This document shows, piece by piece, positions 1 through 37,760 of a stretch of DNA of 37,760 bases (its first letter is position 1; each line of letters begins with the position of its first letter). A program made the position numbers and the translations under genes. The stretch lies in the IMG/VR virus record IMGVR_UViG_3300017622_000002, positions 1 to 37,760 of that record. One strand, 5' to 3'. This DNA comes from a virus. Below the pieces are notes generated by a model. The model was not told where the DNA came from, did not search any database, and saw only the letters and a list, made by a program, of their open reading frames with translations.

Positions 1-128
1 GCCCCCGCCGCGCCGGCGCCGGCGGCGCCAGCAGCACCTGCACCAGCCGCTCCGGCCGCACCAGCTCCTGCGGCCCCGGCACCTGCAGCTCCCGCCGCTC
101 CTGCGCCTGCTGCTGCGGTGCCCCCACC
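1..128. repeat. Gly/Ala-codon low-complexity tract at contig end
   Basis: Minus-strand codons here are almost only GCN and GGN, giving irregular AGA/AAG units. A similar but shorter GC-rich tract closes the window at 37725-37760. The tracts share the 15-mer GCCGCGCCGGCGCCG (7-21 and 37744-37758), but bases outside that match do not agree to the very ends. This is therefore not a clean terminal overlap. The tract is the likely reason the assembly opened here. Confidence 0.75.
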
Positions 129-179
129 CATGGCGGAGGCAATACCGGCAGCCGCCGGCGCTTCTGCACCTGTACACAT
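1..179 (-). CDS. Internal virion (ejection) protein, N-terminal part, cut by the contig edge
   Basis: ATG at 179 lies 5 nt after the stop of the upstream GNAT gene and has an AAAGGG ribosome-binding site. The protein starts MCTGAEAPAAAGIASAMGGG and then becomes an uninterrupted Gly/Ala run to base 1. An N-terminal Met-Cys followed by small residues is common in internal virion proteins of podoviruses (family knowledge). The C-terminal part very probably is the partial minus-strand gene at 37281-37760, since both pieces are Gly/Ala-rich and the gene order is continuous if the molecule is circular. A direct base-1/base-37760 join is out of frame. Joining at the 15-mer shared by 7-21 and 37744-37758 restores the frame. 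Confidence 0.7.
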   Translation of the reverse strand, partial: MCTGAEAPAAAGIASAMGGGTAAAGAGAAGAAGAGAAGAGAAGAAGAGAAGAAGAGAAG

Positions 180-184
180 AGTCG

Positions 185-637
185 TTACCCTTTCAGTTCG
201 AACACGACGCCGACTTGCTTGAAGCCGAGCGCCGAGTAGAGTTTTGCCGTCACGTCCGTATGGACGCCGGTAGTGATGCCTGCGCTGACCAGTACCGCGC
301 CGCGTGACTCCGCCCAGGCCTTGTAGGCGCGCAGCAAGTACGGCGCCGCCCGGGTCCCGCGGCTATCGCGGTCCACGTACAGCGCGTACTCGCCCGCGAC
401 CTTGGCTGTCGAGCAGAAGTGCTCGGTCACAAACGCCGCCATCAGGCCGACGATGCGTCCGTCCTTGCTGGCGACCTGTAAAAAGCCGTCTGGCCATTCG
501 ATAAGGCGCGCGCCTAAGTCCGCAAGCTTCTCAGGACTGAATGGCAGGACCGCATAGCGCGATTCCGAGTGCATTGCCCGGCCAAGCGCGATCAGATCGG
601 GGATATCGGCCGATGTTGCTGGTCTAATTTCGATCAT
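185..637 (-). CDS. GNAT-family N-acetyltransferase
   Basis: The 150-aa product begins MIEIRPATSADIPDLIALG, the usual beta1-alpha1 of a GNAT domain. It continues with a core strand pair (DGRIVGLMAAFV, AGEYALYVDRDSRG), the R-G-x-x-A region for acetyl-CoA binding (RGTRAAPYLLRAYKAWAES) and a typical end (AKLYSALGFKQVG). The start is fixed by a strong AAGGAGG site 5 nt upstream. It sits in the virion-protein block between a structural gene and the internal virion protein, so it is a late gene. GNAT proteins are often found among podovirus structural genes; whether it modifies a virion or a host protein cannot be read from sequence. Confidence 0.85.
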   Translation of the reverse strand: MIEIRPATSADIPDLIALGRAMHSESRYAVLPFSPEKLADLGARLIEWPDGFLQVASKDGRIVGLMAAFVTEHFCSTAKVAGEYALYVDRDSRGTRAAPYLLRAYKAWAESRGAVLVSAGITTGVHTDVTAKLYSALGFKQVGVVFELKG

Positions 638-646
638 TGGCCCTCC

Positions 647-1522
647 TTATTGGCCCAACAGGCCGTAAAGTGCTGCGGCGCCGCCAGCGGCCTGCGCCCA
701 TCCATTGCTGCCGGGCGCCGACTGGCTGACGGTCGAGCCGCCGCCGACCGCCGCGCGGATCGTATTGCCGAGAACGTCGAGCTGCTTGTAGGGCGACTGT
801 GCCTTCTCGTTCCAGTAGTCCATCTGGTCTTGAATCTGCTGCTGGTCGGCGCCGTACTGGAGCTGACCCACGCTCTGGAGCTGGGCCGCGTCGGTGTAGG
901 CCTGGTTGCCGTACTGCAGAGCCAGCGGCGCGGCGGCGAGCTGGTTCGCGCGCTCGGCCTGGAACGCCGTCTGGTTGCGGTTCAGCTGGTTCTCGGCCAG
1001 GCCGGCGCTCTGGTTGTAGTTCTGCATGCGCGCCGACGTTGCCGAGTCGGAGAGGCCCTGCGCCAGGTTGCGCGAGTTCGCGTCCTGCGCCTGCTGCCAG
1101 GCCGAGCCGCCGAACGCGCCGGCGCGCGCCATCGTCGAGTCGGTCGCGTTCACCGCGCCGTGGTAGTTGCGCGTGATGTCGCCGGCCGCCTTGTCGATCG
1201 TGCTTTGCAGGTACGGGTTGTCGCCCATGTAGGCGTTCGTCCCGGTGTCGCGGCCCAGGTACTGGCCGTTGAGCGTGCTTTGCAAGGCGCCGCTGCCGGC
1301 GTTGATGTCGGCCGAGCCGCTCAGGGCCCGGTCCGTCGCCATGCCCATGCCCATTTTCTGGAAATTGTTCAGGTTCGCCGAGCGCTGGCCGTCGTAGACC
1401 GGCATTTCTTGCCGGGACAACTGCTCGCCGCGGGAGAGCAGGTTGCGGGCCGATCCCTGCGCCCAGGTTGGCAGCTCGGTCGTGGTCTTGCTGGTGGTGT
1501 TGGATGGGGTACTGCTGCCCAT
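647..1522 (-). CDS. Putative virion structural protein (podovirus internal/tail type)
   Basis: 291 aa, starting MGSSTPSNTTSKTTTELPTW with an AGGAG site upstream. The body is rich in Gln, Asn and Ala and has long helical stretches (AENQLNRNQTAFQAERANQ) and a Gly-rich end (AVGGGSTVSQSAPGSNGW). The pattern NPYLQSTIDKAAGDITRNY followed by RAGAFGGSAWQQAQ resembles a recurrent podovirus virion protein seen near tail hub genes (family memory, not a search). The next genes on either side of the GNAT are ejection proteins. No enzymatic motif was seen. Function is inferred from position and composition. Confidence 0.6.
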   Translation of the reverse strand: MGSSTPSNTTSKTTTELPTWAQGSARNLLSRGEQLSRQEMPVYDGQRSANLNNFQKMGMGMATDRALSGSADINAGSGALQSTLNGQYLGRDTGTNAYMGDNPYLQSTIDKAAGDITRNYHGAVNATDSTMARAGAFGGSAWQQAQDANSRNLAQGLSDSATSARMQNYNQSAGLAENQLNRNQTAFQAERANQLAAAPLALQYGNQAYTDAAQLQSVGQLQYGADQQQIQDQMDYWNEKAQSPYKQLDVLGNTIRAAVGGGSTVSQSAPGSNGWAQAAGGAAALYGLLGQ

Positions 1523-1530
1523 GGTGGCTC

Positions 1531-1944
1531 CTATAGAGGGTAGTGGTAGCTGACTTGCGCCGGGGTGAAGCCGAGGCGGCGCGCGCCGGCCTCCCACTCG
1601 TCGCGCGCGGAGGCGAAGGAAATCAGCGTGGCGCCGACGTTGCGCGCCACCGCCTTGATGTGCGGGAAGAAGCGGCGCATCAGCGGCTCGCGGGTCGCCG
1701 AGTACGCGCACCAGATTTCGACCTTCTTGCTGTGGAAGGTCGGGACCAGGCGCAGGACGATGAATCCCAGGTATTCGCCCGCGTCGCCGGTGCCGATGTA
1801 GAGCGTCGAGTGACCCTGGCGCAGGGACATATAGACGTCTTCCGGCAGCCAGTCGTCGTGCGTGGCCTTCTTTACCTCGAGCAGGCCGGTGCGGGTGCGC
1901 TCCCACTCGGCGGCCAGTTGCTGCGGTTCGATTGGGTGGAGCAT
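1531..1944 (-). CDS. GNAT-like phage protein
   Basis: 137 aa from MLHPIEPQQLAAEWERTR. The stretch LYIGTGDAGEYLGFIVLRLV followed by a hydrophobic strand (VEIWCAYSAT), a helix (MRRFFPHIKAVARNVGATL) and the end GARRLGFTPAQVSYHY fits the core and C-terminal half of a GNAT fold. The Gly-rich acetyl-CoA loop is weak, so activity is uncertain. The start codon is only 1 nt past the stop of the upstream gene, suggesting translational coupling. It is the second GNAT-like gene in the same late block (the other at 185-637) but the two are not obvious recent duplicates. Confidence 0.55.
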   Translation of the reverse strand: MLHPIEPQQLAAEWERTRTGLLEVKKATHDDWLPEDVYMSLRQGHSTLYIGTGDAGEYLGFIVLRLVPTFHSKKVEIWCAYSATREPLMRRFFPHIKAVARNVGATLISFASARDEWEAGARRLGFTPAQVSYHYPL

Positions 1945-1945
1945 G

Positions 1946-2248
1946 TCAGTTCCCTGTAAGAAAGCGCTTCTGGACGAAGCCGGTGCTGAGGTAGAGCCAG
2001 CCCTCGACGACGTACCTGCTGCCGGCGGCGCCCAGCTCGGCCGGTGTGCTGTTGCGCACGAAGTCGCCGGGGGTGTAGCTGCCGGTGGCCGGCGGCGCCG
2101 GGACTGCGTTCGCACAGCCACGGATGGCACCCTCAGCCAGCGCGTTCACCTGGATCGCGGTCTCGCGCTGCAGTTGGTGAAGCCGCTGCTTCAGCGCGCG
2201 CACGTCGTCGCTCTGCGGCAGGCGCGCGTCTTCGCTCAGTTTGCTCAT
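1946..2248 (-). CDS. Hypothetical virion-associated protein
   Basis: 100 aa starting MSKLSEDARLPQSDDVRALK. The first 40 residues form a likely coiled coil (VRALKQRLHQLQRETAIQVN). The rest is a small beta-rich domain (TGSYTPGDFVRNSTPAELG, YVVEGWLYLSTGFVQ). The start overlaps the stop of the gp10-like gene by 4 nt (ATGA), so it belongs to the tail-hub operon. The family was not recognised. A short helix plus beta domain next to the stopper gene could suit a head-tail or tail accessory role, but that is a guess from context. Confidence 0.6.
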   Translation of the reverse strand: MSKLSEDARLPQSDDVRALKQRLHQLQRETAIQVNALAEGAIRGCANAVPAPPATGSYTPGDFVRNSTPAELGAAGSRYVVEGWLYLSTGFVQKRFLTGN

Positions 2249-3702
2249 TCCATTCCATCCGGGATCAGTGCCGGCGTGAAGCCGACGATTTCGAAGTCGC
2301 CCGACAGATCGATGCGCAGGCGGTGGTAGCGGCCCGAGGCCAGCGGGTCGAAGTGACTGCCGGCCAGGGTCGTGCTACCGCGGTTCTCCAGCGCGCCGCC
2401 GTCGAAGTCGCGGGTGTAGTGCGTCATGCTCGAGGCACCAGGCCGGCGGGTAAAACGAGGCGCCACCCGGCTCAGCGTCGTGTACTGCTCGTCGTCGCCG
2501 AAGTCGCCCGTTGTCAGGGAAGCGGCGCCGGCGGGGCCGGTCAGCGTCTTGATCTTGTGGTCCGTGGCCACGATGCCCATCGCCGAGGCGCTGGTATCGA
2601 ACGCCGGCGAATCGAACGGCAGGTCCGGCAGGGTGTCGTAGGTAATGCCCAGGTCATCCGGCCAGCTGTCATAGTTCGTTTCGGCGCCCTGGTACTGAAA
2701 CACCGTCTCAATCGGCAGAGCGACGCGACCCCAGCGGTCGGTGCTCAGGTTGTAGACCACGGCCTCGGTCAGCGCGCCGCCCGAGCCTGCAGTCGGAAAG
2801 AACCACCAGCACAGGTTTTTCGCCTGGTCAAAGTGCGACCGGATCCGGTAGCGGTAGGTCGGGTCCGAGTAGCCGAAGAACCATTCCTTCGGCGCGCTCT
2901 TGATCGGCATCGGCCGGGCGCCATCGAAGACCCAGAAGTCGTCGCGGCCAATGAACACGTGCGCGGTGCCGGTATCGATGATCGCCTCGGCGCTGATCGC
3001 ACCCACGTTCGACGACACCAGGTCCCACTGCCAGACCACCGGCTTTCCGACGTAGCGCCCCAGGTAGAGCGAGCGCTCCTTGTAGACCACCACGTCGCGC
3101 CCCAGGCGCTGCGCCGCGCGAATCTCGCCGGGCGTGTCCAGCAGGTAGCCGAACGCCGCCTGGTTGCTCTCTGCCGGCGCCCACGTCATGTGATCGTACA
3201 GGTGCGAGCAGGCCCACCCGTCCGGCCGGTCGCCGCCGGCGTAGGCAGCGTTGATGCAGAAGGCCAGCACGAAGCCCGACGCGGTCACGATGATCCGTGC
3301 GCGCGGCGACTGCGGGATGTCGGCGAACGCCGTGCCGGCGCCGGTCGACACCTGCAGCTGCTCGGTCTCGTTGCAGGCCAGCGAGGCGTTGCCGAACTGC
3401 GCGAAACGCCAGCGGTTCTCGATGTTGCCCGCGTAGCCGCTGGGCCGCGACTGGTTGACCAGCGAGGTGCTCGACAGCTCGTACAGTGCCGTCTGCGTGC
3501 CCACGAACACCCGGCTCAGCTTGTCGAGGCGCGCCATGACGGCGGCGCCACGGCATTCCGAGGGCAGGGCGGGCAAGTTCGCATCGAGCGGCGTCGGCGC
3601 GCCCGACATCCCGCGCAGGGTCGGCACCAGGTTGGAGCAGTCCGTGAGGATGCCCGGCGTCGTGCTGTCGGCGTCCGGCGCGAAGCCGGTGATCGGGATC
3701 AT
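2245..3702 (-). CDS. gp10-like head-tail stopper / packaged-DNA stabilization protein
   Basis: 485 aa, starting MIPITGFAPDADSTTPGILT. The protein is beta-rich, with recurrent blade-like segments (RVFVGTQTALYELSSTSL, AHVFIGRDDFWVFDGARP, EAVVYNLSTDRWGRVALP), as expected of the propeller-containing P22 gp10-type stopper. It overlaps the adaptor gene by ATGA (3699-3702), reproducing the adaptor-then-stopper order of P22-like podoviruses. In P22 the product closes the portal channel after packaging and joins the tail hub (established for the family). Length is close to P22 gp10 (about 470 aa). Assignment rests on fold-like pattern and order rather than a search. Confidence 0.7.
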   Translation of the reverse strand: MIPITGFAPDADSTTPGILTDCSNLVPTLRGMSGAPTPLDANLPALPSECRGAAVMARLDKLSRVFVGTQTALYELSSTSLVNQSRPSGYAGNIENRWRFAQFGNASLACNETEQLQVSTGAGTAFADIPQSPRARIIVTASGFVLAFCINAAYAGGDRPDGWACSHLYDHMTWAPAESNQAAFGYLLDTPGEIRAAQRLGRDVVVYKERSLYLGRYVGKPVVWQWDLVSSNVGAISAEAIIDTGTAHVFIGRDDFWVFDGARPMPIKSAPKEWFFGYSDPTYRYRIRSHFDQAKNLCWWFFPTAGSGGALTEAVVYNLSTDRWGRVALPIETVFQYQGAETNYDSWPDDLGITYDTLPDLPFDSPAFDTSASAMGIVATDHKIKTLTGPAGAASLTTGDFGDDEQYTTLSRVAPRFTRRPGASSMTHYTRDFDGGALENRGSTTLAGSHFDPLASGRYHRLRIDLSGDFEIVGFTPALIPDGME

Positions 3703-4346
3703 CGCGCGCTCCCGATGGTCAGCGTCGAGCCGCTGTGGCGCATCCAGTCGTCGGCCTCGATCAGGCCGTTGACCGCGCTGGCGTACATGCGCGCCGCCGT
3801 GGCGACCCGGGCGTCGTCCTTCAGGTGCAAGTACGCCTCGATCAGCGCCGCGTACAGGTAGGCCGCCGGGCAGTTCTCCAGCAGCCAATTCGTGTCGGCG
3901 TCGGCCGTCAGCGCGGCGAAGCGCCGGTAGTAGCTCATGCTGAAGTTCAGCGGCTTGCCGCCCTCGACCGCGATCCCGCCGTCCTGGAACGTGTAGTAGC
4001 GGGCGAAGCCGGTGGGCGCCAGCTCGGCGAAGCGCTCGGGCGTCACGTAGGCCAGCGGGCGCATACCGGCGCCGTCGTTCACCAGCAGGCGTTCCAGCGA
4101 CAGGAAGCCGGCCGGCAACGACGCCAGCGACTCCGTTTCGGTCGCCAGCATCGCATTGATGCGAAGCGGCGGGACGGCAACGTCCAGGTCGCGCGAGCCG
4201 GTATAGAACCGCGATTCGGCCAGTGCAACGAAGTCCGGGATCACGTCGCCCAGGTTCGTGCGGCCCAGGCGCTTGGCGATCATGGCCTGGAGCTGGCCGT
4301 AGTTCTGGCCCCGGAGGGCCAATGCTTCGGGGGCGATGATAGTCAT
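3699..4346 (-). CDS. Head-tail adaptor protein (gp4-like)
   Basis: 215 aa starting MTIIAPEALALRGQNYGQLQ. It contains the typical helical pattern of phage adaptors: an N-terminal helix with AMIAKRLGRTNLGDVIPDFV, then FVALAESRFYTGSRDLD, a loop (SLPAGFLSLERLLVNDG), and the C-terminal helices with NCPAAYLYAALIEAYLHLKD. The segment L-x-x-x-C-P-x-A-Y-L-Y-A is recurrent in gp4/adaptor proteins of P22- and SU10-like phages. It lies between the tailspike and stopper genes. The product should dock on the portal ring and receive the tail hub. The long upstream extension of the frame has no ribosome site and was not used. Confidence 0.75.
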   Translation of the reverse strand: MTIIAPEALALRGQNYGQLQAMIAKRLGRTNLGDVIPDFVALAESRFYTGSRDLDVAVPPLRINAMLATETESLASLPAGFLSLERLLVNDGAGMRPLAYVTPERFAELAPTGFARYYTFQDGGIAVEGGKPLNFSMSYYRRFAALTADADTNWLLENCPAAYLYAALIEAYLHLKDDARVATAARMYASAVNGLIEADDWMRHSGSTLTIGSAR

Positions 4347-4365
4347 GAGAGTGCTTTCGGTTGTA

Positions 4366-6111
4366 TCAGGCGATGACTGCAAGCTTTCGTTGCGTCCCGG
4401 CCGCATCCTTGATAGTCACGTAACCCGTGATCGCCGCATCGGCGCTGACCGAATGGGACCCGAATCGAACGAGACCAGCCCCTTTCGGCCCCAGCGCGAT
4501 ATCGATGTTTGCAGATGGCCCTTTGGCATCTAGGTTCACGCGTCCGGTTGCAGCGGAGTACATAGCGATGCCGAACTCCGGGCCAAAGTCACAACCTGTG
4601 GTGATCTCGTCAGCTGCCGACGCTGTTGCGGTCGACTTGGGAGTTGTCTCACCAGAGGCGCGGCAGCCGCTCAGCATGGTGCCCGCTCCGGCATTGCGGA
4701 ACCCCGCCGTAGCGGAACTCACGCTCACGCAGCTCACCAGCAGGCTGTTGGAGCATCCGGGGGCGACCTGGAAGCCATACAGGCGCGAGTCAACAGCAGT
4801 AACGCCAGTGACGACGTTACGGGAGGCGTTGCCATTCGCGTTACCATTCAGCAGGACGCCATTCGTGCATCCTTGAACCACGCCATCGGAGATGTGCACA
4901 TCGTCGGAGCCCGAAACGACTCCGTCGACGGTGCCGCCGCCAGCATAGTCGCCTGCGCGGATGTAGAAGCCTGTCAACGAGGATCGAGCGGCGGCGCGGT
5001 TATATGCGTCCGTAGCGGGGGGCTTGGTGCGGAACCGTATGCCAACGTAGGACAAGGCCGGATTGCTGCCGTAGTCCGTCACAGTAACGCCCGATGCGTG
5101 CCACAGACCGCGGATGTCGACGCCGGCGGCCCCGTCCGTGCGAAGGCCATGGTTTCGCACTCGGACGTTGGCGACGAAATTGCCGCTTGGTTCGGTGGCG
5201 CTGTCCGAGCGCGCCTTCAAGTCTAGGCCGTCCGCTCCGGTGTTCTCGATGTCCACGGATTCAATGCGCACGCTTTGCGGGTTGCCGTTCTGCAGGCCGA
5301 TGCCGTAGCTAGCGACGTTGTGGATGTACAGGTCTCGGAACAAAAGGTTCTTACACGAAACATCGGCATCGCCAGCAGTCGCAAGGACGAAAACGCCGTG
5401 CCCAGCCCCGGGGCTGCCCATGTTATAAGCGCCGGCCAGTTCGAAGCCGGTCAGCATGTTCCCTTCCGGTGCCACCATCGCGATGATGATTTTGGTTGTC
5501 AGGCTCGTGCTGATCTTGCAGCGAGCACGGCCCGCGCCTACCAGGGAAACGCCTTTGCGCAGAACAACGGCGCAGTCCGATGCGGGAACAGGAACGCCAA
5601 AATTGGAGAATGTCTCGTTAAGTGACGAAGTCCCAACCAGGTAATTCCCCTCGGGAAGATAGACCGCACCACCGCCTGACACAGAAACAAACTCGATAGC
5701 TGCCTGGATTGCCGCCGTGTCGTCGGTGACGCCATTTCCCTTTGCGCCACCGGCAAACCGCGAGTCTTTCACGCTAACGACTTCGCTTGCCCTGGCTTCT
5801 AATGCATCGACGCGCGCAGCAATGCCGCCCACGACGACCGAGGACGCATCGTCGTTCGGATCGTTGAGAACCACGTCGGTAATCGTGAACGGATCGATGT
5901 GCTTGCCGACGATGCTCAGGTTGTAGTGACCGTCCGCCGCGTAGAAGGCGAACCGCCCGTTCTCGTCGGAGCTGACGGATTCGACAGCCTGGCCGCCGTC
6001 GGCCGCGTAGATCGTCGCCGGCTCGTTGTCCGGGTAGGTCGTGACGGTGACGACCGCGCCGGCGACCGGCTTGCCCTGTTTGTTGAGGATCGTCTCGGTA
6101 TAGCGTTCCAT
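4366..6111 (-). CDS. Tailspike protein with pectate-lyase-like beta-helix
   Basis: 581 aa starting MERYTETILNKQGKPVAGAV. Residues 1-85 form a small beta domain (carboxypeptidase-regulatory-like: GKPVAGAVVTVTTYP) that probably attaches to the virion. A short coiled segment (ARVDALEARASEVV) follows, then the pectate_lyase_3 entry motif FAGGAKGNGVTDDTAAIQAA. After that comes a long parallel beta-helix with repeated Asn/Gly/Val turns (HISDGVVQGCTNGVLLNG). The end (GPKGAGLVRFGSHSVSADA) is a trimeric-fibre-like tip. Such spikes bind and often degrade capsular or O-antigen polysaccharide. The start codon overlaps the upstream stop (TGATG). Specificity cannot be read from sequence. Confidence 0.88.
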   Translation of the reverse strand: MERYTETILNKQGKPVAGAVVTVTTYPDNEPATIYAADGGQAVESVSSDENGRFAFYAADGHYNLSIVGKHIDPFTITDVVLNDPNDDASSVVVGGIAARVDALEARASEVVSVKDSRFAGGAKGNGVTDDTAAIQAAIEFVSVSGGGAVYLPEGNYLVGTSSLNETFSNFGVPVPASDCAVVLRKGVSLVGAGRARCKISTSLTTKIIIAMVAPEGNMLTGFELAGAYNMGSPGAGHGVFVLATAGDADVSCKNLLFRDLYIHNVASYGIGLQNGNPQSVRIESVDIENTGADGLDLKARSDSATEPSGNFVANVRVRNHGLRTDGAAGVDIRGLWHASGVTVTDYGSNPALSYVGIRFRTKPPATDAYNRAAARSSLTGFYIRAGDYAGGGTVDGVVSGSDDVHISDGVVQGCTNGVLLNGNANGNASRNVVTGVTAVDSRLYGFQVAPGCSNSLLVSCVSVSSATAGFRNAGAGTMLSGCRASGETTPKSTATASAADEITTGCDFGPEFGIAMYSAATGRVNLDAKGPSANIDIALGPKGAGLVRFGSHSVSADAAITGYVTIKDAAGTQRKLAVIA

Positions 6112-6419
6112 CAGATGCGGCCCTCGTAGATACGGCATTTCGTGTTCTCGGCCAGGAAAGCGTCGAGCATCTTGTCGTCGCGTGCGACCACCTCCCAGGT
6201 GGTGCCGCGCTTCATCGCCCACTCGTTGAGCAGGTCGATCGGAATGGATGCGGCGTAGTGGTCGCCGTCGCGGGTCTTCGTCATGCCGGCGCGGCGGAGC
6301 GCTTCGTTGCGCGCCAGGGCGCCGGAGACGTCGGTGGATTGAACGATCATGCCGGTGCCGTCGCCGTGCTCTCGCATCGTCAGGCGGCTGTTGGCGGTGG
6401 CGTCGAGGATGAAGTCCAT
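6111..6419 (-). CDS. Hypothetical protein between capsid and tailspike genes
   Basis: 102 aa, MDFILDATANSRLTMREHGD... with a compact alpha/beta pattern and no membrane segment, signal peptide or metal motif. Its stop overlaps the tailspike start (TGATG), so the two are probably translated together. It lies immediately downstream of the intrinsic terminator that follows the major capsid gene. No family recognised. The conserved-looking segment SIPIDLLNEWAMKRGTTWEV suggests a folded domain. A decoration, neck or tailspike-assembly role is possible from position only. Confidence 0.65.
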   Translation of the reverse strand: MDFILDATANSRLTMREHGDGTGMIVQSTDVSGALARNEALRRAGMTKTRDGDHYAASIPIDLLNEWAMKRGTTWEVVARDDKMLDAFLAENTKCRIYEGRI

Positions 6420-6430
6420 GGGGTATCCGG

Positions 6431-6460
6431 AAAAGAAAAAGGGCGCTCCGGAGAGCGCCC
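6431..6460 (-). terminator. Intrinsic terminator after major capsid gene
   Basis: Inverted repeat GGGCGCTC (6441-6448) / GAGCGCCC (6453-6460) with loop CGGA. In the minus direction it is followed by TTTTTCTTTT (complement of 6431-6440). It lies between the capsid gene stop (6481) and the next start (6419). It would trim late transcripts so that capsid message exceeds downstream message. Confidence 0.85.
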
Positions 6461-6480
6461 TTCAGGGGTTACAGCAGGGA

Positions 6481-7422
6481 TTACTGCAGGTCGAGGACGG
6501 CACCGTGCGAGTTCGGGTTGTAGTCCTTGAAGGTGAATTCAGCGTTCACCATGACGTCCTTGGTGTCGCCGGTCACGCCCAGCGGGGTGTCGTTCATCGA
6601 GCGCAGCATCGCCAGTTCTAGGAAGTCCGGGTCGATGATCGCGACCTCACGCTGACGCATGTGGCGGGCGTTGACAGCCTTCACGCGGCCGAACGGGCCG
6701 ATGTAGACCTCGAGGGTTGCGGTCAGGGTCTTGTCCTCGGCCTTGTCGAAACGGGTCTGGCCGGCCAGAAAGGTGTCGAACACGGTGCGCTGGCTGGACG
6801 GCAGCAGGATGTAGCTGTTGTCCATGTTGGCGCCGTTGTCGAACATCTGTTGCAGCACGTTCTTGAGCAGGGCTTCGGTGAACGGGCGCAGGGTGCCGTC
6901 GACAGCCGCGGTGTTGGTCACCGGGTTCGCTGCCACGCCGCTGACGCCCAGCGAGACGTTCTTCGACATGAAGCCGAACAGGCCGCGCGCCTGCGGTGCG
7001 ACGCCGGCGGCCGCCGCGATCGCGGTCGTGTTCTGCAGGAGCGCGAATTCGATGTCCTTCTTCAGTTCGACCATGGTCTTGGCGAGCTGACGGTTGTACT
7101 CGGACTTGCCGCCGGCCTTCTCGACCTTTTCCTGGGTGCCGGTCACGCCGAACACGTCTTCGACGATCTGCGTGCGGTTGCCCAGGCGGACCGGCGGGGT
7201 GCGCTGGGTGCGGGTGGCGTTGTTGCCCTGTTCGACCTTGTTGGCCTTGGCCGCGCGGTATTCGTCGGTGCTCCATTCTTCGAAGACGCCGCTCGCCTTG
7301 CCTTTGCCGATGAGCTTGACGAACGGGGTCTCGGCGACCGACACGTTCCAGATCTTGTCCATCAGCTGTTCGCGGTTGGTGGTGTTGTTGAACGTTGCGA
7401 AAGTGTTTGCAGTTTGTGCCAT
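6481..7422 (-). CDS. Major capsid protein (HK97-fold, SU10/DUF5309-like)
   Basis: 313 aa starting MAQTANTFATFNNTTNREQL with an AGGAG site. The start resembles the DUF5309/SU10-type capsid family: an N-arm with NREQLMDKIWNVSVAETPFV, then FEEWSTDEYRAAKANKVEQG, a spine helix (RQLAKTMVELKKDIEFALLQ), a P-domain segment (NAEFTFKDYNPNSHGAVLDLQ) and the A-domain strand LEVYIGPFGRVKAVN. It directly follows the scaffold gene and precedes a strong terminator, as usual for a capsid gene needing high expression. Length fits a T=7 podovirus capsid subunit. Confidence 0.88.
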   Translation of the reverse strand: MAQTANTFATFNNTTNREQLMDKIWNVSVAETPFVKLIGKGKASGVFEEWSTDEYRAAKANKVEQGNNATRTQRTPPVRLGNRTQIVEDVFGVTGTQEKVEKAGGKSEYNRQLAKTMVELKKDIEFALLQNTTAIAAAAGVAPQARGLFGFMSKNVSLGVSGVAANPVTNTAAVDGTLRPFTEALLKNVLQQMFDNGANMDNSYILLPSSQRTVFDTFLAGQTRFDKAEDKTLTATLEVYIGPFGRVKAVNARHMRQREVAIIDPDFLELAMLRSMNDTPLGVTGDTKDVMVNAEFTFKDYNPNSHGAVLDLQ

Positions 7423-7430
7423 GTTGGCTC

Positions 7431-8426
7431 CTATTTGCGTGGGATCATCCCGAGCAGAGCTTCGAAGTCCTGGCGGCTTCCGGTCTGGTCGAGACGACGG
7501 GTTTGTTTTTCGATGTTGAGCTGCGCAGCGGGCTTGCTGGCCGGGGCCGGCTTGTTCGCCTTGGTGGGCAATGCCGACACCTTCTTGATCGCCTGCTGCG
7601 TGGTTGCTTTCTGCTGGTCGAACTGCGACGCCTTCCAGAGCACTTCCAGCATGCGTTTGTCCGCCACCTGGGCCAGCTCGGCGGCGGTGAAGCCGACCTT
7701 CTGGCCGTAGTCGCGCATCGCGGTGATGTGCTCCTTGCCGAAGCCCGGGATCAGGGTCGACAGGTGGGCTTGCGCTTCCTGCGTCTGCTGGGCCAGGGCC
7801 TGGCGCTGCGCCTGCTGCTGCGCGGCGGTTAGCTGCTGCTGCTTCTGCTGGATGCCGACCGCGAGCTGGGTGCGCTGCGCCGTCATCCGGTTGAAGTCGG
7901 CCACGTGAACGCCGTACGACACGGGGTCGTCCTCGCGCAGCTGATCCCAGTCGATCTGCTGGTACTGGGCGAGGGCGGCGTCGATGTTGGTCAGCTGGCC
8001 CAGCTCCTGGCTGAACTGCTGCACCTCGGCGACCTGCTGCGCGACGTGCTGGTTCCACTCCTGACGCTCGCGCGCGAGGTTTTGGGCCTTCTGCGTGTAG
8101 TCCTGCTGACGCAGGTAGCCGTTTCTCGCCTCGTCCTTCGTGAGCGCGACTTTTTCGCCATTGATTTCCAGCTCGAGGAACGCTGCGTCCGGGTCCGGAG
8201 CGGGGTCCGGTTGTCCGTCGGGATCAGGAGCAGGATCAGCGTCGGGGTCCGCGACAGCGTCGGGATCGGCGTCAGGGTCTGCATCCGGGTCCGGGTCCAC
8301 GATTGGGTCCTGGTCGGGGTCGCCGTTTTGCGGGTCCGGATTCGCATCCGGTTGTCCGTTATCGGTGCCGCCGCCCAGCATTTCCGCGAAACTGTCGGTG
8401 CTCAGGGTGGTGTCTTCAGTGCTCAT
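7431..8426 (-). CDS. Capsid scaffolding protein with Asp-Pro repeat region
   Basis: 331 aa. Residues about 28-82 are an extreme acidic repeat made of DP, DPD and DAD units. After this comes a short beta segment (FLELEINGEKVALTKDEARN), then a long Gln/Ala-rich helical region (residues about 110-250), a globular helical piece (FGKEHITAMRDYGQKVGFTA) and a basic end (EKQTRRLDQTGSRQDFEALL). Acidic, highly helical proteins with a basic C-terminal capsid-binding tail directly upstream of the capsid gene are typical scaffolds. It starts just after an intrinsic terminator (8458-8480), with a purine-rich site upstream of ATG. No protease domain seen. Confidence 0.8.
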   Translation of the reverse strand: MSTEDTTLSTDSFAEMLGGGTDNGQPDANPDPQNGDPDQDPIVDPDPDADPDADPDAVADPDADPAPDPDGQPDPAPDPDAAFLELEINGEKVALTKDEARNGYLRQQDYTQKAQNLARERQEWNQHVAQQVAEVQQFSQELGQLTNIDAALAQYQQIDWDQLREDDPVSYGVHVADFNRMTAQRTQLAVGIQQKQQQLTAAQQQAQRQALAQQTQEAQAHLSTLIPGFGKEHITAMRDYGQKVGFTAAELAQVADKRMLEVLWKASQFDQQKATTQQAIKKVSALPTKANKPAPASKPAAQLNIEKQTRRLDQTGSRQDFEALLGMIPRK

Positions 8427-8457
8427 TTGTTCTCCGTGAGGTGTGAGTTCAGAAATG

Positions 8458-8480
8458 AAAAAGCCGCCTCGATGGGCGGC
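8458..8480 (-). terminator. Intrinsic terminator upstream of scaffold gene
   Basis: GCCGCC (8463-8468) and GGCGGC (8475-8480) form a 6-bp GC stem with a 6-nt loop. On the minus strand it is followed by five T (complement of 8458-8462). It separates the portal-side genes from the scaffold/capsid genes. Late transcription must read through it or restart. Confidence 0.75.
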
Positions 8481-8506
8481 ATAGTCCGATTGTTCCTAAC
8501 TCGACG

Positions 8507-8530
8507 GGCAGCGTTCAGGGGCACGCTGCC
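8507..8530 (-). other. 8-bp hairpin in intergenic region upstream of scaffold gene
   Basis: GGCAGCGT (8507-8514) pairs perfectly with ACGCTGCC (8523-8530) around an 8-nt loop. There is no T tract on either side. It lies in the 150-nt gap between genes 8580 and 8426, 26 bases from the intrinsic terminator. It may be an RNA-processing or stability element on the capsid message, or a pause hairpin. The role is not shown. Confidence 0.5.
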
Positions 8531-8579
8531 GGCCCGGTGATTAGATGATGCCGATACCTTCAGCCATCCCAGCCCTCGC

Positions 8580-8960
8580 TCACAGCGTCGAGCCATCCGA
8601 CAGTAGGGCCGCCGGCGCGTCGCCGTGCACCAGGCGGATGCCGGCGTACTTGCCGACGTGGATCGCGCCGTCCTTGGCTTCCGGGTGCGTGATCTGGCAG
8701 ACGGGCAGGGGCTGGGCCTGCTCCTCGATGCGCGCGGCGTAGGCGGCCAGCGGCTCGACCTCGGCAGCGGCGCGCGTGGGATCGGGTGTCGGTTCTGGGT
8801 CCGGGTCGGCTGGCGGCGCTGGCGGCGCTTCAACCACCTGCGGTTGCGCGGCTTCCTCGATACTGGGCGCGCCCATGTCCTGCGCTGGTGCGCTCGGTGC
8901 CGGTTCGTCCGGCTTCTGCTCGACCGGCGCCGGGTCTTGGGTTGCTGGTTTACGTGCCAT
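8580..8960 (-). CDS. Pro/Ala-rich hypothetical virion-operon protein
   Basis: 126 aa starting MARKPATQDPAPVEQKPDEP. The first 70 residues are disordered and rich in Pro, Ala, Asp and Glu (PPADPDPEPTPDPT). The last 50 form a small beta-like domain (CQITHPEAKDGAIHVGKYAG...). The start overlaps the preceding gene by 11 nt. No family recognised. Similar Pro-rich small proteins occur between portal and scaffold genes in podoviruses (context only). The DP-rich linker echoes the scaffold repeat next door. Confidence 0.6.
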   Translation of the reverse strand: MARKPATQDPAPVEQKPDEPAPSAPAQDMGAPSIEEAAQPQVVEAPPAPPADPDPEPTPDPTRAAAEVEPLAAYAARIEEQAQPLPVCQITHPEAKDGAIHVGKYAGIRLVHGDAPAALLSDGSTL

Positions 8961-9249
8961 TGATCCTCCGTTGCGTGGCTTCCGCCTTGATTTGCATGTT
9001 CTCGGTCAGCAGCAGCTCCGACTGCATGATCTGAGCGCCGCCGACGAGGGAAGTGAAAACTGCTTCGAACTGGTTTGCGGCCCACAGCAGGCGCTTCAGC
9101 TCCTCGGCCTGGACCTTGTTCTCGACCGGCAGCGCGGCCCAGGCGTCGATGACGGCTTGCCGGGTCTCGCGCATCGCTTCCTTGAAGAGCGGGTCGTCCA
9201 GCAGGCGCTTTGCGTGCTCGCCGCGCGCGATCTGTTGTTCAGGTGTCAT
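8950..9249 (-). CDS. Hypothetical helical protein downstream of portal
   Basis: 99 aa, MTPEQQIARGEHAKRLLDDP..., almost fully alpha-helical by composition, without membrane segments. The start overlaps the portal stop by 4 nt (ATGA), so it is coupled to portal translation. Segments DPLFKEAMRETRQAVIDAWA and ENKVQAEELKRLLWAANQFE recall a widespread small helical phage protein found between portal and scaffold genes. Function is unknown. Confidence 0.7.
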   Translation of the reverse strand: MTPEQQIARGEHAKRLLDDPLFKEAMRETRQAVIDAWAALPVENKVQAEELKRLLWAANQFEAVFTSLVGGAQIMQSELLLTENMQIKAEATQRRINGT

Positions 9250-11354
9250 CCTTGCGGACCTCCGTGAAATTGGTCAGCCGCGGCCTCGCCGAGCTGCTGC
9301 GCATGCGCCAGGTCACCCTGGTCATCGCGGCGCATCTTGTGGTCGAGCTCGATCTGCTTGAGGCCAAGCTCGATTTCCTTGGCGCGCACCTTCTTGTCCT
9401 CGATCTGCAGGTCCAGCAGCTTGAGCTGCGTCTCCGCGTCGAGCTTCTCCTGCGCCATCGCGCGCTGGTGCGCCATCTCCTCGCGCTTCGTTTCCTGCTT
9501 GATGCGCTCGGATTCGACCTGCGCCTCGGCGAGGATTTGCTCGGGCGACGGCTGCGGCGGCGCCTGCTCCTGCGTGCTCGGGTCGGTCAGTAGGCGAGTC
9601 TCACCGCCCTGGATATTGCCAGCCTTGAGCAGCATCTTGCCCAAGTTGTAGACGTTCTCCGGCGTGACGACGCCCAACGGCGCGGCCTGCTGGAAGTAGG
9701 CGCCCATCATCGACAGGAACTGGATCGTCTGCGACTTGTCGCCGCTGCCCAGGCCCACGTTGATATTCACGTCCATTTCCGCCGACCAGCCGCGCGGGTC
9801 ATACTCGACCCAGGTATTGCGCAGGCGGATCGTCGCCGGCTTGTCCTGGTATTCGCAGGTCAGGCGCAGCAGGCGCTTGCACAAGTCCTTGCAGCCGGTC
9901 TCGGCGAACACGCGCAGCATCATCAGCGCTCGCTTCTGGTCGCGAGTGTTGGCGATCTGCGCACCGGTGGCGGTCTTGTTCAGGCTGTCGGCGTCGAGGC
10001 CCTGGTTCAGGCGGTTGATGCCGATGCGCTCCTCGCGCATGTTGTTGGCCAGCTCGATACCCTGGAGGGATTCGTTGGCGACCAGCGAGGTTTGCATCGG
10101 GCCGGCGGCCTGGGGAGCCTTGACGCGCACCACCTTGCCGATGCGGGTGCTCAGCAGGTCGTCGAGGTTCACCTGGCCCTCGACCGCATACGTGGCTGGG
10201 TTGTTCGCCAGGTACAGCGAGTCCAGGTACTGGCGGGTCAGCGCGGTCTTGGTGTCCTGGATCGAGATCACAGGGTCGGCCAGGGCCATGCCGATGATCC
10301 GGTGCGGCAGCAGGATCGGGGACCAGATGCTGTATTCGTGATCGTCGACCTCCTCGTTTTCGAGAATGTCGTTGCCGGCCATGAAGACGCGGCGCCATTC
10401 GGCGATCCCGTCGCCGTCGTAGTCGACGCGGATGAAGCCGAAGAACAGCGTAAGCTGCTGCAGCGCGCCTTCGCCGGTGTCGGGCAGGCCCAGGCCATCC
10501 TGGTCAAGCGCGAAGTCGTCGTGCGCAGCCTGGTAGTCGGACAGGCGCTCGACGCGCGCGCGGTCGAAGCCCATGCCGACCAGGTCGGAGCGCGTGTACT
10601 GGCGTAGCTCGCCGATGGCGGTCACGTCTTCCATCTTCTTGGCGTGGCGCGACAGGATGAACGACGACGGCTCGATGTTCTCGATGCGCACACCGCGCGG
10701 GCCGCTGTCGATGATGAGCTCGATGTCGTGCAGCATCTGCGGCGGCTCGGCCATCAGGGCAGCCACCTGTTGCTGCTGCTCGGGCGGCAGGCTGGCCATC
10801 TGCTCCTTGGCCTGCGCGCGCTTCGCCTCGTCGTCCGGGTCCGGCGCCGCGTCGTGGCTCACGATGGTCACGCGCGGGTCGTTGACGAACTTGACCAGCT
10901 GCATATCGGTCAGGCCACGGTAGCGCGCCTTCTTCGTCTTGCTGGTCGCGTCCCACCACGAGCGCACGATGCCGATCTTCGACAGAAAGCCGTCCTTGAT
11001 CCAGGCGCTGAAGATCAGGAAGCCCGGGTTCTTCTTCTTGATCAGGTGGTTCACGACGTCGGTCACCTGCTCCGAATACGCTTCGTCGCCCGGCTCGGCC
11101 GGCTCAAACTCGCAGATATCGTCACCTGCGAAGAACGGCTCGAGCAGATCGGGCAGGGCGCTCTCGACCACTTCGAACACGTCCCAGCTCACGACCTGGC
11201 TGCGCCCCGCAACCTCGTTGCCCATCGGCAGGCCGTGGTAGTAGGCGAGGTTCTTCTCGCGCTCGCTGGCCAGCGTGGAAGCCGTCCAGGCGGCGGATTC
11301 GCTCACCTCGCGGTCGACCGCGCTGCGCAGCTCGTCGTCGGTCATTTTGGTCAT
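9246..11354 (-). CDS. Portal protein
   Basis: 702 aa, starting MTKMTDDELRSAVDREVSES. The N-terminal part (REKNLAYYHGLPMGNEVAGR, then SQVVSWDVFEVVESALPDLL) and the middle segment (YLDSLYLANNPATYAVEGQV, MREERIGINRLNQGLD, SLNKTATGAQIANTRDQK) match the P22/SU10-type portal pattern. The end is a long charged coiled coil (residues about 590-700: QILAEAQVESERIKQETKRE) that could form the barrel projecting into the capsid. It overlaps terL by ATGA at 11351-11354. The dodecameric ring would serve as packaging motor platform. Length equals that of P22-like portals (about 700 aa). Confidence 0.9.
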   Translation of the reverse strand: MTKMTDDELRSAVDREVSESAAWTASTLASEREKNLAYYHGLPMGNEVAGRSQVVSWDVFEVVESALPDLLEPFFAGDDICEFEPAEPGDEAYSEQVTDVVNHLIKKKNPGFLIFSAWIKDGFLSKIGIVRSWWDATSKTKKARYRGLTDMQLVKFVNDPRVTIVSHDAAPDPDDEAKRAQAKEQMASLPPEQQQQVAALMAEPPQMLHDIELIIDSGPRGVRIENIEPSSFILSRHAKKMEDVTAIGELRQYTRSDLVGMGFDRARVERLSDYQAAHDDFALDQDGLGLPDTGEGALQQLTLFFGFIRVDYDGDGIAEWRRVFMAGNDILENEEVDDHEYSIWSPILLPHRIIGMALADPVISIQDTKTALTRQYLDSLYLANNPATYAVEGQVNLDDLLSTRIGKVVRVKAPQAAGPMQTSLVANESLQGIELANNMREERIGINRLNQGLDADSLNKTATGAQIANTRDQKRALMMLRVFAETGCKDLCKRLLRLTCEYQDKPATIRLRNTWVEYDPRGWSAEMDVNINVGLGSGDKSQTIQFLSMMGAYFQQAAPLGVVTPENVYNLGKMLLKAGNIQGGETRLLTDPSTQEQAPPQPSPEQILAEAQVESERIKQETKREEMAHQRAMAQEKLDAETQLKLLDLQIEDKKVRAKEIELGLKQIELDHKMRRDDQGDLAHAQQLGEAAADQFHGGPQG

Positions 11355-12601
11355 ACGATTCCCAGGTTGTTGTAGTTGAGGCTGCCGCCCCATTCCTCGT
11401 TGCGCATGTCGTCGGCGTTGATGGCCACGTAGCGCAGGTTGTCGGCGCCGTGGCTCCACTCGTCGTGCAGCGGCGCGCCAGGCTCGTTCGTCTGCTTGTT
11501 GATGGCGCGGCGGTAGCGCTTGGCGCACTGCACCAGGCGGGCGGTGCGCTCCTTGTCGAAGTACATGCGGCCGAATGCCATGCGGGTTACGCGGATGCCA
11601 TCCTCGACGCTCATGTTCGGCGTGATGCGCACGGCCCAGCCGAGTGCTTCCATGATCTCCTTGGCGCTCTTGCCGGTCTGGATGTTCTTGTGCTCGCCGT
11701 CGTGGGGCAGGTAGACGTTGCCCCAGTTGTAGCCCTTCATCTTGAGGTCGGCGCTGTAGCTGTCCAGCGTGCGGCGGTTGTCCTCGATGTACTCGATGAC
11801 ACGCAGCTCCGACGCGTGCCTCTGCACCAGGCTGATGGCCATGGCGTCGTTCCAGCCCAGGTCGAACACGACGTGGACCTTCAGCATCGGATCGTACGGC
11901 ACGTTGCAGATGCGCTTTTGCGTCTCCACGGCGGTCATCTCGTCGTAGTAGATCGCGCCGGCCACCGCGGGCTTGCAGATGCCGCCCCAAATGTTGTCGT
12001 AGTCCTTGGGCTGGTTGCGCACGCAGTCCAGGCGCTCCTGCTCCAGCTTGTCGGTGAACCAGGGGTTGTCGCAGAAATTCATCTGCACCACCACGGCGCC
12101 GGTCGGTGGATTCACCACGAACATCTGGTAGGTGACGTCGGTTTCGAGCTCAGGGTTGAACGTGATCCAGATTTCCGAGCCCGGCTTGCGGATGGTCGGG
12201 CGCAGGACGTCCCAGGACTTCTTGCTGACCGCTTGCGCTTCCTCGACCCAGCAAATGTCCACGCCCTCAAACGACTTGATCGTGGTCACGGTGTGCTGCG
12301 CCAGACCCGAATAGGCGAACGTTGTGCCGTTCTTACCCCGGATTTCATAGGCGAGCACCTCGTAAAACTCAGACAGGCCAAGCTCGGCGATCTGGTCCTT
12401 CAGCAGCGTGTGCACCGAATCCTCGATGGACTTCTGCACCTCTCGCGCGCACAGGATTCGCAGGGGCCGCTGGGCGCCCAGGATCAGCAACGCGCGGGCG
12501 AAGCCCCAGCTCTTGCCAGAGCCGCGGCCGCCGTGCACAACCTTGTAGGGCGCCGGCTCGAACAGGCATTGCAGTTTGTCGGGGAACTTAGCTGTTTCCA
12601 T
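11351..12601 (-). CDS. terL: Terminase large subunit
   Basis: 416 aa. The Walker A motif GGRGSGKS is at residues 24-31, a Walker B-like acidic strand (GVDICWVEE) near 113-121, and motif III-like SEIWITFNPE after it. The RNase-H-type nuclease half starts around VHVVFDLGWNDAMAISLV and keeps the late acidic residue in WSHGADNLRY. The layout fits Terminase_3 (PBSX/SPP1-like) enzymes: ATP-driven DNA translocation and cleavage at the portal. It overlaps terS by 14 nt and portal by 4 nt. Headful packaging is common in this group, which would agree with a circularly permuted genome (inference). Confidence 0.95.
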   Translation of the reverse strand: METAKFPDKLQCLFEPAPYKVVHGGRGSGKSWGFARALLILGAQRPLRILCAREVQKSIEDSVHTLLKDQIAELGLSEFYEVLAYEIRGKNGTTFAYSGLAQHTVTTIKSFEGVDICWVEEAQAVSKKSWDVLRPTIRKPGSEIWITFNPELETDVTYQMFVVNPPTGAVVVQMNFCDNPWFTDKLEQERLDCVRNQPKDYDNIWGGICKPAVAGAIYYDEMTAVETQKRICNVPYDPMLKVHVVFDLGWNDAMAISLVQRHASELRVIEYIEDNRRTLDSYSADLKMKGYNWGNVYLPHDGEHKNIQTGKSAKEIMEALGWAVRITPNMSVEDGIRVTRMAFGRMYFDKERTARLVQCAKRYRRAINKQTNEPGAPLHDEWSHGADNLRYVAINADDMRNEEWGGSLNYNNLGIV

Positions 12602-12974
12602 TGGGCTTCACGAACTCGACCTTGATCCCGGTGAACAGGCCGGAACCGTCCGGGTTCGATATCTCGGTTGCGGTCTTCTCGCGCCAGTCGCTCGGGAAGC
12701 GTGCTGCCATCGAACGGCTGTAGACGCCAGCATTGAGGGATTGGCCCTGTACGCTGACGATGTGCGATTGGCCCAAGTCTTCCCACCATGCCTGCGACAG
12801 GTCCATCGCTCGCGTAATGGCGTCCAAAAACTCCGGATGCGACTGACACCAGTTGTCCAACGTCTGGCGTGCGACCCCGAGATTTGCCGCCATCCACGCC
12901 TTCGATTTGCCTGCCTTGCCCCACTCGATCACTTGGTCACAGAATTCTGGGGAGTAATCGGATGGGCGGCTCAT
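12588..12974 (-). CDS. terS: Terminase small subunit
   Basis: 128 aa starting MSRPSDYSPEFCDQVIEWGK. The first 60 residues carry a helix-turn-helix (SKAWMAANLGVARQTLDNWC) for packaging-site recognition, followed by helices (PEFLDAITRAMDLSQAWWED) and the typical terS segment LNAGVYSRSMAARFPSDWRE. It directly precedes terL with a 14-nt overlap. The start overlaps the stop of the GIY-YIG gene (ATGA). The product should select the viral DNA and load TerL. Confidence 0.88.
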   Translation of the reverse strand: MSRPSDYSPEFCDQVIEWGKAGKSKAWMAANLGVARQTLDNWCQSHPEFLDAITRAMDLSQAWWEDLGQSHIVSVQGQSLNAGVYSRSMAARFPSDWREKTATEISNPDGSGLFTGIKVEFVKPNGNS

Positions 12975-13519
12975 AGGCGGATTCCCCGCTCGATGATCTG
13001 GCGGTAGAGCAGGTCTGGATTGCGCTTGGCTCGATCCTTCAGGATGGCCAGAGCCTTCGTGAGCTTCTGGACGTGCTCCGTCTTCCCGGCGCTTTGGAAA
13101 TGCTTAAGCATGTGGCCGGCTCGCTTCATGAAGCGGTGGATCGTCATTTTGGCCGGGTCGGCTTCGCGCTCCTTAGCGTTCTTGAAACCGTTCTTCACGC
13201 GCACGTCACGCGGGCAGTGCGGCTCGTCGCCACCCTCGGCAACGTTCAGCAGGTCGTAGCCCCGTGCGCGCGCGGATGAGATCAGGCGGCGCTCTTCGGC
13301 CTGCCAGTCCTCGCACTCCGAGAGCACCAACATTTCTGGCTGCATACCAAGGCCTGCCAGCTTGCGGAACCACGCGTAGACCGGCGTGTTGCGACGGATG
13401 CTGTCACGGACATGGCTGGCGAAACGCTTCGCCGGGTTGTTGGCCTTGCCGATGTAGCGGATCATGCCGCTGCGCGGGTCGATCAGACCGTAGATCGCTG
13501 CTTTGGTGTCGTCGCTCAT
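12971..13519 (-). CDS. GIY-YIG endonuclease
   Basis: 182 aa. The GIY-YIG core is at the N-terminus: AIYGLIDPRSGMIRYIGKAN (first motif and YIG), then the Arg of PAKRFASHV, and the catalytic Glu in LLNVAEGGDEPHCP. The C-terminal half is basic and helical (VKNGFKNAKEREADPAKMTI, RFMKRAGHMLKHFQ), probably DNA-binding. It is the first gene after terminator 13531-13554 and overlaps terS by ATGA, so it is built into the late operon rather than free-standing. It may be a homing endonuclease or a packaging-associated nuclease. Its ribosome site is poor (ATTCCACCACC before ATG). Confidence 0.82.
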   Translation of the reverse strand: MSDDTKAAIYGLIDPRSGMIRYIGKANNPAKRFASHVRDSIRRNTPVYAWFRKLAGLGMQPEMLVLSECEDWQAEERRLISSARARGYDLLNVAEGGDEPHCPRDVRVKNGFKNAKEREADPAKMTIHRFMKRAGHMLKHFQSAGKTEHVQKLTKALAILKDRAKRNPDLLYRQIIERGIRL

Positions 13520-13530
13520 GGTGGTGGAAT

Positions 13531-13554
13531 AAAAAAAGCCCGGGCTAGCCGGGC
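13531..13554 (-). terminator. Intrinsic terminator immediately upstream of the late operon
   Basis: GCCCGG (13538-13543) and CCGGGC (13549-13554) form the stem around GCTAG; on the minus strand seven T follow (13531-13537). The T tract ends 11 nt before the GIY-YIG start codon. Late genes therefore depend on readthrough, which fits control by an antiterminator. Confidence 0.85.
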
Positions 13555-13721
13555 GAAGGGTCTGCGTTCAAGGCAAACCCAGGAGACAGGGGGAGTGGTG
13601 AGACGCAACGCATGGGGCGCCACTCGGGCGCGGGGAGGTTGGTCGTGCGTTCACCACACGGAAGCCTCGGCACTCGGCCTGGCTTACGTGTGGCTCCCGG
13701 GGTTACCGGGCAGATGTGGTA

Positions 13722-14063
13722 TTACGCTGCGGCGTGCAGGCGCTGCTTCAGCTCGTAGCCCATCAGCGGCCAGATCTTCTGCACAGCGTTCTGGCGCGCG
13801 ATCTTGCGACCGATCTCGGCGTCGAAGTTTTCCGGGCTTGCGCAGGCCGCTTCGCCGGTGACGGTGAACCCGTTGCGCAGGACTAGCACGCAGAAGGTGA
13901 GCAGGTCCATGGCCCGGAAGTGCTCGGGCGTGGTGCGCGGGCACGCCTCGCCGGCGGTGAAGTAGTACTCACCTGCGATGTTCGCCTCGATGTCGCTCGG
14001 CGTAACGCGCGGCGCGGTCTTGCCCTTGGCCTGGATTTCCTGCTCGATTGCGTGGTCGTTCAT
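13722..14063 (-). CDS. N4 Gp49 / Sf6 gene 66 family protein
   Basis: 113 aa: MNDHAIEQEIQAKGKTAPRV..., with the family's hallmark middle segment LLTFCVLVLRNGFTVTGEAA followed by CASPENFDAEIGRKIARQNA and ending in WPLMGYELKQRL. This pattern is that of Phage_gp49_66 proteins, which are common in phage early/late junctions but have no proven function. It lies alone between two intrinsic terminators (14149-14172 upstream, 13531-13554 downstream), so its expression probably depends on the late promoter plus antitermination. Confidence 0.85.
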   Translation of the reverse strand: MNDHAIEQEIQAKGKTAPRVTPSDIEANIAGEYYFTAGEACPRTTPEHFRAMDLLTFCVLVLRNGFTVTGEAACASPENFDAEIGRKIARQNAVQKIWPLMGYELKQRLHAAA

Positions 14064-14148
14064 GGCATTCCTTGGATGTGCCGCTCTCGTTACCGGGGCG
14101 GCTTCCGGGTTATTTCCACCCTCACGCGCGCGAGCACCACCGGAAACG

Positions 14149-14172
14149 AAAAAAGCCCGCTCAATGGCGGGC
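14149..14172 (-). terminator. Intrinsic terminator just downstream of late promoter (tR'-like)
   Basis: GCCCGC (14155-14160) and GCGGGC (14167-14172) with a 6-nt loop; six T follow on the minus strand (complement of 14149-14154). It lies about 75 nt past the expected start point of the promoter at 14253-14281, as lambda tR' lies after pR'. Confidence 0.85.
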
Positions 14173-14252
14173 TTCGGCGTCCTGTACAGACGAGCGTCAT
14201 CCTTGGTGGAATCGCTCGTCGAATTTCTGGACGGAATTAAGTTGTTGAACAG

Positions 14253-14281
14253 AATTTACTGTTGAGATTGCCGACTGTCAA
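14253..14281 (-). promoter_or_regulatory. Candidate late promoter (pR'-like)
   Basis: On the minus strand TTGACA (complement of 14276-14281, perfect -35), a 17-nt spacer and TAAATT (complement of 14253-14258, -10 matching 4 of 6). It begins 11 nt after the stop codon of gene 14292-14705 in an unusually AT-rich stretch. The start point would be near 14246. It drives leftward into terminator 14149-14172 and, if that is passed, the whole late block. Confidence 0.72.
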
Positions 14282-14291
14282 GAGATTTCAT

Positions 14292-14705
14292 TCAGGCACG
14301 CTGTTTGGCGATCTCGGCGGCGGCGCGGACCACGGCGCGGGCAGTGGCGGCCGCAGGATCATGCGCACGCGCCTCGACCTCACAAATCGTTGCGTGGCCG
14401 TCTTGCACCATTGCCGCGATCTCATTGCCTATCCTAGCACCCGCAGTGAGCACGTCCAACTCCAGCTTCACAGCCAGCTCGAACGTATCGGCGTGGAACA
14501 GCAGCGGGTTCCAGCCGTGCACCTTGGTGCCGTCCGCGAAGTGCAGGATCAGCCACTGTTCGCCGTCGACGTCCTCCACGCGCACGGCGCCGAGTGCACG
14601 CGCAGCCAGTTTCAGCAGCTCGCGGTCGGCCTTGGGGATGCTCTTGCGCGGCGGCGCCGGCAGCTCGTCCACGAGGTCGTCATCATCCGGTTCCCACTGG
14701 CTCAT
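14292..14705 (-). CDS. Hypothetical phage protein (ABA-sandwich-like)
   Basis: 137 aa starting MSQWEPDDDDLVDELPAPPR. Residues 50-137 contain the recurrent phage pattern WNPLLFHADTFELAVKLELD followed by an end with EARAHDPAAATARAVVRAAA. In many phages the sequence WNP-(x)n-DxxxLAVKL ... A-x-x-RA is assigned to the Phage ABA sandwich domain (memory of the family). Function is unknown. The start overlaps the Q-like gene's stop by 4 nt (ATGA), so it is the last gene of the early-left operon before the late promoter. Confidence 0.7.
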   Translation of the reverse strand: MSQWEPDDDDLVDELPAPPRKSIPKADRELLKLAARALGAVRVEDVDGEQWLILHFADGTKVHGWNPLLFHADTFELAVKLELDVLTAGARIGNEIAAMVQDGHATICEVEARAHDPAAATARAVVRAAAEIAKQRA

Positions 14706-15211
14706 GCCTGCTTCCTTTCATTGTGCAGCAGGCATTCTACCGCGTGCTGCGCGGCCCGGAATTGCTCCACGAAGACGGACGCCGGCTTGTGCGCGATGCT
14801 CATCTTCCTGCAGACCACGTCGGGCTGGGCCTGACGGATGTAGCACCAGTACAGCAGCATCCGGTTGCGGGTATCGAGCATGGGCATGGCGCGCTCGATG
14901 CGCAGCGCGTCGGCTTCGTCCACCTGGCGGCGCTCGTTGCTGTGCCCTTCGACGATGCCGGCTTCACGCTTGGCGCGGTCGAGCATCTTGGCGGTGCCGC
15001 TGACGCCGATGGTGCGCGTCGACTCGGTGGCCCACCTGGCCCAGTTCTCCAGGCGCAGGCCGATGTCGCGCGTGTCCGGCTCCGGGGCAGGGGCGGGCGG
15101 CGCCGGCGGAACGAATGGCAGCTCGGCGAAGTCGTCGATGCGGCGCGCCGGAGTGCCGGCCGGGCGCCACTTCAGGGTGATCTGCTCGCGGCGTTCGATG
15201 GTTTGTGTCAT
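14702..15211 (-). CDS. Putative Q-type late antiterminator / late regulator
   Basis: 169 aa from MTQTIERREQITLKWRPAGT. The N-terminal 50 residues hold a Pro/Ala linker (PPAPPAPAPEPD). Then LRLENWARWATESTRTIGV, which recalls the start of phage 933W-type Q proteins, and a C-terminal helical DNA-binding-like part (MLDTRNRMLLYWCYIRQAQP... CRKMSIAHKPASVFVEQFRA). In this family the C-terminal helices bind DNA and RNA polymerase. Placement supports the call: last but one gene of the early operon, directly upstream of a promoter and terminators that precede all late genes. A generic transcription activator cannot be excluded. Confidence 0.55.
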   Translation of the reverse strand: MTQTIERREQITLKWRPAGTPARRIDDFAELPFVPPAPPAPAPEPDTRDIGLRLENWARWATESTRTIGVSGTAKMLDRAKREAGIVEGHSNERRQVDEADALRIERAMPMLDTRNRMLLYWCYIRQAQPDVVCRKMSIAHKPASVFVEQFRAAQHAVECLLHNERKQA

Positions 15212-15762
15212 GGTCCGATTCCCAAGGCTGCGAAAATGCTGGCGGGCTGGCGGCTGACGCGCGCCGGCTGCGGCTTCTCCTTCGGGCGCGGGACGTCGTG
15301 GCCCTTGCCGGTCAGGTAGAGCGGGTATGCGGTGCGGTCGGACCAGGCCCAGGCTGCGATGTGCACGCGGCCTGCTTTCTTCAAGCCGCGCATGTAACTC
15401 CGCACGCTGGCGTAGTTCATCGGCGTCATCAGGGCGGCGCGCTCCATGCTCCAAGGCCGGGCCTCGCCTTTCATCGCCTCGTAGATGCGGTCCATCTGGA
15501 AGCTGCTCACGGTGACGTCCTGGCCGCCGCCCAGGGCGTAGATGTGACGCGGTCGACCGGAGTTCAGGTCGTAGCCGGCGAGGTAGACGCGGCGGTTTGG
15601 CCGCTTCTGTAGCCGCCGAATGGCAACGCCGACGTTCGAACGCGCCAAGTGCAAGGCGTCGGCCAGCTCGTACAGGTCTTTCGGGCCTGTTGCTAGCTCC
15701 TCCAGCACGCGCTGCATCTGGCGCTCGCCGCGCTCTTTCTGATAGTTCGGTCCACGGGGCAT
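15208..15762 (-). CDS. Winged-helix DNA-binding phage protein
   Basis: 184 aa starting MPRGPNYQKERGERQMQRVL. Two consecutive winged-helix-like units can be traced: residues about 15-70 (ELATGPKDLYELADALHLAR, SNVGVAIRRLQ, then a wing RVYLAGYDLN) and about 85-145 (QMDRIYEAMKGEARPWSMER, YASVRSYMRGLKKAG, wing VHIAAWAWS). The end is basic and Pro-rich. It sits between ninG and the Q-like gene with overlaps on both sides (TAATG and ATGA). A regulatory or replication-linked DNA-binding role is likely; the family is not recognised. Confidence 0.65.
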   Translation of the reverse strand: MPRGPNYQKERGERQMQRVLEELATGPKDLYELADALHLARSNVGVAIRRLQKRPNRRVYLAGYDLNSGRPRHIYALGGGQDVTVSSFQMDRIYEAMKGEARPWSMERAALMTPMNYASVRSYMRGLKKAGRVHIAAWAWSDRTAYPLYLTGKGHDVPRPKEKPQPARVSRQPASIFAALGIGP

Positions 15763-16361
15763 TACGTTGTCTCCTTCAGTTTCTTGAGCTGGGCGCGGAA
15801 GTCCGCCTTCATCGCCAGCAGTTCGGGTATGGTCCAGCCGCCGCCGGCCTGGTCGCATTCGAGGGCTTCGACGGTCTCCAGGCCGATGCGCGCGATCAGA
15901 CCGAGGCGGTAGTCGGCTGCGTTGCCGGCGCGGTAGCGGTTGCACTTCTTGCACTGGCCATGTGCGTTGCGCAGGTCGAAGCGCAGGTGCGGCGCGCTGC
16001 CTCGGCTCCGGTAGTGGCCGCAGTCGTAGCCACCGCCAGGCTGGTCAGCCAGCGTAGCCAGCACCGTGGGGCAGCTGATGCAGGCCTCGTTGCGGTCGCG
16101 GTAGCGCACCAGGGCGTTAAACGCCACCTGCGTGTCGGCGATGTGGTCGCCCCGCGTCTTCACGGCCTGGCGCCGCTCGCGGGTCTGCTTCGCGTCCAGG
16201 CGCTTGCGCTCGGCCGCGGCGAACACGGCGCCGCAGTCCGGCCCGCAGACCTTGTGCATCATGTTCCGCGGCTGGAAGCGGTTGGCGCAGCCCTTGACGG
16301 CGCAGCGCCGGGTGCGCGCGGGCTTCAGGGTGCCGGTGCGGGCGATGGGGGGGCGGATCAT
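15762..16361 (-). CDS. ninG: NinG recombination protein (Rap)
   Basis: 199 aa. The N-terminus has a zinc site (CAVKGCANRFQPRN... KVCGPDCGAVF). The middle is the lambda NinG signature: AFNALVRYRDRNEACISCPT, then GGGYDCGHYRSRGSAPHLRF, NAHGQCKKCNRYRAGNAADY and RLGLIARIGLETVEALE. The HNH-like C-x2-C...H...C-x2-C arrangement is intact. Lambda Rap/NinG is a structure-specific endonuclease acting on branched DNA in RecBCD-linked recombination. Here it would support the RecT/exonuclease pair encoded on the other arm. Overlaps both neighbours by a few bases. Confidence 0.92.
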   Translation of the reverse strand: MIRPPIARTGTLKPARTRRCAVKGCANRFQPRNMMHKVCGPDCGAVFAAAERKRLDAKQTRERRQAVKTRGDHIADTQVAFNALVRYRDRNEACISCPTVLATLADQPGGGYDCGHYRSRGSAPHLRFDLRNAHGQCKKCNRYRAGNAADYRLGLIARIGLETVEALECDQAGGGWTIPELLAMKADFRAQLKKLKETT

Positions 16362-17113
16362 GCTGTCTCCATCACGGCTTCGATGAAGACACGCGCCGCT
16401 TCGGCGTTGATCGCGTTGCCGTAGGCGCGCAGGCGTCCCACTCGGGCGGTAGCACCATCAACAAGCGCGGGAGTTCCGGATTCAGATAGCCAGGTCGGCC
16501 AAACGCCCGTTGCATGAATTCGCTCAATGGAACGCCACGCGGATGTGACATCCTGCGCGCCAGCAGCTCCGCTCCATACCTGCCGCGATAGTCCCTGGCT
16601 GTCGGCGTTGGGAGCGCAACCCACCCAGTAGAGCCGGTCGCGGATGTGCGGAGCACCGACGCCCGCAGACGGGAACGGGACCGCCCCGACCCGGTATCCC
16701 ACGCCTTCCAGGTCATCTTGTACAAGGTCGATCCAAGGGTCTGCGTCTTTGCTCGCAACCTGCTCTCCAAGGACGATTGCAGGCCTGCGCTGGCGGATGA
16801 GGTGGTGGAAGGCCGGCCATAGGTGCCGCTCGTCAGCAAACCCAGCTCCTTGGCCTGCCGCGCTGAAAGGTTGGCAGGGACAGGAACCAGTCCAAACAGG
16901 TCGATCGTCTGGCCAGCCGGCGCGGCGAAGTGCCAGGCTCCAGACGCCGATGCCGGCGAAGAAGTGGCATTGGGTGAAGTCCTGCAGGTCGGCGGGGTGT
17001 ACATCTTCGATGCTCCTGGTGTCGACCACGCCGGGGGCGATGTGGCCGGCCGCGATCAGGTTGCGCAGCCTCTCGGCTGCATATGGGTCGATTTCGTTGT
17101 AGTAGGCGGTCAT
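16358..17113 (-). CDS. C5-cytosine DNA methyltransferase
   Basis: 251 aa from MTAYYNEIDPYAAERLRNLI. SAM-binding motif I is FAGIGVWSL (52-60), the catalytic Pro-Cys is in PCQPFSAAGQ (79-88), motif VI Glu is in GEQV (116-119), motif VIII is IRDRLYWV (157-164) and motif X is YGNAIN (231-236). The target-recognition region between VIII and IX is only about 60 residues, so the enzyme is short, as in other phage Dcm-like proteins. It could protect phage DNA from host restriction. Overlaps ninG by ATGA. A second long open frame (16372-17004) runs inside it. Confidence 0.88.
   Translation of the reverse strand: MTAYYNEIDPYAAERLRNLIAAGHIAPGVVDTRSIEDVHPADLQDFTQCHFFAGIGVWSLALRRAGWPDDRPVWTGSCPCQPFSAAGQGAGFADERHLWPAFHHLIRQRRPAIVLGEQVASKDADPWIDLVQDDLEGVGYRVGAVPFPSAGVGAPHIRDRLYWVGCAPNADSQGLSRQVWSGAAGAQDVTSAWRSIERIHATGVWPTWLSESGTPALVDGATARVGRLRAYGNAINAEAARVFIEAVMETA
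16372..17004 (-). other. Long alternate-frame ORF inside the methyltransferase gene
   Basis: An uninterrupted 210-codon frame on the same strand as the methyltransferase, offset by one reading frame. Its product has ordinary-looking segments: LSARQAKELGLLTSGTYGRP, GSTLYKMTWKAWDTGSGRSR, WVALPTPTARDYRGRYG and LNPELPRLLMVLPPEWDACA. From memory, phrases of the type SARQAKELGLLTSGTYG, PTPTARD and LMGLPPEWD recur in annotated proteins next to or within phage dcm genes. This may be a genuine dual-coding region, or the recurring annotations may be shadows of conserved methyltransferase codons. No ribosome site was identified. Confidence 0.3.
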
Positions 17114-17322
17114 GCCATTTCCTTCGTGTTCTTCGCCAAAAACGCCTGCCGCTCGCCGATCTGCCCGGCCGGCGTCGGCTTGAACAGCACGGTCGGCGGG
17201 TTGTCGGCGCGGACGTAGACCTCGTAGCCGGTGCAGAAGCCGAGGCCCATGGAGGCCTGCTGCTCGTGGCCGGTGACCTGGAAGCGGGCGCACATGGCGC
17301 AGGGCTGGCGGTCGCGGCTCAT
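17110..17322 (-). CDS. Small Cys-containing hypothetical protein
   Basis: 70 aa: MSRDRQPCAMCARFQVTGHE... with a CxxC near the N-terminus and a further Cys in GFCTGYEVYV, which suggests a small metal-binding fold. Both ends overlap neighbours by ATGA (17319-17322 and 17110-17113). It sits between the DnaC-like loader and the methyltransferase. No family assignment is possible from sequence alone. Confidence 0.7.
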   Translation of the reverse strand: MSRDRQPCAMCARFQVTGHEQQASMGLGFCTGYEVYVRADNPPTVLFKPTPAGQIGERQAFLAKNTKEMA

Positions 17323-18104
17323 CGCACCACCCGCAGGCCAGGCACGGCGCCGTTGCGGCGGAAGTCGCCCCAGCTGCAGTCGCACACGAAAGCGTTTTCG
17401 TAGAGGCGGCTGTGCACGCGCTCGCCGACGAATTTCGCCAGGTTGTCGAACGGCTGGTTGCTGATGACGATGACCGGCTTGGCCTCGTTGTAGCGGCGGT
17501 TGATGATCTCGGTCAGCAGCAGGTTGGCGTTGTCCGTGCTGCGGATGGCGTCGATCTCGTCGAGGATCAGCACGTCGTACTGCGCGAACCGCATGATCTC
17601 GGCTTCCTCGCTCTTGCCCTCGCGGCCGTAGGTGGCCTGGATTTCGCTGATCATGCCGGCGGCGGTGATGTAGCGGATCGAGCGCGAGGCCTTCGCCATC
17701 AGGGATTGCGCGAGCTGGCAGGCCAGCAGCGTTTTCCCGGTGCCGGTGGTCCCGATCATCACCAGCGCGGCCCAGGCGGGTTCGCGCAGGATGAAGTCGC
17801 GGTACAGCTGCACGGTGCGCAGGACGGCGCGCTGTTCCTCGGTGCCGGCGGCGAAGCGCTGGCCGACGTACTTGGCCGGGATCGTGGCAGCGCGCATCAG
17901 GTCGGCGGTGCGGGCGGCCATCCAGCGTTCGTGCGTGTCGCGGGCCATCGTCGCCTCGAGGCAGCGCGGGCAGTGCCAGGCGGCGCCGACGCGGGTCAGG
18001 ACTTCGGCGGGGCCGTGCTGCGGGCATTCGCCGGCCAGCATCGCCAGGCGGGCGCCGAAGCCGGCCACCAGGCCGCCAACGGGTTGCAGGGTGTCGTCGG
18101 TCAT
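17319..18104 (-). CDS. DnaC/IstB-like helicase loader ATPase
   Basis: 261 aa. Residues 27-49 carry a Zn-type site (CPQHG ... WHCPRC). The AAA+ core follows: Walker A GTTGTGKT (118-125), Walker B YDVLILDEIDAI (about 170-180), a sensor-like segment PVIVISNQPFDNL and an Arg-finger-like RVHSRLYENAF. This is the DnaC-type architecture used by phages to load host DnaB helicase, analogous in role to lambda P. Its start overlaps the O-like gene's stop (ATGA). Together with the O-like protein and the iterons inside that gene it forms the replication initiation module. Confidence 0.9.
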   Translation of the reverse strand: MTDDTLQPVGGLVAGFGARLAMLAGECPQHGPAEVLTRVGAAWHCPRCLEATMARDTHERWMAARTADLMRAATIPAKYVGQRFAAGTEEQRAVLRTVQLYRDFILREPAWAALVMIGTTGTGKTLLACQLAQSLMAKASRSIRYITAAGMISEIQATYGREGKSEEAEIMRFAQYDVLILDEIDAIRSTDNANLLLTEIINRRYNEAKPVIVISNQPFDNLAKFVGERVHSRLYENAFVCDCSWGDFRRNGAVPGLRVVR

Positions 18105-19000
18105 ATCTCGATGTCCTCGTCAGGGCCAGGCACGGTGATGCCGTGGCGTTGCATGCTGGCTTCCATCGCGGCCCGGTCGCCGGAGCGGTCCAGGTGCGAG
18201 AAGTTGAACTTTTCGTTGACGGCGGCAGGGCGGGGTGCGGCGCGGCGCTCGGTCGGCGGTACTGCGCGGCCGGCGTCGATCTTCGAAGCGTCGGCAGCCC
18301 AGCGGGTCAGGATCGCGGCCACGTAGCCCAGGCCGATGCTCTCGCCCGGCTTCGCGGCCTTGGCCTCGATGCACGCCGCCTCGACGGTCTGCACGGTCAC
18401 GCCTTGGTCGGCCAGAGCGATCAGGCGAGGGTCTGCAGGTTGCGTTTTGATGCCAGCAGCGTTGAAGGCGATGCTCAGCTGAACGGCGGTCGGCAGGTCA
18501 GCGCGCGCGCCGTGCCCGTCCACGCCCAACTCCGGTTGAGTAGCTGCGCTGTGTATCGAAGTAGGGGTTTGTTCTTCTCTTCTCTTATCTTCTCTAGGTA
18601 ACGCACCGGTAACGGCGTCATCCGATTTTGGTAACGCTGACTGCGTTACCTTTGCGTTACCTTTGTGATTAGCAACACGCTTTGCGGTCTGCGCGCGCTG
18701 CTTGGCCGAGGCGCCGTTGTGCTCGTCGAAGCGGGAGACGGTAACGCTGTCACCGTTATCGCTGAGCCAGCCGACCGTTACCAAGGCGTTACCGAGGCCG
18801 GTAATGCCAGTCTTGCGGTCGATTGCGCGGAGGGTCATGCCGTGCAGCAGGCCGTCGGACGAGTGTTCGTCGGCGGTAGCCCACAGCCAGTACAGGCCGC
18901 CAATGACGGCGGCTTCGTGTTGGTCGGTGAGGTCGCACAGCTGCGAGACGCGCGGATCGTCCCACAGGTTGGTGCGCATTTTGATCCATTCGCCTGCCAC
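18101..19000 (-). CDS. O-like replication initiator carrying the origin
   Basis: 299 aa. The N-terminus (MAGEWIKMRTNLWDDPRVSQ, EAAVIGGLYWLWATADEHSS, KTGITGLGNALVTVGWLSDN) resembles the winged-helix N-domain of phage O / DnaT-type initiators. The middle (residues about 95-160) is polar and low in complexity; it is where the DNA iterons are. The C-terminal part (SIAFNAAGIKTQPADPRLIA, GLGYVAAILTRWAAD) is the helical partner-binding domain, and the tail is charged. It is followed by the DnaC-like gene with an ATGA overlap, the lambda O-P order. The origin is inside the gene, as in lambda. Confidence 0.78.
   Translation of the reverse strand: MAGEWIKMRTNLWDDPRVSQLCDLTDQHEAAVIGGLYWLWATADEHSSDGLLHGMTLRAIDRKTGITGLGNALVTVGWLSDNGDSVTVSRFDEHNGASAKQRAQTAKRVANHKGNAKVTQSALPKSDDAVTGALPREDKRREEQTPTSIHSAATQPELGVDGHGARADLPTAVQLSIAFNAAGIKTQPADPRLIALADQGVTVQTVEAACIEAKAAKPGESIGLGYVAAILTRWAADASKIDAGRAVPPTERRAAPRPAAVNEKFNFSHLDRSGDRAAMEASMQRHGITVPGPDEDIEI
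18560..18806. other. Candidate replication origin with GGTAACG iterons
   Basis: Eight exact copies of GGTAACG or its complement CGTTACC occur in 197 bp: direct at 18597, 18608, 18630 and 18740; inverted at 18644, 18655, 18776 and 18787. Near copies lie at 18754 (CGTTATC) and 18800 (GGTAATG). Several pairs are spaced 11 bp apart, about one helical turn. The copies fall in different codon phases (Gly-Asn, Val-Thr, Leu-Pro), so protein coding does not explain them. A pyrimidine-rich tract (about 18567-18595) adjoins the cluster and may be the melting site. Confidence 0.8.
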
Positions 19001-19001
19001 G

Positions 19002-19286
19002 TCAGTGCCCCTTCTCGATCAGCGGCATCTGGCGCGGGTCGGACTTGTCGAGCACGTAGATGACGGTGCGCTTCGGCGCGGTGAGCACCTGGTCGCAGTC
19101 AGGATCGCCGGCGGCGACAGCGATGGCAGCGGCGCGGAAGCAGACGCTCGAGCGCTGGCCCTGGAACAGGCAGCCGTCGCATTCGCCGAATACCGGCGCC
19201 TGGACGGCCATGATGCGGAGGGTAGTGGGGTCGATGGGAGCGGCGGTGTCGCCCTCCCATTTCGGGGAAAGGATGTTGGTCGTCAT
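19002..19286 (-). CDS. Hypothetical Cys-containing early protein
   Basis: 94 aa starting MTTNILSPKWEGDTAAPIDP. Four Cys (ECDGCLFQG ... SSVCFRAAA ... DPDCDQV) may bind a metal: C-x2-C, C, C. This spacing recalls small phage proteins with iron-sulfur or zinc sites. It lies directly upstream of the O-like gene and overlaps the gene before it (ATGA). No further assignment. Confidence 0.7.
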   Translation of the reverse strand: MTTNILSPKWEGDTAAPIDPTTLRIMAVQAPVFGECDGCLFQGQRSSVCFRAAAIAVAAGDPDCDQVLTAPKRTVIYVLDKSDPRQMPLIEKGH

Positions 19287-19468
19287 GGCTGCGCGCTCTT
19301 GGCGTTGTCGATGACGCTGCGGAGCTGGCGGCGGGCCTGGCGCTCGGCTTCTTGCTTGATGGGATCGCCGCGGTGGGCAATGGCCTCCTTGTCGACGGCG
19401 CGCCAGATGCGAGCCTGGAGCTCGATCTTGCTGCAGTCGGATGGCTTGATGTTGCGTGGGGCTGTCAT
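19283..19468 (-). CDS. Small helical early protein
   Basis: 61 aa: MTAPRNIKPSDCSKIELQAR..., basic and helical. The start at 19468 was chosen over 19501 because it has GAGG 6 nt upstream. Stop overlaps the next start. In many phages small helical proteins here modulate replication or host polymerase; nothing in the sequence shows which. Confidence 0.65.
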   Translation of the reverse strand: MTAPRNIKPSDCSKIELQARIWRAVDKEAIAHRGDPIKQEAERQARRQLRSVIDNAKSAQP

Positions 19469-19513
19469 GTGGTCCTCGGTGTTATCTGTTGGATTTCCCA
19501 CTGGCTGCCGGCC

Positions 19514-19759
19514 TCAAAGACGCATGCGCACGATCGGACGTGCGGCGCGGCCTGGGAGCGACATGGCCATGTGCTGGCCATATGCTGGCCATTCCCTCTG
19601 CTGCTGAGCTCGCTTATTCTTCTGCTCGGCGGTCCAGCTGTTCAGGAAGGCCCGGATCAGGGGGCTGGTTTCTACTCGTGCTGCTTTTGCTTCGGCCTGG
19701 TAAGCGGTGAACTCGTCGGCGTCGAGCAGGGCTTTCACTTCGATGTTGCGTGGTGCCAT
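19514..19759 (-). CDS. Ribbon-helix-helix-like small protein
   Basis: 81 aa: MAPRNIEVKALLDADEFTAY... The first 45 residues fit a ribbon-helix-helix domain: a short strand (IEVKALLDADEF), helix A (AYQAEAKAARVETS) and helix B (PLIRAFLNSWTAEQ). The C-terminal half is basic. It occupies the position of lambda cII, the first gene after cro. A DNA-binding regulatory role is plausible. GGAG ribosome site 6 nt upstream of ATG. Confidence 0.65.
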   Translation of the reverse strand: MAPRNIEVKALLDADEFTAYQAEAKAARVETSPLIRAFLNSWTAEQKNKRAQQQREWPAYGQHMAMSLPGRAARPIVRMRL

Positions 19760-19835
19760 GTGTTTCTCCGGGTGGGTGATTCGTATAGGGGCGCTTCGAT
19801 ACTTCGGGTACTGCTGGTAAATGGACTACAGGCAA

Positions 19836-19855
19836 CTTTTCGGGCAAACGAAAAG
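19836..19855 (-). other. Hairpin just downstream of cro (possible nut-like site)
   Basis: CTTTTCG and CGAAAAG pair perfectly (7 bp) around a 6-nt loop in the 104-nt gap after cro. Its position matches nutR in lambda. It lacks the tract needed for a strong terminator. The assignment is positional only. Confidence 0.35.
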
Positions 19856-19863
19856 CCGCCGGA

Positions 19864-20067
19864 TCAGGATGGAGGCTCCGTGGCCACGTGGTGTTCGGTC
19901 GCCAGTCGCTCCAAGCCGCTGATGACCTGGTAGGAGGGACGCTTTGTCCCGGCTTTGCCGGAGGCCATCTCGCTCACGGTCGGCTGCTTCAGGCCGATAG
20001 CGTTCGCAATCTGGGTCTGTGTGAGTCCAGCTCGCTGGAGCTCGGAAAGGATGAAAGGAATGTTCAT
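19864..20067 (-). CDS. cro: Cro-like repressor
   Basis: 67 aa starting MNIPFILSELQRAGLTQTQI. Residues 1-55 form a helix-turn-helix of the XRE/Cro class (LTQTQIANAIGLKQPTVSEM is helices 2-3). It diverges from cI, with the promoter at 20075-20103 between them. The -10 hexamer ends only 7 nt before the start codon and there is no ribosome site, so the mRNA is probably leaderless. Expected role: shut off cI and early promoters during lytic growth. Start at 20067 is preferred over the in-frame ATG at 20208, which lies beyond the promoter. Confidence 0.85.
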   Translation of the reverse strand: MNIPFILSELQRAGLTQTQIANAIGLKQPTVSEMASGKAGTKRPSYQVISGLERLATEHHVATEPPS

Positions 20068-20074
20068 GACCGAC

Positions 20075-20103
20075 AGTATAGGAACTCCGATTTTATCTGT
20101 CAA
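20075..20103 (-). promoter_or_regulatory. Early leftward promoter (cro promoter)
   Basis: On the minus strand TTGACA (complement of 20098-20103), 17-nt spacer, TATACT (complement of 20075-20080). Operators lie on the -35 flank (20103-20116) and on the spacer/-10 (20078-20091). Near-consensus, so active when CI is absent. Confidence 0.88.
20078..20091. promoter_or_regulatory. Repressor operator copy 1 (cro promoter, -10 side)
   Basis: ATAGGAACTCCGAT, 9 of 10 fixed positions of the consensus ATCGG(N4)CCGAT. It covers the spacer and -10 of the cro promoter. Confidence 0.75.
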
Positions 20104-20116
20104 TCGGTATTCCGAT
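20103..20116. promoter_or_regulatory. Repressor operator copy 2 (cro promoter, -35 side)
   Basis: ATCGGTATTCCGAT, a perfect ATCGG/CCGAT palindrome touching the -35 of the cro promoter. It sits 25 bp from copy 1 and 32 bp from copy 3. Confidence 0.82.
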
Positions 20117-20134
20117 CTAGTGCCGCAGGATAAT

Positions 20135-20148
20135 ATCGGTATGTCGAT
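20135..20148. promoter_or_regulatory. Repressor operator copy 3 (over the cI start)
   Basis: ATCGGTATGTCGAT, one mismatch to the fixed consensus. The cI ATG (20141) is inside it, so binding would block cI transcription start or early elongation: autoregulation. Confidence 0.72.
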
Positions 20149-20863
20149 AGGATCAAGAATCAGAGAAGCGCGTCGTGCTGCGAAGATGACGCAAAAGGAA
20201 CTCGCCAAGAAGGTCGGGCTGGCTCAGGCATCGCTGTCCGAGCTAGAGACCGGTGAGTCGCAAGGAACAACCATGATCGCGTCGTTCGCGGCAGCCCTAG
20301 GGGTAAGTGCCTTGTGGCTCGAAACGGGGAAGGGAGCGACGGCTCCAGAGTTGCATGTGGTTTCAGCACCTGACTCGCCGTTTGTCGAGCAGCCCAGCCA
20401 GCTGGCGGACGCTCGGCCGGTCCTGGCTGGCGAGCGCAGCGATACTGTGGAAATTCCACGTGTGAAACTGCGCCTACGCGCCGGAGTAGCGAACTACGAT
20501 ACCGAGCCGGACATGAATGGCGATGGCCATGAGGTAGTGCCGCGCGAGCTGCTTACCACACTAGGGTTAAAGGCCGCGAATCTGTTCGCTGTTCGGGTTC
20601 GCGGCACGAGTATGGAACCGATGCTGTTTGAGGACGACGTAGTAATTATTGATAAGTCCGACACGAAGCCAATTAGCCGTGAGGTGTATGCGGTTAATTT
20701 CGACGGCGACGCTTGCGTAAAGCAACTGCTCTATAAAGGCGGGCAATGGTATTTGCATTCGCTTAATTCAGACCATAAGCCTGTAAATGTAAAAAGCGGA
20801 CAATGCAGTATCGTGGGGCGCGTGGTTATTCAGCCGACACGGGTTTTGACCGGAAGGCTTTGA
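20141..20863 (+). CDS. cI: CI-like prophage repressor (S24/LexA-type, self-cleaving)
   Basis: 240 aa. Residues 1-60 are an XRE helix-turn-helix (MTQKELAKKVGLAQASLSEL). The C-terminal domain is an S24 peptidase: cleavage site Ala114-Gly115 (RLRAGVANY), catalytic Ser157 (VRGTSMEPML) and Lys194 (DACVKQLLY). RecA-stimulated self-cleavage is expected to trigger induction. The start at 20141 was chosen because the -10-like GATAAT (20129-20134) is 6 nt upstream and an operator overlaps the ATG; the longer in-frame start at 19955 would run through the cro gene and both operators. A weak AGGA lies 10 nt before the ATG, so a leader is not excluded. Confidence 0.93.
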   Translation: MSIGSRIREARRAAKMTQKELAKKVGLAQASLSELETGESQGTTMIASFAAALGVSALWLETGKGATAPELHVVSAPDSPFVEQPSQLADARPVLAGERSDTVEIPRVKLRLRAGVANYDTEPDMNGDGHEVVPRELLTTLGLKAANLFAVRVRGTSMEPMLFEDDVVIIDKSDTKPISREVYAVNFDGDACVKQLLYKGGQWYLHSLNSDHKPVNVKSGQCSIVGRVVIQPTRVLTGRL

Positions 20864-20898
20864 GGATATTTTCTATAATTGCACTTAATTACTAGTTT

Positions 20899-21330
20899 AT
20901 GAAGTCCGCTACTTTTGTTCTATTTGCATCGATCCTCGTCGCTAGCTCTGCACAAGCAGCGAATTGGTGGCCGCTTGTTGGCGCGGACGGGATAGATGTT
21001 CATTTTGACGCAGATTCGATCGCGCCGGCGGGGCCTGGCCTGATTAAAGGGTGGGTACGCCATTCATACTCAGAGGTACAAAAATCGCGCGGATATCCGC
21101 CTTTTAGCTATCAATCGAGTATACAGTTGTATGTTTTTAACTGCTCGGAGCGTACATTGGGTGTTCTTCAGGATGCGTTTTACTCTGCTGACTACGGGCA
21201 AGGTGATAGTGTGAACTCTAATACCTATTCGAGGAAAAATATCGGATTTTCAGAAGTGATTCCCGGGACTCTTGGTGAAAGCACTCTCGAATTCGCATGC
21301 AGCTCGTCTAAGCGTAAAAGGAAAAAATAA
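20899..21330 (+). CDS. Exported surface-adhesin-E-like protein (candidate lysogenic conversion gene)
   Basis: 143 aa with a clear signal peptide (MKSATFVLFASILVASSAQA, cut before ANWW). The mature part starts NWWPLVGADGIDVHFDADSI, the pattern of the Adhesin_E-like family: a short beta-rich secreted domain with a Cys pair (VFNCSERTL ... LEFACSSS). It lies in the same direction as cI and downstream of it, the usual place for genes expressed from the prophage. A TATAAT (20874-20879) lies 20 bp upstream without a clear -35, and no strong ribosome site is seen. Base composition is visibly AT-richer than neighbours, suggesting later acquisition. The molecular role of the family is unproven. Confidence 0.7.
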   Translation: MKSATFVLFASILVASSAQAANWWPLVGADGIDVHFDADSIAPAGPGLIKGWVRHSYSEVQKSRGYPPFSYQSSIQLYVFNCSERTLGVLQDAFYSADYGQGDSVNSNTYSRKNIGFSEVIPGTLGESTLEFACSSSKRKRKK

Positions 21331-21331
21331 T

Positions 21332-21353
21332 CCCCGCCCATGGTGGCGCGGGG
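21332..21353. terminator. GC hairpin after the adhesin-like gene
   Basis: CCCCGC (21332-21337) pairs with GCGGGG (21348-21353). No T tract follows in plus direction; an A-rich run precedes it, so it fits better as a minus-strand terminator or a weak end for the plus transcript. Confidence 0.4.
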
Positions 21354-21431
21354 AGTACGGAGTAGGGAAGAAATGCCCAGGCAATAATCCGGCTCGCGAC
21401 AGCTGGAACTGACCTGCCATTTCAACCCCGG

Positions 21432-21494
21432 CGCAGTGGCAACTGCGTCGACAGGGCAGCCAATGAGCCTCGAGGTCTCACCGTCGCGGGTGAG
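21432..21494 (+). other. Two hairpins in the leader of the 34-codon small ORF
   Basis: CGCAGT/ACTGCG (21432-21437 and 21442-21447) and CTCACC/GGTGAG (21477-21482 and 21489-21494) are perfect 6-bp stems. The region 21354-21585 carries no gene in any frame that looks coding. It may be a structured 5' leader for the small ORF at 21586, or part of an untranslated RNA. Confidence 0.45.
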
Positions 21495-21585
21495 CAAATC
21501 TCGACGACCTTAGTAACTGCCCAAAGCGCGACCCCTTAACGTGCGGTCGAGCAGCGCTGCGAGACTGCCTATTCATGGAGCAACC

Positions 21586-21690
21586 ATGAAGAAGCGCCTT
21601 GCAAAGGTGAGCTGGCTTGGTGACGTGGCCAAAGTAATTGGGGCGATTGCCCTGTTACTGCGGACCCTCCACGACATTGGCCTGTTGTGA
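21586..21690 (+). CDS. 34-aa hydrophobic small protein (candidate membrane peptide)
   Basis: ATG at 21586 has GGAG 5 nt upstream. The product is a basic start (MKKRLAKV) plus one amphipathic/hydrophobic helix (DVAKVIGAIALLLR) and the end LHDIGLL. Size and pattern match small membrane peptides such as type I toxins (TisB-like) or superinfection-exclusion peptides, but no sequence family is recognised. It lies behind a structured leader of more than 200 nt and is followed by a 9-bp hairpin and a terminator. It would be transcribed from the prophage side of the switch. Whether it is translated is not shown by sequence. Confidence 0.5.
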   Translation: MKKRLAKVSWLGDVAKVIGAIALLLRTLHDIGLL

Positions 21691-21699
21691 CCTGAGTAC

Positions 21700-21723
21700 G
21701 CGGGTCGGTTACGGCCGACCCGC
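21700..21723 (+). other. 9-bp perfect hairpin after the small ORF
   Basis: GCGGGTCGG (21700-21708) and CCGACCCGC (21715-21723) around TTACGG. There is no T tract, so it may protect the 3' end or act as a Rho-dependent stop. Confidence 0.55.
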
Positions 21724-21871
21724 TGCCCAAACTCTACACCCGATCCCTACCGTTTACAACAGCTCGCCGTTGCGCAATACTTGACGCACACCGCACCGCT
21801 TCTCCGCGCCCTAGCGCCAGCCGGCCCCGCCGCCGGCGAAGCAAAGCAATTAAGACGGTTCGCACCCGTAC

Positions 21872-21896
21872 AGCCCGCCTCGAGCGGGCTTTTTTT
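21872..21896 (+). terminator. Intrinsic terminator before the rightward early promoter
   Basis: AGCCCGC (21872-21878) / GCGGGCT (21884-21890), 5-nt loop, followed by seven T. It ends transcripts from cI, the adhesin-like gene and the small ORF, insulating the promoter at 21995. Confidence 0.92.
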
Positions 21897-21981
21897 CGTC
21901 CCGCCCCACGCCGCGCCAGCCGGGGCATTTTTCGCCTGGACCATCCGGGCTGAGGTAGCGTAGCAATTTTCTTGAAGAAAT

Positions 21982-21995
21982 ATCGGAACACCTAT
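21982..21995. promoter_or_regulatory. Repressor operator copy 4 (rightward promoter, -35 side)
   Basis: ATCGGAACACCTAT, one mismatch to ATCGG(N4)CCGAT. Its last base is the first T of the TTGACA -35. Confidence 0.75.
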
Positions 21996-22023
21996 TGACA
22001 GGGAATATCGGAACGCCGATACT
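21995..22023 (+). promoter_or_regulatory. Early rightward promoter (recombination/integration operon)
   Basis: TTGACA (21995-22000), 17-nt spacer, GATACT (22018-22023, 4 of 6). Two operators flank and cover it. Geometry is identical to the cro promoter. Confidence 0.8.
22007..22020. promoter_or_regulatory. Repressor operator copy 5 (rightward promoter, -10 side)
   Basis: ATCGGAACGCCGAT, perfect ATCGG/CCGAT palindrome overlapping the -10; CI binding would block RNA polymerase. Confidence 0.82.
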
Positions 22024-22038
22024 ATCTCCAACGAAACG

Positions 22039-22055
22039 AGCTCAGCACCTGAGCT
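22039..22055 (+). other. Leader hairpin of the rightward early transcript (possible nutL-like)
   Basis: AGCTCA-GCACC-TGAGCT: 6-bp stem with a 5-nt loop, about 10 nt after the expected start point and upstream of the first ribosome site. The size is like lambda boxB. No N-like gene was recognised, so this stays positional. Confidence 0.35.
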
Positions 22056-22073
22056 GACGAACTGGAGAAACCA

Positions 22074-22373
22074 ATGCGACCAGCACCCCACCAACAGCCA
22101 AAAGTCTCGCGCACCCTGCGCCTGCTGACTTCCTACATCCACGAAGGCGTGAAGCTGGACCTGTACGGGACGTTCGACGAGGACGGCTACGAGGTCAACG
22201 ATATCGCCCTGGCCGGCACAAACGTCAGCCTTTTTGAGCTGGTGCCGGTCGAGTTCCTGGACCGCCTCAGCAACTGGTGCAACGACAAGCTGCCGAGCGT
22301 GCGCGAAGTTCGCATCCAGTCGGCCATGGAGGCGCAGTACGAGCGCATGAAGTGGGCGAGGGAGGCGGCATGA
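22074..22373 (+). CDS. Hypothetical early protein
   Basis: 99 aa starting MRPAPHQQPKVSRTLRLLTS, with GGAG 6 nt upstream. It has a strand-rich centre (VKLDLYGTFDEDGYEVNDIA) and a helical, charged end (IQSAMEAQYERMKWAREAA). First gene of the rightward early operon, so one of the first products on induction. Soluble; no known family. The first gene of such operons often targets host defence or modulates RecBCD, but nothing here shows that. Confidence 0.72.
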   Translation: MRPAPHQQPKVSRTLRLLTSYIHEGVKLDLYGTFDEDGYEVNDIALAGTNVSLFELVPVEFLDRLSNWCNDKLPSVREVRIQSAMEAQYERMKWAREAA

Positions 22374-22567
22374 ACTGCACCCACTGCAACGACACCGGAA
22401 GCCTGTCGAAGGAGCTGGACGGCTACCTCGATTGCGCGCACTGCGACGTGGCCGAGCAGCGCACCGCCCTCGACACCTGGGCCAGCACCGCTTGCCAGCA
22501 CGCACCGAGTGCATCGGTCGAGCGCTGGCTGATCTACCGGCACGGACAGGCAGCTTCACCGCCCTGA
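22370..22567 (+). CDS. Small zinc-ribbon-like protein
   Basis: 65 aa. CTHCNDTGSLSKELDGYLDC and CAHC form a Cx2C(N)nCx2C site close to DnaJ-type zinc knuckles. The C-terminal half is a short helical tail. Its ATG overlaps the preceding stop (ATGA), so it is translationally coupled. It may bind nucleic acid or a protein partner; the function is unknown. Confidence 0.72.
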   Translation: MNCTHCNDTGSLSKELDGYLDCAHCDVAEQRTALDTWASTACQHAPSASVERWLIYRHGQAASPP

Positions 22568-22698
22568 TCCGCACCGCCTGGCTGGCGTAACCAGCCACTA
22601 CAGCAGAGCGCCTCAACTGGACATTCATTCAACCAGTGTTTCGGGGGAAACCGGGGTGTTCTGCTGTAGGACACAACACAACGACAAGGAGAGCAGGG

Positions 22699-22920
22699 AT
22701 GAAAGTGAAAATCCAGTTCAAGGACCCAGACGCGATCTACGAGATCGTCGACGCCAAGCATCCGTACCCAAATGACGAAGACGATATCACCCCGCGCATG
22801 GAAAAGGCCCGCGAGGACTTTAGCCGCGAATACTTCGAGTTCGGCGATTACGGCTGCATCGAGGTCAACACGGACACCATGACCGCACGCCTGCTCCCGC
22901 GCAAGGAGTGGAACGCATGA
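22699..22920 (+). CDS. Hypothetical early protein
   Basis: 73 aa: MKVKIQFKDPDAIYEIVDAK... with an AAGGAG site. Acidic, alpha/beta, with the end GCIEVNTDTMTARLLPRKEW. From memory, proteins of this form are frequent small phage ORFs upstream of recT, without known function. The upstream in-frame extension to 22636 has no ribosome site. A gap of 131 bases separates it from the previous gene; that gap shows no gene. Confidence 0.7.
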   Translation: MKVKIQFKDPDAIYEIVDAKHPYPNDEDDITPRMEKAREDFSREYFEFGDYGCIEVNTDTMTARLLPRKEWNA

Positions 22921-23132
22921 CCGCCTTGACCCTCTACCGCATCCCGCGCCGCTGGGTGCGCAAGCTGCTCAAGCCGCTGGCCCTGACCCTGAACGCATGG
23001 CGTTTCAAGCGCTCGGAAGACGAAGCCTACCGCCTGCTGGTGACCGCCGAGGCCCTGCGCAACGCCGGCGCCCGCGAGTACCGCAAGCAGGTGCGCCTGA
23101 TGCAGCGCCGCCGCGAAGTGGAGGGCTGGTGA
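22917..23132 (+). CDS. Small basic early protein
   Basis: 71 aa: MTALTLYRIPRRWVRKLLKP..., strongly basic (many Arg/Lys) and helical, without a membrane segment of proper length. ATGA overlap with the upstream gene. Possibly nucleic-acid-binding; unassigned. Confidence 0.62.
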   Translation: MTALTLYRIPRRWVRKLLKPLALTLNAWRFKRSEDEAYRLLVTAEALRNAGAREYRKQVRLMQRRREVEGW

Positions 23133-23134
23133 CC

Positions 23135-23368
23135 ATGAGGCGTCCAGAGCTCGATCAATTCAAGGCGCAGACCGTCGAAAAGGCGGCAGCCGGACAGTGT
23201 GATGCTGCGTGTGAAGAGCATCGCGGCGACGTGCGCGCTTTCCGCGTGCGCCACGTTGCCACCGACAGCGATTGGGGCTACTTCGCGTACTGCGAGGTAG
23301 CGCAGCAAGAAGACGAAAGCCGTGGCATGGAGTTGGTCGCGGCAGAAGACGAAGGGAGCAACCAATGA
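23135..23368 (+). CDS. Hypothetical early protein
   Basis: 77 aa from MRRPELDQFKAQTVEKAAAG. An alternative GTG start at 23129 lies 4 nt after GGAGG and would add two residues and overlap the previous stop; it may be the true start. Contains two Cys in QCDAACEEH and a strand WGYFAYCEVAQQE. No family recognised. Confidence 0.6.
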   Translation: MRRPELDQFKAQTVEKAAAGQCDAACEEHRGDVRAFRVRHVATDSDWGYFAYCEVAQQEDESRGMELVAAEDEGSNQ

Positions 23369-23469
23369 TCCGCTTCATTCAGCAGCAGTACCGCCTGTCC
23401 CTGCGCGCCGGCTTCGGCCCGCGCAAGGCAATGACCCGCGCAGTGCGCACCTATATCCGAGGTTTCTGA
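23365..23469 (+). CDS. Very small basic protein upstream of recT
   Basis: 34 aa: MIRFIQQQYRLSLRAGFGPR..., basic and helical. Its ATG overlaps the previous stop (ATGA) and its stop is 1 nt before the recT start, so the spacing alone argues that it is translated. Similar tiny basic ORFs with RAGFG(x)RxAxxxA segments occur in other phage early regions (memory). Role unknown. Confidence 0.62.
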   Translation: MIRFIQQQYRLSLRAGFGPRKAMTRAVRTYIRGF

Positions 23470-23470
23470 A

Positions 23471-24463
23471 ATGAGCAACGCATTGACCCTGATCACCGGC
23501 GAGATCAACGCCATCAAGGACGACTTCATGACGTTGTTGTCCGACCGCTCGATCAAGTTCGAGCAGGAAGCCGGGTTCGCCGTCCAGATCCTGGGCGCCA
23601 ACGACTTCGCCCTGAGCGTCGCCACCAGCAACCGCGCGTCGGTGATCAACGCGGTCAAGAACATCGCCGCCATCGGCATCAGCCTGAATCCGGCGAAGAA
23701 ACAGGCGTACCTGGTGCCGCGCCGCGTCGGTCAGCAGCAGGCCATCTGCCTCGACATCAGCTATATGGGCCTGATGGACCTGGCCATGGCGACCGGCTCG
23801 ATCAAGTGGGCGCAGGCCGAGCTGGTGCGCGCCAACGACGGTTTCTCGCGTGGCCGGTTCGATGAGCCGCCGACCCACACGTTCAATCCGTTCTCGAAGG
23901 ATCGCGGCGAGATCATCGGCGTGTACGTCGTCGTCAAGACCGCCGACGGCGACTACCTGACGCACACGATGGAAATCGGCGACGTCTACGACATCCGCGA
24001 CCGGTCCGAGGCCTGGAAGTCCTACGTCGCCAAGAAGATCAAATCCTGCCCATGGGTGACCGACGCGGGCGAGATGATCAAGAAGACGTGCGTGAAGCAG
24101 GCCTACAAATACTGGCCGAAGACTGAGCGCCTGGAAACGGCGATCCACCACCTGAACACCGACGGCGGGGAGGGGTTGGTAGACATCAACGCGCGGCCCG
24201 AAGGCTTGGTCGACGTGGCACCGGTGATCGCCGCCGCGCTCCGCACGACGACCGATGCCGACGCGCTCAAGTTCTGGCGCGAGAACAACGGCACGTTCGC
24301 CAAGCAGCCGGCCGACCACGCCAAGCTGAAGGAGGCCATCGCCGGCCACCGCGCCCGCATGAAGGCTGCCGACGAGGCGCGCACCGTCGAAATGGAACCG
24401 GCGGCGCCGGCCATGTCGCCTGAGGAAGCCGATTACCAACGTACTGCAGGAGCCGAAGCATGA
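23471..24463 (+). CDS. recT: RecT-family single-strand annealing protein
   Basis: 330 aa. The RecT core is clear: FALSVATSNRASVINAVKNI, AAIGISLNPAKKQAYLVPR, ICLDISYMGLMDLAMATGSI, KSCPWVTDAGEMIKKTCVK and QAYKYWPKTERL. The C-terminal 90 residues are charged and may contact the exonuclease partner. It anneals ssDNA made by the exonuclease encoded immediately downstream (ATGA overlap). Together they form a recT/exo recombination pair of the kind used for replication-coupled recombination and concatemer formation. Confidence 0.95.
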   Translation: MSNALTLITGEINAIKDDFMTLLSDRSIKFEQEAGFAVQILGANDFALSVATSNRASVINAVKNIAAIGISLNPAKKQAYLVPRRVGQQQAICLDISYMGLMDLAMATGSIKWAQAELVRANDGFSRGRFDEPPTHTFNPFSKDRGEIIGVYVVVKTADGDYLTHTMEIGDVYDIRDRSEAWKSYVAKKIKSCPWVTDAGEMIKKTCVKQAYKYWPKTERLETAIHHLNTDGGEGLVDINARPEGLVDVAPVIAAALRTTTDADALKFWRENNGTFAKQPADHAKLKEAIAGHRARMKAADEARTVEMEPAAPAMSPEEADYQRTAGAEA

Positions 24464-25128
24464 AATTCATCGAATGCCCACAGGGCACCCCCGAGTGGCA
24501 CGCCGCCCGCTGCGGCAAGATCACCGCCAGCTGCTTCGCCGACGCCATCAGCCGCTGCTCGCGCAAGTCTGGCGCGCGTGATGTCGGCGATCCGACGGCG
24601 GTAGCCGAGCGCTACGCCGCCGACCTGGCCATCGAGCGCATCAGCGGTCAGATGCACGGCGAGCCGCCGAAGGCCTGGGTGCTCGAGCGCGGCCACGCCA
24701 TGGAAGCCGCAGCCCGCATGCATTACGAGGCGCGCACCGGCTCCTTCGTGACCGAGGCCGGCATCTGCGTGACCGACGACGGTATCTTCGGCTACAGCAC
24801 CGACGGCCTGGTCGACGACGACGGGCTGATCGAGATCAAGTCACCCATCGACAGCGCGAAAATCCTGCACATCCTGGCGACGGGCGACACGAGCGAGTAC
24901 GACCACCAGATGCAGGGTGGCCTGTGGATCACCGGCCGCCGCTGGTGCGACTTCATCATGTACGTGCCCGACCTGGCCGCTGTCGGCAAGGATCTGTTCG
25001 TCAAGCGCGTGCACCGCGACGACGCCTTTATCGACGCCATGGTCGTCCAGCTGGCCAAATTCGACAGCCTGGTCGCGGCGAACGTCGCAATCCTGCGTGC
25101 CGGCGCACCAGCACTGGAGGCCGCATGA
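24460..25128 (+). CDS. YqaJ-type viral exonuclease (lambda Exo-like)
   Basis: 222 aa. QGTPEWHAARCGKITAS at the N-terminus is the YqaJ signature. Catalytic PD-(D/E)xK residues follow: Glu82 region (LERGHAMEAAARMHYE), Asp115 (FGYSTDGLV) and Glu125-x-Lys127 (LIEIKSP), then the Gln of YDHQMQGGLWITGRRWCDFI. It digests dsDNA 5'-3' to supply ssDNA for RecT. ATGA overlaps at both ends with recT and the next gene. Confidence 0.94.
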   Translation: MKFIECPQGTPEWHAARCGKITASCFADAISRCSRKSGARDVGDPTAVAERYAADLAIERISGQMHGEPPKAWVLERGHAMEAAARMHYEARTGSFVTEAGICVTDDGIFGYSTDGLVDDDGLIEIKSPIDSAKILHILATGDTSEYDHQMQGGLWITGRRWCDFIMYVPDLAAVGKDLFVKRVHRDDAFIDAMVVQLAKFDSLVAANVAILRAGAPALEAA

Positions 25129-25304
25129 TCCTCGACATCGAACACGGGCAGCTAGTGGACCTGGCCGATGCCTTCGACGCCGCGCCATCGGACGTCCAGA
25201 TCGTCGACGCGCTGGTCGAGGCCTTCGACATGTCGCCGCGCGCGGTGATCGAGCGCCTGATCTGCGTGGACTTCGTGGCGGTGCGCCAGGAGGTCACGGC
25301 ATGA
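25125..25304 (+). CDS. Small helical protein after the exonuclease
   Basis: 59 aa: MILDIEHGQLVDLADAFDAA..., acidic, fully helical, with a possible helix-turn-helix (VEAFDMSPRAVIERLI). Both ends overlap neighbours by ATGA. No family recognised; perhaps a regulator of the recombination pair. Confidence 0.65.
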   Translation: MILDIEHGQLVDLADAFDAAPSDVQIVDALVEAFDMSPRAVIERLICVDFVAVRQEVTA

Positions 25305-25762
25305 AAGAACTCGTCTTGACCAAAGCCGCCGGCGGCGTGCTGGTTCCCGTCGACCCGCAGGCGGCCGAGTATATCGCCAAGCTGAAGACCGGCGCCGCGG
25401 TGCGCGCAACGGTGAAGCTGCAGCGCAACCCGAAGTTCCACCGCAAGTTCTTCGCGCTGCTGAACCTGGCCTACGACGCCTGGGAGCCGGCTGAGTCGAC
25501 CTACAAGGGCCGCGTCGTCGGCAAGAACTTCGACCAGTTCCGCAACGACATCGTGTGCCTGGCCGGGTTTTACGAGATGGCCGTAAATCTCCGCGGCGAA
25601 ACCCGCGTCACGGCCAAGTCGATCAGCTTCGCCAACATGGATCAGGCCGAGTTCGACGACCTCTACAACGCCACCGTGAACGTGATCCTGAAGCACATTT
25701 TGACGAACTACAGCCGCGATGACCTGGATGCCGTCATGGACCAGCTGGTCGGATTTTTCTAA
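25301..25762 (+). CDS. DUF1367 family phage protein
   Basis: 153 aa. The family pattern is clear: the start (MKELVLTKAAGGVLVPVDPQ), the basic stretch KLQRNPKFHRKFFALLNLAY followed by DAWEP, and the region KNFDQFRNDIVCLAGFYEMA with the end FDDLYNATVNVILKHIL. DUF1367 proteins lie in recombination operons of many phages and are thought to relate to NinB-like functions; this is unproven. ATGA overlap with the preceding gene. Confidence 0.88.
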   Translation: MKELVLTKAAGGVLVPVDPQAAEYIAKLKTGAAVRATVKLQRNPKFHRKFFALLNLAYDAWEPAESTYKGRVVGKNFDQFRNDIVCLAGFYEMAVNLRGETRVTAKSISFANMDQAEFDDLYNATVNVILKHILTNYSRDDLDAVMDQLVGFF

Positions 25763-25778
25763 GAATAGGGGAGAGACA

Positions 25779-27137
25779 ATGCACGACCATCAGAAATTTA
25801 CCGCCGAACGCGGCCGCCGCGCCGCTGACCTGCGCGCCGCCGCCATCGCCGCGCTCGAGCAACAGTCGATCGCCGCCGGCATGCTGCTGGACCTGGACAG
25901 CGACACGGTCGTCGCGGCCGGGCCGAAAGCGGCAATCCTGATGCTACTCAGCGCCGACAACGCGCCTGCCGCCACCCCTGGTGCCGCCCTGCCGGCAGAC
26001 CTGCAACAGATCAAGGCGCGGGCACTGGCGTACACAGGCTTGTATAACAGTTGGTGCAGCACGTATGCAATCGCCGACGGCATCACGGACGAGGCTGCTG
26101 CTGAGTTCATTGCCGCCGCATCGCCTCCCGTTGTTCTCGACCTGATCGCCCGCATCGAGCGCGCCGCAGCGCCTACTGATGCAAATTCGCAGGTTCGCTA
26201 CTGGATGGATCGCACGCATGCCGCCGAGCAGGCTTTCGTCTGCGCAAAGTACGACATCGAGAAGCTCCAGCGCGCCGCAGCGTCGGTATCGGGCGATGTG
26301 CCGTGCTTGCGTGACGTGTGGGCTGTGGCGAACATGTCGCGCTCCGACTTGGAGACCGGAGTCCACAACCTCCGCGCAGCAGTATCTGCTTCTCAAGCTG
26401 CGCCGGTATCGGGCGGGGAGCGGGAAGCGTTGCAGTTCATCCATGACACGTTCAAACGCGATCTGGACGCCGGCTACCGCACCAGGGACAAGGAATTCGC
26501 GGTCGCGATTGCGGCCGAAGCTCTCGCAGCAGTATCTGCCTCTCAAGCTGCGCCGATCTATCAGGTGCAGATGCCCGGCGAGGCTGGCACTTCTGCGTGG
26601 CGCGATGCGTCGCAGGACGCCTACCACACCTTCACGCCAGAGCATCGCCGCATCGTGTTCGCCGCACCTGTCGAGCAGGGCCAGGGTGCAGCGCAGCGAG
26701 ATGTCATTTCCATCGCTGCCGAGATTTTTGACTTCAAGCCTCACAAGCAAACCGAAGAGACTAAGGACAAGTATCTGCGCTTCGCGCGTGCTGTGGGCGC
26801 AGGCGTAGTGCCGGAAGGGTGGCGCGCACGGCTGGAGGAAATGCGCGAGGCGTCGTACACCATCAGCCAGTACCCGGAGACCGCACAGGTCGTCTTCGAC
26901 TCCGTGATCGACGCGCTGGACGAACTGGATGCCGCAGCTACAGCCCATCCTGTAGCGGCAGACGATCTGGCGCGCGATGCTGCGCGCTATCGCTGGATTC
27001 GTGACCCGAATAACTACGATGCTACGTGGTGGGGCAACCAGATCGACACAACGGCTGAGCAGTTGGACGCGATTATCGACGCCGCCCTCAAGTCTCGCAC
27101 TACCGCACATGGTGGTGCGCAAGGAGAGCAGGCATGA
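25779..27137 (+). CDS. Large Ead/Ea22-like protein with repeated linkers
   Basis: 452 aa from MHDHQKFTAERGRRAADLRA with a GGGGAGAG site. The protein is a mosaic: Ala-rich helical parts, two SASQAAP linkers and the end motif DAARYRWIRDPNNYDATWWG, typical of Ead/Ea22-like proteins of lambdoid early regions. The linkers are coded by two 30-bp repeats (26376-26405 and 26526-26555, 29 of 30 identical, 150 bp apart). Such repeats point to module duplication by recombination. Function unknown and non-essential in known phages. Confidence 0.75.
   Translation: MHDHQKFTAERGRRAADLRAAAIAALEQQSIAAGMLLDLDSDTVVAAGPKAAILMLLSADNAPAATPGAALPADLQQIKARALAYTGLYNSWCSTYAIADGITDEAAAEFIAAASPPVVLDLIARIERAAAPTDANSQVRYWMDRTHAAEQAFVCAKYDIEKLQRAAASVSGDVPCLRDVWAVANMSRSDLETGVHNLRAAVSASQAAPVSGGEREALQFIHDTFKRDLDAGYRTRDKEFAVAIAAEALAAVSASQAAPIYQVQMPGEAGTSAWRDASQDAYHTFTPEHRRIVFAAPVEQGQGAAQRDVISIAAEIFDFKPHKQTEETKDKYLRFARAVGAGVVPEGWRARLEEMREASYTISQYPETAQVVFDSVIDALDELDAAATAHPVAADDLARDAARYRWIRDPNNYDATWWGNQIDTTAEQLDAIIDAALKSRTTAHGGAQGEQA
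26376..26555 (+). repeat. Two 30-bp direct repeats 150 bp apart
   Basis: Copies at 26376-26405 and 26526-26555 differ at one base (T/C). Both encode the linker AAVSASQAAP in the same frame. A related shorter stretch (CGTCGGTATCGGGCGA, 26281-26296) resembles the sequence after the first copy. Confidence 0.8.
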
Positions 27138-27466
27138 AGAACTGCGGCTGCGTTCAACGCCTCGAAGGGAAGATGTCCGACTTCATGCGATCCAGGGCCG
27201 GGGACGATGCCCGAGCCACGATTCAGGGAACGGCATTCGTTATTACCGACACCGGGCTGGAGTCGGTTTTGCAGATCCCCTTCCGAGTCAAGGGAAGCAA
27301 GAAGGGCTATACCAGCGAGCGCGGCAAAGAAGTCGGCTGCAATGTGAGCTACTGCCCTTTTTGCGGCAAACCGGCCACCCGCCTCATCCCCGAAGGCAAG
27401 GACGAAGGGATCGAATCCGCGTGGCGCGGTCTGGCATCTCCTACCAGCCAGGGAGAGGGCAAGTGA
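27134..27466 (+). CDS. Hypothetical protein with zinc-ribbon-like end
   Basis: 110 aa: MKNCGCVQRLEGKMSDFMRS... with CGC at the start and YCPFCGKPATR near the end, a CxxC pair of the zinc-ribbon type. The two sites may bind one metal. ATGA overlap with the upstream Ead-like gene. Small phage proteins with a terminal YCPFCG motif are common; function unknown. Confidence 0.75.
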   Translation: MKNCGCVQRLEGKMSDFMRSRAGDDARATIQGTAFVITDTGLESVLQIPFRVKGSKKGYTSERGKEVGCNVSYCPFCGKPATRLIPEGKDEGIESAWRGLASPTSQGEGK

Positions 27467-27717
27467 GCCTGTCGAGGCAAGAGCGCACGCAGGCGATTGT
27501 CGACGCCTTCTACAAGGCGCACGGCCCGTGCTGCGCAGGCTGTGACTGGTGGCGGTGGCATAACTCGCTGGTCGGCGAATGCATCCGCACTGAGCCCAGC
27601 ACCGGCATCGAACGCTTCGCCATGCTCGGCATCGAAGGCAGCAGCCTGGCGCCTGGCGCCGGCCACATCATGACGCCGCGCGAGCATGTGTGCGGTGAAT
27701 TTAAAGACGAGGACTGA
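27463..27717 (+). CDS. Small Cys/Trp-containing protein, GTG start
   Basis: 84 aa from GTG at 27463 (GTGA overlap with the preceding stop; GGGAGAGG site). Sequence: VSLSRQERTQAIVDAFYKAH, then CCAGCDWWRWHN, ECIRTEP and EHVCGEF. The Cys spacing (CC-x2-C ... C ... C) suggests a small Fe-S or zinc fold. The much longer in-frame extension to 26977 overlaps two genes and was rejected. No family name. Confidence 0.68.
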   Translation: MSLSRQERTQAIVDAFYKAHGPCCAGCDWWRWHNSLVGECIRTEPSTGIERFAMLGIEGSSLAPGAGHIMTPREHVCGEFKDED

Positions 27718-27720
27718 ACC

Positions 27721-28416
27721 ATGACCACCACCGATAACCAAGGCGCGAGCGCCGAACCGAACGAGGCGCAAATCGTTGCCGCAGCGCGCAAGATGTCCGA
27801 CTTGGCTGCGCAAGCCTGCGGCATTCATCCAGATGACAACTGGAACATCTATGGCGACGAATACCGCTGCGATGCACGCGCAGTATTGAAGGCGGCCCTC
27901 GCCGCCCAGGTAGAAGCGGCACCGCGAGTAACGCCCGACATGCTGCAATCACTCGACGCGGCCGCCGCGACTGTTCCCGAAGTACAGGCGCGACGTGCCG
28001 CACGCGCTGAGCGGCTCGGGGGTAGAAGCGGCACCGCAAGCCGAGCCGCTGACCAAGCGCCGTATCGAGCAGATCGGTTACGCCTTGCGCATTCAGGCGT
28101 TCGAGAACGCCAAGTTCCGCGCCGACCAGGGCCAGAAGATGACAGTTACCGAGCGGTACGACTGCGACGAACTCGTCAAGTTTGCCCGCGCCATCGAGAG
28201 CGAAGTCCACGCCTGCGCCGCCACTCCCGAGCGCCCAGCGGAACCGGCAGAGCTGCCCGCCGTGCTGTTCGACGGTCGCGCGGTCTACGCAGAATTGGAC
28301 GTGAAGGCGCACAGCCGCACCAGTGCCGACAACGTAAGCGATGTGCTCGACGCCGTGGTCCGGCTGCTCCGCAAGGAAGGCGCCACTGCCCGCGCTGCGG
28401 AAGGGGACGCGCTTGA
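27721..28416 (+). CDS. Ead/Ea22-like protein, 5' part of an apparent frameshift
   Basis: Starts MTTTDNQGASAEPNEAQIVA with GAGGAC upstream. The first about 100 codons look like normal coding sequence (LAAQACGIHPDDNWNIYGDE). After the G5 run at 28018-28022 the frame stays open to 28416, but the product becomes Arg-rich nonsense while the +1 frame turns into sensible protein (next entry). Removing one G joins both parts into one protein of about 283 aa. This is either a true frameshift (mutation or slippage) or a homopolymer sequencing error. Confidence 0.5.
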   Translation: MTTTDNQGASAEPNEAQIVAAARKMSDLAAQACGIHPDDNWNIYGDEYRCDARAVLKAALAAQVEAAPRVTPDMLQSLDAAAATVPEVQARRAARAERLGGRSGTASRAADQAPYRADRLRLAHSGVRERQVPRRPGPEDDSYRAVRLRRTRQVCPRHRERSPRLRRHSRAPSGTGRAARRAVRRSRGLRRIGREGAQPHQCRQRKRCARRRGPAAPQGRRHCPRCGRGRA

Positions 28417-28573
28417 CGCGGCGCGGTATCGCTGGTTGCGCCATGCGGACCTTGATGCCCTCGCCGTTGGGAATTGGGGAACCGGCCAAGTCTACGAAGG
28501 TGTGAAATTCGATGACGCCATCGACCGTGCCATGGCCGACCAGCAGGTCGGCGCGCAGAAAGGCAACCCATGA
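27995..28573 (+). CDS. Ead/Ea22-like protein, 3' part of an apparent frameshift
   Basis: The open frame begins at a GTG without ribosome site (27995). Coding character starts around EAAPQAEPLTKRRIEQIGYA and runs through VLFDGRAVYAELDVKAHSRT to the signature DALDAARYRWLRHADLDALA and the end FDDAIDRAMADQQVG. The signature DAARYRWLR is shared with the upstream Ead-like gene (25779-27137), so both belong to the same class. It overlaps the start of the next gene by ATGA, as a real gene end should. Confidence 0.62.
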   Translation: MPHALSGSGVEAAPQAEPLTKRRIEQIGYALRIQAFENAKFRADQGQKMTVTERYDCDELVKFARAIESEVHACAATPERPAEPAELPAVLFDGRAVYAELDVKAHSRTSADNVSDVLDAVVRLLRKEGATARAAEGDALDAARYRWLRHADLDALAVGNWGTGQVYEGVKFDDAIDRAMADQQVGAQKGNP

Positions 28574-28782
28574 CCCCCGGCGAGAAGCGCTGCATCTTCG
28601 GTGTCGCGGCCGGCTGCGCGATCTACCTAGGCGCCGTCGTGTTCTTCGCTCTGGCGTTCCCGAGCCCGAACACCGCCGAGTGGACCCACCACTGCCAGCG
28701 CTGGGGCGGGCCAGCAGTCCCGAGTGGAAAACCAATTTGCGTGCCGCGTGAGAGCGGCGAGAAAGGAAAGTATGAGCGATAA
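28570..28782 (+). CDS. Small single-pass membrane protein
   Basis: 70 aa. A hydrophobic helix (CIFGVAAGCAIYLGAVVFFA, residues about 8-31) follows a short basic start, so the small C-terminal domain with two Cys (HHCQRW, KPICVP) probably lies in the periplasm. Start overlaps the previous stop (ATGA). Could act in exclusion or be a minor membrane protein; not assigned. Confidence 0.62.
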   Translation: MTPGEKRCIFGVAAGCAIYLGAVVFFALAFPSPNTAEWTHHCQRWGGPAVPSGKPICVPRESGEKGKYER

Positions 28783-29185
28783 CCTCAAGCCAGCACCGGC
28801 CACAGCCGCGCCGTCGCAGATCGTGGGCGGGCCAGGTTGGGCAGAAGATGTCACGTTTAACGCGTTCTGGTACAGCCACATGGACGGCGACCAGATGACG
28901 GGCTACCTCTCGCACATCCATTACTCGACCGCGAAATACATCTGGGACGCCGCACTTGCCCGCGCTGAATCTCGGGCAGAGCCGGAGGCTTCGGGCACCT
29001 CGATCTACCAAGCCATGGCGCTGACCGCGCTCTCCATCAGGGAGCAGCAAAATGCGGTCGATGCTGCCCGCTCCGTCGTTGCTGACGCCCAAGGCACCCA
29101 AGCCGAGCGCGCACAGCCGGCCGGCGAGACCATGGACCACGACCAGCTCGGGAAGCTGGGCAGGCACTACGAGAACACGAAGTAG
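28772..29185 (+). CDS. Hypothetical early protein
   Basis: 137 aa from MSDNLKPAPATAAPSQIVGG with AAAGGAAAG upstream; the longer in-frame start (28724) would overlap the membrane-protein gene. A folded N-terminal part (FNAFWYSHMDGDQMTGYLSH) is followed by helical and low-complexity sequence. Overlaps the previous gene by 11 nt. Position before DUF4224/integrase is typical of variable early genes. No function assigned. Confidence 0.62.
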   Translation: MSDNLKPAPATAAPSQIVGGPGWAEDVTFNAFWYSHMDGDQMTGYLSHIHYSTAKYIWDAALARAESRAEPEASGTSIYQAMALTALSIREQQNAVDAARSVVADAQGTQAERAQPAGETMDHDQLGKLGRHYENTK

Positions 29186-29200
29186 AAGGAGGGCGATACG

Positions 29201-29404
29201 ATGGGGGTCTTTTTGACAGCCGACGACCTGGCGGAGCTCACCGGCCGCCGCATGAAGTCGAAGCAGATTGAGGCGCTGCGCCGCATGGGCCTGCCGTTCC
29301 ATGTGAACGCGGCCGGTAAGCCTGTGGTGGCAACGGCAGCAGTTGAGGGAAGAAAGGCGCCGCCGGCGCCGCCGAAGATTTGGGAGATGCCACGACGTGG
29401 GTAG
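29201..29404 (+). CDS. DUF4224 protein, possible excisionase-like factor
   Basis: 67 aa with a GGAGGG site. The DUF4224 pattern is nearly complete: FLTADDLAELTGRRMKSKQI, then EALRRMGLPFHVNAAGKPVV. Such proteins are found directly upstream of tyrosine integrases in many prophages. The MerR/Xis-like first half suggests DNA binding, so a role in excision is plausible, though unproven. The integrase GTG start lies inside its last codons (8-nt overlap). Confidence 0.82.
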   Translation: MGVFLTADDLAELTGRRMKSKQIEALRRMGLPFHVNAAGKPVVATAAVEGRKAPPAPPKIWEMPRRG

Positions 29405-30428
29405 GAAGCCAAGCAAGAATTCGAACCTGCCGCCGCACATGCGAAAGCGCGTGCAGCGCAGCGGTCGGACCTTCTATTACCTGGACACCGGGTCCAAGCC
29501 GCGCAAGGAGATTCCGCTCGGCGATGACTATATCCTGGCCTTGGCGAAGTATGCCGAGCTGTACCAGCAGGAGGATGCCGCCGAGCAGGCGACGTTCGGC
29601 GACGTGATCGCGCGGTACCGGCGCGAGGTGCTGCCGACACTGTCGACGAACACGATCCGGACGCACACCTCGGACATGAAGCACCTAGAGAAATCGTTCG
29701 CCGAGGCGCCGCTGAACCAGCTCCGCCCGGTGCACATCAAGAACTTCTTGACCGACCATAAGGACAAACCGACCACGGCGAACCGTTGCAAGCGACTGTT
29801 CTCCACACTCTGGAACCACGCCCGCGGTTGGGGCTACACCGATGCGGAGAACCCTTGCACGGGCATCATGGGGCATGCGCTGAAGAAACGCGAGGTGTAC
29901 GTGACGGACCAGGTGTTCGATGCAGTGCGCTCGTGCGCGAGCGAGCCGCTGCGCGACACCATGGATTTCTCCTACCTGACCAGCCAGCGGCCAGCCGATG
30001 CGCTGAAGGCGCGGACGGACCATATTGTCGCCGGCATGCTTGAGGTCGACCAGGGCAAGACCGGGAAGAAGTTGCGCATCGCGATCACGGGCCAGCTCGC
30101 CGAGCTGATCGCGCGCATCCAGGTGAAGAAAGCGGCGCACAAGACGGTGCACGGCCAGCTGCTGATGGCGCGCGACGGCAAGCCGATGACGAAGCAGATT
30201 CTGCGCGACCACTTCGCCAAGGCCAAGGAAGCGGCGGCAGCGAAATACCCGCACCTGGCCGACGCCATAAAGCAATTCTGGTTCTACGACCTGCGGGCGA
30301 AGGCGGCCGATGACACTTCTGACGACCGCGGCGAGCAAGCAGCAAGCGATCTGCTGGGCCATGACAGTGTCAAAACCACACGCCGGCACTATTTGCGCCG
30401 TGGTAAAATCGTGACCCCTGTGAAGTGA
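29397..30428 (+). CDS. int: Tyrosine-recombinase integrase
   Basis: 343 aa from GTG at 29397 (VGRKPSKNSNLPPHMRKRVQ). Residues 10-65 are an arm-binding domain; 65-155 a SAM-like core-binding domain (TFGDVIARYRREVLPTLS); 165-343 the catalytic domain. Catalytic residues: Arg198 (SQRPADAL), Lys221/224 region (DQGKTGKK), Arg300 in FYDLR (Tyr297 stands where His is usual), His322 (LLGHDSVK) and Tyr332 (RHYLR). It ends 77 nt before the tRNA-like attachment core, on the same strand. The longer start at 29343 would be an all-Arg extension over DUF4224. Confidence 0.93.
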   Translation: MGRKPSKNSNLPPHMRKRVQRSGRTFYYLDTGSKPRKEIPLGDDYILALAKYAELYQQEDAAEQATFGDVIARYRREVLPTLSTNTIRTHTSDMKHLEKSFAEAPLNQLRPVHIKNFLTDHKDKPTTANRCKRLFSTLWNHARGWGYTDAENPCTGIMGHALKKREVYVTDQVFDAVRSCASEPLRDTMDFSYLTSQRPADALKARTDHIVAGMLEVDQGKTGKKLRIAITGQLAELIARIQVKKAAHKTVHGQLLMARDGKPMTKQILRDHFAKAKEAAAAKYPHLADAIKQFWFYDLRAKAADDTSDDRGEQAASDLLGHDSVKTTRRHYLRRGKIVTPVK

Positions 30429-30658
30429 TTTGCGGAGCAGGATTCTTTTTTGCGGAGCGCGCCCGCGATCAATAAAGCAAGAAAGTCTTACAAATCAACG
30501 CACTGCCCATAGCTCAGTTGGATAGAGCATCAGCCTTCTAAGCCGATACAGAAACGCGTCAACCATGCGGGTTTCGGTCGGTTTTTCGCTCCGCAAAACA
30601 CTTTCCGATAGTTGATTCTTTGCCCCGTAATCGAGGCCGGAAATAGCGTTTGCGGAGC
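30429..30658. other. Phage attachment site attP with arm-type repeats
   Basis: The tRNA-like core is flanked by four copies of TTTGCGGAGC: direct at 30429-30438 and 30449-30458 (20 bp apart), inverted at 30588-30597, direct at 30649-30658. These look like integrase arm sites on the P and P' sides. A 10-mer present four times in 230 bp, only around the core, is unlikely by chance. Phage genes lie on both sides, so this is attP of an excised or circular genome rather than attL/attR. Confidence 0.85.
30505..30546 (+). tRNA. 5' half of a tRNA-Arg(UCU) gene (attachment core, not a full tRNA)
   Basis: Bases 30505-30543 match tRNA-Arg(UCU) from position 3 to about 40: GCCCATAGCTCAGTTGG is the acceptor/D-arm part, then the D-stem return, TCAGC stem, and the anticodon loop CTTCTAA with TCT at 30537-30539. 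The 3' stem strand reads GCCGA where GCTGA would be expected, and no T arm or 3' acceptor follows. It cannot be a working tRNA. It is the integrase target copy carried by the phage. Confidence 0.78.
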
Positions 30659-30730
30659 AGATTTTCGCCATTTCGAGCACTTTTGAGCAGGCTCACCCGG
30701 CGCCACGACCGGCGGCGCTACCTTGGCGGC

Positions 30731-30952
30731 ATGACCCCTCACGACCCTTCAAGACCTAACCGCGACCTGGCGCGCGCCGTCGACCTGGCCGTCCAGCTCA
30801 CCCGCATTCGGGGCAAGCTGGCGGCGGCCGTCTTCCTCATGGCCTATGGCGCCGACCTGCGCGTTACTGCTCGGGTGCTGGCGGAGCCGGATCGGCGCCG
30901 GCCGGTGGCGCCGCCGGTGCGGGCATCACGATCCGCCCTTCCTCGGTGCTGA
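30731..30952 (+). CDS. Small hypothetical protein beyond attP
   Basis: 73 aa: MTPHDPSRPNRDLARAVDLA..., with a helical core (VQLTRIRGKLAAAVFLMAYG) and RVLAEPDRRR, a pattern I recall from small phage proteins. No ribosome site of good strength is seen. It overlaps the end of the minus-strand gene 30864-30995 by 89 bases; both show coding character, so one may be wrong or they converge. Confidence 0.45.
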   Translation: MTPHDPSRPNRDLARAVDLAVQLTRIRGKLAAAVFLMAYGADLRVTARVLAEPDRRRPVAPPVRASRSALPRC

Positions 30953-30995
30953 ACAGGTGAACGTCGCCCTGCGAGGTGGCAAGGTAGAAGTCCAT
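30864..30995 (-). CDS. Small protein coupled to Rz
   Basis: 43 aa: MDFYLATSQGDVHLFSTEEG... then a Pro/Ala-rich tail (PAPAAPPAGADPAPPAPEQ). The ATG overlaps the Rz stop (TGATG), a strong sign of coupled translation. The N-terminal half looks folded. It is the last gene of the late block. Not recognised; short Pro-rich proteins after spanins are found in some phages. Confidence 0.55.
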   Translation of the reverse strand: MDFYLATSQGDVHLFSTEEGRIVMPAPAAPPAGADPAPPAPEQ

Positions 30996-31498
30996 CAGGG
31001 CACCTTCGTCAGGGCTTCGCACTTGTCGAAGCGCTGCTCGAGCCGCTCGTATCGCCGCACGAGTCCCGCAATTGCTGCTCCGTAGCCGAGAACGTCAGCA
31101 GCAGCCTCTGGCACAAGCTCCTGTCCTGGTCCGTCAAGCGCAGGTCCGCCGGCAGCGGGTCGATCGCCGGCCGAGGCGGCGCCCGGTACTGGCCCTGAGG
31201 CTGGGCAGCGCAGGCTGTCAACACCAGCGCGCACGCGGCGCTGAGCAGCTTCGAGGGATGCAGCATGTTCTTTCTCCTTTGTGAAGGCGTCGGCGTCCCG
31301 CGTGCGCAGCTTGGCGCGCAGGTCCGACTCGGTTTGGCGGGCCGCCGCGGTGGCCTGCTCGAGCGCGGCGTCGCCGGCGGCAACGGCCGCGTCGTAGCCG
31401 AGCTGGTACACGTGGTCGTGGTACGTGGCGCCCGCCCAGATGAGCATTCCGGTGCATGCCAGGCCCAGCCCGACCAGGATGGCGTCAAGCAGCTTCAC
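30995..31498 (-). CDS. Rz-like i-spanin
   Basis: 167 aa. One N-terminal membrane anchor (LLDAILVGLGLACTGMLIWA) is followed by a long charged coiled coil (residues 35-90: LEQATAAARQTESDLRAKLR) and a C-terminal helical part. This is the standard i-spanin design: inner-membrane protein that pairs with the outer-membrane Rz1 to fuse envelopes at lysis. It overlaps the endolysin by 14 nt and contains the Rz1 gene in another frame. Confidence 0.85.
   Translation of the reverse strand: MKLLDAILVGLGLACTGMLIWAGATYHDHVYQLGYDAAVAAGDAALEQATAAARQTESDLRAKLRTRDADAFTKEKEHAASLEAAQRRVRAGVDSLRCPASGPVPGAASAGDRPAAGGPALDGPGQELVPEAAADVLGYGAAIAGLVRRYERLEQRFDKCEALTKVP
31009..31266 (-). CDS. Rz1-like o-spanin lipoprotein embedded in Rz
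   Basis: 85 aa starting MLHPSKLLSAACALVLTACA. The lipobox LTAC places the lipidated Cys at residue 19. The mature part is Pro/Gln-rich at first (AQPQGQYRAPPRPAIDPLP), as usual for Rz1. It lies fully inside Rz in a different frame, the classical embedded arrangement, with ATG behind an AGGAGAAAG-type site. Confidence 0.85.
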   Translation of the reverse strand: MLHPSKLLSAACALVLTACAAQPQGQYRAPPRPAIDPLPADLRLTDQDRSLCQRLLLTFSATEQQLRDSCGDTSGSSSASTSAKP

Positions 31499-31958
31499 GG
31501 CGCACCTCCGGCAGTTGGTCGTACTGCGCCATGTTCCGGCCGCGCATCACTTTTATCAGGGTTTCGGCGTAGTTCGGATCGGTCGCGTAGCCAGCCTTTG
31601 CCATGGCGCGCGCCCAGCCTTCGCCGGTCGTCTCCTTGAAGCAGGCGGCGTAGCGTGGGTTCCTGCGGAAGAAGTCGGCGCGGTCGGCGATGCTGTCACC
31701 CATGCTCGGGTAGGCCCGGAACTTGTCGACGATGGCGATGCGCTTGCCGCCGATCACCTCATGCGTGTGCACGTCGACGGCTGGCCCCTTCCAGGCGCGG
31801 TCCGCCTTGATGCCGAAGAGGTTGTTACCCGGCGCGCGAGCGCCCCAGCCGGATTCGAGCGCGGCCTGGGCCAGGGTGAAGCTGGCTGGGATGCCGGTGG
31901 CGCGCTGGCAGGCCTGGGCGGCCGGCACCAGCATGGCGAGGAAAGCGGTCGGGGGCAT
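31485..31958 (-). CDS. Endolysin, glucosaminidase (GH73/FlgJ-like)
   Basis: 157 aa. The GH73 signature is complete: ASFTLAQAALESGWGARAPG with catalytic Glu35, then NNLFGIKADRAWKGPAVD, FRAYPSMGDSIADRADFF and GYATDPNYAETLIKVM. No signal peptide, so release through the holin is expected. Start at 31958 overlaps the holin stop (TGATG). It cleaves the glycan chain of peptidoglycan. Confidence 0.92.
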   Translation of the reverse strand: MPPTAFLAMLVPAAQACQRATGIPASFTLAQAALESGWGARAPGNNLFGIKADRAWKGPAVDVHTHEVIGGKRIAIVDKFRAYPSMGDSIADRADFFRRNPRYAACFKETTGEGWARAMAKAGYATDPNYAETLIKVMRGRNMAQYDQLPEVRREAA

Positions 31959-32338
31959 CAGATCACCTCCTTCACGTCGCGCACGATCTCGGCCAGGTCG
32001 GCGCCCTTGCGCTTCTCCAAGAACAGGAACAGCGCGCGCACCAGGGCCCAGGCCGGCAGCCCGCATGAGAACACGACGGCCAACATCGCCACCATGCCGA
32101 ACGGGTCCTGCACCCAGTGCTGGATGCCCAGGTAGCGCACCAGGGCGGCGCCGCCGCCGAGCGAGCCCACCAGCGTGCACACGAGCGCGACGCGCCACTC
32201 CTGGTCCGATTGCGGCCGGGTCATGCTCATGACGACGAATGCCGCCAGGCCGGCGCCTATCGCGCCCATACCGGCGAGGCCGCCGATGATCTTCCAGCCT
32301 GCTACGCCGGCGGCTGTGCCGGAAATGGGTTCGCTCAT
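31958..32338 (-). CDS. Putative holin
   Basis: 126 aa from MSEPISGTAAGVAGWKIIGG. Three hydrophobic segments can be seen: residues about 12-40 (IIGGLAGMGAIGAGLAAFVV), 52-70 (VALVCTLVGSLGGGAALVRY) and 80-105 (FGMVAMLAVVFSCGLPAWAL). A charged tail (LEKRKGADLAEIVRDVKE) follows. Size, topology and position directly before the endolysin fit a holin. A second in-frame start at 32353 (MKEQQ) would add five residues, possible dual start as in lambda S but without proof. Confidence 0.75.
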   Translation of the reverse strand: MSEPISGTAAGVAGWKIIGGLAGMGAIGAGLAAFVVMSMTRPQSDQEWRVALVCTLVGSLGGGAALVRYLGIQHWVQDPFGMVAMLAVVFSCGLPAWALVRALFLFLEKRKGADLAEIVRDVKEVI

Positions 32339-32389
32339 TTGTTGTTCTTTCATTATGTGAATGGGTGTTGTGCTGGCCGAGCGGCCAAG

Positions 32390-32408
32390 AAAAACCGCCC
32401 GAAGGCGG
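32390..32408 (-). terminator. Intrinsic terminator between tail genes and lysis cassette
   Basis: CCGCC/GGCGG with a UUCG-type tetraloop (on the minus strand) followed by five T (32390-32394). It lies after the Ig-like tail gene and before the holin. Confidence 0.75.
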
Positions 32409-32414
32409 CGGTAT

Positions 32415-32909
32415 TTAGGGGTCGTATGCCCAGGTCAGCGACACGGTTACGACGCCCGAGGAGGCTGTCGCACCGGTCTCGTCCGTCACGTCGCAGCGGG
32501 CCTGCACGTCGGCCGAGCCTGTCGAGTACCTGGCGTAGCTCTTTGAGGCCCCGAGTTGCGAAGACGTCGTGCCCGAGATCGAAGCGCCGCCGGGGTTGCT
32601 CAGCACTACCCACCGGTACTGCTTCGCGCCCTTGCCGCCGCTGACGTTCGCGGCGGCCGTGCCGTTGACGGTGCCCGCTGAGGCCGCACTGTTCTTGAAA
32701 TCGCTGCTTGCCGTTGCGGTGACGGTCATCGGCAAGTAGGAGCTCTTGCCGTAGAGGTCGCTCAACGAGATTGGCCCGGACGGTACGCCGGCCAGGGCAC
32801 GCACGTCTGCGTCGCCAAGACTGATGGGGTAGGCCCGGCCCGGGTTGCTGGTGCGCAGCTCGGCCATTACGTCCGAAAGGCTGATCGGCGGAGTCGTTCG
32901 GATCGTCAT
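32415..32909 (-). CDS. Ig-like-domain tail protein
   Basis: 164 aa. The N-terminal 50 residues hold two copies of the PISLSDL-type motif (PPISLSDVMAEL and GPISLSDLYGKS), known from phage tail-associated proteins. The rest is a beta-sandwich (MTVTATASSDFKNSAASAGT ... TASSGVVTVSLTWAYDP) resembling Ig-like domains. Overlaps the tail-fibre gene by ATGA. Likely exposed on the virion for weak carbohydrate binding (inference). Confidence 0.72.
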   Translation of the reverse strand: MTIRTTPPISLSDVMAELRTSNPGRAYPISLGDADVRALAGVPSGPISLSDLYGKSSYLPMTVTATASSDFKNSAASAGTVNGTAAANVSGGKGAKQYRWVVLSNPGGASISGTTSSQLGASKSYARYSTGSADVQARCDVTDETGATASSGVVTVSLTWAYDP

Positions 32910-33646
32910 TGCGTCTGCCTGATGTTGATGACTTCGAGGCCGTACGACGTGAATTTGCCGACGAGGACGTTATTGCAGACGATGCCGATCTGACCATCCC
33001 CGATGTGGTAGAAGCCCGTGTCGTCACCGCCGTCGTTGACGAAGGCGATGCTTGGCTTGCTCTGGCTTCCTTCGGCGAACAGCACCGGCCCGGTCATCGT
33101 GCCGCCGGATTTCGGCAGGTAGCTGTTCAGCGCGGACGGCGCGAGGCGGCTGTTGAACGAATTCCAGTCGCCCTTGCTCAGGTAGCCGTCTGTCAGCATG
33201 CTGGCCGCTACCGGCCCGGTGCCGCTGATGCGCTGGTACGCCATGCACTTCCAGTTGCCGGCGCCCAGGCTCTTGAAGACAGCTACGTCGCCGGCAGTGG
33301 TGACGATGTTCGCAGCGCCTGGGAGCTGGATCGCAGAGCTGTGCGTGAGCGTCAGCGCGCCGGTGAAGCTCACCCAGCGGACGGTGCCCTCTGCAGTGTT
33401 GTCGAACGCGGTGATCGTGGTCGTGCCGGTAATCGTGATGTTGATCGCCGCCGGGAAGCCGATGTTCACGGTCGCGGCAGACGGCAGGGAGACGGTCGGG
33501 CCAAGCAGTTGGTCGAACAGTTGGCGAATGAACGATGCGTGGGCGCGGAGGTAGTCGTCAATCGTGCCCCGGACCGGCTCGGTGCCGGCTGGGCTGTTCT
33601 CCGAGGCGACCTTGCTCAAGTCGGAAATATTGGACGGTACTGGCAT
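32906..33646 (-). CDS. Tail fibre / receptor-binding-type protein
   Basis: 246 aa. A helical N-terminus (RGTIDDYLRAHASFIRQLFD) is followed by a beta-rich segment (INITITGTTTITAFDNTAEG, typical of phage tail fibres), a linker (LPKSGGTMTGPVLFAEG, the widely seen fibre repeat) and a C-terminal head (GDDTGFYHIGDGQIGIVCNN). It starts just after a terminator at 33667-33691. With the tailspike it may give the virion two kinds of receptor-binding parts. Confidence 0.8.
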   Translation of the reverse strand: MPVPSNISDLSKVASENSPAGTEPVRGTIDDYLRAHASFIRQLFDQLLGPTVSLPSAATVNIGFPAAINITITGTTTITAFDNTAEGTVRWVSFTGALTLTHSSAIQLPGAANIVTTAGDVAVFKSLGAGNWKCMAYQRISGTGPVAASMLTDGYLSKGDWNSFNSRLAPSALNSYLPKSGGTMTGPVLFAEGSQSKPSIAFVNDGGDDTGFYHIGDGQIGIVCNNVLVGKFTSYGLEVINIRQTQ

Positions 33647-33666
33647 TATGTTATGCTCCAGGTAAT

Positions 33667-33691
33667 AAAAAAGCCCGCACGGGGCGGGCTT
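33667..33691 (-). terminator. Intrinsic terminator upstream of tail-fibre gene
   Basis: GCCCGC (33673-33678) / GCGGGC (33684-33689) with a T tract on the minus strand (33667-33672). It separates the ejection-protein genes from the tail-fibre/lysis genes. Confidence 0.85.
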
Positions 33692-33702
33692 CTGGGGATG
33701 CG

Positions 33703-33882
33703 ATGGAATTCACCGACTGGATGTGGTACAAGTTTTGGGCGCTGCTGGCCCTCGCTTTCGTCTATAACTTCTGGCTCGGCTTCAGGGGCGGTCCGAACCC
33801 AGCAGCGGCGCAGCACGAGCCAGAGGCTGGTTCAACCGAGGGCTCAGCAGCAGGCGCTCCAAAGCAGTTGGACCACCCATAG
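33703..33882 (+). CDS. Small membrane protein antisense to the end of the internal virion gene
   Basis: 59 aa: MEFTDWMWYKFWALLALAFV... A single membrane helix (residues 9-27) is followed by a short polar tail. GGGG precedes the ATG by 6 nt. The last 101 bases overlap the minus-strand gene 33782-35743. From memory, small phage proteins with MExTDWxWxKF and one membrane helix are frequent, which supports it as real. It is the only plus-strand gene within the late block between the lysis genes and the contig end. No promoter was identified. Confidence 0.5.
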   Translation: MEFTDWMWYKFWALLALAFVYNFWLGFRGGPNPAAAQHEPEAGSTEGSAAGAPKQLDHP

Positions 33883-35743
33883 CGGCCTGGCGCGCCAGCG
33901 CGGCACGCGCCAACTGCGGGTCCAGCATCATGTCGACCAATTGCCCGCGGATCGCATCGTCCGCGCCGCTATACATCAGTTTGCCGGCCTGGCCCACGAC
34001 CATCCCGAGCTTGTTTTGTGCGACACGCCCCGCACCGCCAGGAAGCAGCGACGCCATGATGTTGTTGGTTGAAAGGTTCTGGAACGTATTTGATCCAGCG
34101 GACTTGCCAGCATTTACACGATCTTGGCGCAACAGGTCCAGACGAATGGCCTGAAGCCGCTTCAACTGTTCCTCGGTCACCGACTTGGCCGGATTGACGC
34201 CCGGGGCTTTGCGCAACTTTTCCAGGCTCTGGATTGCGTTGGTCACCTTATTCAGCGTCATGGTGCCATTTGCAGTGGTGAGATTCAGGCCTTGCAGCGC
34301 TTCCATGGCATTGCCGGGCTGGCTCATCTCGGCGAAGGTCTGCCGCGCATTCCCATACAGAGGTGAAACTTTCGCCAGTTCGTCGGCCAGCTTGTCGCGC
34401 ATATTCATCACGGCCGCACTTGCGTTACGCCCCATCGCCGACTTCGCAGCCGGGTTCAGCGCATCGTCGAGCGCGAGCTTGATGTAGTGCAGGCCTTCCA
34501 GCGACTGCAACGGATCGTCGAGTTTCACGCCGTGGTCGGCGGCAAGGCGCCTTGCGCTTTCGGCGGCAGCCCTAAAGCCTGGCCGAGCCATCAGCTCACG
34601 CAAGCCCGGCGTGGCCAGGTCTTCGCGGGCGCCAGATAGGCCGACGCCCTTGAATGGCGCGCGGGTACGCTGCGCGGTGGTGGCCAGGTCCTGGCGCATA
34701 GCATCGGCAGCGAATGCCCGGCCGTACAGCGCATCGGCCGCGTCGTCGCGTGCGGCGTTGGATGCCTGCAGGGCGGCGGCATCACCTGCGATGTCGTCGA
34801 AAGCGGAGACGCGCGCCGCAGTGTTTAGGCCCTCACGCTCGACAAAAGCGTTCGGCCGCAGGTCGCGACTTGCGCGCTGCAAGCTTGCGATTCCTGCGTT
34901 TCCCGTTGCCTCAGCCAGCGTTGGCCGCGACCCGGCTACCAGCTCGGACGAATTGATCGTCAGCGGGCCGCCTTCCCCAAACTGCTGGATGATCTTGACG
35001 GCGATGTTCTCCTGGCCGGTTTTTGTCAGCGGCTGTACCAGCGACTTTGCGGCGTTGCCGAGGTAACGGCCGGCCTTGCCAATACCGGCCAGGGCAGGCG
35101 GCAGGGCGGCGCCAATCAGCGCACCGGTGCCGGCATCTTCGGGGTGGACCAGCGCCGCCGACGCCCCGCCAGCGATTGTGCCGCCGGCCAGGCGCGTCCC
35201 CATGTTCGCCGCCTTCGTGGCGCGGGAAGCGTTTGCGGCCAGATTCGCGCCGGTACGCATGCCGCCCGACGCTGTCGCCGTCGCCAAACGGGTAAGCGCG
35301 GGCGCCGCCGGGGCGAGGCGCGGCAGGGCGGCCAGTGACCTGATGCCGCCAGCCGCCGCGCCGCCTACGGGCAGGGTGACCGCAATGTTCCCACCAATGC
35401 GCCCGAGGTTGAAAGCGGCCGAGTCCTTGTTCTGCTCGGTCAGAGCTTCGAAGTCGGCATTACGGGTGCGCGACCACTGCGAAATGTCCGGCACGCGCTC
35501 GCGATGCTCGACTGGGAGCGCGCTGCGGATCGCGTCGGTGGCCTTGCCTGGTAGGTAGGACATCACATTTAGCGCGGTGTTGCCCAGGTCGGCGACGCCG
35601 AGACCAGCACCGGCGAGCGCGCGCTTCGTCGTGCTGTCGCCGCCGGTCGGCGTGCCACGGTCGAGCTTCAGGCGTCCAGGCGTTTGCGCCGCCGACTCCG
35701 CTTCCAGGCGGGCGCGGAATTCGAATTCTTCCTGTTCGGTCAT
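33782..35743 (-). CDS. Internal virion / DNA-ejection protein
   Basis: 653 aa from MTEQEEFEFRARLEAESAAQ, with AAGGA and an ATGA overlap with the preceding gene. The N-terminal third contains Gly/Ala-rich hydrophobic stretches (GVADLGNTALNVMSYLPG, GGNIAVTLPVGGAAAGG, LAGGTIAGGASAALV) able to enter a membrane. The rest is helical and charged. Large helical proteins with such segments next to other internal proteins are DNA-ejection proteins of P22-like podoviruses (compare gp16/gp20 in role). No lytic transglycosylase motif was found. Confidence 0.7.
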   Translation of the reverse strand: MTEQEEFEFRARLEAESAAQTPGRLKLDRGTPTGGDSTTKRALAGAGLGVADLGNTALNVMSYLPGKATDAIRSALPVEHRERVPDISQWSRTRNADFEALTEQNKDSAAFNLGRIGGNIAVTLPVGGAAAGGIRSLAALPRLAPAAPALTRLATATASGGMRTGANLAANASRATKAANMGTRLAGGTIAGGASAALVHPEDAGTGALIGAALPPALAGIGKAGRYLGNAAKSLVQPLTKTGQENIAVKIIQQFGEGGPLTINSSELVAGSRPTLAEATGNAGIASLQRASRDLRPNAFVEREGLNTAARVSAFDDIAGDAAALQASNAARDDAADALYGRAFAADAMRQDLATTAQRTRAPFKGVGLSGAREDLATPGLRELMARPGFRAAAESARRLAADHGVKLDDPLQSLEGLHYIKLALDDALNPAAKSAMGRNASAAVMNMRDKLADELAKVSPLYGNARQTFAEMSQPGNAMEALQGLNLTTANGTMTLNKVTNAIQSLEKLRKAPGVNPAKSVTEEQLKRLQAIRLDLLRQDRVNAGKSAGSNTFQNLSTNNIMASLLPGGAGRVAQNKLGMVVGQAGKLMYSGADDAIRGQLVDMMLDPQLARAALARQAAMGGPTALERLLLSPRLNQPLARAAPLLGSDRP

Positions 35744-37272
35744 TTTCCTTGACTCCGTTTCCATTCTTGGTAACGCCGCTCTTTCTCGGCATCGGCGTAT
35801 GCTTGCGTCGCCGGTGCTGCCTTCTTCGGCAGGTCCTTCACGTCCTTGATCGGGCCGTGCTGCTTGTCAACCGCCCGCGCTGCCGGCGAAAGAAACTTGT
35901 CGAAGTCCGTGCGACCAGTGCTCACTTCGTACTGCTGCTGCAGCCCGTGCAACTGGCCGCGCATCAGTTCCTTGTAGGTGCCGATGACGCCTTTCAGCTG
36001 AGCCGGGCTGTTGGCGGCCGCAATCACCTTCGCCGCCTCCTCGCGGTCGTGTACGCCGCCGCCGGTGCCGACGATGGCCTTCACCACCTCGTCAGCGACA
36101 ACCTTCTTTGCTGCTTCGAAGTTCGTCGGGGCCGGATTACCGGTCTGCGACTTGAAGTAGTTCGACGCCCGGTTCAGCGCCTGAGCGTCGCCGTTGTGCA
36201 GCGCGTCGGCCAGCTCATCCAGGGTGTTGAGGTGTGAGATTGAGACGTTGAACGAGCGCACGGTGCTGCCCAAGCGGCCGTCCGAGAACGACTTGACGGC
36301 AGCATTTTCAGCGGCGACTTTCCCTTTGTTCGTCATCTGGTCGCGGCGCTGCTGCTCGGGGTCGACTCCGTATTTCAGCTCCGCCGCCTTGTTCAGGATC
36401 GCCGAGCGGCCGGCAGCCGCGTTCTTGCCCATGCCCATCGGCGGCAGCGTGCCGTCGAAGTTGTAGCGCGCGGCAGCGTTCAGGATCGCATCGGCACTGA
36501 TCGGCGCCTGCTCGTCCGCCTTCGCGCGCGCATCGGCCATGTTCTGGCCGCGCCGTGCAGTATCGGAGCTGAGCTGCGCATCCGGGCTGACCGTGTTTTT
36601 GACCGTGCTGCGCACCTCGCCGGTGAACTGATCTTGGCCGATAGTGTTTCCGCCGGTGTTTGCAAAGTGCAGCTTCTCCAGGTCCGGCGCGAAGCCCTCG
36701 ACCTGCTTGGTGCGGCCGTCGTCGTAGACGTTCGCCATGACGCGCTTGCCGTCGACGGTCAGCGCACGCTGTTCCTTGAGCTTCGGGCGCAGCTTCTCGG
36801 CCAGGTCGTAGTAGGCCTTCGCCTGGGTAGGGCGCCCGGCCTGCGTGAGGCGATCGCCGTAGGCAAGGTAGGTCTGCACCAGGTCCTGCTGGGGTCCCGC
36901 GGCTGGGCCGCCGCTGCCTCCCTGCGCGCCACCGATGCGCGGCAGGCTGGCAGGCGGACCCATCGGCGCCGCAGGACCGCCGGCCAGAATCTTCTGGAGC
37001 TGCATCGGCTCGTCGAGCTTGGCCTGCGTCTCGCGATTCTCCAGGTCCCAGCGCTTCTGTTGCGTCGCCATGAGCTGCTGTTGCTGCTGCTGCGCCAGCG
37101 CGCCGTGATAGCCCTGCGAACCTGCCATCAGGCCGTCGCCCAGGATGCCGCCGAGGTTGCCCCGGCCTCCGAGCAGCGAGGCACCAAACGCCAGCAGGCC
37201 CTGGCGCGCGGCCGCGTTCTTGTTCGGATCTTCCGGGAGCCAGTTCGGCAGGTAGTTACCGAGGATTGCCAT
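35740..37272 (-). CDS. Internal virion protein (ejection complex)
   Basis: 510 aa from MAILGNYLPNWLPEDPNKNA. The N-terminal part (LLAFGASLLGGRGNLGGILG) is Gly/Leu-rich, followed by a Gln tract (residues about 60-66) and a coiled region. The centre and end are helical (HLNTLDELADALHNGDAQAL, TYKELMRGQLHGLQQQYEVS). The C-terminus is charged (EKERRYQEWKRSQGK). It lies between two other internal proteins with a 4-nt overlap, matching a three-protein ejection set. No enzyme domain seen. Confidence 0.7.
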   Translation of the reverse strand: MAILGNYLPNWLPEDPNKNAAARQGLLAFGASLLGGRGNLGGILGDGLMAGSQGYHGALAQQQQQQLMATQQKRWDLENRETQAKLDEPMQLQKILAGGPAAPMGPPASLPRIGGAQGGSGGPAAGPQQDLVQTYLAYGDRLTQAGRPTQAKAYYDLAEKLRPKLKEQRALTVDGKRVMANVYDDGRTKQVEGFAPDLEKLHFANTGGNTIGQDQFTGEVRSTVKNTVSPDAQLSSDTARRGQNMADARAKADEQAPISADAILNAAARYNFDGTLPPMGMGKNAAAGRSAILNKAAELKYGVDPEQQRRDQMTNKGKVAAENAAVKSFSDGRLGSTVRSFNVSISHLNTLDELADALHNGDAQALNRASNYFKSQTGNPAPTNFEAAKKVVADEVVKAIVGTGGGVHDREEAAKVIAAANSPAQLKGVIGTYKELMRGQLHGLQQQYEVSTGRTDFDKFLSPAARAVDKQHGPIKDVKDLPKKAAPATQAYADAEKERRYQEWKRSQGK

Positions 37273-37280
37273 GTGTTCTC

Positions 37281-37760
37281 CTATTGACCCATCATTCGAC
37301 GCAGGGCCATCTGCTCGTCGAGGCGCTTGAAAATGCTGGTGTTCGATCCGCCCAGCATCGTGCGGCGCCCTGTGCCCGGCATCGAGTCAGGCGTGATCGG
37401 GTCGAACTGTCCCTGGAAAATCGGCTGCGGCGGCGGAGCCTGACGTTGCGGGGGCTGGCCGCCGCCCATTGCCTTGTTCACGGTGTTGTAGGTACTCAGC
37501 GCCTTTCCTGCTCGCCCCATGGCTGACCCGCTCTCGAGGTTGGCAAGTGCATTCCCGGTTGCGGGGTTGTAGCCCGACTGGCTTGCGGCAACCGCATTCA
37601 TGGCCGCTTCGCCTTGCGCTGCCGTGTAGCCAGGCTGACTTGCCGCGATGGCGTCGAGCGACGACATGCCGGCCGTGGCTTGGCCACCGGCGCCTGTTGC
37701 CGCGCCACCGCCGCCGGCTAGCATGCCGCCGCCAGACCCACCAGCCGCGCCGGCGCCGCC
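37281..37760 (-). CDS. Internal virion (ejection) protein, C-terminal part, cut by the contig edge
   Basis: 160 codons incl. stop are visible. From the edge: GGAGAAGGSGGGMLAGGGGA, a Gly-rich start, then a repeat pair (AIAASQPGYTAAQGEAAM and AVAASQSGYNPATGNALA), a Pro/Gln-rich linker (QPPQRQAPPPQP) and a helical basic end (IFKRLDEQMALRRMMGQ). The frame is open to base 37760, so the ATG at 37724 is probably not the start. Expected to be the rest of the gene that begins at 179. Confidence 0.75.
   Translation of the reverse strand, partial: GGAGAAGGSGGGMLAGGGGAATGAGGQATAGMSSLDAIAASQPGYTAAQGEAAMNAVAASQSGYNPATGNALANLESGSAMGRAGKALSTYNTVNKAMGGGQPPQRQAPPPQPIFQGQFDPITPDSMPGTGRRTMLGGSNTSIFKRLDEQMALRRMMGQ

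Follow-up and report, generated by a model that had tools for sequence, protein, structure and literature searches.

The gene annotated as a replication initiator on a 37,760-base virus contig (IMG/VR record IMGVR_UViG_3300017622_000002, analysed over its full length and referred to here as the window) carries within its coding sequence a dense cluster of the heptamer GGTAACG, which raises the question of what these repeats are for and what reads them. The comparisons described here indicate that they are very probably iterons, the initiator-binding sites of a phage replication origin that lies inside its own initiator gene.

Repeats, tract and neighbouring genes in the window

GGTAACG occurs 13 times when counted over the 37,760-base virus contig alone, compared with a mean of 2.5 and a maximum of 8 copies in dinucleotide shuffles, and eight of these 13 copies fall within 197 bp (18597–18793), four on each strand, inside the minus-strand initiator gene (Table 1). 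A sequence-only reading of this DNA had described eight exact copies accompanied by two near-copies; both near-copies are present, each with one mismatch, and the record-wide count confirms that the heptamer is not equally frequent elsewhere. The same reading held that selection acts here on the DNA and not on the protein, and this is upheld by several observations. The copies fall in three reading frames, where they are translated as Gly-Asn-Ala, Val-Thr and Ala-Leu-Pro. Among 5000 synonymous-codon shuffles that kept the protein and codon usage fixed GGTAACG never exceeded 4 copies, and among 1000 such shuffles no 7-mer whatever reached 8 (largest 7). At conserved residues in 13 close relatives codon identity is 216/260 inside the iterons versus 713/1102 elsewhere (Fisher p 4e-9, relatedness being ignored).

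The iterons lie in the hinge between the two domains of the initiator, and the hinge contains a dyad with 19-bp spacing at 18631–18649. The group at 18740–18793 is a partial repeat of that at 18597–18661, displaced by exactly 132 nt, both clusters sharing an F-F-R arrangement (CDS positions 207/218/254 and 339/350/386), and much of the upstream cluster is preserved in close relatives. Adjoining the iterons is a tract that is pyrimidine-rich on the plus strand, as had been noted earlier, and the 15-nt core of this tract is one of just two minus-strand purine runs of at least 12 nt in the record.

The initiator protein matches the phrog_2509 profile ‘replication initiation protein’ (E 2e-45, residues 1–152) across its N-terminal domain and hinge, a profile also matched by the epsilon15 protein, YdaU and the proteins of loci L253 and L272. 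Pfam scans gave no match for the window initiator, and a PDB sequence search with it returned nothing useful. The AlphaFold2 model of the N-domain (mean pLDDT 83, order H-H-E-H-H-E-E) predicts a winged helix, for which Foldseek found weak matches to winged-helix regulators (FixK2, CRP and MarR), none below E 0.06; the helix that follows, residues 91–114, is modelled with moderate confidence (pLDDT about 57–67). After the initiator the gene order is DnaC-like loader, C5 methyltransferase and NinG. A repressor with HTH and S24-peptidase domains (19955–20863, plus strand) is divergent from the replication genes, which suggests a temperate phage, and a SU10-type portal protein (PF23899, E 6e-181) is encoded at 9246–11990 on the minus strand.

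Table 1. Positions of the initiator gene, its predicted parts and the repeats in the window
Feature	Position	Strand	Remarks
Replication initiator gene with putative origin inside	18101..19000	-	299 aa, GTG start
Predicted winged-helix N-terminal domain (residues about 5–90)	18731..18988	-	AlphaFold2
Proposed recognition helix (residues 91–114), after the wing	18659..18730	-	AlphaFold2; starts at ‘FDEHNGASAK’
Thr105 codon (H+11)	18686..18688	-	T/A/G/S/V goes with A at base 4; D/E with C; K/R with G
Val109 codon (H+15), outside iterons	18674..18676	-	V goes with A at base 3; K with C; M with T
19-bp core palindrome GTAACGC-N5-GCGTTAC	18631..18649	.	Kept across iteron classes
Purine-rich coding-strand tract, proposed DNA-unwinding element	18570..18596	-	AGAGAAGATAAGAGAAGAGAAGAACAA; GAGAA-type pentamers, read REDKRREEQ
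Iteron GGTAACG	18597..18603	+	Exact copy
Iteron GGTAACG	18608..18614	+	Exact copy
Iteron GGTAACG, one palindrome arm	18630..18636	+	Exact copy
Iteron GGTAACG, other palindrome arm	18644..18650	-	Exact copy
Iteron GGTAACG	18655..18661	-	Exact copy, 11 bp from the copy at 18644..18650
Iteron, upstream cluster	18740..18746	+	Exact copy
Iteron near-copy	18754..18760	-	One mismatch (GATAACG on minus, CGTTATC on plus)
Iteron, upstream cluster	18776..18782	-	Exact copy
Iteron, upstream cluster	18787..18793	-	Exact copy
Iteron near-copy	18800..18806	+	One mismatch (GGTAATG on plus)
DnaC-like helicase loader, directly downstream of initiator gene	17319..18104	-	phrog_50 E 1e-44, Pfam IstB_IS21/AAA

A fixed geometry with class-variable words

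Relatives gathered from viral and genome contigs comprise 222 loci, 190 of them distinct, and the geometry of the repeats was tested on 84 representatives sharing less than 80% identity. An inverted pair of 6-mers at 13-nt start spacing is present in 61 of the 84 (4.6 in codon shuffles, maximum 10) and a direct pair at 11 nt in 60 (5.5, maximum 12), while the DNA of the C-terminal part of the same representatives has no comparable spacing peak. The family layout is a 19-bp palindrome (7+5+7), of which GTAACGC-N5-GCGTTAC and GTCCGCA-N5-TGCGGAC are examples, accompanied by further half-sites at 11-bp spacing, and the repeat words vary by lineage (GTAACGC, GTCCGCA, GTTCGCA, GTCACG, GTAGAC, GTCATC and GTGGCG). 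The two-orientation layout and the 7-bp word, both of which had seemed unfamiliar when the window was read by itself, can now be placed: the layout is the dyad found family-wide and GGTAACG is one of several class words. Close relatives such as a Massilia prophage (L208, N-domain 83% identical) keep most of the array, and distant relatives without GGTAACG carry different repeats at the equivalent place. By a strict caller, which presumes GT-initial 6-mers, exact copies number fewer than 3 in about one third of the representatives, and a few are without any motif; the test of inverted and direct pairs is free of that assumption. A phrog_2509 profile search over 369 genomes gave 4 matches, and a scan of viral contigs with the bare 18-base tandem pattern gave at least 119 scattered stretches that were left out of the results.

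The tract and the second cluster also have counterparts among the relatives. Downstream of the iterons, the hinge region of 61 of 84 relatives contains an uninterrupted stretch of 15 or more purines, compared with 0 of 84 for N-domain DNA, and tandem GAGAA is found near the iterons in 57 of 84; the recurrent ‘REEKRREE’ peptide of these proteins is thus due to the purine/GAGAA tract. In the hinge of Xanthomonas phage SAC (L365) the tract is a 6-nt repeat, GAACAA (read EQEQEQ), which replaces the 5-nt GAGAA repeat. Of the 28 GTCCGC-class representatives, 18 carry another palindrome within the DNA that encodes the winged helix, farther upstream; in epsilon15 it is 279 nt upstream. A two-site architecture thus recurs among relatives with differing placement, and looping between the two clusters may be guessed at. 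In locus L363, of the GTCCGC class, the second palindrome occupies CDS 54–105, 279 nt upstream of the hinge cluster.

Correspondence between the helix and the repeat word

With the H of the conserved ‘EHNG’ numbered 0, residues of the proposed recognition helix vary with the repeat class. Position H+15 is V in 37 of 38 GTAACGC representatives (A in the remaining one) and K in all 28 GTCCGC representatives, and H+11 is T in 36 of the former and D or E in all of the latter; in the window neither codon is part of an iteron. Bases 4–5 pair with H+11, where T, A or G goes with AC, D or E with CG and K with G. In a second sample, consisting of distant YdaU-like proteins (L453–L532), V15 is again associated with GTAACG and new combinations are found: K15 with A/G11 gives GTCAC, M15 with A11 gives GTTAC, M15 with K/R11 gives GTGGC and Q15 with K11 gives GTAGAC. 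The rule derived from these two samples was tested on a third, of 34 helices not used before, its function being coded after the sample had been fetched and before the repeats in it were inspected. In this third sample, which includes some near relatives of earlier loci, all 24 callable repeats were predicted correctly and none wrongly, a further 6 having too few copies to call and 4 falling outside the rule; with permuted labels a mean of 7 and a maximum of 15 were correct. Across 151 distinct helix/repeat combinations, mutual information is highest at H+7, H+11, H+15 and H+18, base 3 being matched best by H+15 and bases 4–5 by H+11, and there is little signal at H+8, H+9, H+12 and H+14 of the same linked stretch. 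The spacing of the four peaks fits a single helix face, and the pairings of acid with C, lysine with C or G and valine with A/T are chemically plausible. Among related phages the repeat word shifts in step with two or three helix residues, closely enough to be predicted from the protein.

Helix and iterons are neighbours, and part of the covariation could come from this physical linkage. That descent and linkage account for the whole of it, with a helix that does not read DNA, we consider unlikely. Room for such an account is left by the N-domain tree, which has seven class-switch pairs in its best version and only one on well-supported branches and is so poorly resolved that the number of independent class switches is not firm. 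However, shared history does not readily explain a signal that is strongest at four helix positions and weak at those between them, nor a mapping of helix positions that is base-specific. The GTTAC repeats found with M15 and A11 (L465 and L643) are those expected from combining the two residues, and V15 accompanies GTAACG from Rac YdaU to the window initiator despite an identity of about 34%.

A helix that reads the repeats is also favoured by exchanges between closely related genes. L058 (GTTCGC) and L043 (GTCATC) encode winged-helix domains that are 97% identical, yet helix and iterons differ: DNA identity is 82–90% as far as the beginning of the helix and falls to about 43% across the helix and the first iterons, beyond which the AT/purine-rich tract is nearly unchanged and identity further downstream is 90%. 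Likewise L359 and L306, which are 86% identical, belong to the GTCCGC and GTAACG classes respectively. Specificity thus seems to reside in the helix-plus-iteron stretch and not in the winged helix, and as helix and half-sites lie within about 115 bp it can be altered or swapped as a single cassette. We think it likely that origin specificity in a large phage initiator family is written twice within these 115 bp, in the recognition helix and in the DNA sites downstream of it, that a simple code leads from two to four helix positions to bases 3–6, and that the whole is passed as a cassette between near-identical initiators, which would explain their puzzling hinge peptides. The C-terminal half has been exchanged too: in L012 that of the window, at 93% identity, follows an unrelated N-terminal domain; window-type C-terminal halves with unrelated N-terminal domains occur in L012, L028 and L083.

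The putative origin and known systems

Origins within initiator genes have precedents in lambda and pSK41, and what is proposed here is therefore not a new kind of system. In lambda, iterons and an AT-rich tract lie mid-gene (PMC7466680), and in both lambda and Stx-phage O (PMC7466680; L533), as in the window, the origin is in the middle of the initiator gene and the gene of a helicase-loading partner adjoins. The four 18-bp palindromic iterons of lambda O, at CDS 348–432, occupy nearly the same place as the window iterons at 339–403 and are similarly followed by a purine/A-rich tract, and lambda O is a dimer (PMC7466680), comparable with the cooperative dimer array proposed here. The window therefore has the anatomy of a lambda-type intragenic origin, with iterons in the initiator gene, a putative melting tract alongside and the loader gene adjacent. 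The arrangement differs in that lambda has four head-to-tail palindromes whereas the window has GTAACGC half-sites in a dyad and an 11-bp phased array; unlike in lambda, the repeat letters vary widely among the relatives of the window, whose loader is DnaC-like. The protein is no homologue of lambda O by sequence (BLASTP E 9; no match to Phage_rep_O, PF04492, which lambda O itself matches at E 6e-36). The label ‘O-like’ given to the gene by the sequence-only reading hence holds for an initiator with lambda-like origin anatomy and fails for the protein, a member of phrog_2509 instead, while the central proposal of that reading, an iteron-type origin inside the initiator gene, is well supported by the codon shuffles, the family-wide layout and this anatomy.

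In pSK41 the Rep boxes are central in rep, between the regions for the N-terminal DNA-binding and C-terminal domains, and origin DNA itself encodes the linker (PMC5703833). This RepA_N system resembles the window in its central in-gene origin but belongs to Gram-positive plasmids, and neither the window protein nor its N-domain relatives had a Pfam match to RepA_N (PF06970). Phage_rep_org_N (replisome organiser, PF09681) is matched weakly by 15 of 79 aligned N-domains (best E 2e-4), with no match for the window protein itself in the Pfam scan.

An array of binding sites is by itself no proof of an origin, and protein bound to these sites might instead serve the autoregulation of its own operon, as at an intragenic operator. 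GC skew, suggested earlier as a check, has no clean switch at the repeat site, which is uninformative in itself, though in keeping with such a role. Nevertheless the sites occupy the hinge, in the middle of a gene annotated as a replication initiator and with a helicase loader adjoining, and most often have a purine tract next to them; this anatomy is like that of lambda O, and we regard an operator as very unlikely. That the repeats merely follow from a repetitive hinge peptide maintained for the sake of the protein is scarcely conceivable. Within a class this peptide is indeed fairly constant (e.g. ‘SASDADKKRTREEKRREE’), but one 7-mer is read in three frames and occurs in both orientations, and protein-preserving codon shuffles, which abolish the signal in the window and across the family, rule peptide-driven repeats out.

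For a replication origin, the repeats, geometry, tract, covariation and cassette swaps are established from sequence, and binding, melting, helicase loading and origin activity are what we infer. The N-terminal part, comprising the winged helix and the basic helix of residues about 91–114, would bind GTAACGC half-sites, of which the core pair forms the 19-bp palindrome and the others are spaced 11 bp apart, in phase with the DNA helix; the bound protein would probably make up a cooperative dimer array. A helix face with residues 101, 105, 109 and 112 would contact bases 3–6 of each half-site and set the specificity. Assembly of the array may then melt the adjoining purine/pyrimidine tract, and the host helicase would be delivered by the variable C-terminal domain together with the DnaC-like loader from the adjacent gene.

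What appears to be new is the family, a repeat word that varies by class while its geometry stays fixed, the correspondence of helix residues to bases and the exchange of the cassette; no description of such a code or exchange was found in the accessible parts of the open-licence literature, an absence that says little about novelty. Should the code hold, it would provide a sequence-readable link from initiator helix to origin across many phages and prophages of a large family. Sequence alone would then suffice to locate origins and to sort phages into replication compatibility groups, and initiator and origin could shift specificity as one small cassette without a broken intermediate.

The code would then apply, among others, to epsilon15 and to Rac, for which oriJ is predicted within ydaU. 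The epsilon15 protein and Rac YdaU belong to the same family (phrog_2509) and have the same iteron geometry as the window, and no published account of either origin was found in open-licence papers. The epsilon15 replication protein gene contains eight copies of GTCCGC in two clusters, followed by GAGAA repeats, and differs from the window in this word and in a DnaT-like C-terminal domain. Rac ydaU shares its word with the window, with six copies of GTAACGC, and in L364 the array has the 19-bp geometry at CDS 148–178 and 367–408. This array is a candidate for oriJ; the accessible parts of the open papers that name oriJ give no map position. A search with Rac YdaU as query returned E. coli copies only, which were used to assess conservation and not diversity, and in 80 of these Rac copies the sites at 160, 173, 367, 380 and 403 are almost always kept.
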